Below are positions 1 through 64,000 of a stretch of DNA of 64,000 bases, in pieces. The stretch covers positions 166,012-230,011 of the forward strand of contig JACTMY010000017.1 in assembly GCA_014584395.1 (NCBI GenBank). Direction: 5' to 3'. The position numbers and the translations under genes were made by a program. The first letter of the stretch is position 1; every line of letters starts with the position of its first letter. The notes beneath the pieces were generated by a model. It did no database searches. It was given only the letters and a program-made list of their open reading frames with translations, and was not told the origin of the DNA. This DNA is from Planctomycetota bacterium (GTDB lineage Bacteria > Planctomycetota > Planctomycetia > Gemmatales > HRBIN36).

Positions 1-242
1 TGCGGTCTCCAAGGAAGTGAATGTAAGGAAGAAACGAGGCGAGCCAGCCGAGGCGGAGGTTTCCGTTTTGTATCGCGCTCTACGTCCGACGTTCAACGTG
101 CTCTATGAAGGCCACCTCAAGGACATGATGACGGGCCGCATCTCCTTCCTTGGCAAACTGCTTTACTGTCTGCCGGGACCGGCCGGCGTGGCGACCCTGT
201 GGTGGCTTTTCACGATATAGAATCGCCGCGCCTCTCGGTGCG
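1..242. other. Left edge, no supported gene
   Basis: A 67-aa GTG-started frame crosses this stretch on the plus strand, and several short frames cross it on the minus strand. None shows a recognisable domain or a convincing Shine-Dalgarno sequence. It may be the intergenic region downstream of a gene outside the window. I see nothing that can be named here. Confidence 0.4.
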
Positions 243-1226
243 TCATTTCTTCTGCCATTGATCCTCCTGCTCCAGGACCGACCGCACGGCTGGCCCATCG
301 ATCCATTGGCGAGCTTCCGCATCGTCCCGGAGATAGGCGTCCCAAAAGGCGGACGAGACGGCCAAGATGGCCTTGTGATGATTCGGGTTGCGTTTCTCTC
401 TCTCGAAAGGCAGACCACGATCGTTGAAAGCGGAATGCTCGGCCTTGTGCAGCACCAGTTGATACTTCCCGCCCTCCGGCAGCGCGGGGAAGACGAGCAG
501 CCGCGTTTGCGGCGTCTGGCCGCCGATGACGCCGCCGTCGTTCGTGCCCGTGAGCAGCAGGCAGGGGAGCTTCATGTCACCGAAGGCGGCCTTCTGATCG
601 CTGGATTGCCGCGCCGAGCTGGGGCTCATGATCACCGCCGCTTTGATCCGTTCATCCTTCATGGAGGGGCCGATGGGAAACCGCTGGCCACAAACGGCCT
701 GGGTCGTGCCTGCTCCGAAGGAATGCCCCGACATGCCGATTCGCTTCAGGTCCAGCCTGCCGTGCAGGAAATGGCCCGGCTGCTGGTGCCATGGTTCAAG
801 CTGATCGAGCACCGCTTTGACGTCCGCCACCCGCAGGAGCAAATTCTCGGCGTTGGCGGCCCGCTGCATGGCGGCCAGGCGCTGGGCGACCGGCTTGTCC
901 TTCCACACCGATTCATCGCTCCCGGGATGCTGCACCTGGATGACGACATAGCCTCGGCCGGCCCAGTGGCGGCTGGTGAAGACGTTGCCCTCGCGGCTGC
1001 CGCCCAGCCCGTGGCTGAAGAGGATCACGGCCGCGGGCGTTTGGCTCATGGGCAAATAGACGCGCAAGGGGATGTCCCGCGATCGCTTCGCATCGTGCAA
1101 GGTTACGTCCTTGTGTTCGATCGTGCCCGGCTCCGTGGTCAGCGGATCGTACTTTACCCGCGGCGAATCCAAAGCCAGGAGCGGCCAGGCGAACAGCAGT
1201 CCCAAGAGGACAAAGGCTCGTTTCAT
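243..1226 (-). CDS. Secreted alpha/beta hydrolase (chlorophyllase/PAF-acetylhydrolase-like)
   Basis: A predicted 327-aa exported serine hydrolase, probably an esterase; the substrate is unknown. The N-terminus MKRAFVLLGLLFAWPLLALD is a clear signal peptide, so I start at this internal ATG rather than at the 366-aa ORF start. An oxyanion-type HGLGG lies near residue 72, and the nucleophile elbow GHSFGAG puts the serine near residue 169. A TGTNDGG segment and a late HKAEHSAF segment could supply the acid and histidine. This order fits dienelactone hydrolase, chlorophyllase and platelet-activating-factor acetylhydrolase relatives. It is read alone, with about 100 bp before the upstream methyltransferase stop. 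The fold is fairly certain; the substrate is not. Confidence 0.8.
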   Translation of the reverse strand: MKRAFVLLGLLFAWPLLALDSPRVKYDPLTTEPGTIEHKDVTLHDAKRSRDIPLRVYLPMSQTPAAVILFSHGLGGSREGNVFTSRHWAGRGYVVIQVQHPGSDESVWKDKPVAQRLAAMQRAANAENLLLRVADVKAVLDQLEPWHQQPGHFLHGRLDLKRIGMSGHSFGAGTTQAVCGQRFPIGPSMKDERIKAAVIMSPSSARQSSDQKAAFGDMKLPCLLLTGTNDGGVIGGQTPQTRLLVFPALPEGGKYQLVLHKAEHSAFNDRGLPFEREKRNPNHHKAILAVSSAFWDAYLRDDAEARQWIDGPAVRSVLEQEDQWQKK

Positions 1227-1326
1227 GGTTCGATCTCGGAGCAAGGGGCAGCGATCAATCGGTCGTGAATCATAAACCCCGGCCAGCGCGAAAGCGACCG
1301 CATGGAGATGATGATCCCAATGAATT

Positions 1327-2502
1327 TCACAGGGAAGGGTCAAAGAGCGTTGCGACGGGTCGTTTGTCCGTGGTGGTCTTGCGCGGGATGTGCTCAGCCG
1401 TTCGGCCTTTGCCGTTCGGGAAGGACGGGCAAGTCAACTTGCCCTCGTCCTGCAACTTAAGCAGCAAGCGGTTCCAGTCAGCCGGTTGGCCGGGTAGGCC
1501 CATCTCGGCACACTCGTCGCAGAAACGCTGGTTCAACTCCGGATCGGCCAGCACCCGGTCGATCGAGGCTCCCTGGCTGGCCCTGGTGAAGGCTTCGAGG
1601 ATGACCCGTGTGATCAGCGATTTGAGCCACGCCTTGGAGGTTTGCTCCGGCGTTCGCGGCGCGCTCAAGATCGGCTCCAGCCCGCCGTTCAAAGGGTCGC
1701 CTTCCGCGGCCTGGGCGATTCGCCTTGTGGCCTGCCGTTGGTATTTCTGTGAGAGTTCGAAACCGATCCAGCGCCGGCCCAGCTTTTTAGCGACGGCCAG
1801 AGTCGTCCCCGAACCGGCGAAGGGATCGAGCACCACGTCGCCGGGGTTGGAGGAAGTGCGGATGATGCGTCCGAGCAACTGTTCGGGCATCTGGCAGCCA
1901 TGAAAGCCCGCCCGCTCCTTGAACGTTCCCGCCACGCGGGGAAAATACCAGGTCTGTTGTTCGGGGGTGAACCCGCCGGGCACGTCCTGCGGCCGCAAGA
2001 TCCAGGTGTCATCGGGCAAGCGGCCGGAGGGATTCGCCCTGCTGTCGGCATAGACGAGTTGCCGGGCCGAGGGGACCGCGATCTCGTTTTCGTTGAAGGT
2101 GAACCGCTGGGGGTTCTTGACGAAATGGAACAAATGGGCGTGGGACCGCGTGAACTTTTTCTTGCAGTTGACGCCAAAGGTGTAATACCAGATGACCCAA
2201 CTGCGGCAGGTGAGCTTCAGGTCGTTCTGGGCGATCAGCTTGAACTCGGCCGCGAACTCATCGCCGATGGCCACCCAGAAGGTGCCGTCGTCCTTGAGGG
2301 CGCGGACGACTGCCGCCATCCATTGCTTCGTCCAGGCCAGATAGTCGTGATAGTCGCGGTTGTCCTGGTAAACGTCGTACTCATAGCCGATGTTGAAGGG
2401 CGGGTCGGCGAAGGCCAGGTCGATGCGGCCCGGCTCCAGTTGAGCCAGTCCCTTGAGACAATCGCCTGGGTGGATGGTGTTGAGCGCGAGTGGCGATTCC
2501 AT
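1327..2502 (-). CDS. Site-specific DNA methyltransferase, beta class (N6-adenine or N4-cytosine)
   Basis: Predicted to transfer a methyl group from SAM to an exocyclic amino group in DNA. The catalytic motif [10 protein letters not shown] (about residues 33-40), comes before the SAM-binding motif DPFAGSGTT (about 226-234), which is the beta-class order of CcrM-type enzymes. About 120 residues follow the SAM motif without a recognised domain and may help target recognition. The ORF opens far upstream, but homology-like sequence begins only near [14 protein letters not shown] sits about 9 nt before that ATG; an alternative ATG 27 nt upstream (2529) is also possible. No restriction endonuclease gene lies beside it, so it looks like a solitary methylase. 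The modified base cannot be told from sequence. Confidence 0.85.
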
Positions 2503-2632
2503 TCCGATGCGTCCTGGAGGTTCTGCCATGGCGAATGGTTCCGCCGCTGGTTTCGATAAAGAAATTATCCGGCTCCTGGCACGCCGGTCAATAGTGAACC
2601 CGGTCAAAAGGCGCGTGCCTGGCCGCTCCTTC

Positions 2633-3988
2633 TTATTTTGCATCAACCAGCTTTTTGCCAAAGACCTTGGCCACGCGGTCGCCAAGCATGGACAAGGGTT
2701 GACGCAGATTTGGCTCATGGGCCAGCGACCATTTGATTTTTTTGTACTGTGTGAGCAGCGAGCGATGGCCTTCCGATTTGAGCCGATCGCCAATGACCTC
2801 GGCGGCCACCGTGACGCCGACGCCGACCAAGAGCCCCGCCAGGGCGCCCAAACCCGCGGTGCCGAGGGTGCCGCCGACGGTGCCCATCATGGCCGGGAGT
2901 ACATAGGAAGCCACCGTTCGCGTTCTTCCCGTCAAGGAGCGAATGCCTTCCGCAGCTTGATCCATGACGCGAAACTGATCCGCAAAATAGGCTTCCAGTT
3001 CTTGATGATGTTTTGCCGCCGCTGCGGGGTCGGTTGGGATATGGGCTCCTTTTTGCGAATGTTGCCAAAGATAAGCACGAAGCGCATCAGCGTCTTGAAA
3101 TTTGCTGAATGCCGTATTGAGAAGCTCCACCGGATGTTGATGGGGAGTGGACGACATCAAAACGTACAAACCAATGGGGGGTAGCGGCGTTTCGCTGCGT
3201 AAGTTATCGCTCAATAGGTGTGGCGCGGACGAACCATGGGGTAGCTGTTCCAAGAGACGCTTCAACAGATAATCCTTGAAGAGCCGGGCATGGTACATGG
3301 TCACCGATTCGAAGTGGGGATCGGGCACATAGGCCCCGGCTACCTCTTCCGCGATGAGATTGAGCAGCATCAAGCGGAAGCGGTTGATCAGGCCTCCGGA
3401 CAGACGCGGGCCTTCCTCGGGCAGCTTGTGATAAAGCTGCCAGACGCGATCGAACCAATGGGGAGGTCCCGCCAATAGGCCCGCCAGCAATTTGCCGCCG
3501 CGGATGGGGCTGTCGAGCAACTCCGGGGCGCGGCTGGCCCGCTCATTTGTGGTTTGTGTTTGGGCCTGCTGCAAAACCTGGTAGAAGGCTTCATGCTCGT
3601 CGGGAGTCAGCGGCCGATCGACGGCTGGGTCAAACTGAAAGTGCTCGAGCAATGGCTCAGCCTGCTGCAGCGCTTCCTCGATCAAACGCACCAATTGATC
3701 CGGCTGGCCAGGCCGCACGGCTTGAATCGAAAAGCGGGCATCATCCACAATAACGCCCAATTTGCCCGCCGTCAGCTCCATGACGTCGACGTCCTTGCCG
3801 GGCACGGAGCCGTCGAAATAAAGCTTCCGGGACAGGACCGCCGTTTCAATGAACCATAGTGCGCTGGCCAATTCCTCGAAGGTGATTTGGTCGGGATTGG
3901 CGGTTTGCCCCAAAAGGACCAAGGAGCCGCGCTGCAAGGAGCGCAAATTCAGAAGCGAGGATCCGTTGTAGCGAACCGAGGCAGTCAT
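2633..3988 (-). CDS. Hypothetical protein with C-terminal glycine-rich membrane hairpin
   Basis: A 451-aa protein I do not recognise. The first 380 residues look soluble and mixed helical, with several leucine-rich stretches and no known catalytic motif. Around residues 375-415 there is a strongly hydrophobic Gly/Ala-rich stretch ([36 protein letters not shown]) that could form a membrane hairpin. A short basic tail follows. The frame is long, has good codon-position GC bias, and ends about 130 bp upstream of the methyltransferase on the same strand. Co-transcription with the methyltransferase is possible but not shown. Confidence 0.7.
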
Positions 3989-4203
3989 AGGGCTTCATTT
4001 TCGTTAACAAGAACGCGCAGCCATGTCAGCATGGACGGCTCCATGCAGGTCGACGGCGTGTGAAGTTTATCAAATCGCCGTCGATATGGCTATGACCGAA
4101 GGGGAGTTCCAAAAAGGTTAGCCATCCGCATCGCGCTGCCCCGATGGCGGCAGCCCTATCGCCGCCCCCCATACGGCCATGGATCTGATGGAGTCGGTCC
4201 GCG

Positions 4204-4887
4204 TCACCGCGGTTCGCTGGGGGGCAATTGGCCGGTGCGGGTTTGGCCTTGCTGGTTGGCTTGCCAATAAGTGCCAGTGTCGATGTCCAGGCAGGTGAGC
4301 CAACCGGCGCCGTAGACCCAGGTATCAATGCACACGGCGTGGCCGATGTTGAGCGGTTCGCCGGTCTTCTGAGCCGTGTGGCCGCAGATCATGATTTTGC
4401 CCGAGCAATGGGGTGGGGCAAAGTCGAAGGGTTCCCAAAAAAGCCGGAGGTCGGGCTGGGCGTCGAGGGACAGGTCGGAGACGGCGTTGGCGTGCACGAA
4501 AAAATGGCGGTCGGTTTCATACCAGTCGAAGAGTTCGAGGTCGATGAAATCCCAATGTTCTTCCGGGATGTCCGCGAGGGTGACCTCGCCGCCCCCGGCA
4601 TAGGAGGCCAGGGTCGCGTCGCCGCCATAGATGCGCCAATAGGTGAAGGCCTGCGCCGAATCCCGGGCTTGCAGCATCATGATCTCATGATTGCCTCGGA
4701 GCGGGATCAGTTTTTGCGTCTGGTAGCGCTGGATCAGCCAATCCAGGACGCCCTTGGAGTCGGGGCCGCGGTCGACGTAATCCCCCAGAGAGATGATCAG
4801 GTCGTCAGGCTGAAAGGGGACGTAGGCCGCCAGCGCGAGCAAGGCCTTCGAGCAGCCGTGAATGTCACCCAGGGCGAGGGTTCGCAT
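4204..4887 (-). CDS. PPP-family metallophosphoesterase (Ser/Thr phosphatase-like)
   Basis: A 227-aa predicted cytoplasmic phosphatase with the complete PPP signature: GDIHG at residues 7-11, GDYVDRG at 35-41 and RGNHE at 64-68. A later GHT (in CGHTAQKTG) supplies a further metal ligand. The size fits bacterial PrpA/PrpB-type or Ap4A-hydrolase-like enzymes. Protein phosphatase, diadenosine tetraphosphatase and other phosphoesterase roles cannot be separated by eye. Its ATG overlaps the stop of the upstream decarboxylase in a TGATG, so the two are translationally coupled. It is the last gene of the mnmG run. Confidence 0.88.
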   Translation of the reverse strand: MRTLALGDIHGCSKALLALAAYVPFQPDDLIISLGDYVDRGPDSKGVLDWLIQRYQTQKLIPLRGNHEIMMLQARDSAQAFTYWRIYGGDATLASYAGGGEVTLADIPEEHWDFIDLELFDWYETDRHFFVHANAVSDLSLDAQPDLRLFWEPFDFAPPHCSGKIMICGHTAQKTGEPLNIGHAVCIDTWVYGAGWLTCLDIDTGTYWQANQQGQTRTGQLPPSEPR

Positions 4888-6308
4888 CAGTCCGCACAGG
4901 CCTCCGCATGTTGCCGCATCCGTTGCCAGAGGTCGGCGACGTGGCGTTGTTCCGTGAGTTCCGCGCCGATGGAGACGCGGACTATCCAGCGCTCATCGAG
5001 CCGAGCCGTTGTCAGATAAGCATGCCCTGATCGGTTCAGTTGGTCAACCCACTTCAGCGTGTGGCGGTCCAGTTCCGCGCCGCTTAACCCCGTCGGCTCG
5101 TGGCGCACGCAAACAGTTTGCAGCGGGATGGGGGCGAGGAGCCGCCACCGCGGCGTTTGTCGAACCTGCTCCGCGAACCAATGCGCGTTGGCCAGATCGC
5201 GCCGCAGCCGCCGCTGCAAGCCGCGGACGCCTTCGCTCCGCAGCAAGCACCAGAGCTTGAGCGCCCGGAAGCGCCGGCCCAGGGGGATGCCCCAATCCCG
5301 GTAGTTCTTGACTCGACCGTCCACCGAGGAGCGCAGATAACTGGGATTCGTCGACATGACCCGGACGAGATGATCGGGATCGCGAACGTAATAGAGGGAG
5401 CAATCGAAGGCCGCGCCCAGCCATTTATGAGCGTTGATGACGAGGGAATCGGCCTCCTCGATGCCGGACCACAGGGACCTGCATTCGGGCAGGATCATGG
5501 CCGAACCTCCCATGGCGGCGTCGACGTGCACCCACAGGGAGTGGTCGCGCTTCAATGCCGTGATCGCCGCAAGCGGATCAATGGCCGTGGTCGTGGTCGT
5601 GCCGATGGTGGCGACGACGGCCGCCGGGACCCGGCCCGCGGCACGATCCTCCCGCACGGCTTCGGCCAGGGCGTTGGCGTCCAGGGCAAAGTTAGCATCC
5701 ACGGGAATCTGCCGCACGAACTCCTGACCGAAGCCCGCCAAGAGGGCCGCCTTGAGGACCGAACTGTGGCTGTGCGTGGAGACGTAAACCGTGAGCGGCG
5801 GTTCATGCCCTTGCAGCCCGCCCCGAGCCAAGCTGAAGTTGGACGCTCGCTCCCGGGCACAAAGCAGGGCCACCAGGGTGCAGGTCGAGGCGGTATCCTG
5901 GATCACGCCTTGCCAATCGGCCGACAGGCCGAGCATGCCGCGCAGCCAATCCGTGACCACCTCCTCCAGTTCCGTAAGCGCGGGGCTGGATTGCCACGAC
6001 AATCCCAGCGTGCCCAGTCCCGTGCTGAGGAAATCGCCCAAGACGCTGGAGAGCGAACCGTTCGAGGGAAAATAGCCGAAGAAGCGCGGATGCTGCCAAT
6101 GAAACACGCCCGGCAGCAGGATGCTGTCCAGATCGGTGAAGATCGCATCAAATCCTTCCGGCTCCTCCGGCGGCGCGCTCGGCAGCTTGGCCTTCAATTC
6201 GCCCGGCTCCACGGCGGGCAGAATGGGGCGGCTTTCCAGGGTCGATCGATAGTCCGCGATCCAATCGATCATGCGATGGCCGATCTGGCGAAATTCTTCC
6301 GGGCTCAT
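4887..6308 (-). CDS. PLP-dependent group II decarboxylase (aromatic-L-amino-acid decarboxylase family)
   Basis: A 473-aa enzyme of the DOPA/tyrosine/tryptophan/glutamate decarboxylase family. It is predicted to decarboxylate an amino acid using pyridoxal phosphate. HVDAA (about 261-265) gives the Asp that pairs with the PLP ring nitrogen. INAHKWLG gives the Schiff-base lysine near residue 295; the family usually has NPHKW, so the Ala is a small departure. The N-terminal EFRQIGHRMIDWIADY and the HPRFFGYFPSNGS segment are typical of aromatic amino acid decarboxylases. It starts only 3 bp after the mnmG stop and overlaps the phosphatase gene by one base. The substrate is not determinable here. 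Confidence 0.9.
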   Translation of the reverse strand: MSPEEFRQIGHRMIDWIADYRSTLESRPILPAVEPGELKAKLPSAPPEEPEGFDAIFTDLDSILLPGVFHWQHPRFFGYFPSNGSLSSVLGDFLSTGLGTLGLSWQSSPALTELEEVVTDWLRGMLGLSADWQGVIQDTASTCTLVALLCARERASNFSLARGGLQGHEPPLTVYVSTHSHSSVLKAALLAGFGQEFVRQIPVDANFALDANALAEAVREDRAAGRVPAAVVATIGTTTTTAIDPLAAITALKRDHSLWVHVDAAMGGSAMILPECRSLWSGIEEADSLVINAHKWLGAAFDCSLYYVRDPDHLVRVMSTNPSYLRSSVDGRVKNYRDWGIPLGRRFRALKLWCLLRSEGVRGLQRRLRRDLANAHWFAEQVRQTPRWRLLAPIPLQTVCVRHEPTGLSGAELDRHTLKWVDQLNRSGHAYLTTARLDERWIVRVSIGAELTEQRHVADLWQRMRQHAEACAD

Positions 6309-6311
6309 GGA

Positions 6312-8156
6312 TCAACCTTCCAGATACATCAACAGCAGGGCCACGTCGGCGGCGGTGATGCCGCTGACTCGGCTCGCCTGGCCGACCGTCGTCGGCCGGA
6401 CCTTGGTCCATTGCTCGCGGGCTTCCATTCGCAGTTGGGGCAAGCCGCTGAAATCAAAATGGGCCGGGATGCGTTTGTGTTCGATCTGGCCCAGCCGTTC
6501 GACGTATTGCATTTGCCGCTGCAGATAGCCGGAGTATTTGGCTTCCAGGACGACCTGTTCGACCGCTTGACGATGGCCTCCCGCCGCTTCGGCCAGGGGC
6601 GAATGCATGGCGAGCAGTTGTTCCCATGTGGTCTCGGGCCGGCGCAGCCATTCTTCGAGGGTGCGGCCTTCGTGCCGCTGTTGCCGCAGGAGCGCTTGCA
6701 GCCGTTGTATCGACTGTTCCTTGGTCTGCAGCCGCTGCCAGGCCAGATCGTTCACCAAACCGATGCGCCGGCCGATGGGGGAGAGCCGGCGGTCGGCGTT
6801 GTCGTGCCGGAGCATGAGGCGATACTCGGCCCGGGAAGTGAACATGCGGTAAGGCTCCTCGACGCCGCGAGTGACCAGGTCGTCGATCAAAACGCCCAGG
6901 TAGGCCTGGCTGCGATCCAAGATGAGCGGCTCTTGCCCCTTGATCTTGAGGGCGGCGTTGATCCCCGCGAGCAGCCCCTGGCCGGCGGCCTCCTCGTAGC
7001 CCGTGGTGCCGTTGATCTGGCCGGCAAAATACAGTCCATCGACTTGTTTGGTCTCCAGTGTCGGCTTGAGCTGCGTCGGCGGTGCGTAATCATACTCCAC
7101 GGCGTAGCCAAAGCGCATGATCTCCGCCCGCTCCAATCCGGGCACCATCTGGATCATCCGCTCCTGCACGTCCATGGGCAAGCTGGTGCTGATGCCGTTG
7201 ACGTAGTATTCCAGCGTGTTGTACCCCTCCGGCTCCAGAAAAAGCAGATGCCGGCTCTTGTCAGCGAAACGGACGATCTTGTCCTCGATGGAGGGGCAAT
7301 AGCGCGGCCCGCGGCTTTGAATCTGACCGCTGTACATCGGGGCGCGGTGCAGGTTCCGACGAATCAGTTCATGGATGGCATCGTTGGTGTAGGTGATGTA
7401 ACAGTTCAATTGCGGCTGCGGGAGGGCGTCGGTGGCGAAGCTGAAGGGCTGCGGGTCGTCATCGCCGGGTTGCACGTCAAGGCGCGAGAAGTCGATGGTC
7501 CGGCCATTGAGCCGGCACGGGGTGCCGGTTTTGAAGCGGGCCAATTCGAAACCTGCCGCGGTAAGGCTGCCGCTGAGTTGTTCGGCGGCCTGGTCGCCCG
7601 CGCGGCCGCCCTTCGCCTTGGCCTCGCCGGTGTGCATGATGGCTTGCAGAAAGGTGCCGGTCGTGAGGATGACGCAGGGCGCGCGGTACATCGTCCCGCC
7701 CCGGCCCTCGACGCCGAGCACGCGGTAGGGCGCCGCGCTGGATCCGCCGGGGGGTTGATCGGCGATGAGGATCCTTTCGACCGTCTCTTGCCGCAGGGTG
7801 AGGTTCTCTTGCTGCTCAATGACGTGCTTCATCGTGAACTGATAGAGTTTCTTATCGCACTGAGCGCGCGGCCCCTGCATGGCAGGGCCTTTCTTGCGAT
7901 TGAGAACGCGGAACTGCAAACCCGCGCGGTCCGTGACGCGGCCCATTTCGCCGCCCAGGGCGTCGATCTCGCGGACGAGATGCCCCTTGCCCACGCCGCC
8001 GATGGCCGGGTTGCAGCTCATCTGTCCGACGGTGTCGCAGTTCATGGTCAACAGGGCGGTGCGCCGTCCGAGCCGCGCGGCGGCCAGGGCGGCTTCGCAG
8101 CCGCTGTGGCCCGCGCCAACGACGACGACATCATAGGAATAGGTTAACGTGGACAT
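6312..8156 (-). CDS. mnmG: tRNA uridine-5-carboxymethylaminomethyl modification enzyme MnmG (GidA)
   Basis: MnmG acts with MnmE to install the carboxymethylaminomethyl group on the wobble uridine of several tRNAs, using FAD, NADH and methylene-THF. The 614-aa length is normal. An N-terminal FAD-binding [13 protein letters not shown] is followed by [32 protein letters not shown] and [17 protein letters not shown], all hallmark MnmG segments. The C-terminal helical tRNA/MnmE-binding region, ending [13 protein letters not shown], is intact. It leads a three-gene run with the decarboxylase and the phosphatase. mnmE is not in the window. It is divergent from the HAD gene across 90 bp. Confidence 0.97.
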
Positions 8157-8246
8157 CGGTTCGTTCGGCTATTTTATGGTTTGTCGTCCGCTCGCCACGG
8201 CGCAGTGCCGAGAATTCCTCCAAGGATTCCACTATAACAGGCCCAC

Positions 8247-8927
8247 ATGATCACGCCGCATGTGAAAGCGCTTCTCTTGGATGCCGTGGGGACCACGATC
8301 CATCCGATCCGTCCCGTGGCGGAACTGTACGCCGAGGTGGGGCAGCGCTTCGGCCACGCACTGCCCATCGAACTCATCGCCCAGCGGTTCCGCCTGGCGT
8401 TTCAGCAGCAAGCTCATCTTGACGACGTCTGCGGCCGGCGCACCGATGCCCGCCGGGAACGGCAACGCTGGCAGGCGATTGTGGCCGAGGTCTTTGAAGT
8501 GCCCGCCGAACCCAGCCATCTCTTCGAGGCCCTGTGGGAAGCCTTTGCCGAGCCGAGCGCCTGGCGGGTTTACCCCGACGTCGTCCCCGCGCTGGAGCGC
8601 TGCGCGGCGCTGGGGCTGCCAGTCTACCTCGCTTCCAATTTCGACGATCGGCTGCACGGCCTGGTTCGCGGCCTGCCCGAGCTCCGCCGCCTCGCCGGCT
8701 GTTTCGTCTCCTCCGACCTGGGCTGGTCCAAGCCGGCGGCCGCGTTTTTCCTGGCCATCCGCGAACGCTTGCAGCTTCCCCTGGCCGACCTGCTCATGGT
8801 CGGCGATCATCCGGAGCATGACCTGGCTGGGGCGCGGGCCGTCGGCCTGCCCGCCGTGCTCATCGACCGCGAAGGCAACTCATCGTTGCCAAACGCCCTC
8901 CGATCGCTGCTGCCATTATTCGACTGA
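8247..8927 (+). CDS. HAD-superfamily hydrolase (REG-2/HDHD3-like)
   Basis: A 226-aa HAD phosphatase-fold protein. Motif I is LLLDAVGTT: the nucleophile Asp is present, but the usual second Asp is Val, as in the REG-2/HDHD3-like branch. Motif II is LASNFDDR, motif III is the lysine in GWSKPAAAFF, and motif IV is GDHPEHDLAGA. The cap region lies between motifs I and II. Loss of the acid/base Asp raises the possibility of weak or no phosphatase activity. I see no Shine-Dalgarno before the ATG. A TATAAC hexamer ends 8 bp upstream of it, so the mRNA could be leaderless; the -35 is poor, so this is tentative. Confidence 0.85.
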   Translation: MITPHVKALLLDAVGTTIHPIRPVAELYAEVGQRFGHALPIELIAQRFRLAFQQQAHLDDVCGRRTDARRERQRWQAIVAEVFEVPAEPSHLFEALWEAFAEPSAWRVYPDVVPALERCAALGLPVYLASNFDDRLHGLVRGLPELRRLAGCFVSSDLGWSKPAAAFFLAIRERLQLPLADLLMVGDHPEHDLAGARAVGLPAVLIDREGNSSLPNALRSLLPLFD

Positions 8928-9076
8928 ATTTCCAGGCATCATCCTTTCCCATGCCTTGCACCATGATTAAACTTGACCCAAGACAGGGAAGGACTGGACG
9001 TGCTGCATCAGAAAGGCGCAGCCCGTGCCGGAACGATCATGGTTTCACATGACCACGTTGGCACAAGGAGACTCAG

Positions 9077-10441
9077 ATGAACAACCAGACACGCTTGCGT
9101 TGGTGTCTTGCCGCACTGTGCGTATTGGCCACGGTGGGGATTTCCCTCTCCACGGCCGCCGCCGAGGAAACGTTCGATAGCCTGGTGCGCCGGCTGCAAG
9201 GGGAAAAAGGCAAGTTCGCCGAGCGGCACATGGCGCTGCTCAAGGAGCGATATGACCTGGCGAATCGAGCCGCTGCTGGCGCGACCATGTCGCGCGGCAA
9301 GCCCGTTCAGGAAGGCGTGCGGGTGAAGCTGCCCGAGGGTATGACCTGGGAGAAATTGGCGGCCATGTCCCCCGAGGAAATCCGCGAGAAAAACCTGTGG
9401 CCCGCCGGGTTTTATCCGCTGCCCCATCCGCATCACGAGGCCGGCGGCATGGTGTTTCCCAAGTTTTTGATCGATGAGACCAAGAAACAGACCGACCGCG
9501 ATCTGACCCGCTTCGACCTCGACTTCGACCTGCCCGATCACTTGCTGCCCGAATTCCCCGCGCCGATCTACCTGACCACGCGGCCCGATCTGGGCGACGT
9601 CTCCAAGGGCCAATTGGTCACGCTGAGCAATTTTAACGACCTGTTCAAGGACGTCCTCAATCCCAAGCAGCTCGAAGGCTTGCGGCTGCTCGTGACGCCG
9701 TTTCCGCAGCAGCAATTCAATGCCACCGAGGATCGCCGCAGCTTAAAAGCCCATCAGGGCGTGGCCTGCTTCGACTGCCATGCCAACGGCCACACGAACG
9801 CCGCCACGCACACCGTCGGCGATATTCGGCCCAACGAGCACCGCCACCGCATCGACACGCCCACGCTGCGCGGCGTCAATGTGCAGCGGCTCTTTGGCTC
9901 GCAGCGGGCCCTCAAGACCATCGAGGATTTCACGGAGTTCGAGCAGCGGGCCGCCTATTTCGACGGCATCCCCGCCGATGCCACCCGCAAAGGAACAAAT
10001 GTCCTCGAACGCGGCAGCCAGGTCCACTTCATGGCGGAATTCCAAGCCCTGCTCGACTTTCCCCCCGCGCCGAAGTTGAATGTCTTCGGCAAGCTCGACC
10101 CCGCCAAGGCCACTGCCAGCGAGATGCGCGGACAAGAGATTTTCTTCGGCAAGGGGCAATGCGCCACCTGCCACACCCCGCCTTACTACACCGACAATCT
10201 GATGCATAATCTCCAGGTGGAGCGGTTCTTCAAGGAAAAGATGATCAACGGCCGCAAGGCGTCGGCGGACGGCCCCATCAAGACCTTCCCCTTGCGGGGC
10301 ATCAAGGATTCGCCCCCGTATCTGCACGATGATCGGCTCCTCACCCTGGAGGACACGGTGGAGTTCTTCAACCTGGTCCTGGGCTTGAAGCTGACGGCGG
10401 AAGAAAAGAAGGACCTGGTCGCCTTCTTGCGCTGCCTCTAG
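9077..10441 (+). CDS. Exported di-heme cytochrome c (cytochrome c peroxidase-like)
   Basis: A 454-aa periplasmic protein with a signal peptide (CLAALCVLATVGISLSTAAAEE) and two c-type heme sites: CFDCH near residue 233 and CATCH near residue 364. Two widely spaced CxxCH motifs and closing segments such as TFPLRGIKDSPPYLHDDRLLTLEDTVEFFN match the di-heme peroxidase/MauG-like family, including the His that often serves as distal ligand. About 230 residues precede the first heme, more than in classical CcpA, and show no recognised domain. A GGAG-type SD precedes the ATG. It is monocistronic, because a strong intrinsic terminator follows. The electron partner and substrate are unknown. Confidence 0.88.
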   Translation: MNNQTRLRWCLAALCVLATVGISLSTAAAEETFDSLVRRLQGEKGKFAERHMALLKERYDLANRAAAGATMSRGKPVQEGVRVKLPEGMTWEKLAAMSPEEIREKNLWPAGFYPLPHPHHEAGGMVFPKFLIDETKKQTDRDLTRFDLDFDLPDHLLPEFPAPIYLTTRPDLGDVSKGQLVTLSNFNDLFKDVLNPKQLEGLRLLVTPFPQQQFNATEDRRSLKAHQGVACFDCHANGHTNAATHTVGDIRPNEHRHRIDTPTLRGVNVQRLFGSQRALKTIEDFTEFEQRAAYFDGIPADATRKGTNVLERGSQVHFMAEFQALLDFPPAPKLNVFGKLDPAKATASEMRGQEIFFGKGQCATCHTPPYYTDNLMHNLQVERFFKEKMINGRKASADGPIKTFPLRGIKDSPPYLHDDRLLTLEDTVEFFNLVLGLKLTAEEKKDLVAFLRCL

Positions 10442-10468
10442 CATCGTGCGGCATCGCCATGCCATGGC

Positions 10469-10506
10469 TCCCCGCCAGGGTTTCCTTCCTGGCGGGGATT
10501 TTTTTA
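10469..10506 (+). terminator. Intrinsic terminator after the di-heme cytochrome gene
   Basis: An 11-bp GC-rich stem (TCCCCGCCAGG paired with CCTGGCGGGGA) closes a short loop and is followed directly by ATTTTTTTATT. It lies 28 bp after the stop and separates the cytochrome from the adaptor gene. Confidence 0.92.
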
Positions 10507-10609
10507 TTGCCGACTCTGACGGCCTCGTTCGTCTATCCCTGGCCGCCTTCCCTGGTATGATGAGGGAAAGAGCAAGAGAACCGGCGGTTGCTTCCGGAGG
10601 TGGCGAACG

Positions 10610-11974
10610 ATGAAAGGCTTGTTGCGGGTGCTGTTGACGTGGGTCGTTCCCGCGGCGATCGTGGGCGGCCTGGCGTGGCTGGGGTGGTGGACTCAAGAAC
10701 TTTGGAAACCCTGGCTTTTACCCTCGTCCAGCCAAGCGGATCATGATGAGCACGATCACGAAGAGCATGACGACCGCGCCACCAACGTGCTCAATCTGTC
10801 CGACTCAGCCCGGGCCAACCTGAAACTGCAAACGGCGCCGGCGGTCCTGTCGACCTATTGGCGGACGGTGGAAATCCCCGGCACCGTCGTCGAACGGCCC
10901 GGCTTCAGCCACCGGGGCATCGCCGCTCCTTTGGCCGGCGTCGTGACGCGCATCATGGCCATCCCCGGCGACCCGCTCAAGCCCGGCGATCCCCTCTTCA
11001 CCCTCCGGGTCATCAGTGAAACCCTGCAGACCAGCCAGGCGCAACTGTACAAAACCGCTCGGGACCTGGAGATCAACGCCGCCGAGCAGGCCCGCCTGCA
11101 AACCACCCCCGACGCCGACAAGCTCTTTCGCAGCCGACTCATTGAGCTGGGCTATGAACGGCAGCGGCTGGCCGCGAGTCTGGACACCTATCGCCAGGAC
11201 CTGATCGCCCGCAGTCTCGATGAGGAACAAATCCAGAACGTGCTCAAGGGGCAATTCGTCACCGAAATCACCATCCGCATTCCGCGGCGGAGCCAGGAGA
11301 ACGACGTCACGGCGTATGAGCTGGAAGAGATGAAAGTGCAAATGGGGGAACTGGTGCAGCCGGGGCAGACCTTGGCCCTTATCGCCTCGCACGATCAGTT
11401 GGAGATCGAAGGCCATGCCTTCGAGCATGAGGCCGCGTTATTGCGGCGGGCCGCGCTGGAGGGACGCACCCTGGCCTGGCTGTCGAGCGACGCCGCCGAG
11501 GCGCTGTGGCCGGCTTCGATGCCCGAGCTGCGCATCCGCTTCGTCGCCAATCACGTCGACCCGGCGACGCGGATGTTTTCCTTTTACCTGCCCATCACGA
11601 ATCAGTATCGGGAAATGACCGACCCCTCGGGGAAGCCCAAGCGGCTGTGGCGGTTTCGCCAGGGGCAGCGGGTCCGCATCGGCGTGCCGGAAGAGCCGAT
11701 CGAAGGCGTGTTTGTTTTGCCCTCTGCCGCCGTGGTTCGCGAGGGCTTGGAGACCTGGGTCTTTCGAGTGAATGGCGATCTGCTCGTGCGCCGGCCGGTG
11801 CATCTCTTGTTCGATGACGGGCAAAACATGGTCCTGGCCAACGACGGCGGCATCACGGTGGGCAACGTCATCGTGATGAATCAGGCCGCCCTGTTGCAGC
11901 GCGCCCTCCGGGCGCAGTCCATGGGCGGCGGCGGTCATGGCCACGACCACTCCGGCCACTCCCACGATCATTGA
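10610..11974 (+). CDS. Periplasmic adaptor subunit (HlyD/CusB-like) with His-rich ends
   Basis: A 454-aa membrane-fusion/adaptor protein of the RND-efflux type. After an N-terminal membrane anchor (about residues 5-25) comes an acidic His-rich stretch, DHDEHDHEEHDD. A barrel-sandwich half (GVVTRIMAIPGDPLKPGDPLFTL) and a central alpha-hairpin with QTSQAQLYKTARDLE follow. The second half-lipoyl region is MGELVQPGQTLALIASHDQLEIEG, then a beta-barrel and membrane-proximal segments. The C-terminus is GGGGHGHDHSGHSHDH. The His clusters suggest binding of a divalent metal such as Cu, Zn, Co or Ni. No RND pump or TolC gene lies in the window. GGAGGTG sits 7 nt before the ATG. Converges with galT, stops 6 bp apart. 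Confidence 0.85.
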   Translation: MKGLLRVLLTWVVPAAIVGGLAWLGWWTQELWKPWLLPSSSQADHDEHDHEEHDDRATNVLNLSDSARANLKLQTAPAVLSTYWRTVEIPGTVVERPGFSHRGIAAPLAGVVTRIMAIPGDPLKPGDPLFTLRVISETLQTSQAQLYKTARDLEINAAEQARLQTTPDADKLFRSRLIELGYERQRLAASLDTYRQDLIARSLDEEQIQNVLKGQFVTEITIRIPRRSQENDVTAYELEEMKVQMGELVQPGQTLALIASHDQLEIEGHAFEHEAALLRRAALEGRTLAWLSSDAAEALWPASMPELRIRFVANHVDPATRMFSFYLPITNQYREMTDPSGKPKRLWRFRQGQRVRIGVPEEPIEGVFVLPSAAVVREGLETWVFRVNGDLLVRRPVHLLFDDGQNMVLANDGGITVGNVIVMNQAALLQRALRAQSMGGGGHGHDHSGHSHDH

Positions 11975-11980
11975 GCGGCG

Positions 11981-13069
11981 TTAACTGGAGCAACGGACTT
12001 CGGTCTCTTGCAAATACTCGGCGGCTTGCTCGGGCGGCACGGGGTTGATGTAAAAACCGGTGCCCCATTCGAACCCGGCGATGCGGGTCAGGCGCGGGAT
12101 GATTTCGATGTGCCAGTGATAATGAGGCAGGGACTGGGCGTCGAAGGGCGCGGTGTGCACGATGTAGTTGTAGGACGGGCGATCCAGCGCCGTTTCGATT
12201 TTACACAAGACGGTCTTCAGCACGCCCGCCAAATCCTCCACCTCCAATTTGTGAATGTTCTCGAAGTGGCTGCCATGCTGCTTCGGGATGATCCAGGTTT
12301 CGAAGGGAAAGCGGCTGGCAAAGGGACAGATGGCCGCGAAGTGCGAGGATTCCAGAACGATGCGCTTCGCCGCGTGCAATTCCTGCTGGATGATGTCGCA
12401 GTAGATGCAGCGGCCCCGATATTGATAAAACGCCTTGGAGCCGTTCATCTCCTCCTGCACGTTGATGGGGACGATGGGCGTGACGATGAGTTGCGAGTGG
12501 GTGTGTTCGAGGGAAGCGCCCGCCTGGGAGCCGACGTTCTTGAAAAGCATGCCATAGACGAGCCGGGCGTCCTTCTTGAGATCGACGAGGCGGTCCCGGT
12601 AGACCCAGATCATTTCGCGGAGGTTGTCCTCGCTGAGTTCGGTGAGGGATTCCTTGTGCTGCGGGCATTCGATGATGACTTCGTGGGCGCCAATGCCGTC
12701 CATGCGGTCGTAGATGCCGTCGCCGCGCTTGTTGAGGTGGCCGTCCACCTGCAGGGCGGGGAAGCGATTGGGGACGACGCGGACGCGCCAGCCGCGCTGG
12801 TTGGCCTGCGACTCCCTGGCGCGGTAGGCGAGAATCTCGGCGGGCGTCTTGTCTTCATTGCCCTCGCAAAAGGGGCAGAGCGAACCGGGCAGGGCGTCGA
12901 CGCAGGATTCCTTGCGGCGCATGAGCGGCCGCTTGGCCCGATCGGTGGCGATGATGACCCAGCGGCCCACGATCGGGTCCTTGCGCAGCTCCGGCATGGT
13001 CAGGCCGCGGACCGTGAACCCGGGCAACACCAAGGCTTGGCTCAAGGTGGATTCGGGCGGTTGATCCAT
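11981..13069 (-). CDS. galT: Galactose-1-phosphate uridylyltransferase
   Basis: Predicted to exchange UMP between UDP-glucose and galactose-1-phosphate in the Leloir pathway; related enzymes act as ADP-glucose phosphorylases. It has 362 residues. CPFC (65-68) is a zinc pair. The segment ASLEHTHSQ (about 185-193) holds the nucleophilic His in the place of the usual HPH, and [11 protein letters not shown] (316-326) is the second HIT-like signature. [13 protein letters not shown] at residue 25 is where the family usually starts, but AGAGGAGAGG sits just before the upstream ATG, so I keep the longer form. It lies 25 bp after the GH57 gene in the same operon. The EHTHSQ variant leaves the exact nucleotide sugar open. 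Confidence 0.9.
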
Positions 13070-13094
13070 GCGCGTGCCTCTCCTCTATCGGCGG

Positions 13095-15287
13095 TTACAC
13101 GTCCCAATTAATACGTTCGAAATCGGGGGAAGGTCGAATCGTGGCCAGATACTCCTCGCGCGGCGCCCGTTCGCGGCTCTGCCCGCCTTGCCTTAAATCC
13201 ACGCAAAAGCGCAGCTCGCCATCGACGGGCACGTGCATCAGGTCGAAGGGAATGGCGATGGTGGCGACCTGGTCGATGCCCACTTCCACGGCCTGGGCCT
13301 TATCCGGATGCCGTTCGCTGCCTTCGTACCAGGAGACGCGGGGCGCGCCGCCAGGCTGTTCGATGACCACTTCCATCGGCGGGTCCATCGGCAACAAGAC
13401 GCGAATCTCATCCACGTTCGCCAGGGCCGCCTTGGCGGAACCCTCGAAGTCGAGGCGAATGAGCAGCCGCTGGGGCGTGAAGCCGAAATGCAGTTCGTGA
13501 ATCCATCCCGCCGTGGCCATCGCCATGGTGCCGCGCTCGTTGCCGGGCAGGTAAACCCCGGCCCCCATCCATTCGATGGGCCGCCGGCGGCCATCCACCC
13601 TCACCTCCAGGAAAGAGCGGGGCTGCGTGTAGGTCGGGCGGGGCGCCCGGGCGGCGATCGGCAGATGGAGATCGTCCGGCGGCGCTTCGCCCAGGAGATG
13701 ATAAACGTTTTGCAAATGGCGGCGGAACAGGAAGTCGAATAAGCCGTCCTGGGCGCTCGAATGCTGCGGCCCGTACCACCAATTCCAATCGCTGCCCTCG
13801 GCGATGTAGATTTCCCGCCAGGCCCGCTCGACGAGCTTGGCGTCGAGCGGCCGTTCGCCTTGCCTTCGGACCAGATGGTCGCGGGTGCGATGGAGCAGGT
13901 CCCAGGCCGTGTTATCCTCGTGGTGGCCGATCCAGATGTCGAAATTATGATTGATCCAACTGCCCGCGGCGAGGTAGGGGAGCGACGTCCGCGGCGGGTG
14001 CATCTCCAAATAATCCATGATCCGCACGGGCTTGACGTCCACGCTGGAGACGCAGCGTTGATAGAGGGTGCGCAGAAAGGCCACGCCGTTGCCCGGATAG
14101 TGCTCCCAGCAATTTTCGCCGTCGAGGATGACCGGGACGAGGGCCGGCTCCGACCCGCTGACGCTCGAGCCGATGCCGCGCAGCTTGCTGATGAAGTCTT
14201 CCGCCGCCGAGACGCTGTCGCTGCGCTGATAGTGAAAGCCGATCAAGTCGCTCAGGGCATGATCGCGGAACACGATGCTCAGTTCCTTGCCGTGCTCGCT
14301 GACCCGGCTCGGTTGGTAAAGCGCCTGCGGATTGCGCACGTGGCCGCGCTGGTCCCGGCTGACGTAGCCCTTGGTGGATTGACTGAGGATTTCCTCGTCG
14401 GTGGCGATCCACTTGATGCCATGGTCGGCGAGGAGGGGAATCATCGGCTGGCACACCGACCCCTCGGCGGGCCACATGCCCTTGGGCGCCTGTCCGAAGA
14501 CCTGCGCGTGATAGGCGACCGCCTCGCGGACATGGAACGCGGCGTCTTCGGGGTAGCCTTGCAGGAAGCGGGGCAGGCGCACGTCGGGCATCGCCTCCCG
14601 GGCCAGCTTCTTGTCGATGAGCAGCGGCAGAATGGGATGGTAAAACGGCGTCGTGGTCAGCTCGACCTGGCCGCGGTCCACGAGCTGTTTGTGCAAGGGA
14701 AGGATTTTGGCCATGATGTCCCGGTGCTTGTCCAGGACGAGGAGTTTTTCCTCCTCAGTGTACATTTTACCTTTGAGCCGAAGCTCCGCGAGGTCCGCGT
14801 CGCGCTCGAAGGCCAGCGGATGAATCCAGGCCAGATTGAACCAGACCTGCAAGTCGCGGAGGTCGCGAACGTTGAAGCGCCGCAAGGCTTCCGGGGCGGT
14901 CTGGTGGGCGAGGTCGCGTTTCAAAAACAGTTCGAGGTAGCGCGGCCGCGGCCGGATGAAGTTTTCGAACTGCGCCATGAAAAAGTTGTCGATGACGAAA
15001 TAGGCCTGCTCGGCCGTCAGGCTCTCGGCTGGCAGGCGCGACAGGTCGAGGAAGCGGTCGCTGGCGTTGTTTTCAACGTAGGCCAGCAGTTGCATGACCA
15101 GGCTGGGGACCAGATTGATCGTGCACTGCATCTCAGGGACCTCGAGCAGATGCAGGGCCATGCCGTAGTAATCCTTCACGGCATGCAGGCGCACCCAGGG
15201 CATGGGATTCTCGCCGGTGAGGTCATCGGGATAATAAGGTTGGTGCTGATGCCACAGGAAGGCCAGGGCTACATTCGCCATCTTCAC
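13095..15287 (-). CDS. Glycoside hydrolase family 57 protein (alpha-amylase/amylopullulanase-like)
   Basis: A 730-aa protein with the GH57 N-terminal signature FLWHQHQPYY, then GMWPAEGSV and WIATDEEIL in the region that carries the catalytic Glu, and VILDGENCWEHYPGNG further on. GH57 enzymes act on alpha-1,4/1,6-glucans with a retaining mechanism. The C-terminal 180 residues (after about 550) look like a separate beta-rich domain with FLEVRVDGRRRPIEWMGAG, probably carbohydrate binding. No signal peptide is seen, so it is likely cytoplasmic. The first codon is GTG at 15287; an ATG two codons later is an equally good start. galT follows and glgA lies nearby, which points to storage-glucan or alpha-glucan turnover. 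Confidence 0.9.
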   Translation of the reverse strand: MKMANVALAFLWHQHQPYYPDDLTGENPMPWVRLHAVKDYYGMALHLLEVPEMQCTINLVPSLVMQLLAYVENNASDRFLDLSRLPAESLTAEQAYFVIDNFFMAQFENFIRPRPRYLELFLKRDLAHQTAPEALRRFNVRDLRDLQVWFNLAWIHPLAFERDADLAELRLKGKMYTEEEKLLVLDKHRDIMAKILPLHKQLVDRGQVELTTTPFYHPILPLLIDKKLAREAMPDVRLPRFLQGYPEDAAFHVREAVAYHAQVFGQAPKGMWPAEGSVCQPMIPLLADHGIKWIATDEEILSQSTKGYVSRDQRGHVRNPQALYQPSRVSEHGKELSIVFRDHALSDLIGFHYQRSDSVSAAEDFISKLRGIGSSVSGSEPALVPVILDGENCWEHYPGNGVAFLRTLYQRCVSSVDVKPVRIMDYLEMHPPRTSLPYLAAGSWINHNFDIWIGHHEDNTAWDLLHRTRDHLVRRQGERPLDAKLVERAWREIYIAEGSDWNWWYGPQHSSAQDGLFDFLFRRHLQNVYHLLGEAPPDDLHLPIAARAPRPTYTQPRSFLEVRVDGRRRPIEWMGAGVYLPGNERGTMAMATAGWIHELHFGFTPQRLLIRLDFEGSAKAALANVDEIRVLLPMDPPMEVVIEQPGGAPRVSWYEGSERHPDKAQAVEVGIDQVATIAIPFDLMHVPVDGELRFCVDLRQGGQSRERAPREEYLATIRPSPDFERINWDV

Positions 15288-15331
15288 TTGCTACACGAGA
15301 ATGCGATTGCTGCCAAGAGTCACGAGTGGGG

Positions 15332-15360
15332 ATTATAACACAAGCCGCGCGCCGCGGCAA
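15332..15360 (-). promoter_or_regulatory. Sigma70-type promoter for GH57-galT
   Basis: On the minus strand TTGCCG (15360-15355) and a perfect TATAAT (15337-15332) are separated by exactly 17 bp. The start would fall near 15325, about 40 nt before the GH57 start codon. The divergent TPR gene begins 100 bp away on the other strand. Confidence 0.6.
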
Positions 15361-15460
15361 AAGCATCTATTCATGAATCGCCCTTGACAGTCGCCGCGCC
15401 GCCCGACATTCTCAATAAGGAAACGTTCACGGCGAAGGGAAGGGAGCGGGGAACGCGTCG

Positions 15461-16930
15461 ATGTCGTTTGCAGCCGATCGCGAACAAGGGATGGCCGCCT
15501 TCAAGGCCGGCGCCTGGGAGCAAGTCGTCGCCGCTTTGCCAGGCTACCTCCAGGAACATCCCGAGGACTATGAAGCCGGCACCGTGCTGGCCATGGCCAA
15601 ACATCGCTTGGGCAAGCATCTCGAGGCGCTCGGGGATTTCGATCGGCTCACGCTCGCTTATCCCAACTCCGCCTCGCTGCGTTATTATCATGGGTTGGTC
15701 CTGGAGGAACTGAAGCGTTTCAAGGAAGCGGAAGCCGCTTACCAGACCGCCTTGAAGCTGCGGCCCAAGCATGCCTTGACCATGCAGGCCATCGAGCGGT
15801 TGCAGCGTCAGTCAGCCGGGGCGGCCGCGCCTTCTGGAGCCGCGTCCACGCTGGGGGCCATCCCAGAGGATGATGACGATGAACCCATCGACTTGATGTC
15901 GCTGAAAATGACGCCGACACCGTCGGCAGTTCCGCCGAAGGTCTCATCGCCGCCCGCGGCAGCCGAGGCTGTGAAACCGGCAGCGCCGCGACCGACGCCC
16001 GTGCGGCCAGCAGCCCCGCCCAAGGCCGTCCCGTCTGCTCCAGTGATCGAACCGCCTTCCAAGGTCTTGCCGAAGCCCAAGGTCAATACGCCGGCGCAAT
16101 CCCCGGCCGTGCCAGTGAAAGCGGTCAAACCTGAAAAGCCGCTCCCGGCCATTCCTTTGCCCGCGAAACCGAAACCGGCCGCCCCCGTTCAAGCCGGCAA
16201 GTCCGAAACCGCGCTGCCCGCCATTCCCCTGACGCCGAAGCCGGTGCCCGCCGTCCCTGCCATACCCGCGGCGCCGACCGTCGTTCAGGCTGTCAACGTG
16301 GACGAGGGGGACGTCATCGATGACGTGGAATTGGTCGATGACGCGGCCATGCCCGCCATCGTGATCGAAGATGAACCGCCGCAAGTGTTGCGGCCGATCC
16401 TGGTCCGCGATCAGCCCGAGATCGTGCTCTTGCCCGATGAATACCAGTTGCACAAGGGGGTCAAGGTCAGCCAGTACAAGGTCAAGGTGTGCCGCTCGGA
16501 TCGGCTCGAACTGGAAGCACTAAACAAGCTGGGGGCCAAGTCCATCCTGCATGAACTGGACCCCAGCATGCAGGAGAGCCGCTATCCGCAGCGCGTGATC
16601 TTCGACCGCGCCCAGGATCGGATCGATCTGAGCCGCGACCCGGCCGTGCCGGGCAAGGTGTACAGCACGACGCAAATCGTGGCCGTGCAACTGGCCTTCG
16701 AGGATGAAGGCGCGTCCCTGTTCTTGGCTTTGCGGACCTGGGATGGCGAGTTGATCGATCTCTGCGATGATCTGGTCGATGAAATTGCGGGGGTCAAGCT
16801 GTTTCACGCCGCCGCCCATTTGCACCGCATGTTCGGTTGGCCCGTCGAGATCAAGAAAAAGCCCATCGCCGATGCGCTCCCCCGCTTCAAGCACGCCTAC
16901 CGCACGTTCAAGAACGCCTTTCCCCACTGA
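15461..16930 (+). CDS. TPR protein with long Pro/Ala/Lys-rich linker
   Basis: A 489-aa protein of unknown function. Residues 1-110 form about three tetratricopeptide repeats (REQGMAAFKAGAWEQVVAALPGYLQEHPEDYEAG and so on). Residues 120-290 are low-complexity, rich in Pro, Ala and Lys with repeated KPxP/PAIP units, and probably disordered. Residues 300-489 form a compact acidic-then-mixed domain with YKVKVCRSDRLELEALNKLGAKS. I do not recognise that domain. No signal peptide or membrane segment, so cytoplasmic. GGGAGCGGGG precedes the ATG. Its stop is 5 bp from the convergent glgA stop. The TPRs suggest a scaffold, but no partner can be named. Confidence 0.75.
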   Translation: MSFAADREQGMAAFKAGAWEQVVAALPGYLQEHPEDYEAGTVLAMAKHRLGKHLEALGDFDRLTLAYPNSASLRYYHGLVLEELKRFKEAEAAYQTALKLRPKHALTMQAIERLQRQSAGAAAPSGAASTLGAIPEDDDDEPIDLMSLKMTPTPSAVPPKVSSPPAAAEAVKPAAPRPTPVRPAAPPKAVPSAPVIEPPSKVLPKPKVNTPAQSPAVPVKAVKPEKPLPAIPLPAKPKPAAPVQAGKSETALPAIPLTPKPVPAVPAIPAAPTVVQAVNVDEGDVIDDVELVDDAAMPAIVIEDEPPQVLRPILVRDQPEIVLLPDEYQLHKGVKVSQYKVKVCRSDRLELEALNKLGAKSILHELDPSMQESRYPQRVIFDRAQDRIDLSRDPAVPGKVYSTTQIVAVQLAFEDEGASLFLALRTWDGELIDLCDDLVDEIAGVKLFHAAAHLHRMFGWPVEIKKKPIADALPRFKHAYRTFKNAFPH

Positions 16931-16935
16931 GCGGC

Positions 16936-18471
16936 TCAGGCGGGCACTTCTAACATTTTGCGATACAGCGTTTCGTAATTGGCGGCCCCATGGTCCCAGG
17001 ACCAATCCTGGAGCATGGCGTTGCGCTGCAACTGCTCCCAGACCTGGGGGGTGTGGCGGAAGCAGCCGATGGCTCTGCGAATGGCCCAGAGCAGGGCCAT
17101 GGGATGATAATCGCTGAAGGAAAAGCCGGTGGCGATGCCGTGCCGAAGGCTGCCTTCGGTGAGATCGGTGACGCTGTCGGCCAACCCGCCGACGTGGCGG
17201 ACGATGGGGATCGTGCCGTATTTCAAGCTGTAAAGCTGATTCAAGCCGGACGGTTCGTAAAGACTGGGCATGAGGTACATGTCCGCCCCGGCCACGACCT
17301 GATGGGCCAGCCGTTCGTTGAACTCCAAAGCGACAGCCACTTTGTGCGGGAACGTGTTGGCCAGGTAGCGGAGGAAGCCTTCATAAGCCGGTTCGCCGGT
17401 GCCGACGACGACCAGTTGCACGTCATGGTTCATCAGGTCCCAGGCGCATCCCTGGATCAGTTCGATCCCTTTCTGCTTGACCAGCCGGCTGACGATGCCC
17501 AGGACGGGAACGTCGGGGCGCGTCGGCAAGCCGGACAGCCGCTGAAGATGCTCCTTGCAAATCGCCTTGCCCCAATGAACGTTGCCCACGTCGTAAGTTG
17601 CGGGCAGGTAGCCATCGGTGGCCGGGTTCCAGACGGCGTAATCGACGCCGTTCATGATGCCGGTCACTTTATAGCCGTGATCGCGAATGACCGAATCCAA
17701 ACCGTAGCCACCCTCATAGGTGGCGATCTCGTGGGCGTAGCGCAGGCTGACGGCATTGACCGCGTCGGCGAACACGATTCCGCCCTTGAGGAGGTTGATC
17801 ATGTCATGGAATTCGAGGTATTCAAATTTGAACAGCTCCCACCCCAGGCCGGTGACGCCGAGTTGCTCCTTGGGGAAGCGCCCCTGGTAGGCCATGTTGT
17901 GAATGGTCAGCAGCGACTTCATCCGCCGAAAGCGGGGATCCCCGGCGTATTGCGCGCGCAGCATGACCGGGATCAGGGACGCATGCCAATCATTGACGTG
18001 AACGACGTCGGGCCAGAAGTTGAGCAGCGGGCAACTGTTGAGCACCGCTCGGCAGAAGAAGCTGAAGCGCGCGAGATTGTCCTCGTAATCGCGCATCTGG
18101 CCGTCGCCGCCCTTGTACTGATAGATCGTGTGGCCGGCGCGGGCGTCGTCGCGGTCGTAATAGACATTGTGTTCGAGGAAATAGATCGGCACGTTGGAGC
18201 CAGGCATGCGGCCGCGCCAGAGCCGGCCGTACTCCGAGTGGTGCGCCACGCGGGCTTCGACGCAAACGTCGAGCGGTTCGATGGGCTGACCCGCCTGGCG
18301 GCAGGAGCGAAACAGCGGCATCATGACCGCCACGTCATGGCCGCGCCGCGCGAGGGCTTGGGGCAGGGCGCCGCACACATCCCCCAGGCCGCCCGTCTTG
18401 GCGAAGGGGGCCGCCTCGGCGGCGGCCAGCAGGATTTTGAGGGGACGATCCGCCTCGACAGGCCATTCCAT
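16936..18471 (-). CDS. glgA: Glycogen synthase (ADP-glucose type, GT5)
   Basis: Predicted to transfer glucose from ADP-glucose to the non-reducing end of alpha-1,4-glucan. The 511-aa protein has the N-terminal KTGGLGDVCGALPQALARRGHDV substrate loop (KxGGL), VVHVNDWHASLIPV, and the C-terminal GT-B donor-site segment PSLYEPSGLNQLYSLKYGTIPIVRHVGGLADSV, which contains the catalytic Glu of the ExFEPCGL-type motif. I start at MEWPVEADRP because GAAGGAAG lies 7 nt before that ATG; the ORF runs 15 codons further upstream. glgB, glgC and glgP are not in the window. With GH57, the GH63-like glucosidase and GH13 it indicates an alpha-glucan storage or recycling capacity. Confidence 0.95.
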   Translation of the reverse strand: MEWPVEADRPLKILLAAAEAAPFAKTGGLGDVCGALPQALARRGHDVAVMMPLFRSCRQAGQPIEPLDVCVEARVAHHSEYGRLWRGRMPGSNVPIYFLEHNVYYDRDDARAGHTIYQYKGGDGQMRDYEDNLARFSFFCRAVLNSCPLLNFWPDVVHVNDWHASLIPVMLRAQYAGDPRFRRMKSLLTIHNMAYQGRFPKEQLGVTGLGWELFKFEYLEFHDMINLLKGGIVFADAVNAVSLRYAHEIATYEGGYGLDSVIRDHGYKVTGIMNGVDYAVWNPATDGYLPATYDVGNVHWGKAICKEHLQRLSGLPTRPDVPVLGIVSRLVKQKGIELIQGCAWDLMNHDVQLVVVGTGEPAYEGFLRYLANTFPHKVAVALEFNERLAHQVVAGADMYLMPSLYEPSGLNQLYSLKYGTIPIVRHVGGLADSVTDLTEGSLRHGIATGFSFSDYHPMALLWAIRRAIGCFRHTPQVWEQLQRNAMLQDWSWDHGAANYETLYRKMLEVPA

Positions 18472-18683
18472 CGGGGCTTCCTTCAGCCAGAGCCGGATGC
18501 GCGGGGCATTCACCAAGAAAACAGAGAGGGCAGTGAAGAGCCAACAGCGGGAGGTTGTGCTTCGCCGTTACCTGTTCACTGCCAAGCCAAGTTTAGCTGG
18601 CGGGGCACCCTGCCGCAACCCAACTTGCTGGATCGTTCGGCTTTCCCTGTCCGGCAAGATCGTTAAAGCTTGCAAAGCTCAAC

Positions 18684-18713
18684 AAAAAAGCCCGCGGCGA
18701 AGGCGCCGCGGGC
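18684..18713 (-). terminator. Intrinsic terminator of dnaK
   Basis: Read on the minus strand: a perfect 10-bp stem GCCCGCGGCG/CGCCGCGGGC with a 4-nt loop, followed by TTTTTT. It sits 24 bp after the dnaK stop, so dnaK is probably monocistronic. Confidence 0.93.
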
Positions 18714-18736
18714 TGATCGGTGGTTGAGCAAGACGC

Positions 18737-20701
<1,965 letters not shown>

Positions 20702-20795
20702 GTTCTATTCTCCTTGAATTGAGTCGTGCAAACGTCGGGTGCCTCGCCTACACGTGATGATTTCGCGTTGACTTGCCCATTAATGCCAGGATTAA

Positions 20796-20811
20796 AGCAA
20801 TCAATGTGCCG
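20796..20811 (-). promoter_or_regulatory. Sigma54-like -24/-12 promoter for dnaK
   Basis: On the minus strand the sequence reads CGGCAC-ATTGA-TTGCT. Against the sigma54 consensus TGGCAC-N5-TTGCW only the first base differs. The invariant GG and GC are present with the required 12-bp register. The predicted start is near 20785, giving a leader of about 84 nt. Repeated palindromes lie 90-160 bp upstream, where enhancer-binding proteins usually bind. This is a motif reading only. Confidence 0.5.
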
Positions 20812-20898
20812 CATGAACTAAGAATAATTATTTTGCGTAAGTAATTGATATAATAGAGTTTACGAAATAATTTATAAGTCCGTCTCGGAATTTTTGAC

Positions 20899-20972
20899 TG
20901 CCAAAATGAACACGTCAGCCAAAATGGCTTAGTCAGAGTTTGGCTTCAGCAATAGCTGTTGCCAAAATGGCA
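20899..20972. promoter_or_regulatory. Repeated GCCAAAATGGC palindromes, putative operator/enhancer sites
   Basis: Three related sites lie in the dnaK-pheA spacer: TGCCAAAATGaac (20899-20911, right arm degenerate), AGCCAAAATGGCT (20917-20929, perfect arms) and TGCCAAAATGGCA (20960-20972, perfect arms). Each has 5-bp arms around AAA. Sharing the core GCCAAAATG three times in 75 bp of non-coding DNA is unlikely by chance and suggests cooperative binding of a dimeric regulator. They could serve dnaK, pheA or both. The rest of the spacer (20702-21090) is AT-rich and includes TATAATA near 20850 without a clear -35. Confidence 0.55.
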
Positions 20973-21090
20973 TGACGATTTGGATTTTTCACCGGAACCT
21001 GTTGTCCTCATCAAGTTTCTGATTGACGTGTGTCTAGTAGCCCCATAACATGTTACGAAATTATCAAGATTTTTCGCCACGAGATGGGAC

Positions 21091-22215
21091 ATGACGCGCA
21101 AATCGGACAGTCACCCGGCCTCCGCCGCCAAAGCCGCCGCTCAACTGAAAGCCTTACGATCCCAGATCGATAAGCTGGACCACCAAATCCTGAAATTGTT
21201 GAACGAACGGGCCGCCCGTGCCGCCGAAGCGGGCCAGATCAAATCCGAGCAGGCGAACGAAATCTTCGCTCCGGCCCGCGAGGAAGAAATCCTGCAAAAT
21301 CTGCTTCACAGCCACAAGGGGCCGCTCGACGTCCAAACGATCCGTGCCATCTTCCGCGAATTGATGAGCGGCTCGCGGGCGCTGCAGAAAGTGCTCAAGG
21401 TCGCCTACTTGGGGCCGGAGTACAGCAACTGCCACCTGGCCGTCATCGAACGCTTCGGCACCAGCATCGACTTCATCGGCGTCGGCAGCATCCCGGCCGT
21501 GTTCGAGGAAGTCAACCGCGGCCATGCCGACTTTGGCATCGTGCCCCTCGAGAATTCCATCGATGGACGCTTGAGCGACACGTTGGAGATGTTTCTCCGC
21601 CTGCCGCAAATCCACATCACCTCCGAGGTGCGCTTCCGCATCCATCATCATCTCATGGCGAACGTGACGCAGCAGGAGATTCGCCGCATCTACAGCCGGT
21701 CGCAAATCCTGTCGCAATGCCGCAATTGGCTGAGCAAGAACGTGCCCCACGCCCAGATCGTGGAAGTGACCAGCACGGGCGTGGCGGGGGAATTGGCGCA
21801 GCGCGAGCCGGGCGCCGCCGCCGTCGCCAGCCGCCACGTGGCCCAGCGGTTTGGACTCAAGATTCTATTCGAACAAATCGAGGATTCCCTGGTGGGCATC
21901 TCGCGCTTTGCCGTCGTCGGCAACCATCCCGCTCCCCGCGGCGGCAAGGACAAGACCGCCCTGCTCATCCACCTGGGCAAGCACCCCGGCAGCCTTGCCG
22001 ACGCTCTGAACATCTTCAAGCAAAACAAAGTCAACATCGGCGTCATTGAATCCTATATGGCCCGGTCGGGCAAGGATGAGTCGGTCTTCTTTCTCGACTT
22101 CGAAGGCCACATGGATGAGCCGAAGAGCAAACGCACGATTGAGGCCCTGCACAAACGCTGTGAAAAGGTGACGGTCCTGGGATCGTTCCCCGCCAGCATC
22201 GTCAATGATGAGTAG
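21091..22215 (+). CDS. pheA: Bifunctional chorismate mutase/prephenate dehydratase (P-protein)
   Basis: Converts chorismate through prephenate to phenylpyruvate in phenylalanine synthesis. Residues about 15-95 form the AroQ mutase (LRSQIDKLDHQILKLLNERAARAAEAGQIK). Residues about 105-285 form the dehydratase, with AYLGPEYSNCHLA, FGIVPLENSIDGRLSDTLE and the catalytic-type TSTGVAGELAQ. A C-terminal ACT domain (DKTALLIHLGKHPGSLADALNIFKQNKVNI and IESYM) should give feedback control by phenylalanine. At 374 aa it has normal P-protein length. The dehydratase signature usually reads TRF; here the equivalent is SRFAVVG. It is divergent from dnaK and is closed by an intrinsic terminator. Confidence 0.95.
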   Translation: MTRKSDSHPASAAKAAAQLKALRSQIDKLDHQILKLLNERAARAAEAGQIKSEQANEIFAPAREEEILQNLLHSHKGPLDVQTIRAIFRELMSGSRALQKVLKVAYLGPEYSNCHLAVIERFGTSIDFIGVGSIPAVFEEVNRGHADFGIVPLENSIDGRLSDTLEMFLRLPQIHITSEVRFRIHHHLMANVTQQEIRRIYSRSQILSQCRNWLSKNVPHAQIVEVTSTGVAGELAQREPGAAAVASRHVAQRFGLKILFEQIEDSLVGISRFAVVGNHPAPRGGKDKTALLIHLGKHPGSLADALNIFKQNKVNIGVIESYMARSGKDESVFFLDFEGHMDEPKSKRTIEALHKRCEKVTVLGSFPASIVNDE

Positions 22216-22232
22216 GCCGCGCCGTACCGTTT

Positions 22233-22264
22233 CCCCACTCGCTTGCGGGTGGGGTTGCTTTTTT
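22233..22264 (+). terminator. Intrinsic terminator after pheA
   Basis: CCCCACTCG pairs with CGGGTGGGG (9 bp, one G-T wobble) around a CTTG loop. TTGCTTTTTT follows. It separates pheA from trpS. Confidence 0.88.
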
Positions 22265-22374
22265 GATGGACCTGACGACGCCAAGCCGAGGCTGATCGGC
22301 CTGCCCGCGCGGCGGAGGACGCCGCCGGCCGCGTTCGCCCCGAGCCGGCTTCGTTCGGAAGGATCTCCGCGATC

Positions 22375-23361
22375 ATGACCACAACCACCCCATCGAAGCG
22401 CCGCGTTTTGAGCGGCGTGCAACCCTCGGGCAAGCTGCATCTGGGCAACTACTTCGGCGCCATCAAGCAGCACATCGCCCTGCAAGAGCAGTTTGAGTGC
22501 TTCTTCTTCATCGCCGACTACCATTCCCTGACCACGATCCGCGACGCCAAGACCCTGCACGAGCACGTCCTCGACGTCGCCCTCGATTATCTGGCCCTGG
22601 GGCTGGATCCCCGGAAGGTCGCTTTCTTTCGCCAATGCGACATTCCCGAGGTGACGGAACTGGCCTGGATTCTTTCCACGGTCACGGGCATGGGACTGCT
22701 CGAGCGGGCCCACTCTTACAAGGACAAGCTGGCTCGGGGGATCGCTCCCAGCGTCGGCCTGTTCACCTATCCCGTCCTCATGGCCGCGGATATTTTGATC
22801 TACCGCTCCCACCTCGTCCCCGTCGGCCAGGATCAGGTGCAGCACATCGAGATGACCCGCGACATGGCCGGCCATTTTCATCAAACCTACGGCGTGTCGC
22901 TTTTTCCCTTGCCCGAAGCCAGGCTGAACGAAGCCGCGGTCGTCCCCGGGCTGGATGGCAAGAAGATGAGCAAATCCTATGGCAATACCATCGACCTGTT
23001 CGCCGAGGGCAAACCCCTGAAGAAGACCGTGATGAGCATCGTCACGGACAGCACGCCCCTGGAGGCGCCGAAGGACCCCGCGCAGTGCAACGTGTTCAAG
23101 CTCTATTCCCTGTTCGCCAACGCACAGGAGCAGGCGGCTCTGGCCGAGAAGTATCGGGCCGGAGGCATGGGGTATGGCACCGCCAAGACGATGCTGCTCG
23201 AGAAGATCGATGCTTACTTTGGCCCGGCGCGGGAGCGGCGGAAGGAACTGGCCAAGAACATGAATTACGTCGAGCAGGTGCTGCTCGAGGGCGCGGCCAA
23301 GGCCCGATTGGAAGCCCAGGCAACGATGACCGCCGTCCGCCAAGCCGTCGGCCTGCGGTAG
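22375..23361 (+). CDS. trpS: Tryptophanyl-tRNA synthetase
   Basis: A class I aminoacyl-tRNA synthetase that charges tRNA-Trp. It has 328 residues, typical for TrpS. The HIGH-type motif is PSGKLHLGNYFGA near the N-terminus, and the KMSKS loop is DGKKMSKSYGNTI near residue 200. PVLMAADILIYRSHLVPVGQDQVQHIEMTRDMA is the family-specific tryptophan/dimer segment. The ATG is preceded by GGAAGGATC. It lies behind the pheA terminator, so it is likely transcribed from its own promoter. Confidence 0.97.
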   Translation: MTTTTPSKRRVLSGVQPSGKLHLGNYFGAIKQHIALQEQFECFFFIADYHSLTTIRDAKTLHEHVLDVALDYLALGLDPRKVAFFRQCDIPEVTELAWILSTVTGMGLLERAHSYKDKLARGIAPSVGLFTYPVLMAADILIYRSHLVPVGQDQVQHIEMTRDMAGHFHQTYGVSLFPLPEARLNEAAVVPGLDGKKMSKSYGNTIDLFAEGKPLKKTVMSIVTDSTPLEAPKDPAQCNVFKLYSLFANAQEQAALAEKYRAGGMGYGTAKTMLLEKIDAYFGPARERRKELAKNMNYVEQVLLEGAAKARLEAQATMTAVRQAVGLR

Positions 23362-23379
23362 ACGCCGGCTAGCCGTTCA

Positions 23380-23616
23380 TCACTCCCTCGCCACCACCGT
23401 GTCGTACAGGCCGTAATGGGTCAGCCCCGGATGGCTGTCGATGCCGGTATAGCGCAGCGAGGCGTCCTCGTAGCGGCGAAACGCGAACACGGCCTGGTTC
23501 ATCTGCTCGGTGTTGAACACCTTGAGCCGCACGAGCAGGTGGAAGGTGTAGGTTGAGGTCCACCTGTCGTACGGTTTATTCCGCCTTGAGGGAGTTCTTG
23601 TGAACCTTGTTGGCAC
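23380..23616 (-). pseudogene. Possible C-terminal gene fragment, unrecognised
   Basis: A short open frame whose last 55 residues (WTSTYTFHLLVRLKVFNTEQMNQAVFAFRRYEDASLRYTGID...) look protein-like, while the first 20 are very basic and implausible. No proper start or SD is visible. A second out-of-frame piece just upstream, YIWVMNRLMGDACLSANKVHKNSLKAE, also ends in a stop. I read the 23.36-23.69 kb stretch as decayed coding DNA, but the family is unknown and a chance frame cannot be excluded. Confidence 0.3.
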
Positions 23617-23689
23617 TCAAGCAAGCGTCACCCATCAGCCGGTTCATGACCCAGATGTATCATTCCCCGCTGCCGCACTTGAACCACCC

Positions 23690-24271
23690 TCAAGCGAACT
23701 GGGATATGATAGATTCAAGCTCCCGATAGCTTTCCTCGGTCAGTAATGGCCGGGCGTCTCTCAGGAGCCGGTCGATGTCGAGCTTGCCCTTCAGGGCCAT
23801 GAGCATGGCTTTGATGTCGCCGATGTCCTTGGGCCGGTCAAAGACTTTTTTGAACACGATCAAGTCTTCGGGGGCGTGAATACGGATCGCGCGGCCCTCC
23901 AGATCGCGCTTGGGGCTGCGGTCAAGAACCTGGAAATGAAAAGGGTGCCAGGGAAGGAACAGTTCGGTTCGAACGCCTCGGCAGGCGAACGCGGCCAAAT
24001 GGCCTTTGCCGCGAAAGTCCGCTAACACGGCTTCCAGGTCCAGCGGGTGCGGTTCGGGGCGCAAATGCTGGCAGCCGGCAGAGGCGAATTCATTCACAAG
24101 TTCGGGGATTTTGGTGTCCGGGACCAGCGCCAAGACATCGACGTCTTGCGTCAACCGCGGTGGGGCATAATAGTTGTAAGCGATGGCGCCGCCATAGGAA
24201 CGGCGCAGCCCAAGCCGTTCGAACACCTCCTCGAGCCAATGGATGACGTCGATCAGTCCGGAAAGGTTCAT
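23690..24271 (-). CDS. AbiEii-like nucleotidyltransferase
   Basis: A 193-aa predicted minimal nucleotidyltransferase. GGAIAYNYYAPPRLTQDVDVLA gives the GG and D-x-D metal site of the pol-beta fold. A later acidic position lies in RTELFLP, and HAPEDLIVFKKVFDRPKDIGDI is the characteristic AbiEii/AbiGii lysine motif. Such proteins include type IV toxins that modify tRNA or nucleotides, and also non-toxin relatives. The start is set at MNLSGLIDVIHW: its ATG overlaps the TGA of the small upstream gene in ATGA, which implies translational coupling. The 287-aa ORF upstream extension is a shadow of that gene. Role in phage defence or as a toxin is inference. Confidence 0.75.
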   Translation of the reverse strand: MNLSGLIDVIHWLEEVFERLGLRRSYGGAIAYNYYAPPRLTQDVDVLALVPDTKIPELVNEFASAGCQHLRPEPHPLDLEAVLADFRGKGHLAAFACRGVRTELFLPWHPFHFQVLDRSPKRDLEGRAIRIHAPEDLIVFKKVFDRPKDIGDIKAMLMALKGKLDIDRLLRDARPLLTEESYRELESIISQFA

Positions 24272-24498
24272 TCGAGTCTTTCGCAAAGTGCGATATAACG
24301 CTGGCGGCCCGGTTCTTCGAGATGCCGGCGAATCTCCTCGTCGCGACTCTGTTCTTCGGCGGATTTCGAGTTGTGTATGGCATCCGCGGTACGGAGCAGA
24401 TCGCGCAGGATGCGGATCCGGTCGGCATCCGTTAGGCCGGCGGCGAACGCCACCTCGGCTGCAATCCCTTCCCGCTCTTTTCGTTCGCGCTCGCTCAT
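24268..24498 (-). CDS. Small charged protein, partner of the nucleotidyltransferase
   Basis: A 76-aa, highly charged helical protein (MSERERKEREGIAAEVAFAAGLTDADRIRILRDLL...) with many Glu and Arg residues and no membrane segment. AGGA lies 7 nt before the ATG. It overlaps the nucleotidyltransferase start by 4 nt, the arrangement of an antitoxin-toxin pair, but I do not recognise an antitoxin family. It may instead be a regulatory or folding partner. Confidence 0.6.
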   Translation of the reverse strand: MSERERKEREGIAAEVAFAAGLTDADRIRILRDLLRTADAIHNSKSAEEQSRDEEIRRHLEEPGRQRYIALCERLE

Positions 24499-24641
24499 TC
24501 TGACATCCTAGCAGACACTGCCGTTGTGGAGTACCGTTGGCATGCTTCATCATCGAGTGGATAGGGACGCGTGTCCAACATCCGGTTGGCGAACTCCGGC
24601 GGCGTGAAGACCTCGTCGTTGGCCTGGCGAGTCGAGCCCCG
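24495..24641 (-). pseudogene. N-terminal remnant of an N6-adenine DNA methylase (Eco57I/type ISP-like)
   Basis: Translating the minus strand gives TRQANDEVFTPPEFANRMLDT, which matches the N-terminal NDEVFTPPxxANxMLD segment of large adenine-specific restriction-modification methylases. The frame has an in-frame TGA immediately upstream (24644-24642), no start, and stops after about 48 residues, where it meets the small charged gene. The SAM-binding and catalytic motifs are missing, so this is a fossil. It was too short for the ORF track. Confidence 0.45.
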
Positions 24642-24870
24642 TCACAGGGGCCGGGTTCGGTGTCCGGCGCCTTACGGCGTTCGGCTCACCATCGCCAATC
24701 GGCTCGCTATCGCACCGCCAACCTTTGCACTTTAATTTGGACGGTTGGCAGGAGCAAACGGATTCTCAACGCTTCACGGGGTGAATCATGGGGATGATAT
24801 GCTGCCCCCGGTGATTCACCGGAAGCAAAAGACAGCGATAGGGTTTGTTCGTAACGGCATGCATCTTCAG
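24642..24870. other. Gene-poor stretch between methylase remnant and tRNA-Ser
   Basis: Only short shadow frames cross this stretch. Together with the remnant at 24495-24641 it makes about 370 bp without an intact gene. I see no terminator or direct repeat matching the tRNA 3' end. Confidence 0.4.
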
Positions 24871-24957
24871 CGGAGGGAGTGGGATTCGAACCCACGGTAA
24901 GGTCTCCCTTACAACGGTTTTCAAGACCGTCGCCTTAAACCGCTCGGCCATCCCTCC
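24871..24957 (-). tRNA. tRNA-Ser (UGA anticodon)
   Basis: The minus strand folds as a class II tRNA. The acceptor GGAGGGA pairs with TCCCTCC. The D arm is GGCCGAGCGGTTTAAGGC, and the anticodon stem-loop ACGGTCTTGAAAACCGT carries TGA. A long variable arm (TGTAAGGGAGACCTTACC) and T-loop GGTTCGAATCC follow. The discriminator base is G, as expected for serine. CCA is not encoded. It borders a patch of decayed accessory genes. Confidence 0.96.
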
Positions 24958-25034
24958 GAACTTCTCTTCATTCTAGCCGCGGGGCGAACCCGGGTCTTGT
25001 GCTCCTCCCTCCGAGGTCGCATCTCCGCCGCGGC

Positions 25035-26279
25035 TCATCGGCCCGCCGTCGGCAGCGTCACCGCCAGCAACTCCTGCCCATCCCGCAGGAACAATTGGCC
25101 CTGGGCCAGCGCGGGGTGCGCCCAGGTGTTGCGACACACCTTGCCCCGGCAGAGTTCACGGTATTCCTTCGGGTCGGGCTGAATGAGCACCAGGTCGCCG
25201 GTCTCCTCGAGCATGAGCAGATGTTCCCGAGTCCGCATCAAGGTGGCATGATAGGTACCCACCTTGCGTTTCGTCCACAGCACCTGGCCGGTGGCGGGGT
25301 CCACGCAGTGCAGGTTCGCGGACGCCAGGGGAGGCAAGCTGCCGGTGACGACGTAGAGGTGTTGATTAAACCCGACGGGCGTCCCGAAATAGCAGGAGAG
25401 AGCGGGATTCTTCCAGCTCACCTTCGGCTCCCAGGCCGCATCCCCTTTGGGAGCGGCAATGTCAATGGCGAGCATGCCCGCCGTCACGGAGCTGATGAAA
25501 AGGCGATTGGCGAACCAAACCGGCGTGCTCGAGCTTTCGTTGAGCCGATCCTTGAAGGGAACAAACCACAGCGACTTGAGGGAGCGGGGCTCAAAGCCAT
25601 GCAGCCCGGCGGCGGTGAGGAGGAGGATTTGTTTGCCGGCCCCATCGAGCGACCAGGCGACGGGGGAGGAGTAGGAAGCGGCGTCATCGCCTGTTTGCCG
25701 AGTGATCCGGCCGGTCTGGGGATCGAGAGCGACCAGGCAGCAGCCCGCGCCGCCGACCATGACGATCAGTTGGCCATCGACCATGAGGGGCGACGTGGAG
25801 ATGCCGAAGAAGAGATTCTTGGCTTGGAGTTGGGCGAGGAGATCGGTTTGCCAGAAGCGATGACCCGAATGGGCGTCCCAGGCGGTTACGAGTCCGGTGA
25901 CGCCGAGCGTGTAGAGCCGGCCGTCGTGCCACAGCGGGGTGGAGCGCGGCCCATTGCCGAATTGATTGACGAAGGGAGGGCGGTCATAGCTTTGCCGCCA
26001 CCGTTCGGTGCCGGTCTGGGCATCGAGGCACAGGACTTCCTCTTTTTCGGCGTCGCGGATTTTGTAGTGAAGGAAGACCTTGCCATCGGCCGCGATCGGT
26101 CCGCCATGGCCTTCCCCGACGGGGACGCGCCAGGCCACGGTCAGCGGTTCGGACCAAGGCTTAAGGGAAACGGGAGCGTGATTGTCGCGCTTCGGCCCAA
26201 GCCAGCCGGGCCAGTCCCCGCCCTGACTTAAACCGCAGAGACCCAAGATCATGCCGCCGCTCAGGACCCAGCGCATCAT
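25035..26279 (-). CDS. Exported PQQ-like beta-propeller repeat protein
   Basis: A 414-aa secreted protein of the PQQ/pyrrolo-quinoline-quinone-like propeller class, common in planctomycetes. The signal peptide is MMRWVLSGGMILGLCGLSQGG. Repeated blade motifs include LCLDAQTGTERWRQ, VTAWDAHSGHRFWQ, LVALDPQTGRITRQ and LHCVDPATGQVLWTK. These repeats do not prove cofactor binding. Proteins of this kind are often outer-surface scaffolds or non-enzymatic. GAGGTGA overlaps the stop of the preceding gene 5-8 nt before ATG 26279; a GTG at 26288 would overlap that stop by 4 nt. It is co-transcribed with the pRiA4b-like gene. Confidence 0.85.
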   Translation of the reverse strand: MMRWVLSGGMILGLCGLSQGGDWPGWLGPKRDNHAPVSLKPWSEPLTVAWRVPVGEGHGGPIAADGKVFLHYKIRDAEKEEVLCLDAQTGTERWRQSYDRPPFVNQFGNGPRSTPLWHDGRLYTLGVTGLVTAWDAHSGHRFWQTDLLAQLQAKNLFFGISTSPLMVDGQLIVMVGGAGCCLVALDPQTGRITRQTGDDAASYSSPVAWSLDGAGKQILLLTAAGLHGFEPRSLKSLWFVPFKDRLNESSSTPVWFANRLFISSVTAGMLAIDIAAPKGDAAWEPKVSWKNPALSCYFGTPVGFNQHLYVVTGSLPPLASANLHCVDPATGQVLWTKRKVGTYHATLMRTREHLLMLEETGDLVLIQPDPKEYRELCRGKVCRNTWAHPALAQGQLFLRDGQELLAVTLPTAGR

Positions 26280-26284
26280 GGCTA

Positions 26285-26944
26285 TCACCTCAGCACTTTG
26301 AGCCTATCGTTGATCGCCTGCAAGTCGAAGTGGTCTGGATTGAAGGAGGCGCCCATCAAGGATTTGATATGGCGGTATTGCTCGTGCTTCTTGTCTTTGA
26401 TCACGTCAAGCCAGTGGTAATAGCCGAAGATGCCGCCGGAGTCCTCGGGCGGTCCGGCGCGTTCGCCCTCCAGGCACCAAAAGCGCGGCTCCCCCGGCTT
26501 GGCGGGTTGGATGCTCTCGACGAGGACGTCGTGGATCCAGTCATCGCCAAAGTCATAAATGTAGGCGAACGTTTGGCCGGGTTTCTTGACGACGTCTTTC
26601 AGAACGACCCAAAACTCATCGATGGCATCGTCCAGTTCGAATTCACGCTGGCTGTACAGTTGCTTGTCGATCAGAAAGCCATGCAGATGGCAGTCGGACC
26701 AATCGAAGAGCGACTGCATGACGAAATGGAGGTCATACAGGCGCACATCCGCGGGCACCAGGACGCGCCGCCAGATGGGCGGCTTGGAATTCCTGATCGT
26801 CACCTTGAGTTGATACAGTTGGCCCGGCGCATCAGCCTGGCGTTTCACGGGTGCCTTGGCCGGGGCTTTCTTGCTTCGACCCTTGGACGGGGTCGAAGAG
26901 GAAGCGGGAGCAGTCTTTGCTGGCTTTTCTTTCTTGGGCGGCAT
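26285..26944 (-). CDS. Plasmid pRiA4b ORF-3-like protein
   Basis: A 219-aa protein. After a Lys/Pro/Ala-rich 30-residue tail comes the family core: LYQLKVTIRNSKPPIWRRVLVPADVRLYDLHFVMQSLFDWSDCHLHGF, then FAYIYDFGDDWIHDVLVE and GGIFGYYHWLDVIKD. This family (found on plasmid pRiA4b, and in some IS1096-type elements) has no settled biochemical function. No transposase or inverted repeats are visible around it, so nothing shows it is part of a mobile element here. The downstream propeller gene starts a few bases after its stop. Confidence 0.85.
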   Translation of the reverse strand: MPPKKEKPAKTAPASSSTPSKGRSKKAPAKAPVKRQADAPGQLYQLKVTIRNSKPPIWRRVLVPADVRLYDLHFVMQSLFDWSDCHLHGFLIDKQLYSQREFELDDAIDEFWVVLKDVVKKPGQTFAYIYDFGDDWIHDVLVESIQPAKPGEPRFWCLEGERAGPPEDSGGIFGYYHWLDVIKDKKHEQYRHIKSLMGASFNPDHFDLQAINDRLKVLR

Positions 26945-26989
26945 GCCTGGGCACCCCTTGTCTGAAGGCCGATGGTCCGAAGCTTTAAT

Positions 26990-28630
26990 TTATAGGCTGG
27001 GGGCCGATTCGGTGAGGGAGGGAGCACGAAGACAGACCAATTGCCCAAGGGAAGTTTGCCTTTGCAGGAAATGCCACAGCTCGACCAGGTCGGGCGGATC
27101 ATAACCATCCAAACACAAGACGATGGTGCCGCGGCCCCAGCAGGCTTGCTCGCGGCCCAAATCTTTCCAGGCGGCGCGGGACATCGGCAAGGCGGCGCAT
27201 GAAGCCTGAGGATACAGCCAGGCGGGCAGGGACGATTGCCGAGCCTCTTCGGCCAGGACGGGGCCAAGCCGGCGGGCCAGGGACTGCATCCAGGCGCACC
27301 GCACGCTCTCCCGCTCGGTCCGGGGCACGCCTTGCAGGTCCAGCCAGCGCTCCACCCCGGCCAGGGAAAGTTGGACGTGGGCGCGGTCGATGAGGAACGC
27401 GGGCCGATCCGCGCAAGGAACGCGCCGCAGCCATTCCCGCTTGCACGGACCCGCGCTCAAGGCCAAGCGCACGAGGCTAAGGACCTTGCCCTGGAAGGCC
27501 GCTTCGCTGAGCGGCCGCTGATGCCGTTCCCAGAGGCGATCGAGCCGCAGACCGACGTGCTGCAGCAACGTGGATGAGCGCCGATCCACGCCGTCAGCCA
27601 GGGGGATAGGCTGGCGGGGTCGTTCGAAGATCATCCGCAGGGGCATGCCCTGGATGGCCCACCGCGCTAGCGTCATCCACTCGCTCGGCACCACGCGGTC
27701 ATCGTTCGCCTCCGAACCCGCGATGTGCCAGGCGATTTGCAAATAGGGCCAGGTCTGGGGATGCTCCGCGGCGGCGTGCAGCACGATCTGCCGTAAATGA
27801 TGCCGTTCGTCGTCAAACAACAGCCGCTGGGTGGCCCTTTGGAACAGCGGACCGCGGGCCGGTTCCGCCCAATGCGGCGGCATCCCCACGTTCAAGTGCA
27901 GGATGATCTGCAGCCCCGTGGCGTGGGCAGCCCAGGTCAACTCCTCCAACCAAGCCTGCGCCGTCTGCGGCGTATGCCCCGCCAGCAACAAATCTTCCTC
28001 CACGGCGTCCAGGATCACGGTTTGGCCCACGTAGCCGCGCAAGGTCTGCAGCCACTCGAGCGCCCCGCAGCCCGGCACCAGCCGCGTCGCATGGCGGATC
28101 AGTTCAGCCGGAGACGTCAAGTCATGCAGCTCCAAAAGTTCTTCCTGATGAGCGGCTCGGAGATGCCGGCTGAAGACTTGCTCCAAGGCGAACCGCCGCA
28201 CCGCTTGCGGATGCTGCTGCCTGAGGGTGGACCAAGCGGGAGGGCCGGCGTCGGCCATGGCGATGGGAAACCAGGCTCCGGAGGGCGGGGTTCCGTTAGG
28301 CCCAGCAGGGCTGCCTTGAGCCGAGCCGCACCGCTTGGCCGCAGACCCGCGGCCGACTTCCAAGGCCAGGTTCGCTTGCCCCAATTCGCGGAGCACGTGC
28401 TGCACCCAGCCCATGAACTGCGGCGTTGTCAGCGGTTGATCGAGGTCCTGTTCGCGGAGAAAGTGGAGGATGCCGTCGGTGAGTTCGCGGGCCAGGAAAG
28501 CGTCGGGCTGGCCCAGACGCTCCATGGCCAGGAAGAGCGTTTGCGTGACCCGATCCGGATCGAATGGGACAAGCTGCCCGTCCCGCTTGCGGATAAACGT
28601 CGGCCAGGAATGGCGCATGCCCCGATCCAT
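26990..28630 (-). CDS. ATP-cone protein, possibly degenerate ribonucleotide reductase relative
   Basis: A 546-aa protein. Residues about 5-90 form an ATP-cone (FIRKRDGQLVPFDPDRVTQTLFLAMERLGQPDAF), the allosteric nucleotide-binding module of NrdD, NrdA and NrdR. A later stretch, HLRAAHQEELLELHDLTSPAEL, resembles the NrdD segment AHxxGDIHIHDL. The rest lacks an identifiable radical-site glycine loop (RVCGYL type) and the active-site cysteine pattern, and the protein ends without it. So it is either an inactive RNR paralogue acting as a nucleotide sensor or an unrelated protein with a cone. I start at MDRGMRHSW, with TAGGA 11 nt upstream; the ORF runs 63 codons further into thrC. It follows thrC by 13 bp. 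Confidence 0.65.
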   Translation of the reverse strand: MDRGMRHSWPTFIRKRDGQLVPFDPDRVTQTLFLAMERLGQPDAFLARELTDGILHFLREQDLDQPLTTPQFMGWVQHVLRELGQANLALEVGRGSAAKRCGSAQGSPAGPNGTPPSGAWFPIAMADAGPPAWSTLRQQHPQAVRRFALEQVFSRHLRAAHQEELLELHDLTSPAELIRHATRLVPGCGALEWLQTLRGYVGQTVILDAVEEDLLLAGHTPQTAQAWLEELTWAAHATGLQIILHLNVGMPPHWAEPARGPLFQRATQRLLFDDERHHLRQIVLHAAAEHPQTWPYLQIAWHIAGSEANDDRVVPSEWMTLARWAIQGMPLRMIFERPRQPIPLADGVDRRSSTLLQHVGLRLDRLWERHQRPLSEAAFQGKVLSLVRLALSAGPCKREWLRRVPCADRPAFLIDRAHVQLSLAGVERWLDLQGVPRTERESVRCAWMQSLARRLGPVLAEEARQSSLPAWLYPQASCAALPMSRAAWKDLGREQACWGRGTIVLCLDGYDPPDLVELWHFLQRQTSLGQLVCLRAPSLTESAPSL

Positions 28631-28643
28631 CGGTGCCATTATC

Positions 28644-29876
28644 CTACAAAAATTTCGTCCAGTCGATGGGTTGCAGGCGGTCGCAGCGGTCGGAGGCGGC
28701 AGGCCGGCGGGGGAGATGCCGCAAGACTTCAACGTACTTCTGGGCGGCGCCCGTGTTGAAGACGACGACCCGCTCGCGCGGCTGAATCGCGCCTTGCCGC
28801 CGCAACTCATGCAAAACATCGAAGCAGATGGCCGCTTCGGGGCAGAGACTAATTCCCTCCGTCTCGGCGACCCGCTGCATCCATTCGCCGATGCGGCTCT
28901 CTCGTCCGCGCTGCGCCGAACCGCCGCTGCCGCGCACGACGTCCAGCATCATGAAATCCCCGATCGCACTGGGCACCCGCAAGCCGCTGGCGGCGGTGGC
29001 GGCGTCGGGCCAGGGTTCGGCAAACCGTTTCCCTTCCTCAAACGCCCGCACCATGGGGGCGCAGCCGTCGCTTTGACACAGGATCATTCTTGGACGGTGC
29101 GTTGCCTTGAGCCAACCGAGTTGGGCCAGCTCTTCAAAGGCCTTCGCCATGCCGATCAAGCCGGTGCCGCCGCCCGCGGGATAGAGGATGATCTCGGGCA
29201 GGTCCCAGGCGAACTGCTCGGCCAGTTCCAGCCCCATCGTTTTCTTGCCTTCCAGGCGATAAGGTTCCCGCAGCGTGGCCATGTTGAACCAGCCGACGCG
29301 GGCCGCGCCTTCGTTCACGATCGCCCCGCAATCGGAGATGAGGCCGTTCACCAGATGGACCCTGGCGCCGTAAAGACTGGCTTCAAGAACGTTGATCTCC
29401 GGCGTATCGTCGGGCATGAACACGTCCGCCCGAAGCCCCGCGCGGGCGGCATAGGCGGCGAGCGCCCCGCCGGCATTCCCCGCCGAGGGAACCGCCAGCC
29501 GCTGCACGCCCAAGTGCAAAGCCATGCTCACGGCCACGGCCATGCCGCGGCTTTTGAAGCTGCCCGTGGGCTGCGAGCTTTCATCCTTGATCCATAGTTG
29601 CTGCAAGCCCAGGTCCCGAGCGAGCCGCGGACAATCCACCAGGGGAGACAGGCCTTCGCCCAAGGAGACGACCCGCGCATCCTTGGGCAGCGGCAACAGT
29701 TCTCGATAACGCCAAAGGTCGGGCGGGCGCTCGCGGAGTTGTTCCGGCTTCAGGGAGCGGCCGATGGCGGCGAGGTCATAGCGGACCCATAACGGACGTC
29801 CCTTATGCAACGTGTGAATCAACCCCGGTGCGAACCGCGTGCCGTCGATGGCGCTTTCCAAATGGCTGACGTGCAT
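28644..29876 (-). CDS. thrC: Threonine synthase
   Basis: A PLP-dependent fold-type II enzyme that converts O-phosphohomoserine to threonine. It has 410 residues. LGEGLSPLVDCPRLARDLGL and WIKDESSQPTGSFKSRGMAVA hold the Schiff-base lysine in the PTGSFKxRG signature. PSAGNAGGALAAYAARAGL binds the substrate carboxylate region, and LYPAGGGTGLIGMAKAFEEL binds the cofactor phosphate. These match the shorter plant/archaeal-type threonine synthases. It stands first in a two-gene unit with the ATP-cone protein. An unannotated PLP lyase role is possible but less likely. Confidence 0.92.
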   Translation of the reverse strand: MHVSHLESAIDGTRFAPGLIHTLHKGRPLWVRYDLAAIGRSLKPEQLRERPPDLWRYRELLPLPKDARVVSLGEGLSPLVDCPRLARDLGLQQLWIKDESSQPTGSFKSRGMAVAVSMALHLGVQRLAVPSAGNAGGALAAYAARAGLRADVFMPDDTPEINVLEASLYGARVHLVNGLISDCGAIVNEGAARVGWFNMATLREPYRLEGKKTMGLELAEQFAWDLPEIILYPAGGGTGLIGMAKAFEELAQLGWLKATHRPRMILCQSDGCAPMVRAFEEGKRFAEPWPDAATAASGLRVPSAIGDFMMLDVVRGSGGSAQRGRESRIGEWMQRVAETEGISLCPEAAICFDVLHELRRQGAIQPRERVVVFNTGAAQKYVEVLRHLPRRPAASDRCDRLQPIDWTKFL

Positions 29877-30054
29877 GTGGCTTCCATTCTACAATGAAAC
29901 GGTCGAACAACCGCATGCGATGAATTGGCCAAACGACCGGGACACACGCCCCGGTCTGCCGCCGATGGTCCCCGGACGTCATTTTAATGCTTTTCTTCAG
30001 GATCGAAATGGTTAGGCTTTAACCAACGATCATTTCCTTTAAGGAGACACTCAC

Positions 30055-30825
30055 ATGCGCAAGATTTATTGGTTCACGATCTTCAGCTTGTTCTTGGCGT
30101 TGTCGAGCCTGCCTTTGGTGCGGGCGGCGGATCAAAAGGCGGCTGAAGCGCTGATTCAAAAGGCGATCGCCGCGCGCGGCCTGTCCGTGGAAAAGCCCAT
30201 GCTGGCCGAAACATGGAACCTCACGGGCAAGTTTCACATGGGGGGACAAGCCTTCACCTTCAGCGGCGAAGGTCTGTTCCAGTCGCCCAACCAGTATCGG
30301 CTGAACATGGAAATGGACATCAGCGGCCAAAAAATGAAGTTCATCATCGGCGTCAACGGCGAGGAAGCCTATCAGGCCGCGGCGGATCGCGTCGAGACGG
30401 TGGAGGACAAGAAGCGCGAGTACATGCTGAACCAGGCCCACATCATGAACGTTTGCGCGCTCTTCCCGCTGCTCAATAGCAAGCAGGTCACGCTGTCCAT
30501 CGCCAAGGAAGACAAGCTCAACGAGCAAACCTTGCATTGCGTGCTGGTCAAGCGCGAAAAGCACCCAGACATCACATTGGGGTTCGATGCCAAGACGGGC
30601 CATCTCGTCAAGCTGTCGACGAAAGTCATGGACGAATTTAAGGATTGGGCGGAAGTGAACGAGGAAATCTACTTCGAAAACTATCGATCCGTGGAAGGCG
30701 TGCAGTTTCCATCGCGCATGCGCATCCTCCGCGACGGCGAACTCATGCTCGAAGAGGAACTGTCGAACCAGAAACTGCACAAGAGCCTCGACGCCAAGAA
30801 GTTCGCCAAGCCCGAAGAGAATTAA
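30055..30825 (+). CDS. Exported LolA-like periplasmic protein
   Basis: A 256-aa secreted protein with signal peptide (IYWFTIFSLFLALSSLPLVRAAD). The mature part has the alternating beta pattern of the LolA/LolB/LppX superfamily: an early helix with ALIQKAIAARG, then strands WNLTGKFHMGGQAFTFSGEGLFQSPNQYRLNME and a long antiparallel sheet (LVKLSTKVMDEFKDWAEVNEEIYFENYRSVEGVQFPSRM). It may bind a lipid or other hydrophobic ligand. AAGGAGA precedes the ATG. It stands alone and ends at an intrinsic terminator. True LolA identity is not supported. Confidence 0.75.
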   Translation: MRKIYWFTIFSLFLALSSLPLVRAADQKAAEALIQKAIAARGLSVEKPMLAETWNLTGKFHMGGQAFTFSGEGLFQSPNQYRLNMEMDISGQKMKFIIGVNGEEAYQAAADRVETVEDKKREYMLNQAHIMNVCALFPLLNSKQVTLSIAKEDKLNEQTLHCVLVKREKHPDITLGFDAKTGHLVKLSTKVMDEFKDWAEVNEEIYFENYRSVEGVQFPSRMRILRDGELMLEEELSNQKLHKSLDAKKFAKPEEN

Positions 30826-30869
30826 GTTCGTCTTTCCCCGAACCTGTAAAGTCATCTTGGCCATCTCCG

Positions 30870-30899
30870 CCGGCGGCTCACCCCCGCCGGTTTCTTTTT
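30870..30899 (+). terminator. Intrinsic terminator after the LolA-like gene
   Basis: CCGGCGG (30870-30876) pairs with CCGCCGG (30884-30890) around a 7-nt loop, followed by TTTCTTTTT. It lies 45 bp after the stop codon. Confidence 0.8.
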
Positions 30900-30915
30900 C
30901 ATTTCGATGGGCGAT

Positions 30916-30944
30916 GGGCCGGACTTTATAAAATAACCCGGCCC
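30916..30944. promoter_or_regulatory. Inverted repeat flanking a TATAAAATA box
   Basis: GGGCCGG (30916-30922) and CCGGCCC (30938-30944) are perfect 7-bp arms around ACTTTATAAAATAAC. The AT core contains a -10-like TATAAA upstream of the TPR/YggX gene. It may be an operator overlapping the promoter. No good -35 was found. Confidence 0.35.
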
Positions 30945-31006
30945 TTCGCCGGTGGTTTCGTCCACCGCGCATGAGCCGGCCGTTTCGTCGAGAAGAGGAG
31001 CCAGCG

Positions 31007-31618
31007 ATGACCAGTTTGAGCGAACGCATTGCCCAATTTCGCAAGATGGCGACCGATGATCCCGCCAACGATTTGGCCCATTTCAGCCTGGCCAAGGCGC
31101 TGATGGAGGATCAGCAATGGAGCGAGGCCGCCCAGTCCTTCGCCAAGGCCGTCGACTTGAACCCGGACTTTTCCAAGGCCTATCAGCTTCAAGGCACGTG
31201 CTTGCAAAAGGCGGGGCAAGCGGAGGCAGCGATTGAGGTGCTGCGGCGCGGCTTCACCGTGGCGCATGCCCGCGGAGATCGCATGCCTCGAGACGAGATG
31301 GGCCAACTGCTCCGCGGTCTGGGCGTCGAACCGCCCGAGGTCGCGGCTGAGGCTGCTGCCGCCGCGGGGGGAGAGGCGACCGGCTTTGTCTGTGCCCGGC
31401 CTGGCTGCCCCGCGGGGCCGTACGCGCAGCCGCTTCCCAAGCCGCCGATGAACGACGAATTAGGTCAGCTCGTTTTTGAAAAGGTCTGTGCTGCTTGTTG
31501 GAAGGAATGGCTCGGCATGGGTATCAAGGTCATCAACGAGATGCGGCTCGACCTGAGCGATGAGCGCTCGCAAACCATGTATGATTCCTACATGAAGGAA
31601 TTCCTTGGTTTATCCTGA
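31007..31618 (+). CDS. TPR protein fused to a YggX-like (Fe(II)-trafficking) domain
   Basis: A 203-aa protein. Residues 1-100 form two to three TPRs (NDLAHFSLAKALMEDQQWSEAAQSFAKAVDLNPD). After an Ala/Gly/Pro-rich linker with CARPGCPAGP, residues 140-203 resemble YggX: ELGQLVFEKVCAACWKEWLGMGIKVINEMRLDLSDERSQTMYDSYMKEFL. YggX alone is about 90 aa and is linked to labile iron and oxidative protection of Fe-S clusters. The linker and domain add several cysteines (CARPGC, CAAC). GAGGAG lies 6 nt before ATG 31007, so I use that start rather than the ORF start at 30971. It is cytoplasmic. The iron role is inference from homology. Confidence 0.8.
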   Translation: MTSLSERIAQFRKMATDDPANDLAHFSLAKALMEDQQWSEAAQSFAKAVDLNPDFSKAYQLQGTCLQKAGQAEAAIEVLRRGFTVAHARGDRMPRDEMGQLLRGLGVEPPEVAAEAAAAAGGEATGFVCARPGCPAGPYAQPLPKPPMNDELGQLVFEKVCAACWKEWLGMGIKVINEMRLDLSDERSQTMYDSYMKEFLGLS

Positions 31619-31656
31619 TCTATGCAGGTCAAGCTCTAATCCGTTCAAGGCGCGGT

Positions 31657-32604
31657 TCAACTCCCGGGCAGTTGCCGCAGGATCGACCCCAGGAGCACGG
31701 GTTTCTCTCTCGTCGAAGCAAGGGGTTTATCTTCCTCGGTCGGCACGGTCGCCGAGGCGGGTTCCTTCGCCTCATCCTGGGCCCAACCCGTGCCCCGGCG
31801 CCGCAGGATGATCTGCGGCAGATGAACGGCGGCCAGGTCGGCCACGTCCACGTCATAACCCACCACGAAGCTCACTTGTCCTGGGACCTGGCCCTCGGCA
31901 GGCTCTTCATAGCGCAAGCCGAGATACAAATCCGGACGCAGTCCGTGCAACAGCGAAACGATGTTGTGCCAATGCTGCGGCTTATGGATCGTGTCGTGCG
32001 GAACCACCCAACCCAGGGCGGAGACGTGCTGGCTCAAGGTCTCATGGGCGAGCCAGATGGTGGGTTCATCCTCCGGATCGATCTCGCCCAGAACGAAAAA
32101 GCCATGCCGATCACCCGCGGTCCAGACGGGGAGCGTGGCTTCGTTGACGGGCGCCATGACGAGATTGACCCCCAGCTTGCGCATCGGTTCAAAGTCCAGC
32201 TCGGCGGACCGCTGGGCGAGGCCGCGCAGTTCAAGTGGCTGCTGGTTGAGCTTCAGCCCCTTGCGCGGGTGGAGAAGCAAGTCCTTGAGGCCCAGGCTCC
32301 GCTGCTCCTGCACGATGCGTTCGTTGTCCACCCATAGCTCATAATGTGCGGTGTACAGGAAGGGCGCGGCCGGCGACCAGGGGCAGGGATCGGGAAGATA
32401 GACCTGGCTGCGCACCAGTTCGCCGGAGCGCGGCAAAGGCTTGATCGGGTAGGCCACCTCGATGGTCTCGGAGAAGAGACAATGCGGCCCATGCAGTTTG
32501 CCGCGCAGCTCGACGTTGCGGGACGGATCATCGGGCACGAGACTGAAGGTGATTTCCGCCTCGGCCGGGTTCCATCGCGTCAGGGCGATTTGCAGCGGCA
32601 ACAT
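31657..32604 (-). CDS. GH2-like beta-sandwich protein without an obvious catalytic barrel
   Basis: A 315-aa protein. PDPCPWSPAAPFLYTAHYELWVDNERI followed by SLGLKDLLLHPRKGLKLNQQPLELRGLAQ closely follows the glycoside hydrolase family 2 pattern (P-x-LWSPExPxLY ... GFR ... LNGxPxxLRG) that leads from the immunoglobulin-like domain into the TIM barrel. After this, MRKLGVNLVMAPVNEATLPVWTAGDRHGFFVLGEID mimics the first barrel strands, but no acid/base Glu or nucleophile Glu motif follows. The N-terminal sugar-binding domain is missing too. It lacks a signal peptide. SD GGGAGA sits 5 nt before the ATG. It is the third gene after the small secreted protein and queA. A catalytic role is doubtful. Confidence 0.65.
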   Translation of the reverse strand: MLPLQIALTRWNPAEAEITFSLVPDDPSRNVELRGKLHGPHCLFSETIEVAYPIKPLPRSGELVRSQVYLPDPCPWSPAAPFLYTAHYELWVDNERIVQEQRSLGLKDLLLHPRKGLKLNQQPLELRGLAQRSAELDFEPMRKLGVNLVMAPVNEATLPVWTAGDRHGFFVLGEIDPEDEPTIWLAHETLSQHVSALGWVVPHDTIHKPQHWHNIVSLLHGLRPDLYLGLRYEEPAEGQVPGQVSFVVGYDVDVADLAAVHLPQIILRRRGTGWAQDEAKEPASATVPTEEDKPLASTREKPVLLGSILRQLPGS

Positions 32605-32642
32605 GCCCGTCTCCCATGCGGTCCAAGAGTTCCAAGGACATC

Positions 32643-33692
32643 CTATAGAATCAGCATCGCATCACCGTAGCTGAAAAAGCGGTAACGCTGCTGGACGGCG
32701 TGGGCATAAGCTCGGAGGATGCGTTCCCTGCCCGCGAAGGCGGCCGCGAGCATAAGCAAGCTGCTGCGCGGCAGGTGGAAGTTGGTTAGAAGGGCATCCA
32801 CGACTTGAAAGCGAAAACCGGGCCGGATGAACAATTCGGTTTGACCGGTCCAGGGCCGAAGGTCCGTTCCGCCCGCCGCCTGCGCCGCCGTCTCCAGCGT
32901 CCGCACCGTCGTCGTGCCGACCGCCACGACGCGCCCGCCGCGCTGCTTGCAAGCCGCCACGGCGGCACAGGCCGCCGCGGGCATCATCGCCTCTTCCTGG
33001 TGCAGCCGACCCGTTTGCAGTTGCTCATCGCTCAAGGGCAGAAAGGTTCCCAGGCCGACGTGCAAGGTCACGGCAGCCTGGTCGATGCCGCGAGCGGTCA
33101 ATTGCCGCAGTAGCTCCGGCGTGAAATGCAAACCCGCCGTGGGGGCGGCCACTGAACCCGGCACCCGGGCGAAGACCGTTTGATAACGCTCCCGATCCAT
33201 CGGCTGATCCTGCCCCTGGCGAATGTAGGGCGGGATGGGCACGCGGCCAAATTGCTGCAGGAGGTCGACGGCCGATCCCGGAGCCAAGGGGCGAAACCAT
33301 CCCTGTCGCCCCTGCGGCGGCTGGACGACTTCCAGTCGAAGGCCGCCTTCAACCTCGATGATTTCCCCCGGCTGCAATCGGCCGCGGGTTTGGTTCAGCA
33401 ATTCCCAGACGCCATCGGCCAAGGTCCGCAGGTACAGCCCTTCCCACTTGCCCTGGGTGCGGGCGCGGCGGCCAAAGAGCCGGGCCGGGAGCACGCGGGT
33501 ATCATTCAGAACGAGGAGGTCGCCGGGCCGCAGCCACTGCGGCAGATCAGCGACCAGCCGATCGTGCAGTTCTTCCAGCGTCCGCTGAAGGACCAAGAGC
33601 CGAGCCTGATCACGGACCCGGCTCGGCTCCTGCGCGATGAGTTCAGCGGGAAGTGGATAGTCGAAATCGCTTATTTGAAATTCTTCAGCCAC
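32643..33692 (-). CDS. queA: S-adenosylmethionine:tRNA ribosyltransferase-isomerase
   Basis: QueA transfers and isomerises the ribose of SAM onto 7-aminomethyl-7-deazaguanine at position 34 of tRNA, giving epoxyqueuosine. It has 349 residues, normal for the family. FDYPLPAELIAQEP, PGDLLVLNDTRVLPARLFG, GRVPIPPYIRQ, RYQTVFARVPGSVAAPTAGLHFT and TNFHLPRSSLLMLAAAFAG are all signature segments. Translation most likely starts at a GTG that overlaps the end of the upstream secreted-protein gene by 22 bp. Other queuosine genes (tgt, queC-F) are not in the window. Confidence 0.97.
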   Translation of the reverse strand: MAEEFQISDFDYPLPAELIAQEPSRVRDQARLLVLQRTLEELHDRLVADLPQWLRPGDLLVLNDTRVLPARLFGRRARTQGKWEGLYLRTLADGVWELLNQTRGRLQPGEIIEVEGGLRLEVVQPPQGRQGWFRPLAPGSAVDLLQQFGRVPIPPYIRQGQDQPMDRERYQTVFARVPGSVAAPTAGLHFTPELLRQLTARGIDQAAVTLHVGLGTFLPLSDEQLQTGRLHQEEAMMPAAACAAVAACKQRGGRVVAVGTTTVRTLETAAQAAGGTDLRPWTGQTELFIRPGFRFQVVDALLTNFHLPRSSLLMLAAAFAGRERILRAYAHAVQQRYRFFSYGDAMLIL

Positions 33693-34234
33693 GTTTCGAA
33701 GCTTTCCTGATGCTTGGCCACGGTCTTGGCCGGTCCGACGAGCCGCATGAAATAGGGGCCGTTTTCGCTCTCAAAGACGACGGCCAACATGCGATAACCA
33801 GCGAACTCCTTCACCGGCGAATCGGGGTTGAACGGCTGCAGCCGGGACTTGTAGGTTCCTGAAACGTCGAGCAGCGTCACCGGGACCTGGCCGGCCTTGA
33901 ATTCCTTGACCTTGCTCGCCTCGTCGATGGTTTTGCCTTCGGGAGGAGCGAACATGCCCTTCCACCGTGCAAGGTTATCCTTCACGCCGCCGCCCCCGCC
34001 GGGTCCGAAGAAAAAGATGGTCAGCACGGCGTCTTCGCTGTCCCCTTCCGCCTTGGGCAGGGAAAACACCTTGAATTGCATGCGGCTGCCAGGTTTTTCT
34101 TCCTTCCAGTCCGCGGGGGTTCGCGACGACAGGCCGTCGAAGCCGACGAGGGTGCCCTTGTCGTCCGCCGCCAGGGGCAGGGTCAACCCCAAGGCCAGCC
34201 AGGCCACGCTCGCCATGCCGCATAAGCTTTTCAT
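33671..34234 (-). CDS. Exported hypothetical protein
   Basis: A 187-aa secreted protein with a signal peptide (MKSLCGMASVAWLALGLTLPLAADD). The mature part has no motif I recognise: DGLSSRTPADWKEEKPGSRMQFKVFSLPKAEGDSEDAVLTIFFFGPGGGGG, later WKGMFAPPEGKTIDEASKVKEFKAGQVPVTLLDVSGTYKS. Proteins of this pattern are frequent and uncharacterised in planctomycetes. I start at ATG 34234 because AGAGG lies 8 nt upstream; the ORF extends 60 codons further without support. Its 3' end overlaps queA. Confidence 0.72.
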   Translation of the reverse strand: MKSLCGMASVAWLALGLTLPLAADDKGTLVGFDGLSSRTPADWKEEKPGSRMQFKVFSLPKAEGDSEDAVLTIFFFGPGGGGGVKDNLARWKGMFAPPEGKTIDEASKVKEFKAGQVPVTLLDVSGTYKSRLQPFNPDSPVKEFAGYRMLAVVFESENGPYFMRLVGPAKTVAKHQESFETWLKNFK

Positions 34235-34519
34235 GTGCATCACCTCTCGCTCAAGGGAGTATGGTTCTCGATGGGATCGCGGGGATTGTTTTACGAACTG
34301 GCCGGTCCAGGGAACAAGGAATTCAAGTTCCCAGCCGTTTGGCAGCGGCCCGCCGGTCGAGGCTCCATGCACGTTTGGTGATGACCGCAACTCTTTACCC
34401 AACCCTTCGCCCAATTGCTAAAATAGAAAGCGGAGATGAACCCAACAGGCTCTATCCATGGGCGCTGCTTAGCCGCGCAGGATCACTTCTCCTTCGACCA
34501 CGATCCCCAGGGGGCCGAC

Positions 34520-36079
34520 ATGAATCGTGAAAAGATGATGGCCGCGATGTTGGAGCTGATTCGGCGAACGTCGGCCTACCTGCCGCCCGACGTGGAAGGC
34601 GTGCTGGCAGCCAAGCAAACGATGGAAGCGGAAGGGTCCAAGGCGGACCTGGCGCTGCGGCTTGTGCTACAGAACATCGGCCTGGCCAAGAAGTTATCCG
34701 CTCCCATCTGCCAGGACACGGGCACGATCAATTTCTTCATCAAGACGCCCATCGGGTTCGATCAACTTGCCTTGCAAGAGATCGGCTGCGACGCCGTCGT
34801 GGAGGCGACCCGGCTCGGTTACCTGCGGCAAAACTCCGTGGACAGCCTGACCGGACGCAACACGGGCAACAACCTGGGAGCGGGCAGCCCCGCCTTCCAT
34901 TTTCATCAGCATCGCCAGGAGCACGTCGACGTGCGCCTGATCCTCAAGGGCGGCGGCTGCGAAAACATGTCCGCTCAGTATTCTTTGCCCACCACGATCC
35001 AGGGGAAGCGGTTCGATCGCGACCTCGAAGGCGTTCGCGGCGTCGTCCTCGACTCGGTGTGGCAGGCGCAGGGCAAGGGCTGCGGGCCGGGGTTTCTCGG
35101 CGTGTGCATCGGCGGCGACCGGGCCATGGGCTACGAATTCGCCAAGGAACAATTGCTGCGCACCGTCGAGGACGTGAATCCCGTCCCCGAGTTGGCTCAG
35201 CTTGAAGCCCGCCTCATGAAGGAATGCAATGAACTCAACATCGGCCCCATGGGGTTCGGCGGCAAGCTGACCGTGGGCGGCGTCAAGATCGGCGCGCGGA
35301 ACCGGCTGCCGGCGTCGTTTTTCGTGACCGTCGCATACATGTGCTGGGCCTATCGCCGCCGGGGCATGATCCTCGACCAGGAGGGATCGATCCAAGAATG
35401 GCTCTACACCGGAGAGCATGAGTTTGACGGCGAACGCGACGTCCGGCCCATGGAGGTGCGGTTTGAGCGCGGCCGGGGCGTCATCTCATTGGATACTCCC
35501 TTGCAGCCCGATGAAATCCAGCGATTGCAGGCCGGCGACGTCGTCCTCCTCAATGGCGTGGTCTACACCGGCCGGGATGAGGTCCACAAATATCTGTTCA
35601 AAGGCGGCGACCTGTCCGTGCTCCAGGGGGGCGTGATTTATCACTGTGGCCCGGTCGTGCTGGAAGAGAATGGAGCGTATCGCGTCCTCGCTGCGGGGCC
35701 GACGACCTCCATCCGCGAGGAACCCTATCAGGCGGACATCATCGGCCGCTACGGCATCAAGGCCGTCATCGGCAAGGGCGGCATGGGGGCCAAGACGCTC
35801 GAAGCCTGCCAGCGGCACGGCTGCGTCTATCTGCACGCCATTGGCGGCGCCGCTCAGGTCTACGCCCAATGCGTCCAGGAGGTCAAGGGGGTCGATCTCA
35901 AGGAAAAGTTCGGCAGCCCCGAAGCGGTGTGGCATTTGGTCGTTAAGGATTTCCCCGCCATCGTCACCATGGATGCGCACGGCCAATCGCTGCATGCTCA
36001 AGTTGCGGAGCAAAGCAAGGAAGAGTTAGCCGGCGTCCTCAAGCCCGCCGGCGGCAAGGTTCAACTGATGTTGGATTAA
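34520..36079 (+). CDS. fumA: Fumarate hydratase, class I (Fe-S)
   Basis: Interconverts fumarate and malate in the TCA cycle with a [4Fe-4S] cluster. The 519-aa protein carries both halves: the alpha part with APICQDTGTINFFIK (cluster Cys), and the beta part from about residue 340, with DVVLLNGVVYTGRDEVHKYL, IYHCGPVV, AAGPTTSIREEPYQADIIGRYGIKAVIGKGGMG and CVYLHAIGGAAQVYA. AGGGGG sits 5 nt before ATG 34520, so the upstream 28 codons of the ORF are omitted. L(+)-tartrate dehydratase is the main alternative in this family. Its stop overlaps the convergent bpt stop. Confidence 0.92.
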   Translation: MNREKMMAAMLELIRRTSAYLPPDVEGVLAAKQTMEAEGSKADLALRLVLQNIGLAKKLSAPICQDTGTINFFIKTPIGFDQLALQEIGCDAVVEATRLGYLRQNSVDSLTGRNTGNNLGAGSPAFHFHQHRQEHVDVRLILKGGGCENMSAQYSLPTTIQGKRFDRDLEGVRGVVLDSVWQAQGKGCGPGFLGVCIGGDRAMGYEFAKEQLLRTVEDVNPVPELAQLEARLMKECNELNIGPMGFGGKLTVGGVKIGARNRLPASFFVTVAYMCWAYRRRGMILDQEGSIQEWLYTGEHEFDGERDVRPMEVRFERGRGVISLDTPLQPDEIQRLQAGDVVLLNGVVYTGRDEVHKYLFKGGDLSVLQGGVIYHCGPVVLEENGAYRVLAAGPTTSIREEPYQADIIGRYGIKAVIGKGGMGAKTLEACQRHGCVYLHAIGGAAQVYAQCVQEVKGVDLKEKFGSPEAVWHLVVKDFPAIVTMDAHGQSLHAQVAEQSKEELAGVLKPAGGKVQLMLD

Positions 36080-36810
36080 GTCGCCATTGTGCCGTCGGCG
36101 TGGCGAAAGTCGCGCCACCCCTGGCCGGCCGTGAAGATTTGATTCGGTCGAAAGTCGGCCTTGTATTCCAGGGATCGGCAGCCCTTGACGAAATAGCCCA
36201 GATACAAATGGTCGTTGCCCAGTTGCCTGGAGCGATCCAATAAACAGAGGATGTTCCAGATGCCCAGGCCGCGCTTGCGGTGTTCGGGGGCGTGGTAAAA
36301 ATAGATGGCGGACAGTCCGACGGGCAGGACGTCCACATAGCCGATGCCGATCAGCTCCTTGTTGAAAAAATAACGCCATTCTTCCGTTGGGAAGGGGTTG
36401 TTGACGAAGGACTCGATGTAGGAGCCGGGGTCCTTGGGATCGTGGGCCCGCCAACCGACGTGCTCCGTTTGAAAGCGGTGATAGCGGTCATAGAGGGCCA
36501 GCCGGGTCGCATTGATGTGCGGCGCGCCGATGACCAGACGGATCGCGCCTTCGTTGCGGCGGCGATTGCGGGTCTGGCTGCGATTCGGTTGGAACCGCTG
36601 CACGTCGATCCGCAGGGATTGGCAGGCTTGGCAAGAGCGGCAGCGCGGCCGAAAGACGGCATGACCGAAGCGCCGCCAACCCTTGAGCATCAGGTCAGCG
36701 TATTCGCTGGCATTCAGCTCGTTGTACCAATCATACTCCAGACGCCACTGCTGATCGGCGAGGTAACCGCATGGGCTTTCCGGCGTCACGAAGTGCGCGA
36801 TGCTGTTCAT
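36076..36810 (-). CDS. bpt: Aspartate/glutamate leucyltransferase (ATE family)
   Basis: Bpt adds leucine from Leu-tRNA to N-terminal Asp/Glu, marking proteins for ClpS/ClpAP. The 244-aa core has the ATE layout: N-terminal SPCGYL and RRFGHAVFRPRCRSCQACQSLRI with its Cys cluster, then QTEHVGW and a GNAT-like domain (ELIGIGYVDVLPVGLSAIYFYHAPEHRKRGLGIWNIL, LYLGYFVKGCRSLEYKADFRPNQI). ATG 36810 fits the family N-terminus (MNSIAHFVTPES), although no SD is visible. A GTG 18 codons upstream is possible. clpS and clpA are not in the window. Its stop shares a TTAA with fumA. Confidence 0.88.
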   Translation of the reverse strand: MNSIAHFVTPESPCGYLADQQWRLEYDWYNELNASEYADLMLKGWRRFGHAVFRPRCRSCQACQSLRIDVQRFQPNRSQTRNRRRNEGAIRLVIGAPHINATRLALYDRYHRFQTEHVGWRAHDPKDPGSYIESFVNNPFPTEEWRYFFNKELIGIGYVDVLPVGLSAIYFYHAPEHRKRGLGIWNILCLLDRSRQLGNDHLYLGYFVKGCRSLEYKADFRPNQIFTAGQGWRDFRHADGTMAT

Positions 36811-36920
36811 ATCGTTAGCGTAACAGCGGAAGGTTCGCTGGGCCAGCGAAAGTAGGGGCAGCACCGTGACCGGTCACGGGCCGTTGTGGTTTCAACCCGA
36901 TCCAGGGCAGCCGAGGCGGA

Positions 36921-37847
36921 TCACCCGCCAAAGAACCAGAAAGACCCTCGGGCTGATTTCTTTCCTGCCGATGGACTCGGCGGGGGCGGCAGCAAGGGAG
37001 GCGGGGCGATGGGCGGCGGCGGTTGCGCGGCGGGCGGCGCCTTGAGCACGGGGACGTCCCGGTCACAGGCAAAGCCATCCGCGGCTCCGTGCTTCGGCGT
37101 CTCCGGCGACGGCGCGGGGGCTTCCTTGACCGCGGGTTCATCCTTCCAGGTGGCCGCCTGCGTGATTTTCACCCGCATGGCCTCCTCGGAAGCGATGTCA
37201 TGATCTTCGCGCTCCAAGAAGGGAATGCGGATCGGCTCCCCGGCAAATTCGGTGCGGTCGCGGACCGTGCCGCGCTGGAAGGGGCCCATGCCCAGGATCC
37301 AGGTGTCCTTGGACCAGGCATGGGCTTGCATGTTGCCCGTTTGCATCAAGGGCCGGCCCGTGACCCGATTGTAAGCGTAAATGGCGACCTTGGCATAAGC
37401 CTTTTGATCCGTGGATTTGGCCACGGGGATTTCCGGAATCTGACTGGGCTGGCCCGGAATGAAGACGGGCACGGTCAACTGCGGCACGCCCACGAGGAGC
37501 GAATGACGATCCGTCCCGACCGCGCCGGCCCGGGCTTCCACCACGAATTGCGCCTTGGACCGATCCTCCTGAATCAAGGCGCCGTTGGCCAACAGGTGCT
37601 GCCGAATCGCGCTGATCAGATATCCCTTGTCCGACACGCCCTCCAGATACTGCGTCTCCAGGAAGACGGTGCGCCCCGCCAGCGGCTGAAAATTCACCTG
37701 GGCCATGGTTTCGTCGATGGCCTGCGTCAGCAAGAGCTGCTCCGTGGCGGTGCGCGCCGTGTCCGAGACGCGGGTCGTGCCGCATCCGGACGTCGCTATC
37801 GACAACAGCAGCCAAAGCAGCCAAGGCAGGCTGGGCGAGAAGCGCAT
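36921..37847 (-). CDS. Hypothetical lipoprotein with Pro-rich C-terminus
   Basis: A 308-aa protein with a lipoprotein signal peptide: SLPWLLWLLLSIATSGC ends in a lipobox-like ATSGC. The body (FLETQYLEGVSDKGYLISAIRQHLLANGALIQEDRSKAQFVVEARAGAVGTDRHSLLVGVPQ) resembles the uncharacterised DUF6655-type proteins of planctomycetes. The last 60 residues are Pro-rich (PPPPIAPPPLLPPPPSPS) and end FWFFGG. I start at ATG 37847, directly after AAGGGGAG; the ORF adds 47 codons upstream. It probably anchors to a membrane facing the periplasm. Divergent from mscS over 275 bp, where I see no clear promoter. Confidence 0.75.
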   Translation of the reverse strand: MRFSPSLPWLLWLLLSIATSGCGTTRVSDTARTATEQLLLTQAIDETMAQVNFQPLAGRTVFLETQYLEGVSDKGYLISAIRQHLLANGALIQEDRSKAQFVVEARAGAVGTDRHSLLVGVPQLTVPVFIPGQPSQIPEIPVAKSTDQKAYAKVAIYAYNRVTGRPLMQTGNMQAHAWSKDTWILGMGPFQRGTVRDRTEFAGEPIRIPFLEREDHDIASEEAMRVKITQAATWKDEPAVKEAPAPSPETPKHGAADGFACDRDVPVLKAPPAAQPPPPIAPPPLLPPPPSPSAGKKSARGSFWFFGG

Positions 37848-38122
37848 CTTCTCCCCTTGATTAGGACCTAAAGGCGGTAAGTCTCCAGGCAAGTCAATGA
37901 TCTCTCCTGTTCGCAAGCGGAGAGAGATGCCCTTCATGGATTTTTTTGTCAAGGGCAAATGGCTTGTCCGGCATGCCTGATCTGCCACGGTTGCCGAGTC
38001 GATCTTGTCGTAAGCGGCGTGATCGGGTTAGCTACGGTCGATGGTTTACGTCCGTGTGCACGACGCGCGCCGCCGGGTCGTGCGGGGGTCCGCGCCTTCG
38101 GCCAACCGAGAGAAACCAATCC

Positions 38123-40264
38123 ATGATGATTGCCTGGCTTTGCCTCCATGCGCTGACGCTTTGGGGTTGCCTGTATAGCTATGAAACCTCGTTGTTGGCG
38201 ACGACGCCCCGGCCGACGTCCCAGACGCCGACGCCGCCCGCCCCGACTTCCACAGGGCCCGTTCGCGCGGCGACGCCCCCCGCGCCAACGGCCACGCTCT
38301 CCATGGCCGAACGCATCATCCGCGCCCAACGCAACCTCGACAACAACCGCAAGACCCTGGCCGAGATGAAAGCCAAACTGGAGTCCCCGCAGAATGAGTA
38401 CCAGGAGGCCGAGGAAGAATTCAGCACCGTGGATTTGGAGTATCAGGCCAAGAAGGAACGCTTGGAGCAACTGCGTAAAAAGCCCGCCGATCAGCGCTTG
38501 CCCCATGAGCAAGCGAAGCTAGAGGAACTAGAGAAGGAACTGCCCGATCTGCAAAAGAAATGGGAGCTGCTCCGCAAGCGCTTCGACCTGGCCATCGTCG
38601 AACAGAAAACCCTGCAAGAAAAAGTGGCGGCCCTGACCCAGCGGATCCAGCAAGAGGAAGCGGCCCTGGAGCAGCTCAAGCAGGGGCAGGACACCTCGAC
38701 CAAAACCACGGATGATAAAACGAAAGGCACGGGGCCGGTCAGCACAGCGTCGCTGCCGACCACGACCGCCCCGGCGGCGACGGCAACCGTCCCCGCCGCG
38801 ACCGGCGCCAAGGCCGCTCCCCCCGCGGCCGGCACGCCCTTAACCCCCGTTCCCTTGGTTCCCGCCACGACGCCGCCCGGCGAACCCAAGGAACCGGCGG
38901 CGACGAAACCCCAAACGCCCAGCGATGAAGCGCTGCTCCGGGCGCGGAAGGAAGCCGACCAACGGCAGGCCGCGCTCGATGCGGCCCGGGACAAATCCAA
39001 GGCCATCAATGAGCGCGTCCAGGCGCTGCAGCAGAACATCCAGTTGGAAAAGCAGCTCCAGGACACGGCCGTGCAGAAAAGCCAGGCCATCAAGGAATTG
39101 CTGGCCCAATTCGAGGCCGAGAACAAGAAGCGCCAGCAGGCCGGGGCCAGCGAGCAGGAGCGCCGCGAGCTGCTGCGCCGCATCGACGATTTGACGCAGG
39201 ATTACAAAATCAATCAGCTCGACCAGGCTTCCAGCATGCGCCGGCTGGATGAACTGTACGCGGAGTTGACGCTGCTGCAATCGGAGCAAATCGCCGTGCT
39301 GCAGCAAGAGGCGGCGGCCCGCCAGGAAGCCGAGTCGGCCGAGCAGCGCGTCGCCTCGCTGCAGAATCCCTTCTCCCTGCCCAACGTCATCGAATGGTCC
39401 TTGCGGCATGGACCGGTCATCCTGTTGATCCTCATCGTCATGTGGGGGCTGTACCGCATCGTGAAATTATCGAGCCAGCGCATCGCCCAATTCATGGCGG
39501 CCCATGGGCGGCGCGGCTCCTTTCAGGATCGGGAGAACCGGGCCAAGACCCTGGTCGGCGTCTTCAGCAGCACCGCTTCCTTGCTCATCTTGATCGGCGG
39601 CACGATGATGCTTCTCGAGGAAGTGGGCATTCCCATCGTTCCCCTGATGGGCGGGGCGGCGCTCTTCGGGCTGGCCGTCGCCTTCGGCGCGCAGAATCTC
39701 ATTCGCGATTATTTCTCCGGGTTCATGGTCCTGCTCGAGGATCAATACGGCATCAACGATTACGTCAAAATCGGCCAGATCGAGGGCCTCGTCGAGCGCA
39801 TCACCCTCCGCGTCACGACGCTCCGCGACGCCCAGGGCATCGCCCATTTCATCCCGCACGGCACGATCACCGCCGTCAGCAATTACAGCCACACCTGGTC
39901 GCGGGCCTGGATCGAGATCGGCGTCTCCTACAAGGAAGACACGGACTTTGTCGTCAAAATCCTCAGCGACCTGGCCGCGGAGCTGCGCCGGGACGACCAC
40001 TTCGGCCCCATGATCCTCGAAGACGCCGTGATGCTCGGCATGGACGCCTTCGCCGACTCCGCCGTCATCATCAAGTTCCACATCAAGACCAAGCCCCTCA
40101 TGCAGGGCAACGTCAAGCGCGAGATGCTGCGCCGCATCAAAAAGCGGTTCGACAAGCTCAAGATCGAAATTCCGTTCCCGCAGCGCACGCTGCATCTGCG
40201 ACCCGAAGGGCCCGTGCCCGTGGTCGTCAGTACAGCCAACGACCCTCGGGCCGAAGCGGCTTAG
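38123..40264 (+). CDS. MscS-type mechanosensitive channel with long coiled-coil N-terminus
   Basis: A 713-aa inner-membrane channel. The N-terminal hydrophobic segment is a signal or anchor. Residues about 60-190 and 280-430 are coiled coils rich in Glu, Lys and Gln, separated by a Thr/Ala/Pro linker. The pore module follows: a TM near 435-455 (GPVILLILIVMWGLYRIV), a second near 495 (TASLLILIGGTMMLLEEVG), and the pore helix LMGGAALFGLAVAFGAQNLIRDYFSGFMVLLEDQYGINDYVKIG. The vestibule domain has GLVERITLRVTTLRDAQGIAHFIPHGTI. The layout recalls MscK/MscM-like large MscS proteins whose N-terminus lies in the periplasm. Starts at ATG 38123 after GAGAGA. Confidence 0.9.
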   Translation: MMIAWLCLHALTLWGCLYSYETSLLATTPRPTSQTPTPPAPTSTGPVRAATPPAPTATLSMAERIIRAQRNLDNNRKTLAEMKAKLESPQNEYQEAEEEFSTVDLEYQAKKERLEQLRKKPADQRLPHEQAKLEELEKELPDLQKKWELLRKRFDLAIVEQKTLQEKVAALTQRIQQEEAALEQLKQGQDTSTKTTDDKTKGTGPVSTASLPTTTAPAATATVPAATGAKAAPPAAGTPLTPVPLVPATTPPGEPKEPAATKPQTPSDEALLRARKEADQRQAALDAARDKSKAINERVQALQQNIQLEKQLQDTAVQKSQAIKELLAQFEAENKKRQQAGASEQERRELLRRIDDLTQDYKINQLDQASSMRRLDELYAELTLLQSEQIAVLQQEAAARQEAESAEQRVASLQNPFSLPNVIEWSLRHGPVILLILIVMWGLYRIVKLSSQRIAQFMAAHGRRGSFQDRENRAKTLVGVFSSTASLLILIGGTMMLLEEVGIPIVPLMGGAALFGLAVAFGAQNLIRDYFSGFMVLLEDQYGINDYVKIGQIEGLVERITLRVTTLRDAQGIAHFIPHGTITAVSNYSHTWSRAWIEIGVSYKEDTDFVVKILSDLAAELRRDDHFGPMILEDAVMLGMDAFADSAVIIKFHIKTKPLMQGNVKREMLRRIKKRFDKLKIEIPFPQRTLHLRPEGPVPVVVSTANDPRAEAA

Positions 40265-40291
40265 TTTGAATCCATCAGCAAGGAGTCAACG

Positions 40292-41179
40292 ATGCGACGG
40301 ATCGCGATCCTCAATCAAAAAGGCGGCGTGGGCAAAACGACCACCGCCGTCAACCTCGCCGCGGCCTTGGCCCGCAAGGGTTCGAGCGTGTTGCAGCTCG
40401 ACCTGGACCCGCAGGCCCATGCGACGACGCATTGGGGACTCGCCCCGGACGGCCAGCAGCCCTCGATCTACGACGTGCTGTTGAATCGCCGCGCGCTGGC
40501 CGAAGTTCGCCGCCCCGTGGGCGCCAACCTTTGGCTCGCGGGGTCGGACATCAACCTGGCCGCCGCCGAGGTGGAACTGGCCAGCGAAGTCGGCCGGGAA
40601 CTCATTCTGCGCGACGCCCTGGCTGCCGACTCCGGCTCTTTTGATTACCTCATCATGGACTGCGCGCCGTCGCTTGGCGTGCTCACCCTCAACGCCCTGG
40701 CCGCCGCCGAGGAAGTCTTCATCCCCTTGCAGCCCCATTTCCTGGCCCTGCACGGCCTGAGCAAGCTGTTTGAAACTACCGCTCTGGTGGCCAAGCGCGT
40801 CAACCCCAAGCTCAAGGTCACCGGCATCATCGTCTGCATGTATGAAGCCAACACGCGGCTCGCCAGCGAAGTCGTGCAGCATCTGCGGGATTATCTCGAA
40901 CAGCACCGCGACGCCGCCATGCCCTGGGCCAAAGCGGTCATCTTCGAGACCAAGATTCGCCGCAACATCAAGCTGGCCGAGTGCCCCAGCCATGGCGTGT
41001 CGATTTTCGACTATGCCGCATCTTGCCCGGGGGCGCAGGATTACGCCGCCCTGGCCGAGGAGATCGAGCGGCAAACGCGCGTCACCGCCATGCGGGTTCG
41101 CGTCGAAGACGCCGCCGACCCGCTCCCCCCGCGCAATCAGCCGTCCCCATCCCTGGGAACCCTGCCGAACCCAAAGTGA
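40292..41179 (+). CDS. ParA/Soj-family ATPase
   Basis: A 295-aa deviant Walker ATPase. QKGGVGKTTTAVNLAAALA is the ParA P-loop with the signature lysine, LQLDLDPQAH is Walker A', and YLIMDCAPSLGVLTLNAL is Walker B. VTGIIVCMYEANTRLASEVV follows the Soj pattern. These proteins position chromosomes, plasmids or protein complexes by dynamic DNA binding. No parB or parS-like site is recognisable next to it, so it may be an orphan positioning ATPase rather than the segregation ParA. The C-terminal 30 residues are Pro-rich and variable. It lies 27 bp after mscS on the same strand. Confidence 0.88.
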   Translation: MRRIAILNQKGGVGKTTTAVNLAAALARKGSSVLQLDLDPQAHATTHWGLAPDGQQPSIYDVLLNRRALAEVRRPVGANLWLAGSDINLAAAEVELASEVGRELILRDALAADSGSFDYLIMDCAPSLGVLTLNALAAAEEVFIPLQPHFLALHGLSKLFETTALVAKRVNPKLKVTGIIVCMYEANTRLASEVVQHLRDYLEQHRDAAMPWAKAVIFETKIRRNIKLAECPSHGVSIFDYAASCPGAQDYAALAEEIERQTRVTAMRVRVEDAADPLPPRNQPSPSLGTLPNPK

Positions 41180-41576
41180 CTCGTCCCAAAAACCGGATGC
41201 TGCGACTCGGAGGCAATGGACTGATCAGTGAGGATCGGTTTGCTCAAAAGGTCTATATAGACACAATGGGTTTCAGTTCCCTGCCAGGGCCCATCCAAGC
41301 CATTTTTTTGCGTGGCACTCTATTTGCTCATTTTTCTGCGAGAGTGAATCCTGCCCTGGTATTCCTTGAGTAATGAACGGACCTATGGCTCGATTGTGAA
41401 ACGTTCTTGAATCAGGTTAGCTCTTCTCTGTAGCCTAGAAGCAGCAAAGCTTGGCGATGAATAGATGCCTCTGCGGGGGAGCCTTCGAGGGGCGCTATTC
41501 CGACCAACGAGTGCTTGGAGCAACTCGCCCAACCCTTGACAAGTTCAAGACGCTATCCGAACCGGAGGAGCCGGAG
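41180..41576. other. 397-bp regulatory spacer after parA
   Basis: It holds two perfect palindromes, ACTGATCAGT (41220-41229) and GTCTATATAGAC (41251-41262), a consensus sigma54 element (41313-41328), and a lone TTGACA (41536-41541) without a partner -10. Open frames here are shadows. Confidence 0.5.
41313..41328 (+). promoter_or_regulatory. Consensus sigma54 (-24/-12) promoter upstream of the glucan genes
   Basis: TGGCAC-TCTAT-TTGCT matches TGGCAC-N5-TTGCW at every defined position, and the GG and GC are in the correct 12-bp register. The start is predicted near 41339, on the strand of the 69-aa gene, the glucosidase and the amylase. Two palindromes lie 50-95 bp upstream. Confidence 0.6.
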
Positions 41577-41786
41577 ATGAAGGAAGTGCGGACCTCGCGC
41601 GTGACGCTCTATGTGGACCGAGCCAACCAACAATGGGTCGTGCTGGATACCGAAGGCCTTTTTTGGGTATTGCCGAACGTCGAAAATGCTTGGGAACATC
41701 GGCAGCCCATCTTTCCGACCGAGGAGACGGCATTGGAACTCGTTCCTGGGCACTATAAACACTTACTCGATTTGCCATTCCCATAA
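41577..41786 (+). CDS. Small hypothetical protein (69 aa)
   Basis: MKEVRTSRVTLYVDRANQQWVVLDTEGLFWVLPNVENAWEHRQPI... is a compact, beta-predicted small protein with no membrane segment. GGAGGAG lies 6 nt before this ATG, which fixes the start; the track ORF adds 42 unsupported codons. It ends 8 bp before the GH63-like glucosidase gene and is likely co-translated with it. I do not recognise the family. Confidence 0.7.
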   Translation: MKEVRTSRVTLYVDRANQQWVVLDTEGLFWVLPNVENAWEHRQPIFPTEETALELVPGHYKHLLDLPFP

Positions 41787-41794
41787 ACGGTGAG

Positions 41795-44554
41795 ATGCCT
41801 ATGACCGCGGAACAGAAACGACTCGACGAGGCACGCCAACACAAAGCACCATGGAAAAAATGGGGTCCCTACCTGAGCGAACGCCAGTGGGGCACGGTTC
41901 GGGAAGACTATAGCGAAAGCGGCGACGCCTGGGATTATTTCAGCCACGACCAAGCGCGCTCGCGCGCTTATCGCTGGGGGGAAGACGGCCTGGCCGGCAT
42001 TTCGGACGATCAGCAGCGGCTCTGCTTCGCGGTTGCGCTCTGGAACGGCAAGGACCCCATCCTCAAGGAACGACTCTTCGGTCTGACAAACAGCGAAAGC
42101 AACCACGGCGAGGACGTCAAGGAATACTACTTCTACCTGGATAGCACCCCCACCCACTCGTACATGAAATATTTGTACAAGTACCCCCAGGCGGCTTACC
42201 CCTATTCGAATTTGGTTGAGACGAACCGCCGGCGGACCCGCTTGGAATTTGAATATGAATTATTGGACACGGGGGTCTTCGATGACCAGCGCTACTTTGA
42301 TGTGTTCGTTGAATATGCCAAGGTTGCTCCCGAGGATCTGCTGATCCTGATCACCATTCACAATCGCGGCCCCGAGACGGCGAAACTTCACGTCTTGCCG
42401 ACCCTGTGGTTCCGCAATCAGTGGTCTTGGCCCAGCGCTGAAAGCCGGCCGAGCTTGGAGCAAGGCCAGGGGGGGGAAAGTTGGAGTGTCGTCAAAGCCG
42501 TGGAGTCGCACCTGGGCGAACGGTATCTCTATGCTGACGGCAACGCGTCCCTGCTGTTCACCGAAAACGAGACGAACACGCAGCGCATCTTTGGCGTGCC
42601 GAATCGCACTCCTTACGTCAAGGATAGTTTCCACCAATACCTGATCCATGGACAGGAAGGAGCCGTGAACCCCGAGAAGAAGGGGACCAAAGTCGCTGCT
42701 CACTATGCTTTGTCGATTGAGCCGGGTCAAAGCCGCACGGTTCGGCTCCGGCTAAGCGATCTGGCTCCAGACCAATTCAAAGCGAAGCGCGGCAAGGCGA
42801 ATGGGCCCTTTGTGCGTTTTGACGGCGACTTCGAAGCCCGGCAGAAGGAAGCGGACGCCTTTTATGCCGCGGTCATTCCTCCATCCATGAATGCCGATCA
42901 AGCCAACGTCATGCGCCAGGCCCTGGCGGGGATGCTCTGGTCCAAGCAATTCTATCACTATGACGTCGACCGGTGGCTCGAGGAGCGCGGCTCCGATCCG
43001 TTTAAGGAGAATCGCAAGCAAGGGCCGCGCAATGATAACTGGCATCACATGTACAATGGCGACATCATTTCCATGCCCGATAAATGGGAGTACCCGTGGT
43101 ACGCGGCGTGGGACCTCGCCTTCCACGTGATCGCCTTGAATTTGGTCGATCCGGATTTCGGCAAGGATCAACTGAAACTGATGGTGCGCGAGCGCTACAT
43201 GCACCCCAATGGACAGATCCCCGCATACGAATGGAATTTCAGCGACGTCAATCCTCCGGTTCATGCCTGGTCCACGATCTTCACCTATCGGCTCGACCAG
43301 GCGCAGAAGGGCGAGGGCGATCGGGAATGGCTGAAGAGCATCTTTCACAAGTTGCTCCTCAATTTCACCTGGTGGGTGAATCGGAAAGACCGCTCCGGCC
43401 GCAATGTGTTCGAGGGCGGCTTTCTGGGGCTCGACAACATTGGCGTCTTCGATCGCAGCGCGCCGCTGCCCACCGGCGGCTATCTCGAACAGGCGGACGG
43501 CACGGCCTGGATGTGCCTGTTCTGCGAAAACATGCTTGAGATCGCTTCCGCTTTGGCCCTCACCGATCCCGACTATGCCGACATGGCCCTCAAATTCGTC
43601 CAGCATTTCCTGTGGATTGCGTCGTCGATGACGCACCTGGGCGGCGACATGGGCATGTGGGATGAAGAGGACGGATTCTTTTACGACGTCTTGCGTCTGC
43701 CCAACGGCCAGGCCCAAAGGCTGAAGGTGCGCTCCATGGTGGGCCTCTTGCCTTTGTGCGCCGCCACCGCGTTCGATGGACTCGCGATGGAAAAATACCC
43801 GGAGATGCGGGAGCGTCTGCAACATTTCCTCGGCACTCGTCCCGAAATTTGCGCGGCCATTCACGATCCCATGAAGGCGGGGGTCGCTAACCGGCGGCTG
43901 GCCTCCATTCTCGATGAAACCAAGCTGCGCCGGGTGTTGTCCAAGATGTTGGATGAGCGGGAATTCCTCAGCGAGTTCGGCATCCGCTCCCTGTCGCGTT
44001 ATCATGAGGAGCATCCCTATGTTTTCCGCGCCGGCGGCCAGGAATATCGGGTGGGTTATCTGCCGGCGGAATCCGACACCGGCATGTTCGGCGGCAACTC
44101 GAATTGGCGCGGGCCGATTTGGATGCCGGTCAATGCCCTGATCATTCGGGCCTTGCTGCAGTATTACGCTTACTTCGGCAACGACTTCACCGTCGAATGC
44201 CCCACCGGTTCCGGTCGGCGCCTGAATCTCTTTCAGGTGGCCGAGGAGATCACCCGGCGGCTGGCCAACATTTTCCTCAAGGATAAAAACGGCCGCCGTC
44301 CCGTCTACGGCGGCTCGCGCCTATTCCAGGAGGATCCCCATTGGCGGGACCTGATCTTGTTTTTCGAGTACTTTCACGGCGACAACGGCGCGGGCCTTGG
44401 CGCCAATCATCAAACCGGGTGGACCGGGATCGTGGCGCGGATGTTGCACCTGTTCGCGACGCTGAAGCCGGACATGCTCTTGGAAGCGGGCAAAAAGGCG
44501 TATTTTGAGAGAGGGGCTTCGGAGCGCACCGAAAGTCAGCCCGCCAAACGATGA
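41795..44554 (+). CDS. GH63-like glucosidase
   Basis: A 919-aa cytoplasmic protein of the large glucosidase group related to GH63 (mannosyl-oligosaccharide glucosidase, mannosylglycerate hydrolase and yeast YgjK-like). The N-terminal beta-sandwich contains GTVREDYSESGDAWDYFSHDQARSRAYRWGEDGLAG and YPYSNLVETN. The (alpha/alpha)6 barrel has WEYPWYAAWDLAFHVIALNLVD, PAYEWNFSDVNPPVHAWSTIFTYRLD and NSNWRGPIWMPVNALIIRALLQYY. The W-D and N-W-R-G-P-I-W segments hold the expected catalytic acids and substrate site. An alternative ATG two codons downstream exists. A GH13 enzyme follows 169 bp later. The natural substrate is probably an alpha-glucoside, not proven. Confidence 0.88.
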   Translation: MPMTAEQKRLDEARQHKAPWKKWGPYLSERQWGTVREDYSESGDAWDYFSHDQARSRAYRWGEDGLAGISDDQQRLCFAVALWNGKDPILKERLFGLTNSESNHGEDVKEYYFYLDSTPTHSYMKYLYKYPQAAYPYSNLVETNRRRTRLEFEYELLDTGVFDDQRYFDVFVEYAKVAPEDLLILITIHNRGPETAKLHVLPTLWFRNQWSWPSAESRPSLEQGQGGESWSVVKAVESHLGERYLYADGNASLLFTENETNTQRIFGVPNRTPYVKDSFHQYLIHGQEGAVNPEKKGTKVAAHYALSIEPGQSRTVRLRLSDLAPDQFKAKRGKANGPFVRFDGDFEARQKEADAFYAAVIPPSMNADQANVMRQALAGMLWSKQFYHYDVDRWLEERGSDPFKENRKQGPRNDNWHHMYNGDIISMPDKWEYPWYAAWDLAFHVIALNLVDPDFGKDQLKLMVRERYMHPNGQIPAYEWNFSDVNPPVHAWSTIFTYRLDQAQKGEGDREWLKSIFHKLLLNFTWWVNRKDRSGRNVFEGGFLGLDNIGVFDRSAPLPTGGYLEQADGTAWMCLFCENMLEIASALALTDPDYADMALKFVQHFLWIASSMTHLGGDMGMWDEEDGFFYDVLRLPNGQAQRLKVRSMVGLLPLCAATAFDGLAMEKYPEMRERLQHFLGTRPEICAAIHDPMKAGVANRRLASILDETKLRRVLSKMLDEREFLSEFGIRSLSRYHEEHPYVFRAGGQEYRVGYLPAESDTGMFGGNSNWRGPIWMPVNALIIRALLQYYAYFGNDFTVECPTGSGRRLNLFQVAEEITRRLANIFLKDKNGRRPVYGGSRLFQEDPHWRDLILFFEYFHGDNGAGLGANHQTGWTGIVARMLHLFATLKPDMLLEAGKKAYFERGASERTESQPAKR

Positions 44555-44723
44555 CCCACGGGTCGCGGCGCCGCCCAGGGGCAAGGGGCCATGGCCGACG
44601 CGGCAGAAAACTCGACAGCACAGAGTAGGTGATGAAGGAGGCCGTGCAGTGTACGACCACGGGACTCCTGCATGGGTTCGACCCATTTTCATTGTTCACG
44701 CATGACCAAGGGTATGATCGCTC

Positions 44724-46205
44724 ATGGGCAGTCCACGTTATCCTTCGCTCTACCAGATCAACACGCGCGTTTGGATGACCGAGTTATCGCGGAGGCTGGG
44801 CCGCCGCGCCACCCTGGACGATGTGCCCGACGGCGAGCTGAATCGCCTGGCCGAACTCGGCTTCGATTGGCTATGGTTCCTCAGCGTGTGGCAAACCGGC
44901 GCGGCGGCGCAGCAAGTGTCCCGCAGCCAGCCGGAATGGCGCAAGGAATTTCAAGAAACGCTGCCCGATCTGTCTGAGGAAGACATCGCCGGTTCCGGCT
45001 TTGCCATCACCCGCTATGCGGTGCACGCACAACTGGGGGGCGACGCCGCCCTGGCCCGGCTGCGCGAGCGGCTCCGCCAGCGCGGCCTCAAGCTGCTGCT
45101 CGATTTCGTGCCCAATCACATGGCCTTGGACCATCCTTGGGTGGAAGAGCATCCCGATTTTTTCGTCCGCGGCACCGAACTCGATTTGGCGCGCGCCCCG
45201 AAGAACTACACCTGGGTGAAGCGCAAGCAGGGCGATCTCCTGCTCGCCCACGGCCGCGATCCCTACTTTCCAGGTTGGCCCGATACGCTGCAGCTCAATT
45301 ACGCCAACCCCGCCCTCCAGGAAGCGATGATCGGCGAATTGCAGAAGATCGCCGGTCAATGCGACGGCCTGCGCTGCGACATGGCCATGCTGGTGCTGCC
45401 GGAGGTGTTCGAGCGGACGTGGGGCCAAAGGGCGCCGCTGTTTTGGCCGGCGGCGATCCGGCGCGTCCGCGAACGGTTTCCCGGCTTCATCTTCATGGCC
45501 GAGGTTTATTGGGACCTCGAATGGACGCTGCAGCAACAGGGCTTCGACTACACTTACGACAAGCGCCTCTACGACCGCCTCCGCGCTGGGGATGCCCGGC
45601 CGGTCCGCGAACATTTGTACGCCGGCCTCGATTACCAGGACAAGTTGGTGCGCTTCCTGGAAAACCACGACGAACCGCGAGCGGCGGCGACGTTCGCCGA
45701 GGACGTGCATCCAGCCGCGGCCGTCATCTCGTTTCTCTCCCCCGGCTTGCGCTTCTTTCATCAGGGGCAGTTGGAGGGCCGCTTGAAACGCATCTCTCCC
45801 CATCTCGTCCGGGCCCCCGACGAGCCGATCAACGAACGGCTGAAACCGTTTTATGAACGCTTGCTCCAGGTCCTGCGCGAGCCGATCGTTCGCGACGGCC
45901 AATGGCAACTGCTCGAGTGCGCCCCCGGCTGGGAAGGCAATGGAACTTACGACCGTTTTCTGGTTTACGCTTGGCGCGGCGCCGCGCAGCCAACACTCAT
46001 CGTTGCGGTCAACTTCGCTTCGCACCAGAGCCAATGCCACGTGCGGCTGCCGTTCGATGATCTCGCCCATTTGAAGTGGCGGCTGCAAGACCGGCTTAGT
46101 TCAGCCAGCTATGATTGGCATGGGAACGACCTTGGCGGCCGAGGTTTGTATTTGGACATGGCGCCTTGGCAAGCCTGTGTGTTTTGCTTGCACAAGGTCG
46201 ATTAG
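44724..46205 (+). CDS. GH13 alpha-amylase family protein
   Basis: A 493-aa (beta/alpha)8 enzyme of the alpha-amylase clan. The four conserved regions are visible: LLLDFVPNHMALDH (region I), DGLRCDMAM with the nucleophile Asp (II), FIFMAEVYWD with the acid/base Glu (III) and FLENHDEPRAAATF with the transition-state Asp (IV). The N-terminus MGSPRYPSLYQINTRVWMTEL has no signal peptide, so it is cytoplasmic. Region II has Cys where many amylases have Phe. GH13 proteins of this layout act as alpha-glucan hydrolases or transferases. It belongs to the glucan unit begun by the sigma54-like promoter, although a separate promoter in the 169-bp gap is possible. Confidence 0.9.
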   Translation: MGSPRYPSLYQINTRVWMTELSRRLGRRATLDDVPDGELNRLAELGFDWLWFLSVWQTGAAAQQVSRSQPEWRKEFQETLPDLSEEDIAGSGFAITRYAVHAQLGGDAALARLRERLRQRGLKLLLDFVPNHMALDHPWVEEHPDFFVRGTELDLARAPKNYTWVKRKQGDLLLAHGRDPYFPGWPDTLQLNYANPALQEAMIGELQKIAGQCDGLRCDMAMLVLPEVFERTWGQRAPLFWPAAIRRVRERFPGFIFMAEVYWDLEWTLQQQGFDYTYDKRLYDRLRAGDARPVREHLYAGLDYQDKLVRFLENHDEPRAAATFAEDVHPAAAVISFLSPGLRFFHQGQLEGRLKRISPHLVRAPDEPINERLKPFYERLLQVLREPIVRDGQWQLLECAPGWEGNGTYDRFLVYAWRGAAQPTLIVAVNFASHQSQCHVRLPFDDLAHLKWRLQDRLSSASYDWHGNDLGGRGLYLDMAPWQACVFCLHKVD

Positions 46206-46301
46206 GAGCACCACCGCTCACCGTTCGCGCCGCCCGCATGTGGCCAGGAGCGCCCGGCGGCGGCCGGTTGCCATGGGACAGGTCTGAAATGAGAACGTGA
46301 C

Positions 46302-46973
46302 ATGAGCACGACGCCGACGATGCCAGCCCAAGTTCCTTCTCCGCCCAAGGGAGTGGCGGTGAGCGGCATCGTCTTCTCCGGGCTGTTCATCACCAATCTC
46401 GTTCTCATCCGGCTCGCCGTGCCCGCGGATCCTGCCGATCCGGGCGTTTGGCTGCAGGAACCGGAGCACCGCGAGGGCGTTCGCTTCGCGCTGAACCTGT
46501 TCCCTTTCACCGGCATCGCCTTTCTTTGGTTCATGGGGGTTTTGCGGAACCGCATCGGGTACTTCGAAGATCGGTTTTTTGCGACCGTCTTTCTCGGCAG
46601 CGGCCTGATGTTTGTCGCCATGATCTTCGTCAGCGGCGCTCTCGCACAAGGAGTGTTGGACACGTTTGTCGCCAGCGCCAACTTGTCCGGCAAGCACGAT
46701 GTCTATGTCCTGGGGCGGCGGACGGCCTATGCGCTTCTGACCATGTACGGCCTGAAGATGGCGGCCGTGTTTATGTTCGTCACGTCGACGATCGGCTTGA
46801 GAACGAAAGTCCTGGCGCCTTGGGTCTCTTTTACGGGTTTCGGAGTGGGGCTGGTCTTGCTGATCTCTCTCACGGAAGTGCCCTGGATTGCATTGTTATT
46901 CCCGGCGTGGGTGATCCTTGTGAGTGCCTGGATTCTCTTCGCGGAACTGCATACGAAAAGGCTAGCGAGCTGA
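46302..46973 (+). CDS. Hypothetical multi-pass membrane protein
   Basis: A 223-aa protein with about five transmembrane helices: VAVSGIVFSGLFITNLVLIRLAV, FALNLFPFTGIAFLWFMGVL, FFATVFLGSGLMFVAMIFVSGAL, YALLTMYGLKMAAVFMFVTSTIG and two closely spaced C-terminal ones. A large extramembrane loop follows the first. No catalytic or transport signature is recognisable. It lies 96 bp after the GH13 gene on the same strand, so it may belong to that transcript, but I see no functional link. Confidence 0.7.
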   Translation: MSTTPTMPAQVPSPPKGVAVSGIVFSGLFITNLVLIRLAVPADPADPGVWLQEPEHREGVRFALNLFPFTGIAFLWFMGVLRNRIGYFEDRFFATVFLGSGLMFVAMIFVSGALAQGVLDTFVASANLSGKHDVYVLGRRTAYALLTMYGLKMAAVFMFVTSTIGLRTKVLAPWVSFTGFGVGLVLLISLTEVPWIALLFPAWVILVSAWILFAELHTKRLAS

Positions 46974-47285
46974 CCAAGACCATCTCCCAACGGCGGACCG
47001 ACTGAAGACATCGGGTCAGTCCGCATTCCGCGACGCTCCCATCGAGTCAGCCAGTTTCCGCCCTTATCAGCCCTACCATCGGCAACTTGGGCAATCCCGT
47101 GCCGTCGTTTCGCACGATCTCTTCCAGAAAACACCGAAATTCAATGAAAAGGTGCCGATAGCGATGGCAGGTTGACTTGTGAACCCTTCCCCTCGGGAGC
47201 AAGTTGACCACACAAGATCTCTTTGAGGCGATCTCACCGGGATGGTTGGAACATCCCAGTCTCACGCGCAGAGGAAAGGAATCCC
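46974..47285. other. 312-bp spacer with a hairpin
   Basis: Just after the membrane-protein stop, GCGGAC (46993-46998) pairs with GTCCGC (47019-47024), with three more pairs inside after one mismatch. It is terminator-like but has no T run. Downstream are TTGACT and TTGACC hexamers without matching -10 boxes. A 72-aa minus-strand frame here has no support. Confidence 0.4.
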
Positions 47286-48167
47286 ATGTCTTCCCGCAAT
47301 GCTGCTCTCTGGTGGAGTTGTTTCGCCGCGCTTCTATTCATCCAAGCCCTGCCTGGCAGCGTCTTGGCCCAGGAGCCAAACTGGGAAGCAAACGGTTCAC
47401 CGATCATGCCCGTCAGCGCATGCTGGCAGGGATGCGATCCCTGTGCCTGTCAGCGGCCGTTCTCTCTGCAATTCACCCCCTACGGTTGGTTCACGCAGAT
47501 GAAAGGCGATGTGACGATCCGCAATCAAACGGTGCGCTTGGACGTCGACTTTGATCGAACCTGGGACCTCATTTGGGGTGATCTCAATTTCATGTTCTTC
47601 GGCCAATTGGAGGCGAATTATGATCGCTGGGGATTGCTGGTCAACGGGGTTTTCGCCAGCTTTTCGCCAGGAGGGAAAATCCGGCGGTTCCAATTCAATG
47701 ATGATTTCACTCAGACGTCTCTCGACACGGTCATCACTTATGAATTGACCGCGCTCTCGGATCGGCTCGGCGGCTGTTATGGGGCACGCTTCGAGGTTTT
47801 AGCGGGGACGCGCTTCAACTCCCTGACCTCCGACGTGACGGTGACCGGACCGCGCGGCAACACCGTCAACGGCAGCGGCCACCAGGATTGGTTCGATCCC
47901 ATCGTCGGCGTGCGTTATCGCTTGCCGCTTAATGACTGCTGGACCGTCCAAACGCGCGGCGACGTCGGCGGCTTTAACTGGGCCGAAGCCTCCACGTTTA
48001 CCTGGAACATCGAAGTCGCGTTGGAATACCGCTGGCGGGAACGGTTGTCCTTGATGGCGGGGTATCGCTGGCTGGACATCGACCGGGAAAGCGGCCAGGG
48101 TTCGATGCGGTTTGCCTACGACGTGATGACCAGCGGCCCGATGATGGGGCTGACGTTCCGCTTCTAA
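47286..48167 (+). CDS. Outer-membrane beta-barrel protein
   Basis: A 293-aa exported protein. The signal peptide ends SVLAQEPN, and GGAAAGGAATCCC precedes the ATG. The mature part begins with a Cys pair segment (CWQGCDPCACQ). It then alternates amphipathic strands (FSLQFTPYGWFTQMKGDVTIRN, RLDVDFDRTWDLIWGDLNFMFFGQLEAN, YRLPLNDCWTVQTRGDVGGFNW) and ends in MMGLTFRF, with the terminal Phe typical of outer-membrane barrels. The pattern resembles OmpW/porin-like proteins. Cargo or function unknown. The following gene encodes another barrel protein 36 bp later, so the two are probably co-expressed. Confidence 0.75.
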   Translation: MSSRNAALWWSCFAALLFIQALPGSVLAQEPNWEANGSPIMPVSACWQGCDPCACQRPFSLQFTPYGWFTQMKGDVTIRNQTVRLDVDFDRTWDLIWGDLNFMFFGQLEANYDRWGLLVNGVFASFSPGGKIRRFQFNDDFTQTSLDTVITYELTALSDRLGGCYGARFEVLAGTRFNSLTSDVTVTGPRGNTVNGSGHQDWFDPIVGVRYRLPLNDCWTVQTRGDVGGFNWAEASTFTWNIEVALEYRWRERLSLMAGYRWLDIDRESGQGSMRFAYDVMTSGPMMGLTFRF

Positions 48168-48203
48168 TCGCATCCAACCAGAATAAGGATGGAAGAGTCG
48201 TCG

Positions 48204-49106
48204 ATGAACAACCGCCCCGTGCGCTGGCTTCCCCTGCTTTTCTGCTGGGCTTGGACCTTGGCGGCGGGTCAAGCCCAGGAGCCAAACGAAACGGCGGTCC
48301 CTTCCCATTCCTTACCCGCGTGGCAAAGGGAGCGGCCGACGGCAGCCGTTCTGTCGGATAGCATCTGGGTCAATCGCTTCGCGGACGCCCTTGAGACCGA
48401 TCGCGACTCCTTCACGCCTTCAACGCGGACCGTGGAAAGAGGGCGCTGGATCGCCGAAAGTTCTTACTCCTTCATCGACCATCGCCGGGTCTATGAGACG
48501 CACAGTTTTCCCGAGTTGCTGTTGCGGTTTGGCTGGCTGGAGCGCGTCGAGCTGCGCCTCGGGTTCAACTATGAGGTGGGCGGTGGAGGCGACCCCAACT
48601 CGGCTTTCGCCCAAACGGAGTCCAATGAGGAATCGACCCTCGAGCGCGCTCATCGCTTGCTGTACGGCTTCAAGGCCGCTCTGACGGAGCAGCGCGGCGG
48701 GCTGCCGGAAAGCAGCGTCATTCTGCAGGGCTTTACTCCAACGGGCGGACCCGACACCGACACGCAGTTCATGAGCGCCTATGTGTTCGGCTGGACCATG
48801 GCCAATAAGTGGAAACTGGATGCGGCCCTGCGATACAACACCTCCGCCCTGGAAGAGGATGACTTTGGCATTTGGGCGTCCTCGGTCGTGCTGCGCATCC
48901 CTCTCGGTGAGCGTTGGGCCGTGCATGGGGAGTACGTCGGTTTCTTCTCCCAGGGGAAAGCGGAGGACTTCGTGAAGCATCTTTTCACGCCCGGCGTGCA
49001 CTTCCTGGCCACTCCCGACGTCGAGGTCGGCGTGCGGCTGGGCTGGGGGCTGAATGATCAAACCGACCGCTTTTTCTGCAACGTCGGCATAGGCTGGCGG
49101 TTCTAA
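48204..49106 (+). CDS. Outer-membrane transporter-like protein (MetA/phenol-pathway family)
   Basis: A 300-aa exported barrel. The signal peptide is LLFCWAWTLAAGQAQEPN. The first part has a DALETDRDSFTPSTRTVERGRWIAESSYSF motif, the second strands such as LLRFGWLERVELRLGFNYE, and the end is VGVRLGWGLNDQTDRFFCNVGIGWRF, again with a terminal Phe. This matches the putative outer-membrane porin family of phenol-degradation (MetA) type, whose substrate is often unknown. GGAAGAG lies 6 nt before ATG 48204. It follows another barrel gene and converges on the sulfatase. Confidence 0.78.
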   Translation: MNNRPVRWLPLLFCWAWTLAAGQAQEPNETAVPSHSLPAWQRERPTAAVLSDSIWVNRFADALETDRDSFTPSTRTVERGRWIAESSYSFIDHRRVYETHSFPELLLRFGWLERVELRLGFNYEVGGGGDPNSAFAQTESNEESTLERAHRLLYGFKAALTEQRGGLPESSVILQGFTPTGGPDTDTQFMSAYVFGWTMANKWKLDAALRYNTSALEEDDFGIWASSVVLRIPLGERWAVHGEYVGFFSQGKAEDFVKHLFTPGVHFLATPDVEVGVRLGWGLNDQTDRFFCNVGIGWRF

Positions 49107-49112
49107 AAGCCA

Positions 49113-49149
49113 CGCCTCCCGGCGACGCCTTAGCAGGTCGCGGGAGGCG
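49113..49149. terminator. Bidirectional terminator hairpin
   Basis: CGCCTCCCGGCGAC pairs with GTCGCGGGAGGCG (13 bp with one bulged G) around a 10-nt loop. It sits between two convergent genes. There is no good T tract on either side, so efficiency is uncertain. Confidence 0.55.
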
Positions 49150-49178
49150 GGGTTGAAACCGAGTGAGAACCCATCGGT

Positions 49179-51584
49179 TCATTTTTGCAATTCAACGACG
49201 ACCTTTACAATCCGGCCCGTGAAGCGGTTGTCGCGCTCCTGATAGTCCGTGGTCACATTGGTGGCCTCATCCACACCCACGTCGGCCGTCTCGTCAGGCG
49301 AGAAGATGACGCTGGCGGTGTGCTCGATCCTCCCCTCGGCGACTTTTTGGCCGTTCACGAAGAGCGTCCCCGTGCCTCCCTTGCCCAGGCCGCCGCCATC
49401 GTAAAGGAATGCAAACTTGACCGTGACTTTCCCCGCGGGCAGGGGTTCAGAGGTGGTCAGCTTGTACTCCTTGAGGCCGACCCAATTGTAGCAGTAGTTC
49501 AGCTTGCCGTCCTTGGCGTAGAGGCTCCAGCCGCCGAACCGGCCGCCCTGGCAGATAATGACGCCGTTGACTCCGGGTGCAGACGCATCCCGGCTCGGCG
49601 GAATCTCCAGCTCCGCGGTGATCGTGTGCGACCGGTTCTTCACGTTGATGAACACGTTGTCCATCATCCCGGTCATGCCCTCGTGGAGGGTCATCGAGGT
49701 GCGGCCCTCCATGAGATCGGGGCGGCCGGCCATTGAAGCGTCGATCCGCTCGAGCACACGGTCGTCGAGCGGCAGGACCTGATACTTCACTGCTTCCTTC
49801 AGGAATAGCTCCTGAAGCTCCTTGAGCTTCTCCGGGTGTTTGGCCGCGAGATCGTTCGACTGGCTGAAGTCCTCGGCCACGATGTAGAGCTCCCAGCGAT
49901 CCTTGTCGAAGGAGTCTGCCCGTGCCTTCGGTTCCCAGGGGGCCTTGTGCACCGTCCCGGCCACCCAGCCGTCGTGGTAGATCGCCCGGTTGCAGAAAAT
50001 CTCAAAGTACTGCGTCGTGTGCCGATCCTTGGCTTTGGCATCAGCAAACGTATACACCATGCTGACGCCTTCGATGGGCCGCTGCTGAAAGCCGTTCACC
50101 TCTTTCGGCTCCGGCAGCCCGCAAACCTCTAACACGGTGGGTGTCACATCGATGACGTGGTGGAACTGGCTGCGCACCTCGCCTTTCGCCTTGATGCCCT
50201 TCGGCCAGTGAACGATCATCCCGTTGCGGGTGCCGCCGAAGTTCGAGGCGACTTGCTTGGTCCAGGTGAATGGGGTATCGCCCGCCACGGCCCAGCCGGC
50301 GGCGTAATGGTTGTAGGCGTTTCGTCCGCCAAGTTCGTCGATTCTCTTCAAGATGTCTTCGAGCTTTTCGGGCACCTGATTGAAGTAGTTCATCTCATTG
50401 AACAACCCGACCATGCCGCCTTCGGCGCTCGCGCCATTGTCGCCCAGGATGTAGAAGAACAGGGTGTTGTCCATCTGCCCCATCTCCTCAATCGCCTGGA
50501 CGAGGCGGCCGACTTCGTGGTCGGTGTGCTCGCCGAACCCCGCGAACACTTCCATTTGCCGGGTGAACAGCTTCTTCTCATCCGCCGTCAGCTTGTCCCA
50601 GTCCTTGATCGCCTCGGGCTTGGGGGCCAGTTTCGTGTTCTCCGGCACCACGCCGAGTTTTTTCTGGTTCGCAAAGGTGATCTCCCGCTGTTGGTCCCAG
50701 CCGTGATCGAACTTGCCCTTGTACTTGTCGATGAACGCCCTCGGGGCCTGGTGCGGGGCGTGGGTGGCCCCCGGGGCATAGTAGATGAAGAACGGCTTGT
50801 CGGGGGTCAGGGCCTTTTGATACTGCGCCCAGGCAATGGCCTGGTTGGTCATGTCAGTCGTGAAGTGGTAGTTGGGGTCGCGCGGCACTTCCACACGGGC
50901 GACGCCGTCGTAAATGCCGGGATAGTATTGGTTCGTTTCGCCGCCCAAGAAGCCGTAGAACTTTTCGAACCCAGAATGGGTCGGCCAACGGTCGAACGGG
51001 CCGGACGGGCTGATTTCCCACGGCGGCACTTCATGGCACTTGCCAAACATGGCCGTGTTAAAGCCGTTCAAGCGCAGCATCTCGGCGAGAGGGGCGATGT
51101 TCTGCGGTCGAATCGCCGTCATGCCTGGGAACGCGGTTGCCGATTCGGTGACCGATCCCATGTTGCATGAGTGATGATTGCGGCCTGTCAAAATCGCCAT
51201 TCGTGTGGGCGCGCACAGGGCCGTGGTGTGAAAGCGGCTGTATTTCAACCCGTTCTTGGCCAGTTTCTCCGCTGTGGGCATATGGATCGGGCCCCCGAAC
51301 GCGCTCGGCTGGCCGAAGCCCATGTCGTCGATGAGGACGATGACGATGTTCGGCGCGCCCTTGGGGGGTTTGACCTGGAAGAACGGCGGCGCCTTGGCCT
51401 TGCGGGCGTCGATCTCGGTAATGGGCGGATAGGTCGGCGTCTTGATGGGCAGGACGGTCCGATCCAGAGGCGCATCCGGCTGCGTTTGCGCCAATAGATG
51501 CTGCAGCCGACCGGATGCACTCAGCCAGCCGAGAAAGCCGCCAAGTACGATCAGCGCGGCCGGCACATGGAAACGGCGTTTCAT
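49179..51584 (-). CDS. Exported arylsulfatase (formylglycine type, S1 family)
   Basis: An 801-aa sulfatase predicted to remove sulfate from aryl or sugar sulfates. The signal peptide/anchor is PAALIVLGGFLGWLSASG. The alkaline-phosphatase fold starts APNIVIVLIDDMGFG (metal Asp pair). CAPTR (Cys near residue 124) is the C-x-P-x-R site turned into formylglycine, followed by LTGRNHH. FIYYAPGATHAPHQAP and FYILGDNGA hold further ligands. The last 160 residues form a beta-sandwich (AELEIPPSRDASAPGVNGVIICQGGRFGGWSLYAKDGKLNY). GGAG sits 6 nt before ATG 51584. Needs a formylglycine-generating enzyme or anSME not in the window. The desulfated substrate is unknown. Confidence 0.93.
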   Translation of the reverse strand: MKRRFHVPAALIVLGGFLGWLSASGRLQHLLAQTQPDAPLDRTVLPIKTPTYPPITEIDARKAKAPPFFQVKPPKGAPNIVIVLIDDMGFGQPSAFGGPIHMPTAEKLAKNGLKYSRFHTTALCAPTRMAILTGRNHHSCNMGSVTESATAFPGMTAIRPQNIAPLAEMLRLNGFNTAMFGKCHEVPPWEISPSGPFDRWPTHSGFEKFYGFLGGETNQYYPGIYDGVARVEVPRDPNYHFTTDMTNQAIAWAQYQKALTPDKPFFIYYAPGATHAPHQAPRAFIDKYKGKFDHGWDQQREITFANQKKLGVVPENTKLAPKPEAIKDWDKLTADEKKLFTRQMEVFAGFGEHTDHEVGRLVQAIEEMGQMDNTLFFYILGDNGASAEGGMVGLFNEMNYFNQVPEKLEDILKRIDELGGRNAYNHYAAGWAVAGDTPFTWTKQVASNFGGTRNGMIVHWPKGIKAKGEVRSQFHHVIDVTPTVLEVCGLPEPKEVNGFQQRPIEGVSMVYTFADAKAKDRHTTQYFEIFCNRAIYHDGWVAGTVHKAPWEPKARADSFDKDRWELYIVAEDFSQSNDLAAKHPEKLKELQELFLKEAVKYQVLPLDDRVLERIDASMAGRPDLMEGRTSMTLHEGMTGMMDNVFINVKNRSHTITAELEIPPSRDASAPGVNGVIICQGGRFGGWSLYAKDGKLNYCYNWVGLKEYKLTTSEPLPAGKVTVKFAFLYDGGGLGKGGTGTLFVNGQKVAEGRIEHTASVIFSPDETADVGVDEATNVTTDYQERDNRFTGRIVKVVVELQK

Positions 51585-51645
51585 ATGAAGCTCCATGAAA
51601 ATGTAACTTTTGCTTGCTTCGGGAAGTTCGTTATCCAACGATCCT

Positions 51646-51744
51646 TCACGCTATGATGGGGCTCGCTGGGCTGGTCGCGGCGGCCCAACCTAAAAAGGCC
51701 CCCAGGGCGACCAGGGCCAAGGGAGCGAGCAACGAACGGCGCAT
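51646..51744 (-). CDS. Signal-peptide-only mini-ORF upstream of the sulfatase
   Basis: Too short for the track. It reads MRRSLLAPLALVALGAFLGWAAATSP... (32 aa, then TGA) and is preceded by GAGGAG 10 nt before the ATG. It closely parallels the sulfatase N-terminus (MKRRFHVPAALIVLGGFLGWLSAS): RR, a Pro, then LGxFLGW. It ends 61 bp before the sulfatase start. It may be a leader peptide, or what remains of a second sulfatase gene after deletion. Confidence 0.5.
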   Translation of the reverse strand: MRRSLLAPLALVALGAFLGWAAATSPASPIIA

Positions 51745-52063
51745 GGGCTTGGATCTCCTCAAATGTGCATGAAAAATAGCCGTCGGTCAGGCGAACGTGC
51801 CATTCGACTAGACAGCCGAAATCGGGGCGATAGTCATGCCATTCATCTTGTCCATGTAGTGCAGGACAATTCCTGGCAACCAGAAATGAGCGAGAGAAAT
51901 GAAATAACGCGCCCCCACCGAAACCTGATTCATCTTGTAGCACATCGCCTCTCGAATGCAATCATGAATCCAGAATTTTGCGGTGAAAGCCAGATGAAGT
52001 TCAAGGATGCGTGATCGGTGGTGAGCAGGGGTGGGATGGATTCGTCGGCGGGTTGACCGTTGC
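51745..52063. other. 319-bp spacer, nothing assigned
   Basis: Less GC-rich than its surroundings. It runs between the mini-ORF and the 3' end of the kinase gene, both on the minus strand. I see no hairpin with a T run and no clear promoter. It should hold the promoter for the mini-ORF and sulfatase. Confidence 0.4.
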
Positions 52064-55060
52064 TCATTTCATCAGTCGATCTTTCTCGGCTTGCCAGCGC
52101 TTCACCTCCTCGGGTTTGTCGAGCACCGTGTATAGATCGATCAGCCGCGCCGCGGCTTGACTGAGCCGCTGGTGGCGGAGCGGCGCGGGCAGCATGTTGG
52201 CTCGCTCCTTGACGCCCTCGTAACCCTTGAGCAGCAACGGCTCGGCCTCGGCCAGCAGTTTGGCCTTCTTCGCCTCATCGCTCACGTGGCGGGCTTGGCC
52301 GAGCAGCGCCCCGCCGAGCAGCGATGCCGTGTTGAAGGTGGACCAATTCTCCGGCTGCACTTTCTGCCGAATCGCCAAGGATTCCCGCAACCACGGCTCC
52401 GCGGCTTCGTCTTGGTCGCATTGCATCAACTCCCACGCCGCCTGGGCCAAGACTCCCGCGAAGCCGGGGTCGTCCGGCTTGGCCCGTTTCCTGCGCCCCT
52501 CGATAAACAGGTTCAAAACGGCCGCGGCTTTCGCGCCTTCCTTGGCGTCGCAATAGGCCTTGCCGAGGTTGCCAAGCTTTTCGATCGTTTCGGGATGGTC
52601 CGGGCCAAGGGCTTGTTCGTAGCCCTCGCGAACTTGTTCGAACAGCCGGACGGCGTCGTCGCTCATGCGGGATTGCAGGCAAGCCATGGCCCAGTTGTTC
52701 AAGGTGGCGAGCGTATCGGGGTGATAACGGCCCATCTTGTTCGCCTTGGCCAGATGGACTTGCTCGAAGAGGCGCAGGGCGTATTCGGACCGACCGGCGT
52801 TCTTATAGGCGACGGCCAGGTTGCCCAGGGTGTTGAGCGTTCTGGGATGATCGGCGCCGAAGAACTTTTCCTCGACCTGGTTGACGTGCTGCAAGAGTTG
52901 GATCGCCTTGTCGTGCTGACCGATGTCTTGATAGGCGGTGGCGAGGTTGTTGAACGAAACCAAGGTTTCGGGGTGCTGATCGCCCAAAATCTTGACCCTG
53001 GCGTCGCGGACTTGTTCGTGAAGCTGGATCGCCTTGGGCAGTTGCCCCGTCGCCTGGTAGACCCTGGCGAGGTTGTTTTTCGCGGTGAGCGTGTGGACGT
53101 GCTCCACGCCCCACTTTTGAACGAAGACGTCGTGGACGCGTTCAAACCAGGGGAGGGCCTTGCGGGCTTGCCCCGCCGCTTGATAAGCGAGGGCGAGGTT
53201 GCTCAGCGCGGTGAGGGTTTTGAAATCCTCCTCGCCCATGACTCGGACAAAGGCTTGATGAACCTGTTCGAGCAGGGGGAGTGCTTCCGTTAAGCGCCCC
53301 GTGGCGACGTAGCTCTGCGCCAGGTTGTTCATGACCGTGAGCGTGTCGGCGTGGTCGGGCCCCTTGAGCTTTTCAAAACCGGCGCGGACGCGCTCGTTGA
53401 GCTGGATGGCTTCGGTCAGTTTGCCCGTTTCGAGATAGGCCTTGGCCAAGTTGTTGAGCGTGACCAGGGTTTCGAGGTGATCCATGCCCAGGGTTTGTTC
53501 GCGGATGCGGCGCGCCTTTTCATAGACCTCCGCGGCCTTGACGGGACTGCCCAGGTCGAGCAGCGTGTTGCCCACAATTGTTTGCAGGCGGGCCATGACC
53601 AGGGGATCGCCCAGGGCTTCACCTTCGAGTTGATCGGCGACTTTTTCCGCGCGCTCGCGGAGTCGGACGGAGAGCGGAGCGCCGTTCGGCTCTTCATGGC
53701 GCGGGCTGAGGTTGCGCAGCATGCCCGTGATGATCTCGACCCCCTTTTCGATCTGCCCGAGCCGCTTTTCCGCTTGATCCCGGGCCTGGGACTCCTTCTG
53801 GGCGACTTCGTCGGCCCGCTGCCGCTGGGTTTCCTTTTGATCGCGTTCATCGCGCGCCAGTTGCTCCGCCGTGATGGCTCGGGCCATCTGCCAAAGGCTG
53901 GTCGCCAATCCCGCGATGAGCACGAGAATCAGAACGTATCCCGACAGGATCAAGACGCGGCGGCGCTTCCGCCGTTCCTGAGCCTGCACCTCGGCCCTCA
54001 TCCGGGACAGCTCGGCTTGCCTGGCCCGTTCCTCCGCCTGGGTGCGCAGCCGGGCCACCTCATCGGCCACGTCATGGCCGTCCGCGGGCCGATCCTCGGG
54101 ATGAAAGGACAGACAGCGTTTGCACAAGGCGACCACTTCCGGGTCCGCGCCGCAGGCATCCAGCCGGGCAAACGCTTCCTCGGTTTGGCCGCGCATGGCC
54201 CGAAGCCTGACGCTTTCGGGGTCTGGGCCGGTAAAGGGCGGCTGATCGGTCAACATCGCGCACAGGATCGCTCCCAGGCCGAAGACGTCGGTCCGCTGAT
54301 CGATCTTGCCGGTCTCGCCCGCCGCTTGCTCCGGCGCCATGTAGGCAGGCGTGCCCAAGATGCTGCCCGTTTGGGTGGCGCTGCTCCCGGGTCCGGAGCG
54401 GGGGTCGATCAGCTTCGTTTGGCTGGCGGCTTCCATTTCGGGATCAGCCGGTTGTTCGCCCTTTGGCTGCGTCTCTTGGGAAATGAGTTTGGCCAGCCCC
54501 CAGTCCATGACCTGCACTTCGCCGAAAGCGCCGACCATGACGTTGGCCGGTTTCAGGTCCCGATGGATGACTTGATGGGCATGGGCATACCCCGCGGCTT
54601 GGGCAATGGCTTCGAAGATGGCCAACTTATTGATTGGCGCGCCGCTCTTGACCAGGGCGTCGAGGGTTTGCCCCTTGATAAGCTTCATGGTCAGAAACGG
54701 CCTGCCATCCTCGAGATGACCCGTTTGATAGATCGGCGGGATGGCCGGATGCTGAAGCTGACCGGTGATCTGAGCCTCGTCCACGAACCGCTGGGCCATG
54801 ATCGAATGAGGGTCGAAGCGTTCCTGCAAGACCTTGACGGCCACGGTGCGATTCAGGGCGCGGTCGTGGGCCTGATAGATGATGCCCATGCCGCCGCGGG
54901 CGATTTCCTTTTCCAGGATCAGGTCCGCTGGGGCGGGGACGAGGCGCGGCGGACCCGGTGGAGCGGGTCGCAACAACGTCTCCGCTCCCTCGGACGCGGG
55001 GGGTTGGCCTGACGGGGCGGGCATACCCGGAATGGTCGGCGGCAGATCGTCCTGGACCAT
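52064..55060 (-). CDS. Membrane Ser/Thr protein kinase with C-terminal TPR array
   Basis: A 998-aa Hanks-type kinase. EIARGGMGIIYQAHDRALNRTVAVKVL gives the Gly loop and ATP lysine, HRDLKPANVMV the catalytic loop, and VMDWGLAKL the metal Asp in a DWG variant of DFG. GTPAYMAPEQAAGETGKIDQRTDVFGLGAILCAML is the APE region. One TM helix (VLILSGYVLILVLIAGLATSLWQM, about 365-390) leads into a short coiled coil. About ten kinesin-light-chain-type TPRs follow (TLNNLAKAYLETGKLTEAIQLNERV) to about residue 860. This is a hallmark planctomycete architecture; the TPRs would lie outside the membrane. The start is ATG 55060, with AAGGG 7 nt upstream. Confidence 0.93.
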   Translation of the reverse strand: MVQDDLPPTIPGMPAPSGQPPASEGAETLLRPAPPGPPRLVPAPADLILEKEIARGGMGIIYQAHDRALNRTVAVKVLQERFDPHSIMAQRFVDEAQITGQLQHPAIPPIYQTGHLEDGRPFLTMKLIKGQTLDALVKSGAPINKLAIFEAIAQAAGYAHAHQVIHRDLKPANVMVGAFGEVQVMDWGLAKLISQETQPKGEQPADPEMEAASQTKLIDPRSGPGSSATQTGSILGTPAYMAPEQAAGETGKIDQRTDVFGLGAILCAMLTDQPPFTGPDPESVRLRAMRGQTEEAFARLDACGADPEVVALCKRCLSFHPEDRPADGHDVADEVARLRTQAEERARQAELSRMRAEVQAQERRKRRRVLILSGYVLILVLIAGLATSLWQMARAITAEQLARDERDQKETQRQRADEVAQKESQARDQAEKRLGQIEKGVEIITGMLRNLSPRHEEPNGAPLSVRLRERAEKVADQLEGEALGDPLVMARLQTIVGNTLLDLGSPVKAAEVYEKARRIREQTLGMDHLETLVTLNNLAKAYLETGKLTEAIQLNERVRAGFEKLKGPDHADTLTVMNNLAQSYVATGRLTEALPLLEQVHQAFVRVMGEEDFKTLTALSNLALAYQAAGQARKALPWFERVHDVFVQKWGVEHVHTLTAKNNLARVYQATGQLPKAIQLHEQVRDARVKILGDQHPETLVSFNNLATAYQDIGQHDKAIQLLQHVNQVEEKFFGADHPRTLNTLGNLAVAYKNAGRSEYALRLFEQVHLAKANKMGRYHPDTLATLNNWAMACLQSRMSDDAVRLFEQVREGYEQALGPDHPETIEKLGNLGKAYCDAKEGAKAAAVLNLFIEGRRKRAKPDDPGFAGVLAQAAWELMQCDQDEAAEPWLRESLAIRQKVQPENWSTFNTASLLGGALLGQARHVSDEAKKAKLLAEAEPLLLKGYEGVKERANMLPAPLRHQRLSQAAARLIDLYTVLDKPEEVKRWQAEKDRLMK

Positions 55061-55496
55061 ATGCAAACCCTTGGCTGACGTTGCGGAATCGAGCTTGGCT
55101 CATCCCCGCGGGATGGAGCAAGGATGATCCCATTTGTTTCTACCATTTCATGCCGCCGAGGGGGAAGCAAAATACGACCCTCTGGGGCAGGCTTTCGGGG
55201 CATGCTTTGAAAGTGAAAGCGCACGTACGATCCATGCAGTCGGTAGGAGCGTTATTTGCAGCGGTTGCCGCAATCCCTTGGCCTGACCGTGGTTCAGACA
55301 TGACCTTGCAAGCTTGGCCTGTTTGTCCTAAGCTAACGGAGTCCATGGGCTTTGCCGGCGGACTTCCATGCGCCGGCTCATCGACCTATCGCGGACGGCT
55401 GCATTCGGAGGGCATACCCCTGTCCATCCAAGGGATGGTGATGCGCCCCGTTCGCCGGCTCACACCCCGGTTCGTTATCTTGCACAGGCGGCTCCC
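55061..55496. other. Divergent spacer between the kinase and aceE
   Basis: A possible plus-strand promoter is TTGCAA (55306-55311), then 17 bp, then TAAGCT (55329-55334), weak at the -10. A perfect 7-bp inverted repeat GCCGGCG/CGCCGGC (55354-55360 and 55371-55377) with a 10-nt loop lies in the aceE leader. No kinase promoter is clear. Confidence 0.35.
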
Positions 55497-58172
55497 ATGA
55501 ACGTTGAATACACCCCTTATCACGACATCGACCCCGTGGAGACGGCGGAGTGGCTGGATTCGCTCCAATCCGTCTTGCACACCCATGGACCCGCCCGCAC
55601 CCGCTACCTAATCGACCGCCTCGTGCAGCGCGGCCAACAATCGGGCGTCACCGCCTCCACGCCGGTCAACACCCCCTACATCAACACCATTCACCACAGC
55701 CAGGAAGTCGCCTATCCGGGCGACCGCGAGATCGAACGACGCATCAAGGGGCTGATCCGCTGGAACGCCATGGCCATGGTCACCCGGGCGGGGAAAAAGA
55801 GCAAGGGCATCGGCGGCCACCTGGCCACCTATGCCTCCGCGGCCACGCTGTATGAAGTCGGCTTCAACCATTTCTTCAAGGGCAAGTCGGCCCCCGGCGG
55901 CGGCGATCAAATTTACTTTCAAGGCCACGCCTCGCCCGGCATCTATGGCCGCGCTTTCCTCGAAGGCCGCTTGAGCATCGATCAGCTCGAAAACTTCCGC
56001 CGCGAGCTGGCCGAGGGCGGCGGGTTGTCGTCCTATCCCCACCCCTGGCTCATGCCCGATTTTTGGGAATACCCCACGGTGTCGATGGGCTTGGGGCCGA
56101 TCATGTCCATCTATCAGGCCCGCTTCAACCGCTATCTGCAGGATCGCGGCCTGGCCGACACGTCCCAGTGCCGGGTCTGGGCTTTCCTCGGCGACGGCGA
56201 AACGGACGAACCCGAAAGCCTCGGCGCCATCACCCTGGCGACCCGCGAGGGGCTGAACAACCTCACCTGGGTCATCAACTGCAACCTGCAGCGGCTCGAT
56301 GGTCCGGTGCGCGGCAACGGCCAGATCATCCAGGAATTGGAAGCCGCCTTCCGCGGCGCCGGCTGGAACGTCATCAAGGTCATCTGGGCCGGCGATTGGG
56401 ACCCGCTCCTCGACGACGACGAGGATGGCCACCTCGTCCGCCGCATGGGCGAGGTCGTCGATGGCTTCTATCAGAAATACATCGTCGAAAACGGCGGCTA
56501 CATCCGCCAACACTTCTTCGGCGCGCATCCGGAGCTGCTCAAGCTGGTCGAGCATCTGTCCGATGAGCAGATCAAGAGCCTGCACCCCGGCGGCCACGAT
56601 CCCCGCAAAGTCTACACCGCCTTCCTGCGGGCCACGGAGAACAAGGACGCCCCGACCGTCATCCTGGCGCGGACGATCAAGGGCTATGCCCTGGGCGAGG
56701 GCATCGCCGGCCGCAACACCGCGCATCAAAAGAAATCCCCCGAACTGGAAGGGCTCCGCACCCTCCGCGACCGCTACAGCCTTCCCGTCACCGATGCGCA
56801 GCTTGAGGACACCCCCTTCATCCATCCCGGCCCCAAGAGCCGCGAGGTGGAGTATCTCCTGGAGCGCCGCAAGGCCCTGGGCGGCTCCGTGCCCCAGCGG
56901 CGGACGACCTTCGCTCCGATCGGCTCCTACGCTGCCGGTCCCTTCGAGGATTTCAACAAGGGCAGCGGCGACCGCGAAGTCTCCACGACGATGGCCTTCG
57001 TGCAGATGCTCAGCAAGCTGCTCAAGGACAAGGAAATCGGCAAGCTGATCGTCCCCATCGTCCCGGATGAATCCCGGACGTTTGGCATGGACCCGCTGTT
57101 TCGCCAATGCGGCATCTACGCCCACAAGGGCCAGCTTTATGAGCCGGTCGACGCCGGTTCGCTGCTCTATTACCACGAAGCCCAAGACGGCCAGATTCTG
57201 CAAGAAGGCATCACCGAAGCGGGTTCAATGTGCTCCTTCGCGGCCGCCGGCACCGCCTACGCCGCCCATCAGGTCAACACGATCCCCTTCTTCATCTTCT
57301 ATTCGATGTTCGGCTTCCAGCGGATCGGCGATCTGATCTGGGCCAACGCCGATGCCCGCGGCAAGGGTTTCCTCCTCGGGGCCACCGCCGGCCGGACCAC
57401 CCTCAACGGCGAAGGCCTGCAGCACGAGGATGGACATACCCATGTCATGGCCAGCACCGTGCCGACTTGTCAGCCGTATGACCCGGCTTATGCCTACGAG
57501 GTGGCCACGATCATCCAGGACGGCATTCGCCGGATGTATCAGGAAGGCGAGAGCATCTTCTACTATCTGACCCTGTACAATCAAAACTACGCTCAGCCGC
57601 CCAAGCCCAGCGGCGCCAAGGACGGGATCTTGAAAGGGCTATATCACTTCAAGAAGGCCGCCCACCCCAAGGCCAAGCATCGGCTGCACCTCCTGGGCAG
57701 CGGCGTGCTCATGCCCGAGACGCTGCGGGCTCAGGCATTGTTGGCCGAGGAGTTTGATATTCACGCCGACGTTTGGAGCGCCACCAGTTTCACCCTTTTG
57801 CGGCGCGAGGCGATGGACTGCGAACGCTGGAACCTGCTCCACCCCGGCGAGACGCCCAAGGTCCCCTACGTGACGCAACTGCTCGGCAAGGACCCCTGGC
57901 CCGCGGTGGCGGTCAGCGACTATATGAAAATCCACGCAGATCAGATCGCCCGCTGGGTGCCTGGCGGCCTCCTCTCCCTGGGCACGGATGGCTTCGGCCG
58001 CAGCGAGAGCCGGGAGGCCCTGCGCCGCTTCTTCGAGGTGGATGCGGAGTGCATCGCGCTCGCCGCCGCCAGCCGCTTCGCAGGCACGGACAAGAAATTG
58101 GCCGGGAAGCTGAAAGAGGCGATGAAACGGTGGGGCCTGGACCCGAACAAACCCAACCCGATGCACGTCTAG
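55497..58172 (+). CDS. aceE: Pyruvate dehydrogenase E1 component, homodimeric
   Basis: Thiamine-diphosphate E1 that decarboxylates pyruvate and acetylates the lipoyl group of E2. The 891-aa length matches E. coli AceE. ETAEWLDSLQSVL, INTIHHSQEVAYPGDREIERRIKGLIRWNAMAMV, the ThDP motif FLGDGETDEPESLGAITLATREGLNNLTWVINCNLQRLDGPVRGNG and EAGSMCSFAAAGTAYA are family signatures; E. coli has GDGEMDEPES. I start at MNVEYTPYHDIDPVE, the family N-terminus, although its SD (AGGCGG) is only moderate. The 43-codon ORF extension lies in the leader. aceF and lpd are not adjacent, unlike in enterobacteria. Confidence 0.97.
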   Translation: MNVEYTPYHDIDPVETAEWLDSLQSVLHTHGPARTRYLIDRLVQRGQQSGVTASTPVNTPYINTIHHSQEVAYPGDREIERRIKGLIRWNAMAMVTRAGKKSKGIGGHLATYASAATLYEVGFNHFFKGKSAPGGGDQIYFQGHASPGIYGRAFLEGRLSIDQLENFRRELAEGGGLSSYPHPWLMPDFWEYPTVSMGLGPIMSIYQARFNRYLQDRGLADTSQCRVWAFLGDGETDEPESLGAITLATREGLNNLTWVINCNLQRLDGPVRGNGQIIQELEAAFRGAGWNVIKVIWAGDWDPLLDDDEDGHLVRRMGEVVDGFYQKYIVENGGYIRQHFFGAHPELLKLVEHLSDEQIKSLHPGGHDPRKVYTAFLRATENKDAPTVILARTIKGYALGEGIAGRNTAHQKKSPELEGLRTLRDRYSLPVTDAQLEDTPFIHPGPKSREVEYLLERRKALGGSVPQRRTTFAPIGSYAAGPFEDFNKGSGDREVSTTMAFVQMLSKLLKDKEIGKLIVPIVPDESRTFGMDPLFRQCGIYAHKGQLYEPVDAGSLLYYHEAQDGQILQEGITEAGSMCSFAAAGTAYAAHQVNTIPFFIFYSMFGFQRIGDLIWANADARGKGFLLGATAGRTTLNGEGLQHEDGHTHVMASTVPTCQPYDPAYAYEVATIIQDGIRRMYQEGESIFYYLTLYNQNYAQPPKPSGAKDGILKGLYHFKKAAHPKAKHRLHLLGSGVLMPETLRAQALLAEEFDIHADVWSATSFTLLRREAMDCERWNLLHPGETPKVPYVTQLLGKDPWPAVAVSDYMKIHADQIARWVPGGLLSLGTDGFGRSESREALRRFFEVDAECIALAAASRFAGTDKKLAGKLKEAMKRWGLDPNKPNPMHV

Positions 58173-58591
58173 TCAGCCACAACAACAGCAAGCCCGAAGC
58201 GCGAGCGCCGGGGTAACGCAGGGGGCTGACGCCCCCCGCTCGTCATGGAACTGCGCACGGGCGGACGGGACGCCCTTGGCAAAACGGCGAAATAGAAATT
58301 CGCGATGCGGGCGTGCCCAAACAGCGTTTGGGCACGAGGGGCAAGGACATTCAGCGGCATTGCCGCGCGATCATCAACAACAAGCTGAACCATGTCAAAT
58401 CGAACGGATCAATCTGGGTTGGAATTCCGCAGCTCACCAACCAACCAACAAGAGCACGGATTTGGCACCTTAGGCCATGGTGCCATTCTCCTGACCGGAA
58501 ATCGGTTGCCAAGCTCGGCTATTCGGGGCATCATCACGAGTAGGTAACCATCTTTGCGCATTAGCCTTCCATCATCAGAAAGACCCAACCC
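58173..58591. repeat. Spacer with GC palindromes resembling dispersed intergenic repeats
   Basis: Right after aceE, AGCCCGAAGCGCGAGCGCCGGGG leads into GGGGGC-TGAC-GCCCCC (58221-58236) and then CGCTCG, which can pair with the earlier CGAGCG. Similar GC palindromes are scattered between genes in Gemmata-type genomes, as far as I recall. A second hairpin, GGCACC/GGTGCC, lies at 58464-58484. Neither has a T run, but the first may help end the aceE transcript. No gene is supported here. Confidence 0.45.
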
Positions 58592-59905
58592 ATGCTTCGG
58601 GCCGTGGATATCATTCGCAAGAAACGCGATGGCGGAACGCTCGCCAACGAGGAGATCGACACCTTCATCCAGGGGGCCACCTCAGGCGCTTGGGAGAAGT
58701 ACCAGGTGACGGCGCTGCTCATGGCCATCTATTTCCGCGGCATGAGCGACGAGGAGACGGCGTATCTGACCGGGGCGATGGTCCGTTCGGGGGCGAAGCT
58801 GGATTGGTCCGACCAGCCCGGCCCCAAGGTAGACAAGCACAGCACGGGCGGCGTCGGCGACAAAACCTCGCTCATCCTCGCCCCCTTGGCGGCGGCCTGC
58901 GGCTGCAAGGTGCCCATGATGTCCGGACGAGGGCTGGGCCACACCGGCGGCACCCTCGACAAACTGGAGACCATCCCCGGCTTTCGCGTCGGGCTGCGGT
59001 TGCCGGAGTTCCGCGACGTCTTGCGCCGCCATGGCCTGGCCCTTATCGGGCAAACGGCCGAGGTCGCCCCCGCGGACAAGCTGCTCTATGCGCTCCGCGA
59101 CGTGACGGCGACGGTCGAGAGCATCCCGCTCATCGCCGGCTCGATCATGAGCAAGAAGATCGCCGAGGGGATCGATGCCTTGGTCATGGACGTGAAGTGC
59201 GGCCGCGGCGCGTTCATGAAGCAGCTCCCCGATGCCCGCCGACTGGCGGAGACGATTGTGGCCATCGGCGCGCAAAACGGCGTGCGGACCAAGGTCCTGA
59301 TCACCGCGATGGATCAGCCGTTGGGGACGGCCGTGGGGAATCGGCTCGAGGTCATCGAAAGCCTGGAGATACTGAAGGGGCGCGGGCCCGCCGATTTGAC
59401 CGCGCTCTCAGTTCGGCTGGCGGCGGAAATGGTTTGGCTCGGCGGTTTGGCCGATTCCCTGAAGACGGCTGAGGGGCAGGTGAACCAGGCGCTTTCTTCG
59501 GGCCGCGGTCTGGAGCTGTTCCGTGCCGTCATTGAAGCCCAGGGGGGCGACCCGAAGATGGTCGATGACTACGACCGAATGGTCCCGGCGCCGCAGCGCA
59601 TGATGTTGCAAGCCGAGCGGGATGGCTTCATCACCGGACTGGACGCCGAGCAGATCGGTCTGGGCTGTATGTTTCTCGGTGCGGGCAGGGCAAAGGCGGA
59701 AGACCAGGTGGACCATGCCGTGGGGGTCATCTTGCATGCCAAGATGGGAGCCAGGATTGAGGTTGGCGCTCCGCTTATGGAAGTGCATTATCGGCGCACG
59801 GAAGGGTTGGACCATGCCCTGCATCGGCTGCGGTCAGCGATCACATGGGGAGATGAACCGCCCACCCTGCCGCCGCTGATTCTCGAGGAAGTGCAGCCGC
59901 GCTAG
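58592..59905 (+). CDS. deoA: Thymidine (pyrimidine-nucleoside) phosphorylase
   Basis: Phosphorolyses thymidine or related pyrimidine nucleosides to base and (deoxy)ribose-1-phosphate. The 437-aa protein has [47 protein letters not shown] (phosphate binding), [21 protein letters not shown] (the family signature) and [12 protein letters not shown]. The C-terminal domain ([31 protein letters not shown]) is the usual lipoyl-like fold. Thymidine versus uridine preference is not clear. A spacer of about 420 bp precedes it. Its stop shares a CTAG with the convergent hisF. Confidence 0.93.
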
Positions 59906-60765
59906 CCGACCGGCGGCCGAACGCATACGCCGCGCTCGGCGAGGTAGCGTTTGATCATGGGGATGCCAAACTTTTCATCGTGGAAGATGCTCGCGGCCAG
60001 TGCGGCGTCGGCTTTCCCCTGAGTCAGCGCTTGATAGACGTGTTCGGGGCTCCCCGCGCCCCCGCTGGCGACAACGGGAATTTTCACCGCCTCGGCCACG
60101 GCTTGCGTCATCTCCAGATCATATCCCGCCTGGGTGCCGTCGGCGTCCATGGAGGTGAGAATGATCTCGCCCGCGCCTAATTGCTCGACCTCTTTGGCCC
60201 AGGCGACGGCTTCCATCCCCGTCGGCCGGCGTCCGCCATGAATGAAGACTTGCCACCAGACGCCGCCAGGCCGCGCTGCCCCCTGCGGCATCATCGGGCC
60301 ATACCAGGAAGCAGCGGGGCCGATCCAACTGGTTTCCGCCGCGAAGGGGGATTCCTCGACGGGGACGCGCTTGGGGTCGATGTTGACCACCGTGGCGCAG
60401 CGGCCGAATTTCCTGGAGATTTTCATGATCAATTCGGGATCGAGCACGGCGGAGGAATTGATGCTGACTTTTTCCGCTCCGGCCTGGATCAGTTGGGTGG
60501 CGTCTTCGATGGAGCGAATGCCGCCGCCCACGGTCAACGGCATGAAGCATTCCTCGGCCACGCGGCGGATGAGGTCGATCAGAATGCCGCGGCCTTCATG
60601 GCTGGCCGAGATGTCCAACACGACCAGTTCGTCGGCCCCCTCGGCTTCATAGCGGCGCGCCACCTCGACGGGATCCCCGGCGTCGCGGAGGTTGACGAAG
60701 TTGACCCCCTTGACCACGCGGCCATTCATGACGTCCAGGCAAGGGATGATCCGTTTCGCCAACAT
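59902..60765 (-). CDS. hisF: Imidazole glycerol phosphate synthase cyclase subunit HisF, with insertion
   Basis: HisF uses ammonia from HisH to form IGP and AICAR in histidine synthesis. [22 protein letters not shown] has the first catalytic Asp, VVNIDPKRV and [17 protein letters not shown] the second and further functional Asp, and LTVGGGIRS and VVASGGAG bind phosphate. It is 287 aa, about 30 more than usual. The extra residues lie after [40 protein letters not shown], just before the normal [12 protein letters not shown] loop. The frame is intact and both flanks are conserved, so it should be an inserted loop rather than a frameshift. hisH, hisA and the other his genes are not in the window. 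Confidence 0.95.
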
Positions 60766-60807
60766 GGCACATTTCCCATCACGGCACGGAACGAGGCTCA
60801 GGCGGAC

Positions 60808-61617
60808 CTAACTGCTGGCACTGCGATAATGCCTGAGCGACAACCGCAGCACCCAGCGGCTCAAAATCAAGATGGCGGCGGCGCAGAGCAGCATGTACAG
60901 ACAAATCCAACCATCCAATAATTTAACCATCGTGCTGGCGGGAACGTGGACCACCAACATGACGGGAATAAGGAAGCTGAAGACGAAGCCGATCGGCGCC
61001 GCCCAGGTGTTGCGAAAGATGTCGCGGGGATAACGCATCAGGCTGGTGAACAGCCACCACAGTTCGAGCAGGCTCGAATTGCGGATCAGCCAGACCGACG
61101 TCGACGTCAGCATGAGCAGGAAGCCGTAGGCCAGCACCACCCCGGCCAGGAACATCAGGAGAAAGAGCACGAGTTGGAGCGGTTCGAGCGCCCATCCCCC
61201 CATGCGGTAGGAGAGGATCATGACGACAACGCCCAGGAAAAAGTTCGGCGCCGTCGACCAGTCGATTCCCTTGCAGGAGATCAAAAACTGCTCATCGATG
61301 GGCTGCAAAAGGTAAAAGTCCAATTCGCCGGTCCGCACCAATTCGGCAAACCCCATGAGATTTTCCAGGAAGAAGGTTTCAATCAGGCCTTCCAGGGCGT
61401 AGTAGCAGCCGACGAAGAAGAGATATTCCGCTTCCGACCAATAGGCGACGTGTGCGGTTTTGGCAAAGATCGTGCGATAGAAGAGCAGCAAAATCGACAA
61501 CCACAACACTTCGACGAGGATTTTGGCGAGGAAGTTGCCGCGGAAGGCCATTTCCCGAGCTAGGGAGAATTGGGCGAAGGCCGCCAGCAAGCGGGGATAC
61601 CGCGCCAAGCCGCTCAT
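60808..61617 (-). CDS. ABC-2 type transporter permease
   Basis: A 269-aa integral membrane protein with six predicted helices, typical of the DUF990/ABC-2 permease group: FLAKILVEVLWLSILLLFYRTIF, EYLFFVGCYYALEGLIETFFLENLMGFAELVRTGELDFYLLQPID (the characteristic G-E-LDxxLLxPxD segment), APNFFLGVVVMILSYRM, VLFLLMFLAGVVLAYGFLLMLTSTSVWLIR and further helices ending in a basic tail. The start is ATG 61617, which overlaps the pgsA stop by 4 nt (ATGA). The ATPase partner and second permease are not next to it here, so the substrate is unknown. Upstream ORF sequence overlapping pgsA is a shadow. Confidence 0.87.
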   Translation of the reverse strand: MSGLARYPRLLAAFAQFSLAREMAFRGNFLAKILVEVLWLSILLLFYRTIFAKTAHVAYWSEAEYLFFVGCYYALEGLIETFFLENLMGFAELVRTGELDFYLLQPIDEQFLISCKGIDWSTAPNFFLGVVVMILSYRMGGWALEPLQLVLFLLMFLAGVVLAYGFLLMLTSTSVWLIRNSSLLELWWLFTSLMRYPRDIFRNTWAAPIGFVFSFLIPVMLVVHVPASTMVKLLDGWICLYMLLCAAAILILSRWVLRLSLRHYRSASS

Positions 61618-62255
61618 GGGAGGTGCTCTCGGCGATAGATCCAATAGGCTTGCCGGAGGTACAACAGACCGCTCAAAAGTGTTGCCACGACCATGCCATG
61701 GATCAAAAACGTGCGGCATGCGATCCATGCATCCCTCCACGGATCGGGCAGCGGCGACGGCTTCAGGTCCATCACGACAAAGATCACCAGCAAAGCGCCG
61801 CACTGCAGGACCATTTTCACCTTGCCCGACCAGTCCGCGCCGAAGGCGGCATGATGCTGTTCCATGTAACCGCGAAGGCTCGTGACTAATAACTCGCGGC
61901 TCAAAACCAGGACCACCATCCACGGGGCCAGGCCGGTCCGCTCGGCTCCGATCGGCAAGAGACACGTGAAAGCGCCGCAAACCAGGATCTTATCGACTAA
62001 CGGGTCGAAATGTCGGCCCAGCGTGCTGCCCATGGCCAACAGTCTGGCCACGTAGCCGTCCAGCCAATCGGTGATCGCCGCCAGACAAAAGACGGCCAGG
62101 CAGGCTAGCCATTGTTCTGTGCCGATCAGAATGAAGAGCACGATGGCCAGCAGAAAGCGCAGAAACGTGAGCAGATTGGGAAGATTCAATGGCGAAGGTT
62201 CCGGCCGCTGGACGGGGCGCGACGAGGAGGGAACGGAGCTTAAAGTCGTCGTCAT
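61614..62255 (-). CDS. pgsA: CDP-diacylglycerol-glycerol-3-phosphate 3-phosphatidyltransferase
   Basis: Forms phosphatidylglycerophosphate, the precursor of phosphatidylglycerol, in the inner membrane. The 213-aa protein starts with a polar tail, then LNLPNLLTFLRFLLAIVLFILIG. It carries the CDP-alcohol phosphotransferase signature DWLDGYVARLLAMGSTLGRHFDPLVDK (D-x2-D-G-x2-A-R-x8-G-x3-D-x3-D), with all acidic residues present. Further membrane helices follow. It is translationally coupled to the ABC-2 permease gene. Other CDP-alcohol transferases are possible, but length and N-terminus favour PgsA. Confidence 0.9.
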   Translation of the reverse strand: MTTTLSSVPSSSRPVQRPEPSPLNLPNLLTFLRFLLAIVLFILIGTEQWLACLAVFCLAAITDWLDGYVARLLAMGSTLGRHFDPLVDKILVCGAFTCLLPIGAERTGLAPWMVVLVLSRELLVTSLRGYMEQHHAAFGADWSGKVKMVLQCGALLVIFVVMDLKPSPLPDPWRDAWIACRTFLIHGMVVATLLSGLLYLRQAYWIYRREHLP

Positions 62256-62429
62256 AACGGCGGGGACTCGTCAGGTTGAGACGCATGCATCTTGGACGCA
62301 AGCCAACACCGGCCGCCATCGTGCCACACTGGACGATGCTCCCAGGCCAGGCAGTCGCCTATCTCTTTTGTATCCAATTTCACGCATGAATGCTATGCGA
62401 TATCAGCGCCATCGGCGCATTCCAGCAGG

Positions 62430-63887
62430 CTAGCGGACAGACAGGGCTTTGCCCAGCAGATCGTAGCCGTCGCAGCCGGTGATTTTCGTTCGGACCAGAT
62501 CGCCGGGCTGGAGGTTCTTGCCCTTGATGCGAACAGTGCCGTCGATGTCCGGGGCATCCGCCTGCCCGCGGCCGATGAACCACCCCGGCGTCTCCGGGTC
62601 GGCTTGATCGATGATCGCTTCGAGTTCCTTGCCGATTTGTGCCTGGCTCCAGGCGAACGCGATGGGCTGTTGGGCGGCCATGAGGCGATCGCGGCGCTCT
62701 TCCTTGACAGTCTCGGAGAGTTGATCAGGCAATTGAGCGGCGGGTGTTCCCGGCTCCAGCGAATAGGTGAAGACGCCGGCCCGTTCGAACTTCGCAGCCT
62801 TGGCGAAGTCGAGCAGTTCCGCAAACTGATCCTCCGTCTCGCCAGGAAAGCCGACGATGAAGGTGGTGCGCATGACCACTGCCGGGATGCTGGAGCGCAG
62901 GTTGGCGATCAGCTTTTCGGTTTCGACCCGGGTGACGCGCCGGGCCATGCGCCGCAGCATGACGTCATTGATGTGCTGCAGCGGCATGTCGATGTAGGGA
63001 ATGATCTTGCGGGCCGAGGCGAGAGTGTGCAGCAACTCGTCCGTCAAATACATGGGGTAAACATAAAGGAGGCGAATCCACTCCACCCCATCGATCTGAT
63101 CCAGTGCTTGCAGCAATTCATGCAATCGCACCCGGCCATACAGGTCCAGGCCATAATAGGTCGTGTCTTGGGCGACGATGATGAGTTCTCGAACGCCATC
63201 GGCCGCCAGTTCTTTGGCTTCGGCCACGACGGCCTCGATGGGCTTGGTGACGTGTTTGCCCCGCATGCCCGGGATGGCGCAGAAGGTGCAAAGCCGATCG
63301 CAGCCTTCTGAGATTTTCAGGTAGGCATAATGGCGGGGCGTCAATCGGAAGCGGCCCTGATCGTTGAGGGCCTGAACCGGCGCGGGCCGAAACAGGGTTT
63401 TCTGCTCGACCAGGGCCGACTCTTTGGGCGTCATCGCCAAGGTGGGGATCGCCAGACGCTTGGGGCGAAGGACAACACCATGAGTCGGCGGCGGTGCGTC
63501 CTCGATGGCCGCGCCAGGAGCAAGCAGGTGGTCGCAAACCTGAGCGATTTCCTCCCGTCCGAAGACGCCGACAAGATGATCCACCTCGGGCACCTCCTCG
63601 AGCAGCATCTCTTTCTTGCGCTCGGCGAGACAGCCCGCGACGACCACCTTTTTCACCTGGCCCGCGCGCTTGAGATCGAGCATCTCGCGGATCACGCCCA
63701 GCGACTCGGCCCGAGCCGCCTCGATGAAGCCGCAAGTATTGATGATGACCACGTCGGCGCCGCGCGGATCGGACTGCAAGGCGAAGCCTTCGGCCGTTAA
63801 TTGGCCCAGCATCGCTTCGGAATCGACCAGGTTTTTCGCGCAGCCAAGCGTGACGAAGGCCAAGCTGCCTTTCACCGTTTGCGTCAT
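62430..63887 (-). CDS. rimO: Ribosomal protein S12 methylthiotransferase RimO
   Basis: A radical-SAM enzyme that adds a methylthio group to an Asp of ribosomal protein S12. The 485-aa protein has the N-terminal UPF0004 domain with FVTLGCAKNLVDSEAMLGQL (the KNLVDSE form is typical of RimO rather than MiaB) and INTCGFIEAARAES. The radical-SAM site is CDRLCTFCAIPGMRGKH, with CxxxCxxC near the middle. GLDLYGRVRLHELLQAL and PYIDMPLQHIND follow, and the C-terminal TRAM domain includes GWFIGRGQADAPDIDGTVRIKGKNL. Three N-terminal cluster cysteines are present. I start at MTQTVKGSLAFV; MIEM three codons upstream is an alternative. Slightly longer than usual, by about 40 residues. Confidence 0.95.
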   Translation of the reverse strand: MTQTVKGSLAFVTLGCAKNLVDSEAMLGQLTAEGFALQSDPRGADVVIINTCGFIEAARAESLGVIREMLDLKRAGQVKKVVVAGCLAERKKEMLLEEVPEVDHLVGVFGREEIAQVCDHLLAPGAAIEDAPPPTHGVVLRPKRLAIPTLAMTPKESALVEQKTLFRPAPVQALNDQGRFRLTPRHYAYLKISEGCDRLCTFCAIPGMRGKHVTKPIEAVVAEAKELAADGVRELIIVAQDTTYYGLDLYGRVRLHELLQALDQIDGVEWIRLLYVYPMYLTDELLHTLASARKIIPYIDMPLQHINDVMLRRMARRVTRVETEKLIANLRSSIPAVVMRTTFIVGFPGETEDQFAELLDFAKAAKFERAGVFTYSLEPGTPAAQLPDQLSETVKEERRDRLMAAQQPIAFAWSQAQIGKELEAIIDQADPETPGWFIGRGQADAPDIDGTVRIKGKNLQPGDLVRTKITGCDGYDLLGKALSVR

Positions 63888-64000
63888 CTCGATCATCTCA
63901 GAAGCAGGGAATGCACGGTAACAACCTATTGTATGACTCACGTTTTGTTATTGTAAGATGCCCGCCGGCATTGGATGATGTCCGTCCGACCCCATGGAAC

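Follow-up and report, generated by a model that had tools for sequence, protein, structure and literature searches.

The window analysed here, a stretch of 64,000 nucleotides (C13:166012-230011), comes from a planctomycete assembly of 3.7 Mb that is 87% complete. On its minus strand lies dnaK, whose closest dnaK sequences are found in Gemmatales and other planctomycetes. The gene and the elements recognized upstream of it are as follows, all on the minus strand:

18737..20701, minus strand: dnaK (Hsp70), an open reading frame with a GTG start at 20701 (PF00012, E=3.4e-252).
20710..20715, minus strand: ribosome-binding site AAGGAG, seen in the sequence.
20785, minus strand: predicted transcription start, 12 nt past the C of the -12 box (20797), placed from promoter geometry.
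20796..20811, minus strand: sigma54 -24/-12 promoter CGGCACATTGATTGCT, a sequence match kept in relatives.
20836..20864, minus strand: inverted repeat CGTAAACTCTATTATATCAATTACTTACG (CGYAAS-N17-STTRCG), 53 bp before the -24 box.
20900..20910, minus strand: incomplete half-site TTCATTTTGGC, the third in the row, seen in the sequence.
20916..20930, minus strand: enhancer palindrome 2, AAGCCATTTTGGCTG, 119 bp before the promoter.
20959..20973, minus strand: enhancer palindrome 1, ATGCCATTTTGGCAA, 43 bp from palindrome 2.

The original prediction placed a sigma54-dependent promoter with upstream palindromes before dnaK, and its reading of the DNA is borne out by the sequence. CGGCAC-ATTGA-TTGCT runs from 20811 to 20796 on the minus strand and differs from TGGCACN5TTGCW at a single position (the first base, C instead of T), with the GG and GC of the -24/-12 box in the correct register, 10 bp apart. 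The proposed leader of 84 nt ahead of the GTG agrees with a start at about 20785. The palindromes are present as well, at 20973-20959 and 20930-20916, together with the half-site. The claim that these parts form a complete sigma54 layout stands for the DNA elements, while for the activator there is a candidate only. The promoter and both palindromes of the window each depart from consensus.

Taken alone, the promoter match at dnaK is near the chance level and unconvincing. The pattern with at most one mismatch occurs 147 times genome-wide, close to the 133 occurrences of the reversed pattern, and the score of the dnaK promoter is attained by 8 of 300 shuffled versions of its upstream region. 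Both figures would suit a fortuitous resemblance in an A+T-rich intergenic stretch. Because the pattern is no outlier in the genome statistics, counts from a single genome are not taken as proof, and it is conservation in relatives, rather than the single match, that lifts the dnaK site above chance. With the element conserved in many genera, alongside common upstream sites and chaperone targets, a chance origin appears highly improbable. Four exact promoter matches occur in the genome. One of them, TGGCACTCTATTTGCT, lies in the window itself (41313-41328, plus strand), with a small hypothetical ORF about 120 nt after it and no palindrome upstream.

Conservation was assessed at 21 planctomycete dnaK loci, and a sigma54 element was found upstream of dnaK in all of them, with the GG/GC pair kept in the leaders, as had been anticipated. 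In a free search, the best upstream match scored at least 9 of 11 at every locus, compared with 7-9 on the reverse strand; a score of 9 is reached by 6-18% of shuffles, and six loci exceed all 300 shuffles. The element lies 76-324 bp from the dnaK start codon, and these varying distances, together with unrelated flanks, make shared descent of an unselected stretch a poor explanation. At least one palindrome, and often two, occurs within 520 bp upstream at 17 of the 21 loci (threshold, at least 9 of 12 positions against CTGCCA-N3-TGGCAG). Paired palindromes are mostly 42-45 bp apart (43 bp in the window), and in most loci the palindromes lie 90-123 bp upstream of the sigma54 element. The consensus that they share is CTGYCA-N3-TGRCAG. 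At four loci (L031, L033, L063, and L050) the promoter is present and a clear palindrome was not found. In L031, L033, and L063, TGACA-type repeats (for example, GTGACAAAATGACAC or GAATGACAAAATGACAC) take the place of the CTGYCA palindrome, which suggests from sequence that the enhancer has diverged in some members of the group.

Comparable elements were also sought before other heat-shock genes, and pattern searches of the window's own genome located sigma54 elements before groEL, a unit of a receiver-domain gene and groES, and clpB. The layout search in this genome returned dnaK, groEL, and one more place, and the exact motif CTGYCAN3TGRCAG occurs genome-wide at the groEL site only. CCGCCAAATTGGCAG with TGGTATCAGCTTTGCT precede a lone receiver-domain gene that is followed by groES, while clpB is preceded by TGGCACGATGATTGCT, another of the four exact promoter matches, with imperfect palindromes nearby. 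The receiver-domain gene (PF00072) directly before groES, with its sigma54 layout, lies in L274 1698-2430 (own C4, near 93600), and receiver genes follow a sigma54 layout in relatives too (L280 and L293). The 11-mer GCCATTTTGGC has 7 copies in the genome, 2 of them inside the window, and no convincing promoter was seen downstream of the five outside it.

The layout was also sought in 149 genomes with the pattern GCCANNNTGRC, 78-108 bp, GGCANNNNNNTTGC. The order gave 170 matches and other families of the class 99, as opposed to 38 and 24, respectively, with the pattern reversed, so that the combination of enhancer and promoter is enriched about four-fold over control across the class. Among the first 30 loci, which were selected by the search tool, 17 precede groEL, dnaK, or hsp20, and the palindromes of the remainder are mostly incomplete. 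Another 40 loci, chosen by the authors for palindromes that appeared complete, mostly precede groEL, dnaK, groES, clpB, hsp20, or a receiver-domain gene. When genes were assigned by BLAST, 42 of the 46 loci with complete half-sites turned out to precede groEL, dnaK, groES, hsp20, or a receiver gene, and one of the four exceptions extends past the contig end. Elements of this kind before other heat-shock genes were thus also found in relatives, at groEL, groES, clpB, and hsp20. The clearest candidate for a non-chaperone target is L281 (G048 C3, near 356800), where a complete enhancer and promoter precede a glycosyltransferase-like gene.

With regard to spacing, complete sites cluster at enhancer-promoter distances of 90-93, 99-101, 110-111, and 118-120 bp, whereas incomplete sites form no such clusters. 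The clusters are separated by about one helical turn. Relatedness among the loci and the abundance of groEL sites at 90-93 inflate the P values for this phasing. After near-duplicates were merged, the best period in the dnaK set was 10.5-11 bp. At the sequence level, then, what is shown comprises the elements together with their conservation, spacing, and common target genes.

Between enhancer and promoter, a third element, CGCAAG-N17-CTTGCG, keeps a constant spacing to the -24 box. At 16 of the 21 dnaK loci, the best match to this inverted repeat lies 44-45 or 52-57 bp upstream of the promoter, compared with 2-3 of 21 expected if it fell anywhere. Six of the 21 loci also belong to the discovery set; among the other 15, the match lies at these distances in 11. 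Its position suggests a DNA-bending site or the site of a second regulator. Since the repeat keeps its sequence and its phase relative to the promoter even at loci that lack the palindrome, it could itself be the true activator site, with the palindromes binding a repressor or a regulator unrelated to sigma54. Against this, the palindromes lie at the classic enhancer distance, often as pairs 42-45 bp apart, and are helically phased, which makes such an exchange of roles rather improbable.

The genome encodes the factor that such promoters need, as rpoN is present (PF04552, E=5.8e-61), and this result and the conserved GG/GC pair together support the sigma54 reading of the dnaK promoter. The stated lack of CIRCE also held, with no such motif within 420 bp upstream of dnaK. 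HrcA was not found in the 87%-complete assembly, and the best RpoH score (TIGR02392) was 162 against a cut-off of 323 among the 10 of 18 candidates scanned; these two absences are not final, given the completeness of the assembly. The candidates belong to 18 proteins with sigma70 region 2, most of them ECF-like.

A sigma54 promoter might be real and yet secondary, with basal and heat-induced dnaK expression coming mainly from a nearby sigma70-family or ECF promoter. The many ECF-like factors would fit such an arrangement, and a need for basal dnaK expression is to be expected. A precedent is the tandem sigma66-sigma54 promoter at hrcA-grpE-dnaK of Chlamydia trachomatis, described in PMC8762339 (citing Soules 2020). 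That system, related at the superphylum level, likewise has a sigma54 promoter before the dnaK operon; HrcA/CIRCE also acts there, whereas neither was found here and one enhancer is common to several chaperone loci. On the dnaK strand, no sigma70-like promoter was detected between 20690 and 21130 with a model that leaves ECF-type promoters aside, and the sigma70-like site on the opposite strand is consistent with the divergent gene at 21091. A secondary role for the sigma54 promoter is accordingly considered somewhat unlikely. The reading preferred is that 20796-20811 is very probably the sigma54 promoter of dnaK, activated from the CTGYCA-N3-TGRCAG palindromes.

Candidates for the activator were sought among sigma54-activator domains (PF00158), of which the own genome has six strong genes and a seventh that is degenerate, and enhancer-binding proteins from seven genomes were grouped. 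The best candidate, held tentatively, is C1, an NtrC-type response regulator with receiver, AAA, and Fis domains. C1 occurs in 136 of 149 genomes, and its recognition helix (GISLKTLYNKL) is nearly invariant across the class; the complete genomes in which it was not found include G110 and G146. Its gene adjoins one for a membrane protein that resembles a sensor kinase by eye. C1 was not found in the window's own 87%-complete assembly, and no palindrome precedes its own gene.

Other groups were set aside as the common activator. Group D (about 1000 aa, with membrane segments, GAF, AAA, and Fis) was rejected since many genomes with the sites lack it, for example, G033, G051, G054, and G011. Group A (NtrC-like, upstream of mutL, and near-universal) has a recognition helix that is not conserved beyond the window's family, and no group E protein (FHA-GAF-AAA) was found in G019, a genome that bears the sites. 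Several observations on individual proteins may be recorded separately. An activator of about 1000 aa with predicted membrane segments, GAF, AAA, and Fis is encoded in the own genome (L220 3021-6098, minus strand, own C17); it has a PDZ-like stretch by eye and is present in 25 of 61 relatives. Near the start of group A genes (L217), some genera have CTGCCA-type palindromes, and the group A gene of G002 (L185) comes after a groEL gene. The NtrC-like protein of L223 (3000-4424, minus strand, own C5) lacks the GAFTGA loop, so that the usual contact with sigma54 is unlikely.

RNA polymerase with sigma54 is held in a closed complex until an enhancer-bound activator loops over to it. At dnaK, the polymerase would accordingly sit on the promoter as an inactive closed complex, and an AAA+ activator bound to the palindromes, roughly 120-160 bp upstream, would loop to the promoter once switched on. 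The inverted repeat at 20836-20864 would probably aid the loop or bind a second factor. As related sites stand before groEL, groES, and clpB, and before hsp20 in relatives, one common activator could switch the main chaperones together and induce them without a new sigma factor being made. Promoter use, looping, heat response, and the activator's identity are predictions of this scheme. Extended to the class Planctomycetia, it would make the core heat-shock genes a sigma54 regulon, in which one conserved two-component activator, with C1 as the best candidate, acts on CTGYCA-N3-TGRCAG before dnaK, groEL, groES, clpB, and hsp20, together with the second conserved site, in place of sigma32 and HrcA; this wider proposal is possible, at somewhat less than even chances.

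Bacterial heat-shock control is usually described in terms of sigma32 or of repressors such as HrcA. Like the HrcA/CIRCE and sigma32 (RpoH) systems, the arrangement proposed here would control dnaK, groESL, clpB, and small heat-shock genes coordinately; those systems use a repressor or an alternative factor of the sigma70 family, and neither marker was found here. The shared layout points to an activator-driven heat-shock circuit unlike these two textbook ones. Promoters of the NtrC/NifA type have a -24/-12 box, paired palindromic sites about 100-150 bp upstream, and possibly a bending site between them. The layout at dnaK is alike, and its targets here are core chaperones. We know of no described activator that matches CTGYCA-N3-TGRCAG. 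Part of this layout may appear already in the account of Pirellula sigma54 activators by Studholme and Dixon in 2004. In the literature searched, which was that open without subscription, no description was found of a common enhancer, of the third element, of the phasing, or of the receiver-groES unit.

In Planctomycetia, sigma54 promoters have been predicted for the DnaK, GroEL, GroES, Hsp20, GrpE, and DnaJ groups (PMC12316311, PLoS One 2025). That survey, in the portion of its text consulted, deals with promoters only, scored by COG enrichment; it covers the same phylum and genes, and that portion names no enhancer motif, third element, spacing rule, or activator. The dnaK promoter thus belongs to a class predicted only recently, and the new part is the shared enhancer architecture.

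In Rhodopirellula baltica, chaperones rise upon heat shock while rpoH and rpoN transcripts are unchanged (PMC2754498), and the present proposal, if true, would explain this induction. The enhancer motif offers a direct handle on the activator and its signal. If the proposal is true, a large bacterial group would possess a third heat-shock design, signal-gated and enhancer-dependent, that is silent without its activator.
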